IMG/VR virus record: IMGVR_UViG_3300025671_000263
Location: 1-32,963 of that record
DNA length: 32,963 nt
DNA from: a virus
Strand: one strand, 5' to 3'
This document shows, piece by piece, positions 1 to 32,963 of the stretch. Every line of letters starts with the position of its first letter. Within the stretch, counting starts at the first letter, position 1. The notes beneath the pieces were generated by a model. The model did no database searches. It was not told the origin of the DNA and saw only the letters and a program-made list of their open reading frames with translations. A program made the position numbers and the translations under genes.

Positions 1-146
1 CTTTGGCGAGTACGTAGATTTAGACACATACATAGGCGATTGGGAAAATATCCACAGAGCAATGGCGGTATTATACAGACCCATTAAGGCAAAGATTAAA
101 GACAAGTATGAGATCGAAGAGTATAAAGGCGATCATTACTACGATG
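1..146. repeat. Left copy of 146-bp terminal repeat (circular genome end)
   Basis: Bases 1-146 match 32818-32963 except at positions 19 and 20 (TT here, CC in the right copy). Both changes are synonymous in the tail chaperone reading frame (GAT/GAC Asp, TTA/CTA Leu). The overlap shows that the contig closes on itself, so the molecule was circular, terminally redundant or circularly permuted. The unique length is 32817 bp. Confidence 0.95.
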
Positions 147-370
147 CTATGTTAAATATGCCTATGGACGCAGTACTATCAAGCATTGTTTTTTTTTACG
201 CTTTAGGGAGCGACTTACAAAAAGGCATAGCGGACTATTTGATGGAGCCGGAGAAGGGGATTTATCAGCAGTATCTAACTTCAATAGAAAGTGGGGGTGG
301 TACAATGCTATACATATACTCTGTAACGGAGACGCTACAAAGATTGAACAGATCACTAACCTCAACGTAG
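2..370 (+). CDS. Tail assembly chaperone, gpG-like, C-terminal part (gene starts at 32516 and crosses the junction)
   Basis: This is the continuation of the reading frame that starts at 32516. Joined across the repeat, the product is about 223 residues. It is probably the phage tail assembly chaperone that coats the tape measure protein during tail assembly, equivalent to lambda gpG. The frame reads well to about 'ADYLMEPEKG' (near base 259). Beyond that the other frame (to 441) carries the conserved-looking sequence, so the last 37 residues of this frame are probably only made by ribosomes that do not shift. An in-frame ATG at 62 is internal and not the real start. The assignment rests on the two-frame arrangement and on sequence style; I did not recognise a named domain in the N-terminal part. 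Confidence 0.7.
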   Translation, partial: FGEYVDLDTYIGDWENIHRAMAVLYRPIKAKIKDKYEIEEYKGDHYYDAMLNMPMDAVLSSIVFFYALGSDLQKGIADYLMEPEKGIYQQYLTSIESGGGTMLYIYSVTETLQRLNRSLTST

Positions 371-441
371 GCGTATGTCTACTAGCATTAGAATACAATA
401 AAGAACTTAAAGAAGTAGAACAAAGAAATTTAAAAAGATGA
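127..441 (+). CDS. Tail assembly chaperone frameshift extension (gpGT-like), -1 frame
   Basis: This frame is open from 127 to the stop at 439-441 and has no start of its own. From about base 265 it encodes a convincing peptide containing KWGWYNAIHILCNGDATKIEQ, followed by an amphipathic helix and a charged end. The pattern GWY..(I/L)..L..GD..K....T.L.V is what I know from tail chaperone proteins of Bacteroidota phages. It is in the -1 frame relative to the upstream gene, so a -1 ribosomal shift would make a fusion of about 246 residues, as in the G/GT system. The stop overlaps the next start at 438 (ATGA). An indel or assembly error is the main alternative. The exact start of translation in this frame is unknown; 127 is only where it opens. 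Confidence 0.65.
   Translation, partial: RRSLLRCYVKYAYGRSTIKHCFFLRFRERLTKRHSGLFDGAGEGDLSAVSNFNRKWGWYNAIHILCNGDATKIEQITNLNVGVCLLALEYNKELKEVEQRNLKR
189..259 (+). other. Candidate -1 ribosomal frameshift sites (T9 run at 189-197; GGGG at 256-259)
   Basis: Two sites in the overlap could move ribosomes from the gpG frame to the GT frame. At 190-196 the heptamer T TTT TTT lies correctly phased for the gpG frame (codons GTT TTT TTT TAC). At 256-259 the P-site codon GGG (257-259) could re-pair with GGG at 256-258. The second site keeps the plausible helix 'YALGSDLQKGIADYLMEPEKG' from the first frame and joins it to 'DLSAVSNFNRKWGWY', so the product favours it. The first site is the better classical slippery sequence. 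I could not compute a downstream structure. Confidence 0.4.
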
Positions 442-905
442 GCGTAGCAATTAGAGGATTCTATTTATTAACCGAAGCCATTAAGGAAGAGTTATTAAGT
501 GATCCGAATGTAAACACCGTTACCTTTGGCGACATAACAGATATAGACCTCTCTAAACAGACGATCTTTCCGTTAGCGCACATTATGCTCAACACGGTTA
601 CGAACATTGATAACATACTCGTATTTAACATTAGCGTATTTGCTATGGATGTAGTCGATAACTCTAAGAATGAAACGGTAGATATTTTTGTAGGAAATGA
701 CAACGAGCAAGATATCTTAAATGCGATGCTATCAGTATTGAATAAACTAGCACAAAGACTAAGAGGCGGTACACTACACAAAGATAAATACCAATTAGAC
801 ACAGACGTAATATTTGAGCCATTCGTAGAGCGATTCGAAAATTCATTAGCCGGGTTTGTTGGTACATATGACATTATGATCCCTAACGACATTAACATAT
901 GCTAG
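438..905 (+). CDS. Putative tail completion / terminator protein
   Basis: A 155-residue protein with an alternating strand-helix pattern. It opens with a helix (GFYLLTEAIKEELLSD), has central beta stretches (ILVFNISVFAMDVVDN) and a helix with ILNAMLSVLNKLAQRL, and ends with FEPFVERFENSLAGFVGTYDIMIP, a pattern typical of small phage tail terminator proteins that cap the tail tube and join it to the head. The start overlaps the stop of the tail chaperone frame (ATGA at 438-441) and its own stop overlaps the next gene at 899. The position beside the tail chaperone and neck genes supports a tail-joining role. I recognise the style from Bacteroidota phages but no named domain. Confidence 0.6.
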   Translation: MSVAIRGFYLLTEAIKEELLSDPNVNTVTFGDITDIDLSKQTIFPLAHIMLNTVTNIDNILVFNISVFAMDVVDNSKNETVDIFVGNDNEQDILNAMLSVLNKLAQRLRGGTLHKDKYQLDTDVIFEPFVERFENSLAGFVGTYDIMIPNDINIC

Positions 906-1414
906 AGTACGATAACCTACAAAAAGCGTTAGAGGTATTTAGAGATAAGGTTGTAAGAGATGCAAGACGTAGCCTCAAACAACAAAAGAAGATATCGTCA
1001 GGGCGTTTATATAACTCCATACAAGGCAGTCCTGTTAAGGTTACTGACAAGAGTATGCAGTTTAATATTTCGATGGAGGATTATGGAACGTACATTGACA
1101 AGGGAGTTAGTGGTGTAATTAAGAAGTACAACACGCCATATTCATATAAAGACAAAATGCCACCGCCAAGCTCTTTAGATAGTTGGATGGTACGCAAGGG
1201 AGTTGCTCCTCGTGATATTAAAGGGCGATTCATACCACGTAAAACACTACAGTTTTTGATCGCTAGGTCTATATATCAGAACGGATTAAAGCCTAGTTTG
1301 TTTTTTACTAAACCATTTGAGAAACATTATAAGGGATTACCCGAAGTATTAGAGAAAGCATTTGAACTTGATGTCGATGAGTTTATCGACTTTGTAACTA
1401 AACAGAATTTTTAA
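899..1414 (+). CDS. Putative neck / tail protein, HK97 gp10-like
   Basis: A 171-residue basic protein. The N-terminal helix is rich in Lys and Arg (residues 1-35) and is followed by SSGRLYNSI and by YGTYIDKGVSG (near residues 61-71). The 'YG.Y.D.G' motif after a basic helix is characteristic of HK97 gp10-like head-tail or tail completion proteins. The middle (PPPSSLDSWMVRKG) and the end (LFFTKPFEKHY) also recall this group in Bacteroidota phages. It overlaps the previous gene by 7 bases. It probably acts at the head-tail joint with the product of 438-905. Confidence 0.55.
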   Translation: MLEYDNLQKALEVFRDKVVRDARRSLKQQKKISSGRLYNSIQGSPVKVTDKSMQFNISMEDYGTYIDKGVSGVIKKYNTPYSYKDKMPPPSSLDSWMVRKGVAPRDIKGRFIPRKTLQFLIARSIYQNGLKPSLFFTKPFEKHYKGLPEVLEKAFELDVDEFIDFVTKQNF

Positions 1415-1416
1415 TT

Positions 1417-2346
1417 ATGCCATTTAGAGTAAGAAGCCCATATTTTTTATCACAGTCCGGTGGACTATCACAGCGTCTTGAAATAACGATAGACGGGGTG
1501 CTTAGATACACGCTATTCAAAAATACTACCGATGGGTTATTTGATATATCAGAACTCTGTAGAGATTATCTAAACATCTCTTACGGGGGTACATTAAGCA
1601 CAACACCAATGACCAATTATATGGCAGAGGTTGAGGTGCAATGTGATATCTATAGTGTAGAGAATGGCACAGGTACAGGTGATGTATTTAGCGGTATCAT
1701 ATTAGACAATTACGCTGTTGATGGGTACAATTATTATGACGAGGATAACAATGGAGTTAATCCCGGCTTTAATGCAATATTGATTTCGAATGATACTTTA
1801 TGGTATCCAGAAAATACCACAGGGTCATTTTATTATGTAAACTCTTCAGGCAATACTTTACTTACAAGTTTTGGAGCAACAGACACAACAAAGATAACGC
1901 CCGGTAATACAGTATATATTAAGAGATTTCCTTGTAATAAATACACCCCTGTTAAATTAGTATTCATTAATAAGTTCGGAATGCCTCAAGAGTTATATTT
2001 CTTTGCTAAGAATATTAAGTCAATGAACACTACGAAAAACAGATACAAGTCAAACGTGCTAACCAATGCGGGTAGATTTACAGAGGAAGATGCACAAATA
2101 AAGACGTTTCATAATAACGGATCAATTAGTTACACACTACACACCGACTATATTACAGAGGACTATAACGAATTCATACAGGAGTTAATGTTATCTGAAC
2201 AAGTATGGGCGAGTATTGAGGGGTCTACTAAGCCGGTTATTGTAAGCAACAATAGCGTAACCTATAAGACGAGTTTAAATGACAAGCTAGTAAACTATCA
2301 GATTGATATTACACAAGCAAACGATCTAATAAGCACAATGCGTTAA
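1417..2346 (+). CDS. Putative tail tip / baseplate protein
   Basis: A 309-residue protein rich in beta strands, Tyr, Asn and Thr. It opens MPFRVRSPYFLSQSGGLSQRLEITIDGVLRYTL, and the C-terminal half contains short strands ending in VNYQIDITQANDLISTMR. I know this opening and overall pattern from structural genes of Bacteroidota phages, always next to a large protein like the next gene. No enzymatic motif is visible. It lies between neck candidates and the 695-residue tail protein and overlaps that gene by one base. The role as part of the distal tail is inferred from position. Confidence 0.5.
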   Translation: MPFRVRSPYFLSQSGGLSQRLEITIDGVLRYTLFKNTTDGLFDISELCRDYLNISYGGTLSTTPMTNYMAEVEVQCDIYSVENGTGTGDVFSGIILDNYAVDGYNYYDEDNNGVNPGFNAILISNDTLWYPENTTGSFYYVNSSGNTLLTSFGATDTTKITPGNTVYIKRFPCNKYTPVKLVFINKFGMPQELYFFAKNIKSMNTTKNRYKSNVLTNAGRFTEEDAQIKTFHNNGSISYTLHTDYITEDYNEFIQELMLSEQVWASIEGSTKPVIVSNNSVTYKTSLNDKLVNYQIDITQANDLISTMR

Positions 2347-4433
2347 TGAGGAATTTATCCATATTTATTGATGGCGATAAACTCGATCTATTCAATGACG
2401 AGAACATATCCCTTACGCAAACGATACAGAACGTAAGAGATATTGCTAAAGTATTTATGCCATTTACACAGGCATTTACAGTACCGGCTTCCAAAGCAAA
2501 TAATAAGATATTTAAACATTATTACAACTACGATATTGATAATGGCTTTGATGCACGAGTAAAAATAGACGCTACATTAGAATTAAACTACCTACCATTC
2601 AAAGAGGGTAAGATACAATTACTCGGAGTAGAGATGCGTAATAACGCACCGTATGCCTATAAGATTACCTTTTATGGCAATACTATAAACCTCAAGGATA
2701 TTTTAGGAGAAGATAAATTAAGCTCGTTATCTTGGTTAGGTGGTTTCCGAAGAAATTATAATGCCGGTCAAGTAAGATCTGATTTACAAGTAAACGCAAG
2801 AGATTTAACAAATACATTTGATGGCAATCTATATACAGGTGCATTTTGTATGCCGTTAATAGGTTGTAAAACTAGGCTGTATTATGATTCGTCTACACAC
2901 GGTGGCACAGACGTAGAATATCCAAGTCCGAACGGTGGTAATTTACATTATGATGGGGGTAGTGGATCGCACCATCACGGGGTATATTGGGAAGAGCTAA
3001 AATATGGTATTCGATTATACCTAATAGTTAAAGCGATTGAAGAGAGTTATCCGGGTATAGAGTTTTCTGCCGATTCATTTTTTAAAGACACTACAAACGA
3101 TCAATGGTATGATCTGTATATGTGGATGCACCGTAATACAGGGTTTGCATTTGATTCAGCGTCAGTTACTACAACAGAACTATATGATGGATTCACAAAC
3201 GACCTTACACAATTTAGTAGAGTTGTAATGAATAATCAAAACCTACAAGTTTTTGCATTAACAGGCAGTCAGACAATATCATATACTTTAACTGCTCAAC
3301 GTACTAATGGAACAGGTGATTTTACAGTAACCATTAAAAAAGACGGCATTGTATATCAAGAGCAAACATTCACCTCAACGACCAACCCTATAATTGGAAC
3401 TTTAACCGGTACATTAACAAACTCATCAACAGGTTATGAGGTTTACATTACAGGACAAGGATTAGATATATTTAATGTTACTTGGAATTTGAATGATTCT
3501 TCAATAGGCGAAACCGGTTCATTTGTAGGTGGTTCTATACAATTATTAGGAGGATTAATATTTAATGCGCAAGAACAAGTACCGGAAATGAAGGTAATAG
3601 ATTTTCTATCCGGGTTATTTAAAATGTTTAACCTAACAGCCTTTGTACAATCCGATGGTAAAATTAAGGTACAACCGTTAGACGATTTCTACGCAAGTGG
3701 AACAGACCGGGATATATCAAAGTACGTGGACACTTCAAAGTCGTCTGTAGACGTTGCTCTTCCGTTTAAGGAGGTAACCTTTGAGTATGCCGGAAGAGGT
3801 ACATCAGTAGCTAAACTATACGAAGAGCGACAGGGTATCGGATGGGGTACCGAAGAATATAAAATCAATAATGCAATAGGTGGTGAGGTGTACACAATAT
3901 CATTACCCTTTGAGCATATGCAATATGAATATCTAATAGACGTAGGAGGCACTTCAATAGAAAAGTTACAAGTTGGTAATTTCTTAGATGATAAAGATCA
4001 GCCATATTTTGGTAAGCCATTATTATTTTATTATGAACGCCAACAGTCCGCTACAACGTCTATATCCTTTTTAAATGACATATCAAGTACACATTCAGAG
4101 TTATTCTCTTGGTGTTCGCCATTAAATTCAGTATCCACGAATCCGGCTACAAGTACAGCCAATATACACTTTAGACAAGAAATAAACGAGTTTACGCCTA
4201 CAGGAAACTTTGACGCTACGTTGTTTTCAGAATACTACGCAGATTATATTTCTGATGTATTTAATACTAAGAGGCGATTAAAAAAAGTAAACGCAAATTT
4301 ACCTATTAGCTTTTTAATTAATTACACACTAGCAGATACGTTAATCATAAATGGTGAGCGTTATAAGATAAACTCAATACAAACAAACCTAAGTACAGGT
4401 GATAGTACGTTAGAATTACTTAACGAGTTATGA
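2346..4433 (+). CDS. Large tail protein, probable tail tip / baseplate hub component
   Basis: At 695 residues this is the largest protein encoded here. The N-terminus (residues 1-60) reads IDGDKLDLF, then FMPFTQAFTVPASKANNKIFKHYYNYDI, a signature I know from structural proteins of Bacteroidota phages. The middle is beta-rich with Gly/His patches (GGSGSHHHGVYWEELKYG near 200-215) and Thr/Gly repeats, suggesting carbohydrate-binding-type beta domains. The C-terminus (LNYTLADTLIINGERYKINSIQTNLSTGDSTLELLNEL) looks like a compact beta domain of a hub protein. It lies between the tail tip candidate and the tape measure gene, so a distal tail or host-contact role is likely. No catalytic residues were recognised. 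Confidence 0.5.
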   Translation: MRNLSIFIDGDKLDLFNDENISLTQTIQNVRDIAKVFMPFTQAFTVPASKANNKIFKHYYNYDIDNGFDARVKIDATLELNYLPFKEGKIQLLGVEMRNNAPYAYKITFYGNTINLKDILGEDKLSSLSWLGGFRRNYNAGQVRSDLQVNARDLTNTFDGNLYTGAFCMPLIGCKTRLYYDSSTHGGTDVEYPSPNGGNLHYDGGSGSHHHGVYWEELKYGIRLYLIVKAIEESYPGIEFSADSFFKDTTNDQWYDLYMWMHRNTGFAFDSASVTTTELYDGFTNDLTQFSRVVMNNQNLQVFALTGSQTISYTLTAQRTNGTGDFTVTIKKDGIVYQEQTFTSTTNPIIGTLTGTLTNSSTGYEVYITGQGLDIFNVTWNLNDSSIGETGSFVGGSIQLLGGLIFNAQEQVPEMKVIDFLSGLFKMFNLTAFVQSDGKIKVQPLDDFYASGTDRDISKYVDTSKSSVDVALPFKEVTFEYAGRGTSVAKLYEERQGIGWGTEEYKINNAIGGEVYTISLPFEHMQYEYLIDVGGTSIEKLQVGNFLDDKDQPYFGKPLLFYYERQQSATTSISFLNDISSTHSELFSWCSPLNSVSTNPATSTANIHFRQEINEFTPTGNFDATLFSEYYADYISDVFNTKRRLKKVNANLPISFLINYTLADTLIINGERYKINSIQTNLSTGDSTLELLNEL

Positions 4434-4582
4434 TACGAGAAATAATAGAACTATTGAATATCGTAGAGGATGGAACGGAAAATATCCGGATCGCAAAGGG
4501 CAAGTATAAATTGCCTATGAGCGTTAAAGAAGCCTACGAGTTAAAGCTTAAAAAACATAAATGGGATGCCAAAAAAGATTGA
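4430..4582 (+). CDS. Small tail-cluster protein, 50 residues, unknown function
   Basis: The start ATGA overlaps the stop of the 695-residue gene, and its end overlaps the tape measure start at 4566 by 17 bases. The product has an acidic N-terminal helix (MIREIIELLNIVEDGTENIRIA) and a basic C-terminal helix (SVKEAYELKLKKHKWDAKKD). Translational coupling at both ends argues that it is a real gene. No function can be read from the sequence. Confidence 0.6.
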   Translation: MIREIIELLNIVEDGTENIRIAKGKYKLPMSVKEAYELKLKKHKWDAKKD

Positions 4583-6035
4583 AATAATTGCAGAGGTAAA
4601 AGCGGATGGCGCGATTAAAGACCTCGACAGATTAGAAGATAAATTAGAAGACGTAGCCAAAGCCTCCGAAAAAGCCGGAGATGAAACCAAGTCGTTAGGT
4701 GAAGAGGTAGGACAAAGTGGTGCTGCAATATCATTATTAGATCAAGCAACAGGTGGTCTAGCTTCTCGTGTTCGTGATTTATCCGAAGTATTTAAGCAAT
4801 TCGGAGGTAGAATAAAATCTGTAACTGCAGCCCAATTAAAAGCAAACCTAGCATTTCTAGCTAACCCTGTTGTATTGGTAGCGACAGCAGTTGCCGGATT
4901 AACAATCGCATTTGCGAAGTACGCGTCTAAATTAACAGGCGATGTAGTACCGGTTACTACCACACTTAAAAATATGTTTTTGTCTTTAGGAAACGCTGCA
5001 GACTTTGCAAGACGACAAGGTGAGGCGTATACTCAAGCGATGACAGATAAACAGGTTAAAGAAACCGAAAGAGCAATACAGGTATTAAAAGCCTACGGTC
5101 AAGAAACTATTGACTTAGAAATAGAGAATCTGCGCAGACGTATGGGTATTATGGAAAAGGGTACCGAAGAGTACTACGAGGCTCAAACTCAATTAAGCGT
5201 ATTATTAGCACAGAGAGATGTACAAGAAACTGCTAAAGCACGAGAAGCCGAATTAGCGCGTATTGCAGAATTAGACCGTATCGAACAAGAGCAAAGAGAA
5301 AGTCAAGCACTACTAGATGAGTTTGATAAAGGAGCCAATGAAGCAATCGCATACGCAGAGGGTAGGTTATTTGGTGAGGAACAAGTTAAAGAAGATCCAA
5401 GATTCCAATACGTTGATTTAGATGACGATGAGGAAGATCCGGAATTAGTAGCCTCATTAGAACGAAATCAAAGATTAGTAGACGCTGAAAAGGATAAAAA
5501 CGAAAAACTTAAAGCACTACGTCAAGACTTATTCTTAAACCTAGCTTCTATATTTGGCGCAGAGAGTAGATTAGGAAAAGCAATGCTTGTTGCTAAACAA
5601 TTACAGAACGCAAAGGAACTAGCAATGGAGGTTACTAAAACAATCGCGTTTAGTAAAGGCGCACTTGCAAGATCAGTCGCTGCAGTTGCAGAGGGATCAG
5701 CACAAACAGCCAAAGTAGGATTCCCACAAAATATACCTATGTTAATAGGATACGCTGCTCAAGCCGCCGGAATCATATCCGCAATAAAACAAGCCACTTC
5801 AAAAGAGGGTATTGACGTAGCAACGCCTACATTTGTACCGGCTACAGTTACTAACAGACCACAAATCGCACAAACACTACCACAAGTTAACGCAGTTGGT
5901 TCATCCGGTATTAGTCAATTAGCGCAAACAATATCCGGGCAACAACAGCAACCTGTAAGAGCGTATGTAGTGAGTGGAGATGTATCAAGCGCACAATCAT
6001 TAGATCGTAACATAATATCTAACGCATCAATATAG
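4566..6035 (+). CDS. Tail tape measure protein (short)
   Basis: A 489-residue, mostly helical protein. Residues 1-60 are a charged coiled-coil-like segment (DLDRLEDKLEDVAKASEKAGDETK). A hydrophobic stretch (about 95-118, FLANPVVLVATAVAGLTIAFAKYA) follows, then a long Gln/Glu/Arg-rich helix (about 170-260), and a C-terminal Ala-rich membrane-like segment (about 395-415). The end, QQPVRAYVVSGDVSSAQSLDRNIISNASI, is a motif I associate with tape measure proteins of Bacteroidota phages. By the usual rule of about 0.15 nm per residue the tail would be roughly 70 nm. It would be chaperoned by the G/GT product. It is short for a siphovirus tape measure protein. Confidence 0.75.
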   Translation: MPKKIEIIAEVKADGAIKDLDRLEDKLEDVAKASEKAGDETKSLGEEVGQSGAAISLLDQATGGLASRVRDLSEVFKQFGGRIKSVTAAQLKANLAFLANPVVLVATAVAGLTIAFAKYASKLTGDVVPVTTTLKNMFLSLGNAADFARRQGEAYTQAMTDKQVKETERAIQVLKAYGQETIDLEIENLRRRMGIMEKGTEEYYEAQTQLSVLLAQRDVQETAKAREAELARIAELDRIEQEQRESQALLDEFDKGANEAIAYAEGRLFGEEQVKEDPRFQYVDLDDDEEDPELVASLERNQRLVDAEKDKNEKLKALRQDLFLNLASIFGAESRLGKAMLVAKQLQNAKELAMEVTKTIAFSKGALARSVAAVAEGSAQTAKVGFPQNIPMLIGYAAQAAGIISAIKQATSKEGIDVATPTFVPATVTNRPQIAQTLPQVNAVGSSGISQLAQTISGQQQQPVRAYVVSGDVSSAQSLDRNIISNASI

Positions 6036-6064
6036 CAAATCATATAAACACACGTTAAAGAAGT

Positions 6065-7102
6065 ATGAATATCATTGAGTTAATTATAGACGAGAATGAC
6101 GAGTTTAGCGGAATAGACGCTATCTCTATTGTTGAATCACCGGCAATCGAAGAAAACTTTATCGCACTAAATGAGCAAAAGGAATACAAATTTGCGGAGG
6201 TAGATAATGAGAAGAGAATATTAATGGGTGCTATATTGATTCCTAATAAGCCTATTTATCGCAAAGATGGCGACAAAGAGTATTATATATACTTTACTAA
6301 AGACACGGTTAAAAAAGCGTCAGAGTTATTCTTAATGCGTGGTAAGCAAAACAATAGCACGTATGAACACTTTGAAAAGATTAACGGGTTAACGCTAGTA
6401 GAGTCTTGGATCGTAGAGGATAAGGAGAAAGATAAGACCGCGTTATACGGTATGGATTTACCGGTAGGCACTTGGGCAGGTACTCTTAAAGTAAATAACG
6501 ATGACGTATGGAATGAGTACGTTAAAACAAATAAGGTTAAAGGCTTTAGTATAGAAGGATATTTTGCTGAGAAAAATGAGCGACCTAACGAGGTTATCGA
6601 AGAGGACTTGTCAGCAGAGATACAGGCGGGTTTAAAATTGTTAGAGATTAAACAGGCATTAATTGAGTATCAGCTAAAATCCTTTTCTAATTACCCGGAT
6701 GGAATTAAGGGAAATGCAAAACGTGGTATTGAGTTAAATAAGAAGCAAGGAAATAAATGCGCAACCCAAACAGGTAAAGTACGCGCACAGCAATTAGCAC
6801 AAGGAAAGGCGATCACCTTACAAACGGTTAAGAGGATGTATTCATATTTATCACGAGCCGAAGAATATTACGATCCGAATGACACTACCGCGTGTGGTAC
6901 TATTTCGTATTTATTATGGGGAGGTAAAGCCGGTCTACGATGGTCGCGTTCTATATTAAAACAAGAGGGCGAAATTGAAATGGTAGAGCGATTAATAGAC
7001 GAATCATTAAAGGCGCCTTGTTGGGAAGGCTATGAGATGATCGGATATAAAAGAAAGAATGGTAAAAAAGTTCCTAATTGCGTACCTATTAAAAGAAAAT
7101 GA
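6065..7102 (+). CDS. Prohead protease, XkdF-type, fused to a second conserved domain
   Basis: A 345-residue protein. Residues 1-170 fit the phage serine protease XkdF family, with the opening 'AISIVESPAIEENF', a likely catalytic His in STYEHFEKINGLTLVESW (His 102) and a likely Ser in KGFSIEGYF (Ser 162). This protease would process scaffold and capsid during head maturation. Residues about 208-300 form a separate conserved module (NAKRGIELN..GNKCATQTGKVRAQQLA...MYSYLSRAEEYY...CGTISYLLWGGKAGLRW), and the last 30 residues carry CWEGYEMIGYKRKNGKKVPNCVP. I recognise both modules from Bacteroidota phage proteins, but their function is not known to me. The gene is followed by scaffold and capsid genes, as expected. 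Confidence 0.8.
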   Translation: MNIIELIIDENDEFSGIDAISIVESPAIEENFIALNEQKEYKFAEVDNEKRILMGAILIPNKPIYRKDGDKEYYIYFTKDTVKKASELFLMRGKQNNSTYEHFEKINGLTLVESWIVEDKEKDKTALYGMDLPVGTWAGTLKVNNDDVWNEYVKTNKVKGFSIEGYFAEKNERPNEVIEEDLSAEIQAGLKLLEIKQALIEYQLKSFSNYPDGIKGNAKRGIELNKKQGNKCATQTGKVRAQQLAQGKAITLQTVKRMYSYLSRAEEYYDPNDTTACGTISYLLWGGKAGLRWSRSILKQEGEIEMVERLIDESLKAPCWEGYEMIGYKRKNGKKVPNCVPIKRK

Positions 7103-7248
7103 GAAACAAAGAATTTAAGACACCGTCATACTCTAGTCCTAAAGGTGGGCGTAGAGCGTGTTACTGTAAAGACACAAACACATACTCGATTAAGTGTTGC
7201 GATGGGTCATTATGGGCGCAAGGTATTGGCTCAATTTACAGAAAGTAA
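7099..7248 (+). CDS. Small Cys-rich phage protein, 49 residues
   Basis: The start overlaps the protease stop (ATGA at 7099-7102). The product contains GGRRACYCKDTNTYSIKCCDGSLWAQGIG, with four cysteines in CxC and CC pairs that could bind zinc. The phrase 'CCDGSLWAQGIG' is one I know from small genes next to head genes in Bacteroidota phages, so the gene is very likely real despite its size. The function is unknown. The next 52 bases are non-coding and AT-rich. Confidence 0.75.
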   Translation: MRNKEFKTPSYSSPKGGRRACYCKDTNTYSIKCCDGSLWAQGIGSIYRK

Positions 7249-7300
7249 AATGCAAAAAAAATCATTAATTCGTTAAACCTATAAATTATTAATTCATTTT

Positions 7301-7930
7301 ATGAAAGCAACTGATCTATTAGAAAAGATTCAAACGCTTCTATCTGCTAAAGTACAATTAGCGGAAATGAAGTTAGAGAACGGAACAGTACTTGAAGCGG
7401 AATCATTCGCAACAGGTGAATCTGTTTTTATCGTAACCGAAGACGACAAAGTTGCTTTACCTGTCGGTGAGTATGAACTCGAAGATGGTAGAGCGTTAAT
7501 CGTTGAGGAAGAGGGTATCATTGCAGAGGTTAAAGCTATGACCGAAGCACAAGAAGAAGAAGAAGAGGTAAAAGAAGAGGCTGAAATGTCTGCAGAAGAT
7601 TTAGCAGAAGTTGAGGTTGAAGTTGAGCCGGAATCTTACGACAGCCCTGCCGAAGCTGAAAAAGCAGAGGACATTATCCAAGCAGTAGTTGATGCAGTAG
7701 CACCGGCTATTGAAGAGATTACAGAGGAGTTAGGAAAGATGAAAGAGGAGATGGAAAAAATCAAAATGGAGTATGACAAGAAGAAAGAAGAAATGTCATC
7801 ACAAGCTCCTGCGACAAAGCCATTAAAGCATTCACCAGAGAGTGGAGCAACCTCTGTTAGAACACCATTAGCGTCTAAACGCGCTCGTTCTACAACTGAC
7901 GTAGTATTTGCTAAAATGTTTAATAAATAA
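7301..7930 (+). CDS. Probable capsid scaffolding protein
   Basis: A 209-residue protein. The N-terminal part (about 1-80) is beta-rich and binding-like (KVQLAEMKLENGTVLEAESFATGESVFIVTEDDKVALPVGEYELEDGRALIVEEEG). It is followed by a very acidic stretch (Glu-rich, about 85-125), a coiled coil (about 130-165, TEELGKMKEEMEKIKMEYDKKKEEM) and a basic Ser/Thr-rich tail. An acidic, coiled-coil protein between prohead protease and major capsid protein fits a scaffold that is cleaved by the protease. I know the 'LENGT.ieAE.FA.G..VFI' region from such phages. Role inferred from composition and position. Confidence 0.7.
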   Translation: MKATDLLEKIQTLLSAKVQLAEMKLENGTVLEAESFATGESVFIVTEDDKVALPVGEYELEDGRALIVEEEGIIAEVKAMTEAQEEEEEVKEEAEMSAEDLAEVEVEVEPESYDSPAEAEKAEDIIQAVVDAVAPAIEEITEELGKMKEEMEKIKMEYDKKKEEMSSQAPATKPLKHSPESGATSVRTPLASKRARSTTDVVFAKMFNK

Positions 7931-7935
7931 TAGAT

Positions 7936-8058
7936 ATGGATATAAACAACGAGAAATTACAAGAGATATTTGATAATGCTCCAGAAGATAAAAAAGAAGC
8001 AAGGAAATACTTTAGAGAGCATAATAGGTTCCTACATACTAACCCTAAAAACCATTAA
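7936..8058 (+). CDS. Tiny head-cluster protein, 40 residues, unknown
   Basis: The product has two short helices (INNEKLQEIFDNAPEDKKEARKYFREH) and a basic end. It begins 6 bases after the scaffold stop and ends two bases before the next start. Tight packing and sensible amphipathic sequence support a real gene. No function is recognised. Confidence 0.5.
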   Translation: MDINNEKLQEIFDNAPEDKKEARKYFREHNRFLHTNPKNH

Positions 8059-8060
8059 TA

Positions 8061-8762
8061 ATGTCAGAAACAAGATATTTATCATCGGTTAACGGAGATA
8101 GTGCCGATAATGTAAAATTCGTTAATGCGTCAGATTGGGATCTTACATCTACGGGAGCAAATGCAACTAGCGTTTTATGGTTATATCCTGAAGATTTTGG
8201 GAAGACTATTGTCCTTAATGAACCGCCTCCAATTAACCCCGCTAATTTAGGCTCATCAACTTGGTTTAATAAATTCTGGATTATGTTTACAGGAGTATAT
8301 CAAGAAGACCCTACAGCAGAAGCAATTTGGGGTGGTGATTTTGGTGAAATATTAATAGGTAAACAATATATGGAGCTTCCGGAAGGTTCTCAAATAAGAA
8401 TTGTTAAAGGTTATCCTGATACTGATCCTGTTGAAACCGTATCACCGGCAAGAGATGCAGATTTTCAACAATTACGTCTTACCACAGACTATTATATAGA
8501 ACCATTTTCTGGTCGTCAATACTATCCCGGAGATTGGGCAACTTATGAATCATATTGGATAACACAATCACCAACTTCGACATTGAAATATAAAGATTGG
8601 TATAACTGTAGCGTAGGTAATAGTCCAACTACAGGATTGTCTTGGGGTGATTCTATTGTAATTACTAAATTAGGCAATATTCATTTTGATGATACTAATG
8701 GTAAGGATATATACTTTGTAATGAATGCGGACGTACACGCGGAGAACCCAGATATTTACTAA
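8061..8762 (+). CDS. Unknown virion-type protein between scaffold and capsid genes
   Basis: A 233-residue protein rich in Trp, Tyr, Asp and Thr (SDWDLTSTG, STWFNKFWIMFTGVYQ, YWITQSPTSTLKYKDWYNCS). It looks like a soluble beta-rich domain, perhaps a head decoration or spike. There is no signal peptide and no membrane segment. Its sequence is more AT-rich than the protease and capsid genes around it, which suggests an exchangeable gene. A decoration role is only an inference from its place just before the major capsid gene. Confidence 0.6.
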   Translation: MSETRYLSSVNGDSADNVKFVNASDWDLTSTGANATSVLWLYPEDFGKTIVLNEPPPINPANLGSSTWFNKFWIMFTGVYQEDPTAEAIWGGDFGEILIGKQYMELPEGSQIRIVKGYPDTDPVETVSPARDADFQQLRLTTDYYIEPFSGRQYYPGDWATYESYWITQSPTSTLKYKDWYNCSVGNSPTTGLSWGDSIVITKLGNIHFDDTNGKDIYFVMNADVHAENPDIY

Positions 8763-8788
8763 AAATAAAAATTAATATTAAATAAAAA

Positions 8789-9727
8789 ATGGCAACAACA
8801 ACAACTATTACAACTACTTACGCAGGGGAGTTTTTACAGCAGTATATCTCTGCCGCGTTACTATCAGCAAACACACTTGAGAATGGTGGTTTGACGATTA
8901 AACCAAACATTAAGTTCAAAGAGGTGATTAAGAAAGTAGCAACCGGAAGTGGTCTTATTGGCGACGCAGGATGTGATTTCGTATCTACTTCTTCTGTAGA
9001 TTTAACAGAGCGTATCATTCAGCCGGAAGAATTCCAAGTGAACGTAGAGCTTTGTAAGAAAGACTTCCGCTCTGATTGGGAGGCTATCGAAATGGGATTA
9101 AGTGTATATGACAACTTACCTCCTTCATTTTCAGATTTCTTAGTAGGACACGTTCTTGGAAAAATCGCCGAGCAAACCGAGCAGAACATTTGGAAAGGTG
9201 TAAACGCTAATCCGGGTGAGTTTGATGGTCTTACTACTCTTATGTTAGCAGACGCAGACGTAAATGACGTAACAGGTACAACCGTAACTGCAGCGAATGT
9301 TATTGATGAGTTAGGTAAAATCGTAGACGCTATTCCATCTACTATCTATGGTAAAGAGGATTTACACATCTACATTTCTCAAAACATCGCAAGAGCATAC
9401 GTTCGTGCATTAGGTGGTTTCGGATCAATCGCGTCTAACGCAGGTGCAAATGGTGTAGACAACAAAGGTACACTATGGTACGGTATGGGTCAGAACTTAG
9501 CATTTGATGGCGTTAAGCTATTTGTTGCTAACGGACTAGCTGACAACACAGCCGTAGCTGCTGAAAAGTCAAACCTATATTTCGGTACCGGATTAGCCTC
9601 TGATATGAACGAGCTAAAAGTATTAGATATGTCTGATCTTGATGGATCGCAAAATGTACGTGTAATCGCAAGATTTACTGCCGGAGTACAATACGGAATC
9701 GGTTCTGATATCGTACTTTACTCTTAA
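8789..9727 (+). CDS. Major capsid protein, HK97-fold type
   Basis: A 312-residue protein with the arrangement expected of a Bacteroidota phage major capsid protein. It has a Thr-rich start, 'YAGEFLQQYISAALLSANTLENGGLTIKPNIKFKEVIKK' near the N-terminus, and a Cys-containing segment (GDAGCDFVSTSSVDLTERIIQPEEFQVNVELCKKDF, about 57-92). A long region with EDLHIYISQNIARAYVRALG (near 190-210) and a C-terminal beta domain (QNVRVIARFTAGVQYGIGSDIVLYS) follow. It lies downstream of protease and scaffold and is followed by a strong terminator at 9751, as for a highly expressed gene. The 26-base gap before it is A-rich. Confidence 0.85.
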   Translation: MATTTTITTTYAGEFLQQYISAALLSANTLENGGLTIKPNIKFKEVIKKVATGSGLIGDAGCDFVSTSSVDLTERIIQPEEFQVNVELCKKDFRSDWEAIEMGLSVYDNLPPSFSDFLVGHVLGKIAEQTEQNIWKGVNANPGEFDGLTTLMLADADVNDVTGTTVTAANVIDELGKIVDAIPSTIYGKEDLHIYISQNIARAYVRALGGFGSIASNAGANGVDNKGTLWYGMGQNLAFDGVKLFVANGLADNTAVAAEKSNLYFGTGLASDMNELKVLDMSDLDGSQNVRVIARFTAGVQYGIGSDIVLYS

Positions 9728-9750
9728 TAAAAACTGATTAATTAACAATA

Positions 9751-9789
9751 AGGGGTAGGTAAGCCGATAAAGCCTACCGCCCCTTTTTT
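9751..9789 (+). terminator. Rho-independent terminator after the capsid gene
   Basis: GGGGTAGG at 9752-9759 pairs with CCTACC-G-CCCC at 9773-9783 (one bulged base), followed by six T at 9784-9789. It lies in the gap between the capsid and tail tube genes. Confidence 0.85.
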
Positions 9790-9802
9790 AATACTTAAAC
9801 AT

Positions 9803-10330
9803 ATGCCTTGTACACTTGCAACGGGAAGAGCCTTACCTTGTAAAGATAGCGTTGGTGGTATCACGGCTGTATGGTTTTGCGATTATGGACAATTAGGAAA
9901 CCTAACAATTTCCGGCGCAGAATTAACAGCTATTAGTGGAACGCCTGACCTATATCGTTACGATGTAAAGGGGAACTCGTCTATGGAGCAGACTATAAAT
10001 GCAGATCGCGCTAATGGAACTGCGTTCTATACTCAAACACTCAACCTAACTCTAACTAAGTTAGATGCCGCTACTGCAACCGAGTTAATCGACATTGTAA
10101 AAGCTAGACCACACGTTTTCGTAGAAGACTATAACGGTAACTATTTTGCATTAGGCGTTACTCACGGATGCGAAGTAACAGGTGGAACTATCGTTACAGG
10201 AGCAGCGATGGGAGACCTTAGCGGATTTACTCTTACACTAACAGGTGAAGAAACATTACCCGCATTATTTACAACTTCAACAGTAGTTACTGACAATGAA
10301 TCAACGACACAGATTGATCCATCAGCGTAG
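9803..10330 (+). CDS. Major tail (tube) protein
   Basis: A 175-residue protein. It opens MPCTLATGRALPCKDSVGGITAVWF, which I recognise from tail tube-type proteins of Bacteroidota phages. The rest is beta-rich (YRYDVKGNSSMEQTINADRANGTAFYTQTLNLTLTKLDA) and ends with a conserved strand pair (GCEVTGGTIVTGAAMGDLSGFTLTLTGEETLPA). It would polymerise into the tail tube around the tape measure protein. It has its own terminators on both sides (9751-9789 and 10355-10379), consistent with high-level expression. It sits beside the capsid gene rather than beside the tape measure gene. Confidence 0.75.
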   Translation: MPCTLATGRALPCKDSVGGITAVWFCDYGQLGNLTISGAELTAISGTPDLYRYDVKGNSSMEQTINADRANGTAFYTQTLNLTLTKLDAATATELIDIVKARPHVFVEDYNGNYFALGVTHGCEVTGGTIVTGAAMGDLSGFTLTLTGEETLPALFTTSTVVTDNESTTQIDPSA

Positions 10331-10354
10331 TAACATAATATACTGTATATTAGA

Positions 10355-10379
10355 GGGTGGCATTTAGCTACCCTTTTTT
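10355..10379 (+). terminator. Rho-independent terminator after the tail tube gene
   Basis: GGGTGGC at 10355-10361 pairs with GCTACCC at 10367-10373 (one G-U pair, loop ATTTA), followed by six T at 10374-10379. Confidence 0.8.
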
Positions 10380-10423
10380 ATTTGTATTTAATGCAAAAAA
10401 CTTAAAACGCGCGTTAAAAGAGT

Positions 10424-10846
10424 ATGAAGATTTTAAAGACCGGAACGGATCAACAAACGCTTACCTTTATACCTAGAGCGTATAGTAATCCTATCGTTTT
10501 AACTTTAAGAGATGATCAAACCAATGAAGTAGTAACATATACTATTAATGGTAATATATGGCAATATCAAGCTAACGAATGGAATCTGTCAGAGTTAATA
10601 TGGAATGTCGATGATAATAGTTTTCTTAATTTTACAGACTATATGGTAATTAGTCATTCGTTTGATTTACGAGAAGGACATTATTACGATCTAACAGTCA
10701 AAACAATAACCGGAGCAGTAATTCATTTAGATAAGATATTCTGTACAGACCAAGACATTGATGAGTCATTAAATCAATACTACTCAATCAATGAGGGTGA
10801 ATACATACAGGATCAAAATGCTGACAATGATTTTATAATATTATGA
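10424..10846 (+). CDS. Virion-associated protein, unknown role, upstream of portal
   Basis: A 140-residue beta-rich protein (QQTLTFIPRAYSNPIVLTLRDDQTNEVVTYTI; GHYYDLTVKTITGAVIHLDKIFCTDQ). It ends with SLNQYYSINEGEYIQDQNADNDFIIL. I know this 'I.LDKIFCT.Q' ending from genes that sit next to portal in Bacteroidota phages, but no function. The last bases overlap the portal start (10843). The leader just before its ATG resembles that of the protease gene at 6065. Confidence 0.6.
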   Translation: MKILKTGTDQQTLTFIPRAYSNPIVLTLRDDQTNEVVTYTINGNIWQYQANEWNLSELIWNVDDNSFLNFTDYMVISHSFDLREGHYYDLTVKTITGAVIHLDKIFCTDQDIDESLNQYYSINEGEYIQDQNADNDFIIL

Positions 10847-12576
10847 GTATAAAAGTAGTAAACCTTTCGTCTTACACTACGCCTAAAGTACAGGAGGTAA
10901 AGAACCAAGATTGGGTAGCGTATGGCGCAGACAATAATTACTATCAGTATTTGATAGACCGCTACAATGGTAGTCCTACGAATAACGCAGCGATAAATGG
11001 AATTAGCCAATTAATATTTGGTCAAGGGTTAGATGCAACTGATTCGAGTAAAAAGCCGGATGAGTATGCTAGAATGAAATCGTTATTTAATGACGAATGT
11101 GTACAAAAGCTAGTAAACGACTTAAAACTATTAGGTCAATGCGCTATGCAAGTTATTTATAATCAAGCACATACGCAGGTTGTACAAGTAGAACACTTCC
11201 CGGTAGAAACAATACGCGCAGAGAAAGCCAATGAAGAGGGAGATGTATTAGGGTACTATTATTTTCATAATTGGCAAGAATATAAAAAAGGAGATAAGCT
11301 AAAACGTATCCCATCATTTGGCACATCAAACGAAGGAGTAGAGATATTGTTTGTTAAGCCTTATAAAACAGGATTCTATTACTATTCCCCTGTAGACTAT
11401 CAAGGAGGTTTGCAATATTCGGAGTTAGAGGAAGAGATATCAAACTATCACCTCAACAATATTATGAACGGTCTTGCGCCTAGTATGCTAATTAACTTCA
11501 ATAATGGTATACCGGATGAGGAACAGCGCGAATTAATTGAAAGAAGAATATACGAAAAATTTAGCGGATCGTCAAATGCGGGTAAATTTATTCTTGCGTT
11601 TAACGATGATAGCAATTCACAAGCGTCTATAGAGCCGGTACAATTATCTGATGCGCATATGCAATATCAATTCTTGTCTGATGAGAGTATGCGTAAAATT
11701 ATGGTATCGCATCGTATTGTATCGCCAATGCTATTAGGTATTAAAGACCAAACAGGATTAGGAAACAATGCAGACGAATTAAAGACCGCGTCTACATTAA
11801 TGGACAATACTGTTATTAGACCGTTCCAAAAATTGCTTATTAACTCTTTCGATGAGATTCTAGCATTTAATGGCGTATCATTAGACCTATACTTTAAGAC
11901 GTTACAGCCGTTAGAATTTACGGATTTAGATAACGCAATGACTAAAGAACAGGTAGAAGAGGAAACAGGTCAAAAGTTATCACTTAGCGAAGACGTGGCT
12001 GACGATATTTTAGAGCGCGTTTACGAGCATTTAGAGAATATTGAAACCGAAGACCTATCCGACTACGAATTGGTTGATGAGCGACCTGCAGACGTTGATA
12101 GAGATAGACAGTTAAATTCAATGTTTAAATTCGCAACGGTAGCAAAGAGTACGCCTAATGAAGAGAGCGAACAAGACAACGAATTATTTAAAGTACGTTA
12201 TCAATATGCTCCATTAAGCACTTCTGCGGATAGTAGAGAGTTTTGCAGAAAAATGGTAAGTGCCGCGAAAACCTACAGAATTGAAGATATAGATCAAGAG
12301 TTAGCAGTCAATCCGGGATTTGGAATAGGAGGATCAAACTCTTACAATATTTTTATGTATAAGGGTGGCGCACAATGTAAACACTTCTTTATGAGAAAGG
12401 TATACATAAGAAAGAATAACAAAAAAATATCTGTAAACGAAGCACGTCGTATGATTAACGCCTTAGAGCCGGAAGATCGCGCCGGAGCAAGGCTAGATGT
12501 AAACCCGGATGAGGTTGCTAAAAGACCATACGATATGCCCAATAGAGGATATGTAAACCCACCATCTTGGATCTAA
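10843..12576 (+). CDS. Portal protein with C-terminal Cys/His extension
   Basis: A 577-residue protein. Residues about 20-370 fit a phage portal, with WVAYGADNNYYQYLIDRYNGSPTNNAAINGISQLIFGQG near the N-terminus, a central helical region (FLSDESMRKIMVSHRIVSPMLLGIKDQTGLGNNADELKTA) and FTDLDNAMTKEQ. It would form the ring through which DNA enters the head. Residues about 448-577 are an added domain containing SADSREFCRKM, GIGGSNSYNIFMYKGGAQCKHFFMRKVYIR and VNEARRMINALEPEDRAGARLDVNPDEVAKRPYDMPNRGY. The Cys and CxH residues could bind a metal. The extension occupies a place where some phages have a separate minor head protein. Confidence 0.8.
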   Translation: MSIKVVNLSSYTTPKVQEVKNQDWVAYGADNNYYQYLIDRYNGSPTNNAAINGISQLIFGQGLDATDSSKKPDEYARMKSLFNDECVQKLVNDLKLLGQCAMQVIYNQAHTQVVQVEHFPVETIRAEKANEEGDVLGYYYFHNWQEYKKGDKLKRIPSFGTSNEGVEILFVKPYKTGFYYYSPVDYQGGLQYSELEEEISNYHLNNIMNGLAPSMLINFNNGIPDEEQRELIERRIYEKFSGSSNAGKFILAFNDDSNSQASIEPVQLSDAHMQYQFLSDESMRKIMVSHRIVSPMLLGIKDQTGLGNNADELKTASTLMDNTVIRPFQKLLINSFDEILAFNGVSLDLYFKTLQPLEFTDLDNAMTKEQVEEETGQKLSLSEDVADDILERVYEHLENIETEDLSDYELVDERPADVDRDRQLNSMFKFATVAKSTPNEESEQDNELFKVRYQYAPLSTSADSREFCRKMVSAAKTYRIEDIDQELAVNPGFGIGGSNSYNIFMYKGGAQCKHFFMRKVYIRKNNKKISVNEARRMINALEPEDRAGARLDVNPDEVAKRPYDMPNRGYVNPPSWI

Positions 12577-12577
12577 T

Positions 12578-13081
12578 ATGGCTACACCACTATTTATATC
12601 ACGTACAGACCTAGTTAAGAAAACCATTGTCAATGGAAATGTTGATACGGATAAGTTTATACAGTTCATTGAAATTGCACAAGTAATACACATACAGAAT
12701 TATTTAGGCACAAAATTGTATGATAAAATTTCGGATGAGATTGAAGCCGGAACAATATCGGGTGATTATTTAGAATTGCTTAAAGACTACATACAGCCAA
12801 TGTTAGTTCACTACGCAATGTCGGAATATGTACAGGTCGCCGCTTATGAGGTTAAGAATAACGGATTACTTAAACACCGATCAGAAAACGCAGATACGCC
12901 TACAACAGACGAAGTAGACTCATTAAGCGTTAAGTATTTAAGGTGGGCAAAGTTTTATACAGAGAGATTTATGAGGCATATGGCTTTTAATGCGCCATCT
13001 AAATTTCCGGAGTATAACCAAAACATAAACGATGATATGCATCCGGATAGAAACAATAATTTCACAGGTTGGAATTTATGA
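12578..13081 (+). CDS. Head-tail connector protein (DUF6712-like)
   Basis: A 167-residue protein, mostly helical. It opens FISRTDLVKKTIVNGNVDTDKFIQFIEIAQVIHIQNYLGTKLYDKI, which is the pattern I associate with the DUF6712 group of Bacteroidota phage adaptor proteins. The C-terminus has KFYTERFMRHMAFNAPSKFPEYNQNINDDMHPDRNNNFTGWNL. It follows portal by one base, the usual place for the first head-tail adaptor, which binds the portal ring after packaging. Assignment from family memory and position. Confidence 0.75.
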   Translation: MATPLFISRTDLVKKTIVNGNVDTDKFIQFIEIAQVIHIQNYLGTKLYDKISDEIEAGTISGDYLELLKDYIQPMLVHYAMSEYVQVAAYEVKNNGLLKHRSENADTPTTDEVDSLSVKYLRWAKFYTERFMRHMAFNAPSKFPEYNQNINDDMHPDRNNNFTGWNL

Positions 13082-13194
13082 GTGAGTATAATGTAAAAAA
13101 AGTAAACGTCATTAAGCTGTATCAATATGTAAAAAAACAGAATACTGACGTTAAAAGTAAAAACAATAAAGACAATGTGGGGAAAAATATATGA
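13078..13194 (+). CDS. Tiny basic protein, 38 residues, unknown
   Basis: The start overlaps the connector stop (ATGA) and the end overlaps the next small gene by 20 bases. The product is Lys/Asn-rich (VKKVNVIKLYQYVKKQNTDVKSKNNKDN). It may only couple translation to the next gene. No function is recognised. Confidence 0.35.
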   Translation: MSEYNVKKVNVIKLYQYVKKQNTDVKSKNNKDNVGKNI

Positions 13195-13339
13195 ATCGAC
13201 TTGGTGGGGTATAGGTGTTGCGACTAACACTATTAGTTGGGGTATCGTATATAAACCACTTGACAATGTATATGAGGCGTTAGCTGAAAATGGCGACTAT
13301 CTTGTAACTGAAAATGGTGAAAATATAATCTTAGAATAA
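13175..13339 (+). CDS. Small Trp-rich structural-type protein, 54 residues
   Basis: It opens MWGKIYESTWWGIGVATNTISWGIVYK, a pattern I recognise from small genes near the fibre and connector cluster in Bacteroidota phages. The C-terminal half has a repeated ENG (ALAENGDYLVTENGENIILE). The stop TAA overlaps the next start (TAATG at 13337-13341). It is probably a small virion or adhesion-related component; the function is unknown. Confidence 0.6.
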   Translation: MWGKIYESTWWGIGVATNTISWGIVYKPLDNVYEALAENGDYLVTENGENIILE

Positions 13340-13737
13340 TGGCAAATAAAAAATTTAGTGAATTTACGCAGGTAACAGACCCGGCAAACGTAGACTTCCT
13401 TGTAGGTTATGATGGCGTGGATAATGTCCGTATTGATCCTAGTCTTATAGGCGGTGGTGGAGGTAGTTTATCTGTATCTGTAATTAGTGCAAATACTAAT
13501 GCGGTTATTGATACGCTGTATGTAATGACAGCCTCATTAACGCTCACCTTACCGGCATCACCAAGCGCGGGGGATAAAGTATTGCTATCGAATAGAACGG
13601 GTACTACAACGTCTGTAGTGGCTCGTAATGGCAATAACATACAGGGATTAGCACAGGATTTAACCGTAGACGCTTTAGAGATCGGTCTTACCTTAGTTTA
13701 TACAGGTGATGCTACTCAAGGGTGGGTAATTATTTAA
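13339..13737 (+). CDS. Fibre-associated beta protein
   Basis: A 132-residue protein. It starts NKKFSEFTQVTDPANVDFLVGYDGVDNVRIDPSLIGGGGGS, an attachment-type N-terminus seen in many aquatic phage fibre proteins. A beta module follows (TLTLPASPSAGDKVLLSNRTGTTTSVVARNGNNIQGLAQDLTVDALEIGLTLVYTGDATQGWVII). I know the 'LPA.P..GD.V...N..GTTT.VV.RNG..I.G' module from tail fibres and fibre tips. A Gly5 hinge (about 38-42) separates the two parts. It probably forms a trimeric fibre segment. It overlaps the previous gene by one base and lies directly before the paralogous pair. Confidence 0.7.
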   Translation: MANKKFSEFTQVTDPANVDFLVGYDGVDNVRIDPSLIGGGGGSLSVSVISANTNAVIDTLYVMTASLTLTLPASPSAGDKVLLSNRTGTTTSVVARNGNNIQGLAQDLTVDALEIGLTLVYTGDATQGWVII

Positions 13738-13743
13738 TAGGAT

Positions 13744-14427
13744 ATGAGTACATTATTACAACTTTTAAAGCCAAATAGCGGATTAGGAAAAGTTATTCGT
13801 GATCCTTGGAAAATGTCAAGAACAATTCATCAAGCAAGCCAATTATGGGCAAAATGGTCGGGTTTAATTGATTCAACTTCGAATCTTTTTCGTGCTTATT
13901 GGCAAAATACTAATGACCCAAGAAGAAATGGTTATTCTTTAAGGGTTTTAGCAACTGATACTTGGTACACACTTGCTAATGTAACAAATGTAAAAGGAGG
14001 TTATTTAAATTGGATATGTCTACCATCTTCAGTAAGTACTTTAGGAAATACGGTTGAGGTTAGAATAACAGTTGATGGTAGAGAATATACTTTTGATTAT
14101 ACTAATTCTTATTCGAGTATAGATCATAGACCATTTATTGGTAATATAATGCCGGGAAAAGCTTATAATAGTTTTAGTGATACTCAAGATATTATTTCGC
14201 AATACACTACTAACAACACAAATGGCTTGACTCAATTTCGTAGAACTAGTGGTGATAACCAATGGGTGTTTCATAGATACGATGCTACAATATATAACCC
14301 AACAGAATATAAGTTTATTAGTCAATTAAGATATGATAATACTATAAGTGTGGAAGTAAAAATGAGCGGTCTTAATTCAGACATTGATTTAAACTACGCA
14401 CTTGCTAGTATATCTGCAACAATTTAA
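13744..14427 (+). CDS. Putative receptor-binding / fibre protein, paralogue A
   Basis: A 227-residue protein. Residues about 68-115 (TDTWYTLANVTNVKGGYLNWICLPSSV...NTVEVRITVDGREYTF) and the C-terminal strand (NTISVEVKMSGLNSDIDLN) align with the same places in the next gene, so the two arose by tandem duplication. The start MSTLLQLLKP also resembles MSSLSQLYSQ of the neighbour. It is beta-rich with no signal peptide. The gene is AT-rich compared with portal and connector. Its position before the main fibre suggests a role in host binding; no named family was recognised. Confidence 0.65.
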   Translation: MSTLLQLLKPNSGLGKVIRDPWKMSRTIHQASQLWAKWSGLIDSTSNLFRAYWQNTNDPRRNGYSLRVLATDTWYTLANVTNVKGGYLNWICLPSSVSTLGNTVEVRITVDGREYTFDYTNSYSSIDHRPFIGNIMPGKAYNSFSDTQDIISQYTTNNTNGLTQFRRTSGDNQWVFHRYDATIYNPTEYKFISQLRYDNTISVEVKMSGLNSDIDLNYALASISATI

Positions 14428-14433
14428 AATATT

Positions 14434-15111
14434 ATGAGTTCATTATCCCAATTATACAGTCAAGAATCAGAGAAATGTGTTTATGACCCTAATGATATGC
14501 CTTGTTATCAAACTTATGGCACTAACTTGGTGGTTAACCTAGAAAAAATTAATAGGAACGCATCTTTAGCTAATTTTTTTAACGCTTATGATCCGGCACT
14601 CTCATTTAATCCTTACGGTTTTGTTGCACAATGTACTGTTGCAGATACTTATGTAGTTCTTGCAGATGTAACAAATCCAAAGGGGGGGTATTTATATTAT
14701 ATAGTATTACCTACAAGCACAAACCCTAATGGCCCTGTAACCGTAAAAATTACAGTTGATGGGGTAGTATATGAAAAATCTTTTGAGAACGATCAGATAA
14801 GTATTGATATGAGATATGTAATAGGGGATGTTATTGGATCAAGACTTTTTTCTTCAAGTGGATCTTATAATGCTGATTACGAATATGGAATGAGCGCAAT
14901 GAATAAAGATACTACTGCTTTTTTACCAATTAATAGAGCGACAGATTTACATTCATATAGCGGCATTTTATCTATTGGAGGTCATTTATATCAAGAAACT
15001 TTTGGTGCAAGATTAAAATTCTTTAATACATTAAAAATTGAAGTAAAAACAGCTTGGTTAAATGGCGATGTTGATGAAAACAAAACTTGTGCATACATTA
15101 AAACTTTTTAA
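14434..15111 (+). CDS. Putative receptor-binding / fibre protein, paralogue B
   Basis: A 225-residue protein, tandem paralogue of the preceding gene. The shared core is ADTYVVLADVTNPKGGYLYYIVLPTS...VTVKITVDGVVYEKSF (about 70-117), and the shared end is NTLKIEVKTAWLNGDVDENK. The regions between (about 120-190) and the first 65 residues have diverged strongly, as expected for proteins under selection for receptor choice. Three Cys in the N-terminal 70 residues (positions 15, 24, 67) have no match in paralogue A. Both genes could be alternative or hetero-oligomeric tips. Function inferred from location. Confidence 0.65.
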   Translation: MSSLSQLYSQESEKCVYDPNDMPCYQTYGTNLVVNLEKINRNASLANFFNAYDPALSFNPYGFVAQCTVADTYVVLADVTNPKGGYLYYIVLPTSTNPNGPVTVKITVDGVVYEKSFENDQISIDMRYVIGDVIGSRLFSSSGSYNADYEYGMSAMNKDTTAFLPINRATDLHSYSGILSIGGHLYQETFGARLKFFNTLKIEVKTAWLNGDVDENKTCAYIKTF

Positions 15112-15120
15112 TATATAATT

Positions 15121-15285
15121 ATGAAAATTACAAATCTTACTGACGCATCAAGAACAGAGGGAAACTTTTTAGATGGCGATCTAATCGAGTATGATTACGG
15201 TACAGGATTGATTATTCGTAGAACTTATATGACACCTATTGAGGTAGAGTTTGACGAAGAGGGCAATCCAATAATTGAGGAATAA
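15121..15285 (+). CDS. Small acidic protein before the large fibre, 54 residues
   Basis: The product (MKITNLTDASRTEGNFLDGDLIEYDYGTGLIIRRTYMTPIEVEFDEEGNPIIEE) has a beta hairpin-like middle and an acidic end. The stop overlaps the start of the large fibre (TAATG at 15283-15287), so translation is probably coupled. I know similar short 'YDYG.G.I.R..Y' proteins beside fibres in phages, so it may be a fibre accessory. The function is unknown. Confidence 0.6.
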   Translation: MKITNLTDASRTEGNFLDGDLIEYDYGTGLIIRRTYMTPIEVEFDEEGNPIIEE

Positions 15286-17003
15286 TGTCATCACTAGAAG
15301 ATAAGCAAATTAAAGACACCTATCAAGGGTTAGTCAAAACTACAGATAATGGCGAACTACCGGCATCGGGTAGGGTTGTATTAACTGATGGTATGGGTAA
15401 TGATTCTGCTATATCTATAGGTAGAGCGGGAGAAGGAATTGCTATTACAGGCGGGATATCCGGAGCAACACTTGAGTTAGGTGCTAAGACGTTTTCTTTA
15501 AACTCTCTTACACCACCTCCTACTTATACTGATCCGTTACAAATTAGCTTTTATTTTACAGGTGAAGTTCCAGAAGTCGTAGAAGTAAAAGTATTTAAAG
15601 GGTATTCGGGAACGCCGGATTATGTACAGCTTATTAATAACCCTACACACCTAACAGTATATGATATATTTCAAAACGTAGAATTTCCTACCGCAGAATA
15701 CTTTTGTGAGTTAAGAGCGTTGTATGCTGACAATACTTATGTGACTGATAGGGCGCCTTTTTTAGTGATTAATAATAGAGAAGGTACATTTACAACAACT
15801 TTAGACGGTATTACATTATATAATTCAAGTAATTATACAAGTTCAAACTATTATCAATATATTACTGAAAGATATCAATCGTTTAGTAGTACACTTCCTC
15901 AAGCATTTCCCGAATATTTAATTTTTATTGAGGCAGAATATACAATAACCTTAAGCCCTATAGATTTTGTTGAACAAACATTTCAGCTAGTAGGGCAAAG
16001 TATTGGAACGGGAGATCCGGGAAGTGTTAGTTATAGATGGTATGATGGAAGCGGTAGTAATTACATATCTTATCCGGATTATTATTCTGTGCAAACACCA
16101 CCATTTCAAAGGATTTCTGATGGTGTATATAAAATTTATTTGTATGCGTCTGTAATGAATAATTATAATCAGTTAAATGTAACAGAAAAAGCACTTGATA
16201 TTGATTTTAGATTAACTCAAGTTTATGCTACACTTTTTGAAGAAAGAAATAAATTAGGTACTTTAAGTTACAAGTATAGTAGAATTAAAGACGAAATATT
16301 AAATGTGTCAAGCTATATTCCTACTATACCTAATCAGATTTATTCTGTATCAGGAGTGAATATGGATATTGTAGTTTCTCCTACATTACAAAAAGCTAAA
16401 CTAATTACTGATCATATAGGGGTAGATTTAACTCAAGGTTACACATTAACAACTTTAGATGCTACAGGAACAACTGTTTTATGGACATTTACAAACACGA
16501 CTACTGCTCAGCAAATTACTGCAAATTTTGATATTCCTAATTGGGTAGCAGATACTACTTATATATTAAGATACGAAGGTTTTTATTATGACTCAACGCC
16601 TTTCACAACAGAAAAAACAGTTACACTTTGGGATAGTATAGGCGTAATTGATTCTGTAGTAGTAGAAGGTTTAACGATTACCCCATCCTCAACGCTTACT
16701 AAATATAATCCATTAAGTAATCAAGAAGAAGATGATGTAAGATATGTAGTAAAAGATTCTTTAGGGGTTGAAGTTCCAACTGTAAATGAAACTAAGCTTG
16801 GTACTTTAGGAAATTATATTAATCAATATCAATATCAAAATGATCTATTAGATCAAACTTATGAAATAGACGTATTAATGCCACCAACAACTACTCCTGG
16901 CACATACACATTAGAATTACAATTTTCGGATAGAAACGAACGAGCTATAAATGGATCGGGAAGCTGGAGAGTAGCTGATACAACAACTTTTATAATAACT
17001 TAA
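15285..17003 (+). CDS. Large tail fibre / adhesin protein
   Basis: A 572-residue protein. Residues 1-75 (SLEDKQIKDTYQGLVKTTDNGELPASGRVVLTDGMGNDSAISIG) match the virion-attachment N-terminus that I know from Bacteroidota phage fibres. The rest is a string of beta domains rich in Tyr, Thr and Asn. The segments 355-450 and 460-570 read like Ig-like or similar sandwich domains (TLEL, FTNTTTAQQITANFDIPNW, TYTLELQFSDRNERA). No enzymatic motif is visible. It is AT-rich like the two genes before it, consistent with an exchangeable host-range module. It closes the structural block, just before the lysis genes. Confidence 0.7.
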   Translation: MSSLEDKQIKDTYQGLVKTTDNGELPASGRVVLTDGMGNDSAISIGRAGEGIAITGGISGATLELGAKTFSLNSLTPPPTYTDPLQISFYFTGEVPEVVEVKVFKGYSGTPDYVQLINNPTHLTVYDIFQNVEFPTAEYFCELRALYADNTYVTDRAPFLVINNREGTFTTTLDGITLYNSSNYTSSNYYQYITERYQSFSSTLPQAFPEYLIFIEAEYTITLSPIDFVEQTFQLVGQSIGTGDPGSVSYRWYDGSGSNYISYPDYYSVQTPPFQRISDGVYKIYLYASVMNNYNQLNVTEKALDIDFRLTQVYATLFEERNKLGTLSYKYSRIKDEILNVSSYIPTIPNQIYSVSGVNMDIVVSPTLQKAKLITDHIGVDLTQGYTLTTLDATGTTVLWTFTNTTTAQQITANFDIPNWVADTTYILRYEGFYYDSTPFTTEKTVTLWDSIGVIDSVVVEGLTITPSSTLTKYNPLSNQEEDDVRYVVKDSLGVEVPTVNETKLGTLGNYINQYQYQNDLLDQTYEIDVLMPPTTTPGTYTLELQFSDRNERAINGSGSWRVADTTTFIIT

Positions 17004-17005
17004 TT

Positions 17006-17233
17006 ATGGACTTCGATAACAAAGTTTCCTTTATAGCGGGATTTATATTTACAACGGCAACAACTATAACTGTGTTAGGATTCATTCAAGCAGCGTTTCT
17101 TGGATTAATAGGTGGATTTTTTGGTCTATTAGGAAAAGAAGCGTATTACTACGTTAAAAAGGAGTATAAAGTATGGATAGCATATATTCATCAAAAAATA
17201 AAGGACATATATGACAAGTCCAAAACTAAATGA
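17006..17233 (+). CDS. Small membrane protein of the lysis cassette
   Basis: A 75-residue protein with a hydrophobic N-terminal half (about 7-42, FIAGFIFTTATTITVLGFIQAAFLGLIGGFFGLLG), long enough for one or two membrane passes, and a basic amphipathic end (YYYVKKEYKVWIAYIHQKIKDIYDKSKTK). It overlaps the next gene by 23 bases. I recognise this type upstream of lysis genes in Bacteroidota phages. It could be a holin or an accessory to one; the second holin candidate at 17859 makes the division of roles unclear. Confidence 0.6.
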   Translation: MDFDNKVSFIAGFIFTTATTITVLGFIQAAFLGLIGGFFGLLGKEAYYYVKKEYKVWIAYIHQKIKDIYDKSKTK

Positions 17234-17486
17234 TGATAGTAGTTTATCAATAAACATTAAATGGCTTATTCAGATCGTTATCGGAGTAGGTACAGCTGTT
17301 TATTTGTATTTTGGATTAGACAATAGAATAAAGACTAACGAGGATGAGTTAAAAGGTCTACGCTATAATCAGAATACATATATATTTCCGGATATTAGAG
17401 TTTTAGAAAGCGAGGTAATAAACTTTAAAATTGAACGAGAACGTATTAAAAAAGATATAGAAAGACTAAAAGAGATCACTAAATGA
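17211..17486 (+). CDS. Single-pass membrane protein with coiled coil
   Basis: A 91-residue protein. It has a short N-terminal tail, one transmembrane segment (about 19-36, WLIQIVIGVGTAVYLYFG) and a charged coiled coil (about 38-91, ending ERERIKKDIERLKEITK). This shape fits a spanin-like or antiholin-like protein in a lysis cassette. It overlaps the neighbours on both sides (17211-17233 and 17483-17486), so it is translated as part of one cassette. The function is inferred from shape and position. Confidence 0.6.
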   Translation: MTSPKLNDDSSLSINIKWLIQIVIGVGTAVYLYFGLDNRIKTNEDELKGLRYNQNTYIFPDIRVLESEVINFKIERERIKKDIERLKEITK

Positions 17487-17857
17487 AATTTAAACACTTT
17501 AATTACGATGAGTTTGATAGTCCATTACAAGAGGGTAGCGGTCAATTAATGCAAGACGAGTTTTTAGAGCGTTTGGATCGCGCAAGAGATATTGCCGGGA
17601 TACCATTTAAGATAACTTCCGGATTTCGTATTGAGGCAGATATAGAACGACTACAAAATGCCGGGTATAAAGTATCTAGGAATAGTTCGCATTTAAAAGG
17701 TTGCGCTTGTGATATAGGTACCCCTACTTCTCAACAAAGATATATCGTAATAGACTCTTTATTAAAAGCCGGGTTTAATAGAATTGGCATTGCCGATACA
17801 TTTGTACACGTTGATACAGATATTGACAAAGCGCCATTCGTAATTTGGACATACTAG
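17483..17857 (+). CDS. Endolysin, peptidase M15 family (zinc D-Ala-D-Ala type)
   Basis: A 124-residue protein with the metal-binding signature of the M15 peptidases: SSHLKGCACDIG (near residues 68-79, giving one His and one Asp ligand) and a later HVD (near 113-115) giving the second His. The N-terminal part (FNYDEFDSPLQEGSGQLMQDEFLERLDRARDIAGIPFKITSGFR) is the usual fold entrance of the Peptidase_M15_3 type. It cuts peptide cross-links in peptidoglycan at the end of infection. There is no signal peptide, so it needs a holin. Neighbouring membrane proteins at 17006, 17211 and 17859 complete the cassette. Confidence 0.88.
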   Translation: MKFKHFNYDEFDSPLQEGSGQLMQDEFLERLDRARDIAGIPFKITSGFRIEADIERLQNAGYKVSRNSSHLKGCACDIGTPTSQQRYIVIDSLLKAGFNRIGIADTFVHVDTDIDKAPFVIWTY

Positions 17858-17858
17858 G

Positions 17859-18284
17859 ATGAGTAAAAAACCATTTAAAGAAACAAAAGTAGGTAAGTTA
17901 TTATCTAAAGTAGGCGACATATTGCCAGAGAGCGGTGTCTTGGGCGTTCTAAAAGACGTTATAGATACCGATGAGGAATTAACTACCGAAGAGAAAAAAG
18001 AAGCGCAGGAGCATTTAGAACGATTATATGAAGCACAAGTACGTGATCGTGAATCTGCGCGTAATAGACAAGTCGAATTAGCTAAGGCGGGAAAGACTGA
18101 TTGGCTATTTTTTTTAACAGGCATTGTAGGGTTAGGAGCCTTTGCATTTGCCATTTACGCTATTGTATATGAACCAAGCACAAGAGAAAACGACCTATTT
18201 ATTCATTTATTGGGATTACTAGAGGGCGTAGTTGTATCGAACATTTTTGCCTATTATTTTGGAACTAGCATAGATAAGAAATGA
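17859..18284 (+). CDS. Holin-like protein with two membrane segments
   Basis: A 141-residue protein. The N-terminal half is charged and helical (KVGKLLSKVGDILPESGVLGVLKDVIDTDEELTTEEKKEAQEHLERLYEAQVRDRESARNRQ). Two hydrophobic segments follow (about 84-106, DWLFFLTGIVGLGAFAFAIYAIVY, and 113-136, LFIHLLGLLEGVVVSNIFAYYFG), and a short basic tail ends it. This layout matches the phage holin group often called holin of 3TMs. It would permeabilise the inner membrane to release the M15 endolysin encoded just before. It begins one base after the endolysin stop. Confidence 0.75.
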   Translation: MSKKPFKETKVGKLLSKVGDILPESGVLGVLKDVIDTDEELTTEEKKEAQEHLERLYEAQVRDRESARNRQVELAKAGKTDWLFFLTGIVGLGAFAFAIYAIVYEPSTRENDLFIHLLGLLEGVVVSNIFAYYFGTSIDKK

Positions 18285-18415
18285 ATTGGGAATTAAGCTT
18301 AGGGCTATATATGGGTATTTTAATAGGTACTCGATCATATCAATATAGCGACTCTACAATGTACGTACTGTATATTCCTTTCGTACAGATTATGCTTGAC
18401 GTCTACCACGAGTAG
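18281..18415 (+). CDS. Tiny hydrophobic protein at the end of the lysis cassette, 44 residues
   Basis: The start overlaps the holin stop (ATGA at 18281-18284). The product MNWELSLGLYMGILIGTRSYQ... followed by TMYVLYIPFVQIMLDVYHE has two hydrophobic stretches separated by a short polar part. I recognise this 'LGLY.GILIG.R.Y....' type from Bacteroidota phages, always in this place. It may be a membrane accessory to lysis. It is the last gene before the AT-rich palindromic region. Confidence 0.65.
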   Translation: MNWELSLGLYMGILIGTRSYQYSDSTMYVLYIPFVQIMLDVYHE

Positions 18416-18435
18416 CACTATTAGCAATTTTTTAA

Positions 18436-18515
18436 TATCTTCGTTATACTATTAGTATAAGTATATATTAGTATATATATATACTACAGTATACGTATAC
18501 TATAGTATAATATAA
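18436..18515. promoter_or_regulatory. AT-rich palindrome cluster between late and early blocks
   Basis: The stretch repeats the word AGTATA and its complement TATACT several times. It contains a perfect 14-bp palindrome AGTATACGTATACT at 18488-18501, extendable to a nearly perfect 22-bp one (18484-18505). The sequence TATCTTCG at 18436-18443 is close to a Bacteroidota -7 element but has no TTTG at the right distance. No gene lies in 18416-18536. It could be an operator, a replication origin or a promoter region; the sequence alone does not decide. Confidence 0.5.
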
Positions 18516-18536
18516 ACGAAAAATTAAATTTTGCAA

Positions 18537-18764
18537 ATGGTACGAGAAAAAGCTGATAAAATTTCTAGCTACAAAAGCGTATCTTCACGCGATAAGATTG
18601 ATCGTTTATTGCACTTAAACGCTGTACAATACCAAAACTTAGGAACAGACAGTTCTAAAGCAGAGCGTAAATTAGCAGAGAGCAATAGCCGATACATTTA
18701 TCGTTTAATTAAAAGCATTGATGATCAATTAGGTCGTATGCTATTAAGATACCGTGAAGAGTAG
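18537..18764 (+). CDS. Small helical protein at the start of the replication block
   Basis: A 75-residue protein when started at ATG 18537; a TTG six bases upstream is in frame but less likely. It is strongly helical and charged (VREKADKISSYKSVSSRDKIDRLLHLNAVQYQNLGTDSSKAERKLAESNSRYIYRLIKSIDDQLGRMLLRYREE). It overlaps the NinG-like gene by 11 bases, so the two are probably translated together. First gene after the palindrome cluster. Function unknown; it could partner the nuclease. Confidence 0.6.
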   Translation: MVREKADKISSYKSVSSRDKIDRLLHLNAVQYQNLGTDSSKAERKLAESNSRYIYRLIKSIDDQLGRMLLRYREE

Positions 18765-19140
18765 AAAAAGCATTGTAACTAGATTAGATAAAGAGTTTAG
18801 CCTGTACATACGTCAAAGGCAGTCTGTAAACGGAACAGCAACCTGTTTTACTTGCGGAAAGAGGGATCATTGGCGTAATATGGACTGTGGACACTTTATG
18901 AGCCGTAAACATTATGCAACTAGATGGGATGAAAAAAATTGTCAAGTACAATGTAAATACTGCAATATATTCAGACACGGGGAACAATTCGTCTTTGGTG
19001 AAAACCTCGATAGAGTATACGGAGAAGGAACTTCTCATCAGCTATTACAAGAAAGTAGAACTGTTGTAAAACTAAGCAACCCGGATTTAGTAGAAAAAAT
19101 AGAATATTATAAAGCTATGAATAAAACATTTATAGAATAA
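18754..19140 (+). CDS. NinG/Rap-like recombination nuclease
   Basis: A 128-residue protein starting with GTG. It has the NinG zinc-binding layout: CFTCGKRDHWRNMDCGHFMSRKHYATRWDEKNCQVQCKYCNIFRHGEQFVFG (about residues 27-78), with CxxC, CGHF and CxxC elements. In lambda, NinG (Rap) is a structure-specific endonuclease that aids RecBCD-dependent recombination. No ATG is available upstream in frame before the start, and GTG at 18754 overlaps the preceding gene, so GTG is the best start. It is followed by a strong terminator, so it closes a two-gene unit. Confidence 0.85.
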   Translation: MKSRKSIVTRLDKEFSLYIRQRQSVNGTATCFTCGKRDHWRNMDCGHFMSRKHYATRWDEKNCQVQCKYCNIFRHGEQFVFGENLDRVYGEGTSHQLLQESRTVVKLSNPDLVEKIEYYKAMNKTFIE

Positions 19141-19191
19141 TCCTTATCTTTACTACGCTTTCCACAATTAAGTGTCTGTTTGTTTATTAAG

Positions 19192-19217
19192 GGGGTATCT
19201 TCGGATGCCCTTTTTTT
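19192..19217 (+). terminator. Rho-independent terminator with TTCG tetraloop
   Basis: GGGTATC at 19193-19199 pairs with GATGCCC at 19204-19210 (one G-U pair) around a stable TTCG loop at 19200-19203, followed by seven T at 19211-19217. It ends the transcript through the NinG-like gene. Confidence 0.92.
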
Positions 19218-19225
19218 ATTGGGTT

Positions 19226-19257
19226 TTTGTAAGTAATTAAAAAAATTGTTATATTTG
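19226..19257 (+). promoter_or_regulatory. Bacteroidota-type promoter for the replication operon
   Basis: TTTG at 19226-19229 (-33 element), 20 bases, then TATATTTG at 19250-19257 (exact match to the -7 consensus TAnnTTTG). It lies directly after the terminator and 19 bases before the start at 19277, so transcription would begin near 19264. This is one of the best signs that the host uses a Bacteroidota primary sigma factor. Confidence 0.82.
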
Positions 19258-19276
19258 ATAAACAGATATTTTAATT

Positions 19277-19519
19277 ATGGACGCAAAATTACAGAAGTAT
19301 TACCAAGACACGCTCAAGGAGTATCAAGACGATAACCAAAGGATTTATCGCGAATTAACCACAGCACAAGGATTGTCAATTCAGTATTATAATCAGAAAG
19401 ATGGTTATAAGGTATGGGATCACAATGACGGTTCAAGGGTTATTTATGATGCACAGAGTATTGAACAGGCAAATGAATTTGTTTATAACCGAGCTATTAG
19501 TAAGCTCTTAATTAGTTAA
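19277..19519 (+). CDS. First gene of the replication operon, unknown, 80 residues
   Basis: The N-terminal third is helical (MDAKLQKYYQDTLKEYQDDNQRIYRELTTAQGL). A small beta part follows (IQYYNQKDGYKVWDHNDGSRVIYD), then a C-terminal helix (SIEQANEFVYNRAISKLLIS). It is directly behind a good promoter, so it is probably expressed early. I do not recognise a family. Confidence 0.65.
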   Translation: MDAKLQKYYQDTLKEYQDDNQRIYRELTTAQGLSIQYYNQKDGYKVWDHNDGSRVIYDAQSIEQANEFVYNRAISKLLIS

Positions 19520-19534
19520 TTTTTATTTTTTATT

Positions 19535-19906
19535 ATGGAAGCAACCATTAAAGCGATTGATCCAAAGGGACAATGGAACGGGATGGACAAGAAACTTGTT
19601 ACGATGTCCACAGGAGAACAGTACACATTTTTCGTAAAGCAAGGGCTAGAATTTGGGTACAATGTAAATGACCGTATTGAGTTCGAAGTAACTAATGCGC
19701 AGTACAACAATGCGAAACCGATTCGCAAAAAGGAAAACTACAGACCGCAAGAGGTTAGTGTAGGAGTTAAGTTTACAAAAGACGATTTAATTATGCGTCA
19801 GACCGCCTTTAAAGGGTTATGTGAAATTTTTTCAAGAACTAACAATATTGATTTAGTTTTTGATAACTTAGAGGATGCATTTAAATTGATTAAATATGGC
19901 AAGTAA
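19535..19906 (+). CDS. OB-fold-like DNA-binding protein (candidate)
   Basis: A 123-residue protein. Residues 1-65 read as short alternating strands with Lys/Gly turns (MEATIKAIDPKGQWNGMDKKLVTMSTGEQYTFFVKQGLEFGYNVNDRIEFEVTNAQYNNAKPIRKKE), which is the style of a small OB fold. The C-terminal half is helical (DDLIMRQTAFKGLCEIFSRTNNIDLVFDNLEDAFKLIKYGK). It sits directly before a protein with an SSB-like tail and the helicase, so single-strand DNA binding is plausible. The fold is inferred, not shown. Confidence 0.6.
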   Translation: MEATIKAIDPKGQWNGMDKKLVTMSTGEQYTFFVKQGLEFGYNVNDRIEFEVTNAQYNNAKPIRKKENYRPQEVSVGVKFTKDDLIMRQTAFKGLCEIFSRTNNIDLVFDNLEDAFKLIKYGK

Positions 19907-20189
19907 TTTTGAGAGTGAATTTGTAGATTGGATGTTTGCGCGTCAAGGCAAGTTCGATTGGATCGTAGGGGAGTTAGGTATCCCGGTAGAAGAATTAAAA
20001 AAGGCAATGCCTCGATTGGAGCAATTAGCCAAAGACAACAAGGGTATTGTAAATGTACAGTTGTTAAGATCGAAAAAAGATCCGGCAAAGGTTTATGCGA
20101 AGTACAACACGTATAAGCCGAAACAGGTCGATGAGGTGAAAGCCCACGAGCAAATGCCGGATCGGGATACAGACGATTTACCATTCTAG
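19896..20189 (+). CDS. Small replication protein with SSB-like acidic tail
   Basis: A 97-residue protein. The first 60 residues are helical (ESEFVDWMFARQGKFDWIVGELGIPVEELKKAMPRLEQLAKDNKGIV). A basic, Tyr-rich middle follows, and the end is HEQMPDRDTDDLPF. The tip D-D-L-P-F matches the conserved C-terminal tail of bacterial single-strand binding proteins, which recruits partners such as helicases and primases. No OB fold is obvious in this protein, while the neighbouring gene (19535-19906) may carry one. It overlaps that gene by 11 bases and is followed by a terminator. Confidence 0.65.
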   Translation: MASNFESEFVDWMFARQGKFDWIVGELGIPVEELKKAMPRLEQLAKDNKGIVNVQLLRSKKDPAKVYAKYNTYKPKQVDEVKAHEQMPDRDTDDLPF

Positions 20190-20194
20190 GAAGA

Positions 20195-20220
20195 GGGAGG
20201 CAAATGCCTCCTTTTTTTTT
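20195..20220 (+). terminator. Rho-independent terminator before the helicase gene
   Basis: GGAGGC at 20196-20201 pairs with GCCTCC at 20206-20211 (loop AAAT), followed by nine T at 20212-20220. It separates the small DNA-binding genes from the helicase gene. TACCTTTA at 20220-20227 just after it resembles a -7 element but lacks a TTTG at -33. Confidence 0.88.
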
Positions 20221-20245
20221 ACCTTTAAGCAAACAAACACAGACA

Positions 20246-21142
20246 ATGTTAATAGATTACAACAAAGTAAAAGACAAACTCAATGACGTAAGATTGGGTA
20301 ATGTCAAGGAGGGTTTAAAGCTAGGAATACCGGAGTTAGACGAGTATATAAGATTTAAGCCGGGAAATTTCAATGTTATTTTAGGACACGCTAACGTAGG
20401 AAAAACGTCAGTCATTTTGTTTTTGATGTTATCATACTCAATAAAGCACAAGTTGAGGTGGATGGTATACAGTTCAGAGAATGAGGCGTATAGTATTATT
20501 CGTAAGCTAGTCGAGTATTTAGACCACAAGCCAATTAACCGGGTAACAGAGGAGGCGTTCGATAAGCACACAGAGTTTATTTATGATCACTTCAAGATTG
20601 TAGATGCTCAAAAGATGTACACATACAAAGAGATTATTCACTTAGCAAGTGCAGTCAAGGACGCGTGGGATTACCAAGGATTGTTGATTGATCCGTATAA
20701 TAGTTTAATCAAAGATGCTAGTATTTTAAAGTCGCTAGGTGGACACGAGTATGATTACCAAGCCACTACAGAGTTTAGAGTTTTTGCAAAGAAAACCGGC
20801 GTAGCAATATGGTTAAATACACACGCTAACACAGAGGCGTTAAGAAAGCTCCACAGACCGGATCACGAGTATGCCGGGCATCCAATGCCACCTTGGGCAG
20901 CAGACGTTGAAGGAGGGGGTAAGTTTGTCAACAGGGCGGATGATTTTTGGGTGATTCACAGAATGATTCAGCATCCTCAATTATTTATGTACTCTCATTT
21001 ACACGTAAGAAAAGTAAAAGAGATAGAAACCGGAGGTAGACCAACAAGTATAGACAACCCAATTCTTTTAAGATCGGTGATAAACAACGTAGGATTTTCG
21101 ATTAATGACGAGAATGTAATAGTGCGATTACAGAATGAGTAG
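20246..21142 (+). CDS. DnaB-like / RecA-fold replicative helicase
   Basis: A 298-residue protein when started at ATG 20246. An upstream in-frame ATG at 20204 lies inside the terminator and is rejected. It has the RecA-fold ATPase core of DnaB helicases: Walker A GHANVGKTS (47-55), FLMLSYSIKHKLRWMVYSSENEAYSII, Walker B GLLIDPYNSL (145-154), then WLNTHAN and PPWAADVEGGGKFVNRADDFWVIHR, where DnaB-type proteins have the arginine-finger region. There is no N-terminal primase-binding domain, so it is a short form. It would unwind the phage DNA. The leader ends in an A/C-rich stretch. Confidence 0.85.
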   Translation: MLIDYNKVKDKLNDVRLGNVKEGLKLGIPELDEYIRFKPGNFNVILGHANVGKTSVILFLMLSYSIKHKLRWMVYSSENEAYSIIRKLVEYLDHKPINRVTEEAFDKHTEFIYDHFKIVDAQKMYTYKEIIHLASAVKDAWDYQGLLIDPYNSLIKDASILKSLGGHEYDYQATTEFRVFAKKTGVAIWLNTHANTEALRKLHRPDHEYAGHPMPPWAADVEGGGKFVNRADDFWVIHRMIQHPQLFMYSHLHVRKVKEIETGGRPTSIDNPILLRSVINNVGFSINDENVIVRLQNE

Positions 21143-21174
21143 CGCCATATTTAAAAATTTGTTACATTCGGAAT

Positions 21175-21765
21175 GTGGATGTCCTAACCAAAATATCCAA
21201 GCACCACAGTATGTGGCTGTCATACCTATATTCTCTAGGATGTGATGAAACAATAGCACAAGATATTGTCCAAGAAATGTACATCAAGGTAGATTCTTAT
21301 ATTAAGCGTAGAAACGCAGATGTAATGTTTAATAAGAATGAGGTCAATTACTACTTCTTTTGGATCACCTTAAAGAATATGTACTTTGATTACCGGCGTA
21401 AAAAAAGCAAAGACCCTATAGTTTATGTCGAGCAAGTTGCTCCTGTTAGAGATATGCCTATGCCGGATGAGTACGAAGACATAGACAACTACGATATGCA
21501 CCGGGCAGTTATCGAATGGTACGATAGCAAGGATTATATTGACATTGTACAAGCCGAAGATTTAATAACCTACGATAAGGAACAGCTCAATAATTACTAT
21601 TTAAGGAAAGTGTTTGAGGAGTGCTTCCTAGATGGTAAGAAAGTCAGCGAATTGAGCAGAGATACTAAAATTACTTATTGGTCGTTAAGAAATACCATAA
21701 AGATCATTAAGAATCAAATAAACGAACTATATGAAACTAGGAACAATACTAGAGAAGATATTTAA
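21175..21765 (+). CDS. RNA polymerase sigma factor, sigma-70/ECF-like
   Basis: A 196-residue protein starting with GTG at 21175 (first in-frame ATG is 12 codons later). The N-terminal part has the sigma region 2 style: WLSYLYSLGCDETIAQDIVQEMYIKVDSYI (14-43), then ITLKNMYFDYRRKKSKD. The C-terminal part ends with a region 4-like helix-turn-helix: YLRKVFEECFLDGKKVSELSRDTKITYWSLRNTIKIIKNQINELYE. Such proteins are common in Bacteroidota phages, where they may redirect host RNA polymerase to phage genes; that role is inferred. The acidic spacer (MPMPDEYEDIDNYDMH) is long. Confidence 0.75.
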   Translation: MDVLTKISKHHSMWLSYLYSLGCDETIAQDIVQEMYIKVDSYIKRRNADVMFNKNEVNYYFFWITLKNMYFDYRRKKSKDPIVYVEQVAPVRDMPMPDEYEDIDNYDMHRAVIEWYDSKDYIDIVQAEDLITYDKEQLNNYYLRKVFEECFLDGKKVSELSRDTKITYWSLRNTIKIIKNQINELYETRNNTREDI

Positions 21766-21883
21766 ATACACAGGCATTAAGTGGCTTGTAGAGTTGATCG
21801 TCATTAAGTGGTTAGGATATAAGACCTGTGGATGTGATCAACGCAAAGAGAAATTAGATAACATAAAATTCAAAAGACAATGA
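21731..21883 (+). CDS. Small protein with CGCD motif, 50 residues
   Basis: Starts inside the end of the sigma factor gene (35-base overlap, different frame) and overlaps the next start at 21880. The product MKLGTILEKIFKYTGIKWLVELIVIKWLG... followed by YKTCGCDQRKEKLDNIKFKRQ has an N-terminal amphipathic helix and a CGCD.R..LDN motif. I recognise this type from small proteins beside sigma factors in Bacteroidota phages. The function is unknown; partnership with the sigma factor is possible. Confidence 0.75.
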   Translation: MKLGTILEKIFKYTGIKWLVELIVIKWLGYKTCGCDQRKEKLDNIKFKRQ

Positions 21884-22089
21884 ACGAGCAAGACGCCATT
21901 GAATGGGGGGAATTTAGAGAATCATCTAAGTCGCGTCTAAATAGCGATGAGGTAGAATTAATTGCTAGACTACACGCTCACTATTACAAGCATAAATATA
22001 AGAAACCTTGTACTTGTAACCCTAGACAGATACAGGCTTGGATAAACGACCTAAACAAAACATATCTTGAAAATAGAGCAAGTACATAA
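21880..22089 (+). CDS. Small protein with CTCNP..I..WI motif, 69 residues
   Basis: The product is helical. The N-terminal half is charged (NEQDAIEWGEFRESSKSRLNSDEVELIARLHAHYYKHKYKK), then PCTCNPRQIQAWINDLNKTYLE. The CxC plus helix pattern is familiar from small Bacteroidota phage proteins next to sigma factor and nuclease genes. It overlaps the previous gene (ATGA) and the next one by 23 bases. No function is known to me. Confidence 0.65.
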   Translation: MNEQDAIEWGEFRESSKSRLNSDEVELIARLHAHYYKHKYKKPCTCNPRQIQAWINDLNKTYLENRAST

Positions 22090-22489
22090 ATTAGAACAGT
22101 CCTACATATTATTACTAAACACATTCGATGGATGGAACTTAGAATGGTGCGGAGGTGCATACGAGCATTATGACGCTATCGGCACTTCTCCAAAGGGTAT
22201 GAATTGTGTAGTCGAGTTTAAGTTTCGTAATAAATACTACAAGACTAAAATGCTAGAAGTATATAAGTATGAAAAACTAATGGAGATGCCGGATGATTAT
22301 GTAAAGATATATAGTGTACACGATCCAAAGGGTTCTTATATGTTTTGGCTAAATGAGTTGACTGTCCCGGATCCGGAAGAAATGTATTGTCCGAAAACGT
22401 CATTATGGGGAGGGCAGAAATTAAATAAGTCTGTATATTTACTAGAAGAAAGTCAAGCATTAACGATAACATACAATGAAAATAACTAG
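22067..22489 (+). CDS. PD-(D/E)XK nuclease-like protein (candidate)
   Basis: A 140-residue protein with a TTG start at 22067; the next in-frame ATG is too far in to leave the domain intact. Residues 22-62 read WNLEWCGGAYEHYDAIGTSPKGMNCVVEFKFRNKYYKTKMLEVYKYEKL. An Asp in YDAIG, then E-x-K in VEFKF and a downstream helix with a Lys, is the layout of the PD-(D/E)XK nuclease fold. A beta strand follows (VKIYSVHDPKGSYMFWLNEL). It may be a Holliday junction resolvase or other small endonuclease acting on the phage DNA. The family is not certain. Confidence 0.6.
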   Translation: MKIEQVHKLEQSYILLLNTFDGWNLEWCGGAYEHYDAIGTSPKGMNCVVEFKFRNKYYKTKMLEVYKYEKLMEMPDDYVKIYSVHDPKGSYMFWLNELTVPDPEEMYCPKTSLWGGQKLNKSVYLLEESQALTITYNENN

Positions 22490-22748
22490 GGAGCAGTTAA
22501 TTAATCATTATCAAACTTGGGCAGACACTACAAGAAACAACTTACATAAACGATATGCGCTTGGTCAAATAGACAAAATATTAAATGACGAGCCATTATG
22601 GGTAGATATACCTAGAGGTAGTATAATATACCATCCGGAAACGCATACGTATTTTGAAAATGCTAGGGAGGCTGCAAAACACTTTAAATGCTCCTTATAT
22701 TCCATTTACAACTATCCGCAAAAGTATGGAATAATCATACAGAAGTAA
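22476..22748 (+). CDS. Small protein with a NUMOD1-like DNA-binding helix
   Basis: A 90-residue protein. The N-terminal helix (REQLINHYQTWADTTRNNLHKRYALGQIDKI) is followed by VDIPRGSIIYHPETHTYFENAREAAKHFKCSLYSIYNYPQKYGII. The last part has the 'Y..a.eAAk.f....s.I.....' pattern of NUMOD1-type helix-turn-helix modules. It may bind DNA beside the nuclease-like gene it overlaps (14 bases). Its stop lies at the edge of a terminator. Confidence 0.6.
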   Translation: MKITREQLINHYQTWADTTRNNLHKRYALGQIDKILNDEPLWVDIPRGSIIYHPETHTYFENAREAAKHFKCSLYSIYNYPQKYGIIIQK

Positions 22749-22775
22749 CCGGGATATTTCTTCCGGTTTTTTTTT
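22747..22775 (+). terminator. Rho-independent terminator
   Basis: AACCGG at 22747-22752 pairs with CCGGTT at 22763-22768 (loop of 10), followed by seven T at 22769-22775. It ends the operon that started near 19264 or at a later internal start. Confidence 0.8.
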
Positions 22776-22803
22776 GCCTAATTTCGTAGATATTAAAATT
22801 TTG
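22773..22803 (+). promoter_or_regulatory. Weak Bacteroidota-type promoter candidate
   Basis: TTTG at 22773-22776, 19 bases, then AAATTTTG at 22796-22803, which matches TAnnTTTG at all but the first base. Transcription would begin near 22810, 8 bases before the start at 22818. The overlap with the terminator T run makes the -33 match partly accidental. Confidence 0.4.
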
Positions 22804-22817
22804 TTTATATTGCGTAT

Positions 22818-23108
22818 ATGAACGATTTATTAAAAACCACAGAGGATTTAGAAATTACCGCAGATTTGTTAATGGTAGCCACCACGTTATCCGAATGGAA
22901 GAAGCGTAAGCCAACCGATGAGATTATAGAATTAACTCAAGCGTTTAGCCGTATAGTGTTTTATGTATCACACTTACAGTTCGAGCGCAATTCTTATGAT
23001 ATTGCGATTTCAAATGTAAAGAAAGTAAAGAATGAAGAGATTATGAAATGGCGCGAACGTGCAGAGGTAGCCGAAAAGGCGTTGTCAAGTAACCCCTTAA
23101 ATTTATAA
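22818..23108 (+). CDS. Helical early protein, unknown, 96 residues
   Basis: A predominantly helical, charged protein (LLKTTEDLEITADLLMVATTLSEWKKRKPTDEIIELTQAFSRIVFYVSHLQFERNSYDIAISNVKKVKNEEIMKWRERAEVAEKAL) with a coiled-coil-like C-terminal half. It is the first gene after a terminator and weak promoter. I know similar proteins from early clusters of Bacteroidota phages but no function. Confidence 0.65.
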   Translation: MNDLLKTTEDLEITADLLMVATTLSEWKKRKPTDEIIELTQAFSRIVFYVSHLQFERNSYDIAISNVKKVKNEEIMKWRERAEVAEKALSSNPLNL

Positions 23109-23110
23109 AT

Positions 23111-23260
23111 ATGGATGCGTATTATGACAGATTGTTAAGTGACCACTTAGATAAGTATCACGAAGACAAATGGTCAAAGCCGATATGTAAAGTATGCGGT
23201 GCAGATTGCGAAGACGATCAAGATTATTGTTCAACAGATTGTAGCGATACTTATGAGTAG
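23111..23260 (+). CDS. Small zinc-ribbon protein, 49 residues
   Basis: The product has a helical start (DAYYDRLLSDHLDKYHEDKW) and CKVCGADCEDDQDYCSTDCSDTYE, with two CxxC-type pairs that can bind one zinc. It starts two bases after the stop of the previous gene and overlaps the next start (8 bases). The function is unknown; such ribbons often act as DNA- or protein-binding modules. Confidence 0.6.
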   Translation: MDAYYDRLLSDHLDKYHEDKWSKPICKVCGADCEDDQDYCSTDCSDTYE

Positions 23261-23366
23261 TTTTATTAGTGATTGTTGCGGAGCAAGACCTTGGTTAAAC
23301 AACCCGGATATGGGAATATGCGGTGATTGTATGGAGCATTGTGAATTTATAGACGAAAATATTTAG
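23253..23366 (+). CDS. Small zinc-ribbon protein, 37 residues
   Basis: The product SDCCGARPWLNNPDMGICGDCMEHCEFIDENI has the 'CCGA...GICGDCMEHCE' pattern that I recognise from many tiny Bacteroidota phage proteins. Its five cysteines and a His could bind zinc. It follows another zinc-ribbon gene with overlap, suggesting a pair. The function is unknown. Confidence 0.65.
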   Translation: MSSFISDCCGARPWLNNPDMGICGDCMEHCEFIDENI

Positions 23367-23368
23367 TT

Positions 23369-23611
23369 ATGAACGGATGGACAACATTTGAAACGTGGAA
23401 GATATGGCACGAAGTATTTAGCCATTGGGAGCCTCAAGAAGTTATGGATGCTAAAGATGTTTTAGCGTATGTCGAAGAGGCATTAGAGTTAGGTAGTGAT
23501 AACTCCTTAAAAGACAATATCGTTTACTCGTGGCTTCTTAATGTGAATTGGACAGAAATTGCAGACGCATTAAACGAGCAGTGGGTACAAGCACAAAAAG
23601 ACGCGGAATGA
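23369..23611 (+). CDS. DUF7249-like protein, 80 residues
   Basis: It opens NGWTTFETWKIWHEVFSHWEPQEVMD, close to the 'NGWTNYETW.v.l' start of a widespread phage domain (DUF7249 as I remember it). The rest is helical (AYVEEALEL, IVYSWLLNVNWTEIADALNEQWVQAQ). The molecular role of that family is not known to me. It begins two bases after the previous stop and overlaps the next start. Confidence 0.7.
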   Translation: MNGWTTFETWKIWHEVFSHWEPQEVMDAKDVLAYVEEALELGSDNSLKDNIVYSWLLNVNWTEIADALNEQWVQAQKDAE

Positions 23612-23724
23612 TGATAGGAGGATGGTTTTTAGCGGGAGTCTTTGTAGGTGCAGTATTGTATCACCTAATTACAGATTGGATCGAAATGGATAAAGAAATG
23701 GATAAAATAGATAAAGATGAGTGA
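23608..23724 (+). CDS. Tiny membrane protein, 38 residues
   Basis: The start overlaps the previous stop (ATGA) and the end overlaps the next start (23717). It has one hydrophobic segment (MIGGWFLAGVFVGAVLYHLI) followed by an acidic tail (DWIEMDKEMDKIDKDE). The shape is that of a single-pass membrane peptide. Small membrane proteins in early phage regions often block host functions, but that is only a possibility here. Confidence 0.55.
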   Translation: MMIGGWFLAGVFVGAVLYHLITDWIEMDKEMDKIDKDE

Positions 23725-23956
23725 TAAGGTAGATATTCATAACGAGGCATTGCAAGAGATATCAAATGTTATAGGTTCTTTACAGATAATGATTGATAGT
23801 TCATTAGAGGTTGCAGAAGATATAGGCGATACATACGATAAAGAATTTACGATGTATCTTGTAGAGAATTTTTATGATTACTGCAAGAGATTAGAGATTT
23901 ACAAATACATATTTAAGAAACTAACAAATAAAGATTATGAAGATTACATTACTTGA
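23717..23956 (+). CDS. Helical early protein, unknown, 79 residues
   Basis: An acidic helical protein (VDIHNEALQEISNVIGSLQIMIDSSLEVAEDIGDTYDKEFTMYLVENFYDYCKRLEIYKYIFKKLTNKDYEDYIT). It overlaps the exonuclease gene by 20 bases. No family is recognised. The tight overlap suggests coupled translation with the exonuclease. Confidence 0.55.
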   Translation: MSDKVDIHNEALQEISNVIGSLQIMIDSSLEVAEDIGDTYDKEFTMYLVENFYDYCKRLEIYKYIFKKLTNKDYEDYIT

Positions 23957-24713
23957 TGGGTCGGTACACGATAGAGAGGAACTCATCGACAATATGCACA
24001 GCGACGAATTCTATTACAATTACTTGGGTAGCCGGGTAATGAGTAGTAGTAATCTTAGTTTACTAAAAAGCGGTGTAAAGTCGTACCATTATGTAATGAA
24101 GTATGGGCAAAAAGAAACACCGGCGTTACGCGAAGGACATTTATTTCATACAATGGTATTGGAACCGGAGAAGTTAAATAATTATGTGTTCCTTAATGTA
24201 GAGAGTAAGAACACAAAGGCATACAAAGAGGCTTGTGCGTATCACGCAGACGTATACACAGCGAAAGAAAAGCGAGATGCGGAGCGTTTAGTAGATGCAT
24301 TATTAAGAAATCAAAAGGCAATGGATTATTTACGGGATGCTCAATTTGAGGTACCGATGATTAGTGAGATAGAGAACACGGCGTTTAGAGGTAAGGCAGA
24401 CATTATACAGAACAATGGTCGGATCGTAGATTTAAAAACCACAATGGGCGTAGACAATTTTAATGTGAGCGCAGACAAATTCGGTTACCATCGTCAATGT
24501 TACATTTATTGCGAATTGTTTGGAGTAAGCCACAAGGATTTTTGGTTTGTAGTAATTGACAAGAAGAATTTAGATATTGGTATCTTTGATTGTTCGGAAG
24601 AGTTTTATGAGATAGGAAAACAAAGCACTCACGATCTGTTAGATATGTATTGGCAGACAATAGGGAACCCGGACTTTGAGATAGACGATTATGTATTAAG
24701 AGGAACATTATAA
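23937..24713 (+). CDS. PD-(D/E)XK exonuclease, RecE/YqaJ-like
   Basis: A 258-residue protein with the RecE/PDDEXK layout: SSSNLSLLKSGVKSYHYV (36-53), PALREGHLFHTMVLEPEK (62-79), RGKADIIQNN (151-160) with the metal-binding Asp 155, GRIVDLKTT (161-169) with Asp 165 and Lys 167 of the D/E-x-K, and HRQCYIYCELFG (185-196) with Gln. Such enzymes degrade one strand of DNA to leave single-stranded ends for recombination or replication. No annealing protein was recognised next to it. The AT content is like that of its neighbours. Confidence 0.82.
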   Translation: MKITLLDGSVHDREELIDNMHSDEFYYNYLGSRVMSSSNLSLLKSGVKSYHYVMKYGQKETPALREGHLFHTMVLEPEKLNNYVFLNVESKNTKAYKEACAYHADVYTAKEKRDAERLVDALLRNQKAMDYLRDAQFEVPMISEIENTAFRGKADIIQNNGRIVDLKTTMGVDNFNVSADKFGYHRQCYIYCELFGVSHKDFWFVVIDKKNLDIGIFDCSEEFYEIGKQSTHDLLDMYWQTIGNPDFEIDDYVLRGTL

Positions 24714-24720
24714 CAGAGAT

Positions 24721-25125
24721 ATGATAGAAACACAATTAAACAAGTTAACAAAAACCATTAACAAGTATTTCGAGGTAGACATATTCGCAAATACTAGAAA
24801 GCGAGATGTAGTAGATGCAAGGTATTTGTTCTGTTATGTGGCGTACAACACATATAACTTGACTTATCACAGAGTCGCAGAGTACTTTCGGAGGAATGGA
24901 AAGTCATTCGATCACTCAACCGCAGTATATGGTATCAATCAGTATGAGGTAATTATGATAAATAACCCAAAGGCTAAGTTGGTAATGGCTCAAATACTAA
25001 AAGAGATCGACAAAGACGCTCATACAGAATTCTTGATTAAGTCCGTATTAGAGGATGCAGACGATAAAGTAAAAGAAGAAGTGAGTAGGTATCTAAATGA
25101 GGTATATGCGAGTTCTATAGGTTAG
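24721..25125 (+). CDS. DnaA domain IV-like DNA-binding protein without ATPase
   Basis: A 134-residue protein. Residues 26-75 match the C-terminal DNA-binding domain of DnaA: RKRDVVDARYLFCYVAYNTYNLTYHRVAEYFRRNGKSFDHSTAVYGINQYE, including the DHSTA signature (64-68) that binds DnaA boxes. The AAA+ ATPase and the oligomerisation domains of DnaA are missing. It could mark the phage origin or compete with host DnaA. The C-terminal third is helical and acidic (DKDAHTEFLIKSVLEDADDKVKEEVSRYLNEV). Confidence 0.78.
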   Translation: MIETQLNKLTKTINKYFEVDIFANTRKRDVVDARYLFCYVAYNTYNLTYHRVAEYFRRNGKSFDHSTAVYGINQYEVIMINNPKAKLVMAQILKEIDKDAHTEFLIKSVLEDADDKVKEEVSRYLNEVYASSIG

Positions 25126-25170
25126 CAAAATAAGACTGCGAGTTATTAAAAAAACTTGTATATTTAAGCG

Positions 25171-25968
25171 ATGAGACCAATTCAAGTAGCACAAACCTTA
25201 GAAAGCAACAAGTGGAAATTTGCAAGTACATTTAAATATAGAGCACCGCATTGGTATACTCTTATAGAAACTTGGGATGATAAAGACCACTTCACACGAA
25301 TAGCCCACAGCGTTAGAGAATACTCTAGTAGAGAATACTTTTGGGGTAAACCCTTTCTAGTATGGAATTACAAGGGTATGAAATATTGGGTAATGGATGA
25401 CGATCCCAAAGACGCAGTTATCATTAATAAGACTTTTAATTCTTCGCAGTACAAAGGTCGAGATGATATAGAGTTAAAAGATACCGGTGAGTTAAACCCA
25501 CAAGTAACAAGACGAATACTAACAGATATCATTGACCAAGTACTACAGGGTAGGTTCGTGTATGAGATTGGATGTGGTCAAACCACTAATATCAATATGT
25601 GCCATTTTGTAGGTAACGCAGATTATTTAGGAGTTGATCCGGTTAGTTTTTACGTGCAGTTATCAAGGCAAAAGAATCCCGGTTATAAATTTCTAGTAGA
25701 TCGTTTCGAAACATACAGACGTGGTAAGTTTATAAAAGAGCGCACTGTGTTAGTCGGCTTGTATGGCAGTCCAAACTTTGTATTGGGTGAGTATCTAGCA
25801 GAGGTCGCAGAGTATGGCGGGTATATTTTAATGTTCTACAAAAAAGACAAATGTCCTCATTCCGGTATATATCCTATTTATTACACAAGCGAAGAAATTG
25901 ATGTGGTTTTAGGAGTAAAATCAAAAACAATAGAAACTGAAAATTATATAATTAAATACAAAGTATGA
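25171..25968 (+). CDS. Methyltransferase-fold protein with an extra N-terminal domain
   Basis: A 265-residue protein. Residues about 128-265 read as a Rossmann-type SAM-dependent methyltransferase: FVYEIGCGQTTNI (129-141) for motif I, YLGVDP (152-157) for motif II and a strand VLVGLYGSPNFVLGEYL. Residues 1-125 form a separate domain (VAQTLESNKWKFASTFKYRAPHWYTLIETW; YFWGKPFLVWNYKGMKYWVMDDDPKDAVIIN) whose 'pHwYt...w...YW.M....e..IIN' pattern I know from phage genes in modification-type clusters. The substrate is not readable. There is no NPPY/DPPY motif, so it is not a standard adenine or cytosine methylase. It overlaps the glycosyltransferase gene by 4 bases. Confidence 0.65.
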   Translation: MRPIQVAQTLESNKWKFASTFKYRAPHWYTLIETWDDKDHFTRIAHSVREYSSREYFWGKPFLVWNYKGMKYWVMDDDPKDAVIINKTFNSSQYKGRDDIELKDTGELNPQVTRRILTDIIDQVLQGRFVYEIGCGQTTNINMCHFVGNADYLGVDPVSFYVQLSRQKNPGYKFLVDRFETYRRGKFIKERTVLVGLYGSPNFVLGEYLAEVAEYGGYILMFYKKDKCPHSGIYPIYYTSEEIDVVLGVKSKTIETENYIIKYKV

Positions 25969-26552
25969 ATACAAAGTTTATAATGATGACTTGTGATATG
26001 CGTTCGGAAAGAATAGACTATTACAAAAAAGAAATTCCTAATTTAATATTAAATAAGGATGACTTCCCTAAAGAAGCAAGTGGTAAATTTAATTCAACTG
26101 CTTGGAATAATTATTTAAGGGGATGGGAGTTAGCAGGAGAAAATCCGACAGTACAAATGGATGATGATATTGTTTTATGTAATAACTTTTTTAATAAGAT
26201 AAATTGGATTATAAGTTTGCATCCCGAAGATGTTATTCAGTTTTTTAGTATGAGAAAAGATGACTTGAGCATAGGCACAAGATATATAAATGGCTCTAAA
26301 TTTATGATGCAACAATGTTATTATTTACCTGCAGGTGTTGCTAAAGGTATATTGTCATTAAAAGACGAATGGTATGAAAATGGAAAAGAGGGAGACAAAG
26401 CTCCTACAGACCTTATGATGGCAGAATATTTCAAAAGAAATAAAATAAAGTATTTGAATTATTGTCCAAATTTAGTAGATCATATAGAGGGTAAGAGTTC
26501 AATAGACTCAAGAAGAAGTAGTAGAAGAGTATCTAAAACTTTTGTGAAATGA
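25965..26552 (+). CDS. GT-A type glycosyltransferase
   Basis: A 195-residue protein. It begins with a strand and the Rx(S)ERIDYY pattern of GT25-like glycosyltransferases (CDMRSERIDYYKKEIPNLIL), then VQMDDDIVL (63-71) with the Asp-rich metal and sugar-nucleotide site, and CPNLVDHIEGKSSIDSRRSSRRVSKTF (167-193), the 'P.LV.H....S' ending seen in small fringe/GT25-type enzymes. It would transfer a sugar from a nucleotide donor. The gene is very AT-rich compared with 25171 and 27091. The target could be DNA, a virion protein or a host surface. Confidence 0.72.
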   Translation: MNTKFIMMTCDMRSERIDYYKKEIPNLILNKDDFPKEASGKFNSTAWNNYLRGWELAGENPTVQMDDDIVLCNNFFNKINWIISLHPEDVIQFFSMRKDDLSIGTRYINGSKFMMQQCYYLPAGVAKGILSLKDEWYENGKEGDKAPTDLMMAEYFKRNKIKYLNYCPNLVDHIEGKSSIDSRRSSRRVSKTFVK

Positions 26553-26590
26553 AAAATTTTGTGCAACTTATTTTATAAAAATTTAATGTT

Positions 26591-27094
26591 ATGAATGTAA
26601 AATGGGATTATGATTTAAAAGATTGGCAAAACGCAAACCCTGTTTTGTACACAGAAAAGAATGTTTTACCATATAGTTATAAGTTCAACGAAGATGAATT
26701 TAATGCAGTTTTGGATAAAAAAGGTCATCAGTTGAAAACTTGGGGTAATGCGGATTCTACAAGTGAGCCACATTGGATAGGAGTTAAAAAACAAACGCCT
26801 TTGCATACAGATCCAAGATATCCAAGATATACTTGGCATTTAATTTTACGAGTAGATAATTTTTGTTTAAGAGGAATCAATAAAGAAGAAGTTGTTTTAG
26901 AGGACAATATGCTTATTTTATTAGACACTCATTCACCTCATCAGTTGTTATCATTATCTAAAGACGCATTATATTATTTTGCGGTAAGTATTGATAGTAA
27001 AGAGATAATGAGTAAAAGTATAGCTAAAGAGAAACTAATTAAGTATGCAGAGTCTAATACAATATTAAGTCATACAGACCGAATTACTAAATGA
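26591..27094 (+). CDS. 2OG-Fe(II) oxygenase-like protein
   Basis: A 167-residue protein with the HxD...H facial triad pattern: TPLHTDPRYPRYTWHLILRVDNF (69-91), with His 72 and Asp 74 in the motif, and LDTHSPHQLL (111-120), with His 114 or 117 as the distal ligand. Lys 124 is a candidate for the 2-oxoglutarate contact. This 'TP.H.DP..PR.T..L.LR...' group appears in phages near DNA modification genes. It would hydroxylate a substrate, possibly a nucleotide base or a protein side chain. Like the glycosyltransferase, it is much more AT-rich than 27091 onwards. It overlaps that gene by 4 bases. Confidence 0.65.
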   Translation: MNVKWDYDLKDWQNANPVLYTEKNVLPYSYKFNEDEFNAVLDKKGHQLKTWGNADSTSEPHWIGVKKQTPLHTDPRYPRYTWHLILRVDNFCLRGINKEEVVLEDNMLILLDTHSPHQLLSLSKDALYYFAVSIDSKEIMSKSIAKEKLIKYAESNTILSHTDRITK

Positions 27095-28236
27095 GAATCT
27101 ATAAAAAGGAAAACGTCTACGAAGCGTCATTAAATAGGATTAGATATCTCTTTGATGAGTTTGAGGATGTGGTAGTGTCATTTAGTGGTGGTAAGGATTC
27201 GACTGTTGTACTAAACTTAGCATTACAAGTTGCAGAGGAAAAGGGTCGATTACCATTAAAAGTTATGTTCCTCGATCAAGAGGCAGAGTGGCAAGCTGTA
27301 ATAGATTACATTGAAGAGGTATTCGCAGACCCTAGAGTTGATCCGATGTGGCTACAAATTCCCTTTCACATATTTAATGCCTCGTCTAATATTAAGCAAT
27401 GGATAGTCGCTTGGGAAGAGGGCGCGGAGTGGATGCGTCCAAGAAACCCTATGGCATTAACAGAGAATGTGTATGGCACAATGCGTTTCTTTGATTTGTT
27501 TAGTGCTATCCCGGCATACCATTATAAGGACAGAAAGATGTGTTTCTTAGGTGGAGTAAGAGCAGAGGAATCACCAAGGCGTTATCTAGCAATGACAGAG
27601 GATTTAACCTATAAAGATATTACGTGGGGTAAACAGCTATCTAAGAATAAAACAGAACAGCATTACACGTTCTATCCTATTTATGATTGGTCATATACAG
27701 ACGTATGGAAGTCGATCCACGATAACAAGTGGGCATACACTAAGGTCTATGACTATCAATATATGCACGGGGTACACATTCGTAGTATGCGTGTATCAAA
27801 CCTACACCACGAAACCGCATTAGAGGTTTTACAATACCTACAAGAAGTAGAGCAAGAAACCTGGGTTGCATTAACAAAGCGGATGAGTGGGATCAATACT
27901 GCCGGAGTTATGAAGAAGCAGTACTTTGTAAAGGAGTTGCCATTTATGTTTAAAGATTGGGCAGAATACAGAGATTACCTTACCGACAACCTAGTTCAGA
28001 ACGAAAAGGTAAAGGCTAAATTTCATAAGACTTGGAAGCGTCAAGCAGAGATATTTGAGGGTATGAAACATATTGATGATCTACATAAGGCGCAAGTGAG
28101 AACCATACTCGCAAACGATGAGGACTTAACAAAGCTTAAAAATTTTACTGAAAGACCCGACATATTAAATTGGAAAAAATGGAAAAAAGGAATCATCACA
28201 AAGTATACCGATGGAAACAAGTATATCTTTGGTTAG
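27091..28236 (+). CDS. PP-loop PAPS reductase-like protein (IbrA-like)
   Basis: A 381-residue protein of the phosphoadenosine phosphosulfate reductase superfamily. The PP-loop SFSGGKDSTVV (30-40, with SGGKDST) binds ATP. It continues with LPLKVMFLDQEAEW, then FLGGVRAEESPRRYLA (the substrate-side loop) and FYPIYDWSYTDVWKSIHDN. At the C-terminus is a long extension (about 240-381). The family is the one of IbrA (DUF3440-type), usually paired with a ParB-like IbrB, as here. Related enzymes (DndC, for example) activate a substrate by adenylation for sulfur chemistry. The real substrate of the phage form is not known to me. Confidence 0.82.
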   Translation: MRIYKKENVYEASLNRIRYLFDEFEDVVVSFSGGKDSTVVLNLALQVAEEKGRLPLKVMFLDQEAEWQAVIDYIEEVFADPRVDPMWLQIPFHIFNASSNIKQWIVAWEEGAEWMRPRNPMALTENVYGTMRFFDLFSAIPAYHYKDRKMCFLGGVRAEESPRRYLAMTEDLTYKDITWGKQLSKNKTEQHYTFYPIYDWSYTDVWKSIHDNKWAYTKVYDYQYMHGVHIRSMRVSNLHHETALEVLQYLQEVEQETWVALTKRMSGINTAGVMKKQYFVKELPFMFKDWAEYRDYLTDNLVQNEKVKAKFHKTWKRQAEIFEGMKHIDDLHKAQVRTILANDEDLTKLKNFTERPDILNWKKWKKGIITKYTDGNKYIFG

Positions 28237-28325
28237 TATCTGTAGGAGTATGGATATTAGCGTTTCTAGCATTTGCTTATTTAATTCTAGCCATTTATTG
28301 GTTAGTTGAATTATTATTTATATGA
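28179..28325 (+). CDS. Small membrane protein between PP-loop and ParB genes, 48 residues
   Basis: Starts inside the end of the PP-loop gene (58-base overlap in another frame) and its stop overlaps the start of the ParB-like gene (28322). It has a basic N-terminus (MEKRNHHKVYRWKQ) and one long hydrophobic segment (VYLWLVSVGVWILAFLAFAYLILAIYWLVELLFI). The perfect fit between the two genes, filling the 85-base gap, argues that it is real. No function is recognised. Confidence 0.5.
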   Translation: MEKRNHHKVYRWKQVYLWLVSVGVWILAFLAFAYLILAIYWLVELLFI

Positions 28326-28990
28326 ACATATTAAAACTACTACAAGACGAAATTGATAAGCAAGACGATAAACTTGCATACATTGAGCAGATACGCGATC
28401 TGTTACATAAACTAAGTCCGTTACAAGCTCAACCTGTAGACCGGGTGCGATGGGTGGATGTGGATAAGGTACAGGCTAACGATTATAATCCTAATAGTGT
28501 TGCGACTATTGAGATGAAATTATTAGCTACTTCTATTAGCCACGATGGGTATACACAGCCGGTAGTAACTATTTATGACCAAAAAAAGGATAAGTACGTT
28601 ATAATAGATGGTTTTCATAGGTATTTAACTTGTAAGACACACGAAGAGATTAGGAAAAGAAATAATGGTAAACTACCAATAGTAGTATTAGACAAAGACA
28701 TTAATGATCGTATGGCGTCTACCGTTCGTCATAACAGAGCAAGAGGTAAGCACTCTATTAGCGGTATGAGTAATATAGTCTTTGAGATGCTCGATAACGG
28801 ATGGCAAGACCACGATATATGCGAGGAGTTAGGAATGGAGGCAGAGGAACTATTACGTCTCAAACATATAACAGGATTTAGCAAACTATTTGCAAACACA
28901 GAATACAAGAAAGCTTGGGAATCTAGGAAACAACTACAAATTAAAAAACAATATTATGAGAGTAGAGAGCGTAGCACTAACGCAGATTAA
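28322..28990 (+). CDS. ParB-like protein, IbrB-type
   Basis: A 222-residue protein. A helical N-terminus (1-38) is followed by a ParB/sulfiredoxin-like domain: VDKVQANDYNPNSVATIEMKLLATSISHDGYTQPVVT (48-84), YVIIDGFHRYLTCK (92-105, the ParB box with GFHRY) and TVRHNRARGKHSI (134-146). A helix-turn-helix-like segment follows (WQDHDICEELGMEAEELLRLKHITGF). ParB-type domains bind nucleotides and, in this pairing with an IbrA-like PP-loop protein, act as its partner. The last 35 bases overlap the next ParB-like gene. Confidence 0.8.
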   Translation: MNILKLLQDEIDKQDDKLAYIEQIRDLLHKLSPLQAQPVDRVRWVDVDKVQANDYNPNSVATIEMKLLATSISHDGYTQPVVTIYDQKKDKYVIIDGFHRYLTCKTHEEIRKRNNGKLPIVVLDKDINDRMASTVRHNRARGKHSISGMSNIVFEMLDNGWQDHDICEELGMEAEELLRLKHITGFSKLFANTEYKKAWESRKQLQIKKQYYESRERSTNAD

Positions 28991-29504
28991 ACCTTATTGG
29001 CGAAATGCTAGAAAGAACGAAAGAACAGTAGAGGCATTAAAACAGTCTATTACTAGCTATGGCTTTAACCAACCAATAGTTTTAGATAAGGATAATGTAA
29101 TAATTACAGGACACGCAAGATACAAAGCCTTAATGCAATTAGGTTGGACAGAAGCACCCTGTGTTAAATTAGACTTACCGGAAGAGAAAGCAAAAGAATA
29201 CCGTATTGCTGATAACAAGACACACGAAATGACGATGTGGGATAACGAGCAATTAGTGGTAGAGTTAAGAGAGATAGGAAACTTTGAAGAAATGCAGTCT
29301 TACTTTCAGAATGTAAATTTAGGCAGTTGGTTAGACGATAGCGTAGGATTTAATCTTAATCCTGTTACAGAGGAAAGAGTGGCAAAGAAACAAGAGGAAT
29401 TGGAAACACGTTTTGACGCAGAGAAAACCATCGAGCCACAATTAGATTTAATATGTCCTCATTGTATGGAAGAGTTTAGTATCAAAAAGAGTGAGCTTCT
29501 ATGA
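28956..29504 (+). CDS. Second ParB-like protein with C-terminal zinc ribbon
   Basis: A 182-residue protein when started at ATG 28956; an upstream in-frame ATG at 28890 would add 22 residues with no domain sense and is rejected. ParB-like domain: ALTQIKPYWRNARKNERTVEALKQSITSYGFNQPIVLDKDNVIITGHARYKALMQLG (7-63), with the GHARYKA box, and EYRIADNKTHEMTMWDNEQL. The C-terminal end LICPHCMEEFSI has half of a zinc ribbon (CPHC). Such proteins are common directly before terminase or methylase genes in phages and plasmids. It may guide a DNA-modifying or packaging enzyme. Confidence 0.8.
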   Translation: MRVESVALTQIKPYWRNARKNERTVEALKQSITSYGFNQPIVLDKDNVIITGHARYKALMQLGWTEAPCVKLDLPEEKAKEYRIADNKTHEMTMWDNEQLVVELREIGNFEEMQSYFQNVNLGSWLDDSVGFNLNPVTEERVAKKQEELETRFDAEKTIEPQLDLICPHCMEEFSIKKSELL

Positions 29505-29863
29505 GCGAAGAAATCGACATAATCGACACTAAAAAAAGAATGTTAAAAGCCTTAGAGGAATCTTTAGGGATAGTGTCTGTTGCGTCTAGTAATGCCGGGA
29601 TACACCGATCAACGCATTACCTATGGATGAATAATGACGAGGACTACAAGAGAGCAGTAGAGGAAATACATAATGTATGTCTTGACTTTGCAGAGAGTAA
29701 GTTGTTTGAGAACATTAAAGGTAAAAGAGAAACCTCGATCATATTCTATTTAAAGACGCGCGGTAAGAGTAGAGGATATGTCGAAAGACAAGAATTAGAC
29801 TTAGGAGGTGATAACCACTTTAGAGTTGAGGTGATAAGACCGGATGAGGACAATACAGACTAA
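29501..29863 (+). CDS. Terminase small subunit
   Basis: A 120-residue protein. The N-terminal part is a helix-turn-helix DNA-binding region (KKRMLKALEESLGIVSVASSNAGIHRSTHYLWMNNDEDYKRAVEEI), followed by a linker helix (VCLDFAESKLFENIKGKRETSIIFYLKTRGKSRGYVERQELDLGG), which is the usual style of TerS in Bacteroidota phages ('..fyLKtrgk.RGYveRqe.'). It recognises the packaging site on phage DNA. It overlaps terL by 20 bases. Confidence 0.85.
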   Translation: MSEEIDIIDTKKRMLKALEESLGIVSVASSNAGIHRSTHYLWMNNDEDYKRAVEEIHNVCLDFAESKLFENIKGKRETSIIFYLKTRGKSRGYVERQELDLGGDNHFRVEVIRPDEDNTD

Positions 29864-31004
29864 TGTAGTATTCGATCATATAGAGAAGTCCGATAAACGT
29901 ATCCTAATAGAACAGGGGGGTACGCGATCCGGAAAGACGTACAATATCCTTATATGGCTCATATTTGGTTACTGTATGCGCAACACGGGTAAAGTGGCTA
30001 CAATAGCTAGAAAGACGTATCCCGCATTAAGAACGTCTGCTATGAGGGATTTCATACAAATCCTACGCGACTATAATCTGTATGACGAAACAAAGCATAA
30101 TAAGTCAAGTAGTGAGTATCACTTAAACAACAATCTTGTAGAGTTTATTTCATTAGATCAACCGACAAAGGTACGAGGTCGTAAGAGGGATATCCTTTTC
30201 ATAAACGAAGCTAACGAGTTGCATTGGGAAGATTGGCAACAGTTGGTATTTCGTACTACCGGAAGAATTATAATCGACTACAACCCGTCTGACGAGTTCC
30301 ATTGGATATATGAGAGGGTAAAGACAAGAGAGGATGCCGAGTTTCATATTACAACCTATAAAGACAACCCGTTCTTAGAAGAGAGTATCATACAAGAGAT
30401 TGAACTCTTAAAGAATACTGATGAGAATTATTGGCGCATTTATGGATTAGGTGAGGTCGGTGTAGGTAAAGCAATCATATTTGACGTTTCATTAATAGAC
30501 GCCATCCCGGATAAAGCTAGATTCTTATCATACGGTATGGACTTCGGTTATACGAATGATCCGACTACATTAATAGGAGTTTACATTTGGGACAATGAGT
30601 TATACTTCAAAGAGTACATTTACAGAACCAATATGACCAACCGGGATATCGCTAATGAGATGAGTCGCTTAATGATTGGTAGGAGGGATGAGATATATGC
30701 TGATAGTGCTGAACCAAAGAGTGTAGACGAAATCTACAAAATGGGATGGAATATTAAACCGGCTACTAAGGGAAGAGATTCCGTAAACATAGGCATTGAT
30801 ATGCTTAAACGCTACAAGCTATATGTAACAAAGGATTCTGTAAATACCATTAAGGAGTTTAGGAACTACAAATGGAAAGAGGATAAAAACGGCATCGTGC
30901 TTAATTCGCCTGTTGATCTCTTCAATCACAGCGTAGACGCAATCCGGTACGCGACATACGCTAAACTGTCGCGCCCGAACTACGGTCAATACGCTTTACG
31001 CTAA
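29844..31004 (+). CDS. Terminase large subunit
   Basis: A 386-residue protein. ATPase domain: Walker A GGTRSGKT (25-32), Walker B-like DILFINEANEL (116-126) and IIDYNPS (about 143-149). Nuclease domain: MDFGYTNDPT, EIYADSAEPKSVDEIYKMGWNIKPATKGRDSVNIGIDML, and a C-terminal VDLFNHSVDAIRYATY, with the acidic metal-binding residues of the RNase H-like fold. This is the PBSX/Terminase_3 type. It packages DNA into proheads using ATP and cuts it to length. The stop lies 9 bases inside the end of the minus-strand gene, so the two converge. Confidence 0.93.
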   Translation: MRTIQTNVVFDHIEKSDKRILIEQGGTRSGKTYNILIWLIFGYCMRNTGKVATIARKTYPALRTSAMRDFIQILRDYNLYDETKHNKSSSEYHLNNNLVEFISLDQPTKVRGRKRDILFINEANELHWEDWQQLVFRTTGRIIIDYNPSDEFHWIYERVKTREDAEFHITTYKDNPFLEESIIQEIELLKNTDENYWRIYGLGEVGVGKAIIFDVSLIDAIPDKARFLSYGMDFGYTNDPTTLIGVYIWDNELYFKEYIYRTNMTNRDIANEMSRLMIGRRDEIYADSAEPKSVDEIYKMGWNIKPATKGRDSVNIGIDMLKRYKLYVTKDSVNTIKEFRNYKWKEDKNGIVLNSPVDLFNHSVDAIRYATYAKLSRPNYGQYALR

Positions 31005-31310
31005 ACCTTCGGCTTTGTTATACTCGATCATATCGTTGATCTTTTCTAACATATTACCTGGAGTTTCGCCATCGTAAACATTGCAACACATCCCGCAATT
31101 AATTGCTGAACTACCAATTCGCTGTGGTCGTCTAAACACTTGTTCTACTCTTGCAACTACTTGATGCTTTTCGTACTCTCTTAATTGCACTCTTGTAAAC
31201 GTAATTGTTGCTTGAGGCTTTCCAACTTTGAATTGGATTTGTACATAATCGCCATTCATTGTTGCTTCTCTACACACTTCACGTGCATTGATTAAAAAAT
31301 CATTTGTCAT
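30996..31310 (-). CDS. Only minus-strand gene, unknown, 104 residues, Cys cluster
   Basis: The product has an N-terminal helix (NDFLINAREVCREATMNG), a beta-rich middle (DYVQIQFKVGKPQATITFTRVQLREYEKHQVVARVEQVF), a basic RRPQRIGSS and NCGMCCNVYDGETPGNMLEKINDMIEYNKAEG. The CGMCC cluster could bind metal. No helix-turn-helix is evident. It has its own Bacteroidota-type promoter on the minus strand (31353-31383) and its 3' end overlaps terL tail-to-tail. It could be a regulator or an antagonist of the host; the function is unknown. Confidence 0.75.
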   Translation of the reverse strand: MTNDFLINAREVCREATMNGDYVQIQFKVGKPQATITFTRVQLREYEKHQVVARVEQVFRRPQRIGSSAINCGMCCNVYDGETPGNMLEKINDMIEYNKAEGLA

Positions 31311-31352
31311 TTGTTTGTGGTTTTAATTAAACATTATTTCAACGAACTATTG

Positions 31353-31383
31353 TAAAGATACGAAAAAAAATTTAATTAACAAA
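31353..31383 (-). promoter_or_regulatory. Bacteroidota-type promoter for the minus-strand gene
   Basis: On the minus strand TTTG (complement of 31380-31383), 19 bases, then TATCTTTA (complement of 31353-31360), matching TAnnTTT with A in place of the last G. Transcription would start near 31345, about 35 bases before the ATG of the 104-residue gene. Confidence 0.62.
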
Positions 31384-31384
31384 A

Positions 31385-31416
31385 TTTGGATTATTCAAAA
31401 AGTCATCGTATATTAG
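31385..31416 (+). promoter_or_regulatory. Bacteroidota-type promoter for the 31444-32411 operon
   Basis: TTTG at 31385-31388, 20 bases, then TATATTAG at 31409-31416, matching TAnnTT.G. Transcription would start near 31423, before the ATG at 31444. It lies one base from the -33 element of the minus-strand promoter, so the two are divergent and closely spaced. Confidence 0.65.
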
Positions 31417-31443
31417 AGTATTAGTTTAAAACAAACAAATAAA

Positions 31444-31632
31444 ATGAACGAAAGAATTATTTTAGTATTAGCCAAAAGCCGGATGAAATTCCAAGAGATT
31501 ATTGGTAAGCCGGAAACATTAGAGGAGGCGATTGAGCAAGTCAAAAAAGACCACGCTCGTAACGAAGCCAACCTTAAAGAGGAAACGTGGGTAGACATCA
31601 CCACAGGTAAAACACACAAAGCCAATTACTAA
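31444..31632 (+). CDS. Small early-type protein, unknown, 62 residues
   Basis: First gene behind the + promoter of the divergent pair. A helical, charged product (NERIILVLAKSRMKFQEIIGKPETLEEAIEQVKKDHARNEANLKEETWVDITTGKTHKANY). The stop overlaps the next start (TAATG). No family is recognised. Confidence 0.6.
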   Translation: MNERIILVLAKSRMKFQEIIGKPETLEEAIEQVKKDHARNEANLKEETWVDITTGKTHKANY

Positions 31633-31814
31633 TGAAAAACACACAATGGATAGTACACTTCGAAGGAGGTGGATGGAATTTAGTAGACGCAGTTTTTAAG
31701 CAACAGGCGTATGATATTGCAGTAAAGAAATTCAATGGTGAGAACATTAAGGTTCAAAGCGTAGAAATAGCAACAGACGAGAAGATACAGAATTTGATGA
31801 GTTTATTTTGGTAG
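31632..31814 (+). CDS. Small protein, unknown, 60 residues
   Basis: The product reads MKNTQWIVHFEGGGWNLVDAVFKQQAYDIAVKKFNGENIKV then QSVEIATDEKIQNLMSLFW. A strand, helix, strand order suggests a small alpha-beta domain. Start overlaps the previous stop. No function is recognised. Confidence 0.55.
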   Translation: MKNTQWIVHFEGGGWNLVDAVFKQQAYDIAVKKFNGENIKVQSVEIATDEKIQNLMSLFW

Positions 31815-31858
31815 TTATTAAGAAATTTGTAAATTAAAGAAAATTTAAAAACAGACAA

Positions 31859-32116
31859 ATGGCACAAGAAGCACAAGATTGGAAAAAAATCGAAGTAACG
31901 ACAATTGTAGGTAAGCAATTAGAACTCGCAGGAGTAATTGGTAGAACAACCTCAAGGGTTCGAGCAGTTAAGAAATTGATTGATGAATTGATTTCAGACA
32001 ACAACAAGGATCTCTATCAAATGTACGATAGTGATATTCAATGGCGTTTAGAGTATTACTCAAAGCAATTAGGCGAGGCGTATGAAGAATTAGATAATGT
32101 ATTTAAAGACGAGTAG
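31859..32116 (+). CDS. Helical protein, unknown, 85 residues
   Basis: Mostly helical product (WKKIEVTTIVGKQLELAGVIGRTTSRVRAVKKLIDELISDNNKDLYQMYDSDIQWRLEYYSKQLGEAYEELDNVFKDE) with basic patch TTSRVRAVKK. TTTG at 31807-31810, 19 bases, then TAAATTAA at 31830-31837 is a weak promoter-like match upstream. The leader is A/C-rich like other promoter-proximal genes. No family is recognised. Confidence 0.6.
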   Translation: MAQEAQDWKKIEVTTIVGKQLELAGVIGRTTSRVRAVKKLIDELISDNNKDLYQMYDSDIQWRLEYYSKQLGEAYEELDNVFKDE

Positions 32117-32117
32117 T

Positions 32118-32411
32118 ATGGAAGCAGTAGTATTTGGAAAAGATGTGTTCGAGATTTTAGGATATCATAAAGAGGTATTTGATGGCGGTGGATATTTAGG
32201 TAGTATGAAGATGGAAGAACCCGACAGAGAGGTGATGGGTTATGGAGGTAGACGCGAAGAGTATATTACCGGATGGGTACGCAAAGGCTCAAAGATGCAC
32301 AAAGTCGATGGTTATTTTATGACCGAATGTGTACCGTTATGCGGTAAGATCAAGACCGATAGATTTAAAGTATTAGAAAACGCAGTTGAATGGCGCAATC
32401 AAGTGCGATGA
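32118..32411 (+). CDS. Last gene of the 31444 operon, unknown, 97 residues
   Basis: Start chosen at ATG 32118, just after the previous stop; an in-frame ATG at 32097 lies inside the previous gene. The product (MEAVVFGKDVFEILGYHKEVFDGGGYLGSMKMEEPDREVMGYGGRREEYITGWVRKGSKMHKVDGYFMTECVPLCGKI) is rich in Gly and Tyr with a CVPLC pair. No function is recognised. A terminator follows at 32439. Confidence 0.6.
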   Translation: MEAVVFGKDVFEILGYHKEVFDGGGYLGSMKMEEPDREVMGYGGRREEYITGWVRKGSKMHKVDGYFMTECVPLCGKIKTDRFKVLENAVEWRNQVR

Positions 32412-32438
32412 GTTAAGTGGTTTAGTTAATATGCGCAG

Positions 32439-32465
32439 GAGGGGGCTTTATGCCCTCTCTTTTTT
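32439..32465 (+). terminator. Rho-independent terminator before the tail genes
   Basis: GAGGGGGC at 32439-32446 pairs with GCCCTCTC at 32452-32459 (one G-U pair, loop of 5), followed by six T at 32460-32465. It separates the early-type operon from the tail gene block. Confidence 0.9.
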
Positions 32466-32490
32466 GTTACACCTATATCAGCAAAAAATT

Positions 32491-32511
32491 TATCTTTACG
32501 TTATACCTTTA
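32491..32511 (+). promoter_or_regulatory. Possible promoter of the tail gene block
   Basis: TATCTTTA at 32491-32498, and TACCTTTA at 32504-32511, both resemble the -7 element TAnnTTTG with a final A. The only TTTG upstream (32463-32466) is 24 bases from the first, longer than the usual 19-21, so the call is weak. The next gene starts at 32516. Confidence 0.35.
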
Positions 32512-32515
32512 GATT

Positions 32516-32963
32516 ATGAGATACACATTAGACGTACCAAACAAGCTATCAGAGATTCCGTTACATAAGTATCAGAAATTCTTACGCATTGTAGATCAAA
32601 ACATAGATGATCCAAACTCGGATAGGTTTATCGCTATGAAGATGCTAGAAATCTTTTGCGACCTACCTACCGATGCGATATTCAATTATAAGATAAGAGA
32701 CATTAACGAGGTAACTAATATCATAACAGACCTCCTACAAGAGAAGCCACAATTAGTACGCTCATTTAAAGTCGGTGATACAGAGTTTGGCTTTATCCCT
32801 AGTCTTGAGGATATGACCTTTGGCGAGTACGTAGACCTAGACACATACATAGGCGATTGGGAAAATATCCACAGAGCAATGGCGGTATTATACAGACCCA
32901 TTAAGGCAAAGATTAAAGACAAGTATGAGATCGAAGAGTATAAAGGCGATCATTACTACGATG
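32516..32963 (+). CDS. Tail assembly chaperone, gpG-like, N-terminal part (continues at base 2)
   Basis: Starts at ATG 32516 and stays open to the end of the window, where the 146-bp repeat joins it to the frame at position 2. The first 100 residues (RYTLDVPNKLSEIPLHKYQKFLRIVDQNIDDPNSDRFIAMKMLEIFCDLPTDAIFNYKIRDINEV) are helical, and the opening 'l.evP..lseI.L..Yqkf' is one I know from chaperone-position proteins of Bacteroidota phages. It lies behind a terminator and is the first gene of the tail block. The 3' part and the -1 frameshift are described at the start of the window. Confidence 0.75.
   Translation, partial: MRYTLDVPNKLSEIPLHKYQKFLRIVDQNIDDPNSDRFIAMKMLEIFCDLPTDAIFNYKIRDINEVTNIITDLLQEKPQLVRSFKVGDTEFGFIPSLEDMTFGEYVDLDTYIGDWENIHRAMAVLYRPIKAKIKDKYEIEEYKGDHYYD
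32818..32963. repeat. Right copy of 146-bp terminal repeat
   Basis: Matches bases 1-146 with two differences (CC instead of TT at 32836-32837). See the left copy. Confidence 0.95.

What the first reader, a model, noticed from the sequence alone, without database searches (positions are those of the whole stretch)
25171..27094. Candidate novel modification cassette: methyltransferase fold, glycosyltransferase and 2OG-Fe(II) oxygenase in a row
Three enzymes are encoded with 4-base overlap or a 38-base gap: a Rossmann methyltransferase-like protein with an extra N-terminal domain (EIGCGQ, LGVDP), a GT-A glycosyltransferase (VQMDDDIV, PNLVDHIEGKSS) and an HxD...H oxygenase-like protein (HTD at 72-74, THSPH at 113-117). 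Hydroxylation followed by glycosylation is the established logic of base J and 5-hydroxymethyl base modification in trypanosomes and phages. The cassette is followed directly by a PP-loop protein and two ParB-like proteins, which computational surveys of base modification have linked to DNA modification loci. I infer a hypermodification system that protects phage DNA, with virion or host surface glycosylation as the alternative.
Basis: partly seen in the sequence, partly recalled or inferred. Interest (0 to 1): 0.72.

Follow-up and report, generated by a model that had tools for sequence, protein, structure and literature searches.

The report
Swappable phage base-decoration gene cassette
Three neighbouring enzyme genes in an uncultured phage are the exchangeable "decorating" part of a widespread gene module that probably attaches an elaborated chemical group to nucleic-acid bases, but the phage's extreme avoidance of restriction sites says it is not a whole-genome shield.

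Summary
25171-27094 encodes an N-terminal domain fused to a methyltransferase, a GT-A glycosyltransferase (GT) and a double-stranded-beta-helix HxD...H oxygenase (OX). It is more than chance. In 53 contigs found with OX alone as query, a PAPS-reductase-like PP-loop gene adjoins OX in 52 (the 53rd contig ends there); GT and ParB1 are each present in 49. GT and OX co-evolve beyond phage phylogeny (partial r 0.70). In 80 loci found from the PP-loop gene, ParB1 (79), ParB2 (68) and the N-terminal domain (56) recur as a core. The intervening slot is variable: GT, GNAT, DPPW-type DNA amino-methyltransferase, methyltransferase, AdoMet decarboxylase or OX. OX and the DPPW enzyme were never found together. 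This favours nucleobase modification over virion glycosylation, by inference. CATG contains all four bases, so full substitution of any base by a restriction-blocking group is unlikely. Best reading: sparse, site-limited or differently purposed base hypermodification, with lysidine-like core chemistry as a hypothesis. Chemistry and substrate are untested.

The parts
25171..25968 (+). P1: ~105-aa N-terminal domain (NTD, PHxY...YWxM...IN signature) fused to a Rossmann SAM-methyltransferase-like domain (~aa 106-265)
   Evidence: NTD occurs alone in L002-L004 and many other loci; NTD+MTase fusion recurs in L013, L070, L078 and Microbacterium phage Hendrix; MTase HMM E 2.4e-14
25965..26552 (+). GT: GT-A glycosyltransferase, DDD motif
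   Evidence: phrog_854 glucosyltransferase E 7.8e-7; AF2 model, GT-A matches Z up to 11.6; D68, H173, C118 invariant
26591..27094 (+). OX: cupin/DSBH Fe(II) oxygenase-like protein, probably 2-oxoglutarate-dependent; HxD 72-74 ... H114
   Evidence: Invariant metal triad in 40/40; DSBH model; nearest solved folds are Fe(II)/2OG oxygenases, Z 8.4-8.8
27091..28236 (+). Core: PP-loop ATP-pyrophosphatase (PAPS-reductase-like, DUF3440/IbrA-like), SGGKDS loop, no invariant cysteine
   Evidence: Pfam PAPS_reduct 5.4e-17, DUF3440 4.5e-6; phrog_2302 3e-85; conservation
28322..28990 (+). Core: ParB1 (IbrB-like ParB/Srx-fold protein)
   Evidence: phrog_2159 4e-77; beside the PP-loop gene in 79/80 loci
28956..29504 (+). 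Core: ParB2, ParB_N domain with C-terminal CPxC; ATG start at 28956 used here
   Evidence: Pfam ParB_N 1.8e-6; aligns to the N-terminal part of phrog_498 'DNA methyltransferase' 4e-34; CPxC nearly invariant
29501..31004 (+). Context: terminase small (29501-29863) and large (29844-31004) subunits directly after the module
   Evidence: Pfam/PHROG; same order in close relatives and, with other TerL families, in distant ones

Best explanation
The three genes are the interchangeable tailoring section of a conserved phage module: PP-loop enzyme + ParB1 + ParB2 + NTD. The module most likely modifies nucleobases, probably in the phage's own DNA, at limited density or at specific sites. Proposed mechanism: the PP-loop enzyme spends ATP to activate a carbonyl on a base, and a nucleophile (an amine or amino acid) is attached, as TilS does for lysidine. 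The ParB-like proteins supply nucleotide switching and/or DNA targeting. OX hydroxylates the attached side chain, GT glycosylates that hydroxyl, and the methyltransferase caps the sugar or side chain. Shown here: the fixed core, the variable slot, GT-OX co-inheritance, catalytic motifs and predicted folds, nucleic-acid-type enzymes (DPPW methyltransferases) in the same slot elsewhere, and strong restriction-site avoidance. Inferred: the substrate, the order of steps and the chemistry of the attached group.
For: Co-occurrence from an OX-only query: PP-loop 52/53, GT 49/53, ParB1 49/53, ParB2 45/53. From a PP-loop-only query: ParB1 79/80, ParB2 68/80, NTD 56/80; slot content GT 32, GNAT 27, DPPW methyltransferase 27, MTase 16, AdoMet decarboxylase 8, OX 7 (NTD 63/80 under the looser rule). 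OX-GT partial correlation given terminase 0.70, permutation p 0.0005; OX-PP-loop 0.29 and GT-PP-loop 0.33, p 0.0035. DPPW proteins: Pfam N6_N4_Mtase 3.4e-9; phrog_498 carries both a ParB2-like region and a DPPW-methyltransferase region. OX and DPPW exclude each other, 0/53 vs 27/73. Sugar/amine logic: NAD epimerase between GT and OX (E 1.3e-44), TylF-like O-methyltransferases, AdoMet decarboxylase (3e-22) and saccharopine dehydrogenase (1.5e-13). No invariant cysteine in the PP-loop enzyme, so base or carboxylate activation is more likely than sulfur chemistry. Parallel cassette GT-GT-MTase-GNAT-PP-loop-ParBx3-terminase in cultured Microbacterium phage Hendrix (relatives).
Against: No direct chemistry. 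CATG 0/90 and GGCC 1/31 mean that the DNA is seen by restriction enzymes, so any DNA modification is sparse, site-specific, late, or not restriction-blocking. The canonical 2OG-anchoring basic residue is not conserved (K124 in 18/40). No nucleotide-level base-synthesis enzyme was recognised among the genes examined. DPPW enzymes are in other loci, not in this phage. The pairs behind the statistics are not independent, and several contigs are near-identical.
Confidence: 0.5

Rival explanations
1. Protein (virion, terminase or host) hydroxylation and glycosylation: OX hydroxylates an amino-acid side chain and GT glycosylates it, as in collagen hydroxylysine chemistry; the methyltransferase caps the sugar.
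For: The top structural matches of GT include COLGALT1 (Z 11.6) and the GT domain of LH3, a fused hydroxylase-glycosyltransferase. OX matches prolyl hydroxylases and AspH. TylF-like sugar O-methyltransferases occur in some modules.
Against: The Z scores are tied with other GT-A enzymes. The strict partner is a PP-loop/ParB core, not a structural gene. The same slot can hold DPPW DNA-type methyltransferases instead of OX.
Confidence: 0.17
2. Full-substitution DNA hypermodification that shields the phage from restriction, as in T4.
For: Hydroxylation plus glycosylation logic; terminase-adjacent; parallel cassette in Hendrix, which shows no strong site avoidance apart from a CTAG deficit (6/19).
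Against: CATG, which contains all four bases, is absent from the window (0/90) and from its close relatives; GATC, CCGG or GTAC are lost in others. T4, phiW-14 and 9g do not lose sites that way. SPO1 (hydroxymethyl-U) loses only the T-free sites GGCC and CGCG.
Confidence: 0.08
3. Modification of RNA (tRNA or phage transcripts) rather than DNA, since lysidine-type PP-loop chemistry is best known in tRNA.
For: The PP-loop family includes TilS and TtcA (weak hits); a stand-alone MTase homologue hits a phage tRNA-methyltransferase family; compatible with restriction-site avoidance.
Against: The DPPW enzymes and ParB2 align with a phage DNA-methyltransferase family; no tRNA gene in the window.
Confidence: 0.13
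4. Regulatory or small-molecule role: the IbrA/IbrB-like pair is a gene-expression co-activator or nucleotide-signal enzyme, and GT/OX modify a metabolite.
For: IbrA and IbrB are annotated as prophage gene co-activators; ParB1 shows weak similarity to ADP-dependent serine kinases.
Against: The diversity of tailoring enzymes fits decoration of one variable product better than a regulator; adjacency to terminase across TerL families.
Confidence: 0.1

Closest known systems
Microbacterium phages Hendrix, Leaf, Rasputia (Rogerhendrixvirus) terminal cassette
   Same: GT gene(s), NTD+methyltransferase fusion, PP-loop (PAPS-reductase-like, 40-42% identical) protein; in Hendrix several ParB genes then terminase follow
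   Different: GNAT instead of OX; extra GTs; no strong restriction-site loss apart from a CTAG deficit
IbrA/IbrB-type PAPS-reductase + ParB pairs in Flavobacterium, Streptococcus, Lactobacillus and Mycobacterium phages
   Same: Same core pair
   Different: No recognised GT/OX/NTD tailoring genes beside the pair; some carry an SNF2-like helicase instead
Dnd phosphorothioation (DndC/DndB) and BREX BrxP
   Same: PP-loop enzyme resembles DndC and BrxP (PADLOC 2e-9, 6e-8); ParB-like partner
   Different: None of the other module proteins matched a PADLOC Dnd or BREX model; no invariant cysteine
Computationally predicted phage base-modification systems (Iyer et al. 2013, NAR 41:7635; not readable here)
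   Same: From memory, that survey predicts oxygenase/GT and lysidine-like or SAM-derived base modifications
   Different: Whether it describes this core or this OX-GT slot could not be checked
T4-type glucosyl-hydroxymethylcytosine; base J
   Same: Hydroxylation then glycosylation logic
   Different: OX is not recognisably TET/JBP; restriction sites are avoided, not tolerated

Membership tests
Fe(II)/2OG oxygenase (DSBH superfamily) | Double-stranded beta-helix with HxD...H metal triad | tested here: met
   Predicted DSBH; H72/D74/H114 in 40/40
Fe(II)/2OG oxygenase (DSBH superfamily) | Basic residue anchoring 2-oxoglutarate | tested here: inconclusive
   K124 in 18/40 only; R79 40/40 but role unknown
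Aspartyl/asparaginyl beta-hydroxylase (PF05118) | Score above Pfam gathering cut-off | tested here: not met
   14.6 bits against 22.6
TET/JBP oxygenase | Recognisable TET/JBP family match | tested here: inconclusive
   No Pfam match; absence from structure lists does not exclude
GT-A glycosyltransferase | GT-A fold with acidic metal-binding motif | tested here: met
   Model and matches; D68 invariant
Glyco_transf_25 (PF01755) | Score above Pfam gathering cut-off | tested here: not met
   No hit for the window protein; best member E 0.0065
Class I SAM methyltransferase (P1 C-terminal domain) | Homology to confirmed Methyltransf_25 proteins | tested here: met
   HMM of homologues 2.4e-14; homologues pass Pfam cut-off
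PAPS reductase (true sulfonucleotide reductase) | Invariant catalytic cysteine (C-terminal ECG[IL]H) | tested here: not met
   No invariant Cys; C107 in 80%
IbrA-like (PAPS_reduct + DUF3440) | Both domains above cut-off | tested here: met
   62.8 and 27 bits against 22.5 and 25
Full-substitution hypermodified phage (T4 type) | No avoidance of restriction palindromes containing the modified base | tested here: not met
   CATG 0/90
Phage nucleobase hypermodification in general | Non-canonical nucleoside in DNA | not testable with these tools
   Needs LC-MS

The most novel reading that the evidence does not exclude
A previously undescribed modular base-modification platform in uncultured phages: a PP-loop/ParB/NTD core adds an amine or amino-acid side chain to a base in a lysidine-like reaction, and a swappable enzyme slot then hydroxylates, glycosylates, methylates, acetylates or aminoalkylates it. 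The product is deposited sparsely or at sites chosen by the ParB proteins (for example near the packaging site) and serves packaging or evasion of non-restriction defences rather than blocking type II enzymes.
Probability: 0.25. Interest if true: 0.88.

Novelty: new variant of a known kind. Interest (0 to 1): 0.66.

Why it matters
It shows that the pair has an interchangeable tailoring slot, and that phages with it still lose restriction sites, so the usual "anti-restriction hypermodification" answer does not fit simply. A cultured phage with a parallel cassette (Hendrix) makes the question testable now.

Tried and rejected
Single-sequence searches with P1 and OX found nothing in viral contigs; the first alignment queries picked poor patterns. 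No PDB sequence match for OX and only a chance hit for GT. No OX, NTD or DPPW-family match in 50,697 cultured-phage records. Paper searches found no description of the module; the Iyer 2013 paper is not held. TET/JBP was not among the structural matches listed, which does not exclude it. The canonical 2OG anchor at H114+10, suggested by the first few sequences (K124), failed with 40. A true PAPS-reductase/sulfur role was dropped for lack of an invariant cysteine. The summed O/E of all 4-base palindromes (0.92) was uninformative, since controls are similar; individual sites are what differ.

Full report
What is there. The window is an IMG/VR virus record of 32,963 bases. That next gene is a PAPS-reductase-like PP-loop protein (Pfam PAPS_reduct 5.4e-17, DUF3440 4.5e-6), followed by two ParB_N proteins and the terminase subunits. 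A tail-region homologue is split across the two ends of the record, so the record is probably a near-complete circularly permuted genome; this is inferred.

The proteins. P1 is an N-terminal domain (NTD) plus a methyltransferase. Relatives L002-L004 have only the NTD. Fused forms in L013, L070, L078 and Microbacterium phage Hendrix align along both domains. Relatives of the methyltransferase domain pass Pfam cut-offs, and an HMM of stand-alone homologues finds the window copy at 2.4e-14. GT gave a confident GT-A model whose matches include COLGALT1, a beta-1,4-galactosyltransferase, GnT I and LH3, with tied scores. OX gave a confident double-stranded beta-helix. Its closest solved folds are Fe(II)/2OG oxygenases such as PolD, proline 3-hydroxylase, ALKBH6/7 and PHD2 (Z 8.4-8.8), and viral matches include several annotated aspartyl/asparaginyl hydroxylases and 2OG oxygenases. 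H72, D74, R79, H114, H117 and D135 are invariant in 40 sequences, but the basic residue at H114+10 is not. Iron binding is therefore well supported and 2OG use is likely but open.

More than chance. Using only the oxygenase as query, 50 viral contigs and two metagenome-assembled contigs were found. With the window that makes 53. The PP-loop gene is within 3 kb on the same strand in 52, and the remaining contig ends at OX. GT is present in 49, ParB1 in 49 and ParB2 in 45. Of the four lacking GT, two are contig ends, one (L075) has none recognised and one (L077) has it on the other strand; the missing ParB1 genes are contig ends. The phages involved carry different terminase families. In 17 loci with one terminase family, GT and OX distances correlate at 0.74, and 0.70 after removing terminase distance (permutation p 0.0005). 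Both correlate weakly but significantly with the PP-loop protein (0.29 and 0.33, p 0.0035) and not significantly with ParB1, while PP-loop and ParB1 correlate with each other. So GT and OX move together on top of a core. Pairs are not independent and some contigs are near-duplicates.

The core and the slot. ParB1 accompanies it in 79, ParB2 in 68 and the NTD in 56 (63 under a looser rule). Between them sits a variable slot: GT in 32, GNAT in 27, DPPW-type methyltransferases in 27, the P1-type methyltransferase in 16, AdoMet decarboxylase in 8 and OX in 7. A single case adds a saccharopine dehydrogenase. In the OX loci the slot sometimes holds a Methyltransf_24/TylF-like methyltransferase (L017, L018, L068) or an NAD epimerase (L056, L061). 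OX and the DPPW enzymes never coexist (0 of 53 versus 27 of 73, Fisher 5e-8, same caveat on independence).

Why nucleic acid. DPPW is the catalytic signature of amino-methyltransferases (established family knowledge). One group scores as Pfam N6_N4_Mtase (DNA methylase, 3.4e-9), and both groups are homologous. The phage family phrog_498, named DNA methyltransferase, aligns with ParB2 in its N-terminal part and with the DPPW protein after it, so the two domains exist fused. Enzymes that take turns in one operon slot beside one core are expected to act on the same product. This is an inference from context, not a demonstration, and the DPPW enzymes are absent from the window phage itself.

Why not a whole-genome shield. 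The window has no CATG at all against 90 expected from trinucleotides, and one GGCC against 31. All nearest relatives lack CATG; others lack GATC (0/47), CCGG (0/57) or GTAC (1/30). A palindrome depleted by more than 90% occurs in 18 of 27 OX loci and 24 of 43 other PP-loop loci, against 2 and 6 loci for all 240 non-palindromic words. Control stretches of T4, phiW-14 and 9g show no such loss (phiW-14 is low only in CTAG, 8/26); Mu shows only mild deficits. SPO1, with hydroxymethyluracil, loses only GGCC and CGCG, which contain no T. One Cellulophaga control also loses CGCG and is low in GATC. The modification states of these control phages are from my own knowledge. Since CATG contains every base, complete replacement of any base by a restriction-blocking one is hard to reconcile with continuing elimination of CATG. 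Remaining options are sparse, site-limited or late modification, a purpose other than type II restriction, or a substrate other than genomic DNA.

Mechanism. From family knowledge, PP-loop enzymes activate carbonyls by adenylation (TilS, TtcA, QueC, DndC). The lack of an invariant cysteine makes sulfur transfer less likely, so attachment of an amine or amino acid is proposed. SpeD homologues in phages can decarboxylate AdoMet, arginine or ornithine (PMC9992855, PMC10407285), which fits an amine side chain in those loci. In the window the side chain would be hydroxylated by OX, glycosylated by GT and methylated by P1. Only gene content, motifs, predicted folds and co-inheritance are shown; substrate and order are inferred.

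Compared with the known. The nearest cultured parallel is Microbacterium phage Hendrix and relatives, with GT genes, the NTD-methyltransferase fusion, a GNAT, the PP-loop protein (42% identical), then in Hendrix three ParB genes and terminase across the record ends. Core pairs without this slot are known in many phages, annotated IbrA/IbrB. From memory, Iyer et al. 2013 predicted lysidine-like and SAM-derivative base modifications; the paper was not available, so the novelty claim is held at a new variant of a known kind.

Noticed in passing
window 1-32963: CATG is absent (0 against 90 expected) and GGCC nearly so (1 against 31); CCAG/CTGG are also low (6 against about 43 each). Relatives lose other palindromes.
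   Followed up: partly
L089 1914-2285; L110 2258-2650; L116 4914-5297; L137 4708-5076; L146 2217-2585; L154 4741-5109: AdoMet decarboxylase (SpeD-like) genes inside the same operon as the PP-loop/ParB core, suggesting polyamine or decarboxy-SAM chemistry.
   Followed up: partly
L095, L101, L106, L108, L109, L133, L137, L143, L152, L153, L154 and others: A family of ~180-220 aa DPPW methyltransferases just upstream of the PP-loop gene, mutually exclusive with OX; one member searched found no match in cultured phages.
   Followed up: partly
L041 6908-8423 (-); similar-looking minus-strand pairs in L042, L047, L055, L061, L072, L073: An amidoligase (Amidoligase_2 1.2e-32) and a GGACT/AIG2-like cyclotransferase on the opposite strand flank the module in L041; other group-2 phages show similar-looking ORFs.
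   Followed up: no
L010 4145-5356, L026 4833-6002, L028 8162-9358: SNF2-like helicase + PAPS-reductase-like + ParB gene trios in cultured Flavobacterium, Lactobacillus and Fusobacterium phages.
   Followed up: no
L065 4874-5425: A second, diverged OX homologue (E 7e-20) upstream of the main module.
   Followed up: no
L129 4838-6004: Saccharopine-dehydrogenase-like gene between a DPPW methyltransferase and the PP-loop gene.
   Followed up: no
window 32474-32962 and 5-238: One tail-region gene is split across the record ends, so the phage genome is probably near-complete and circularly permuted.
   Followed up: partly
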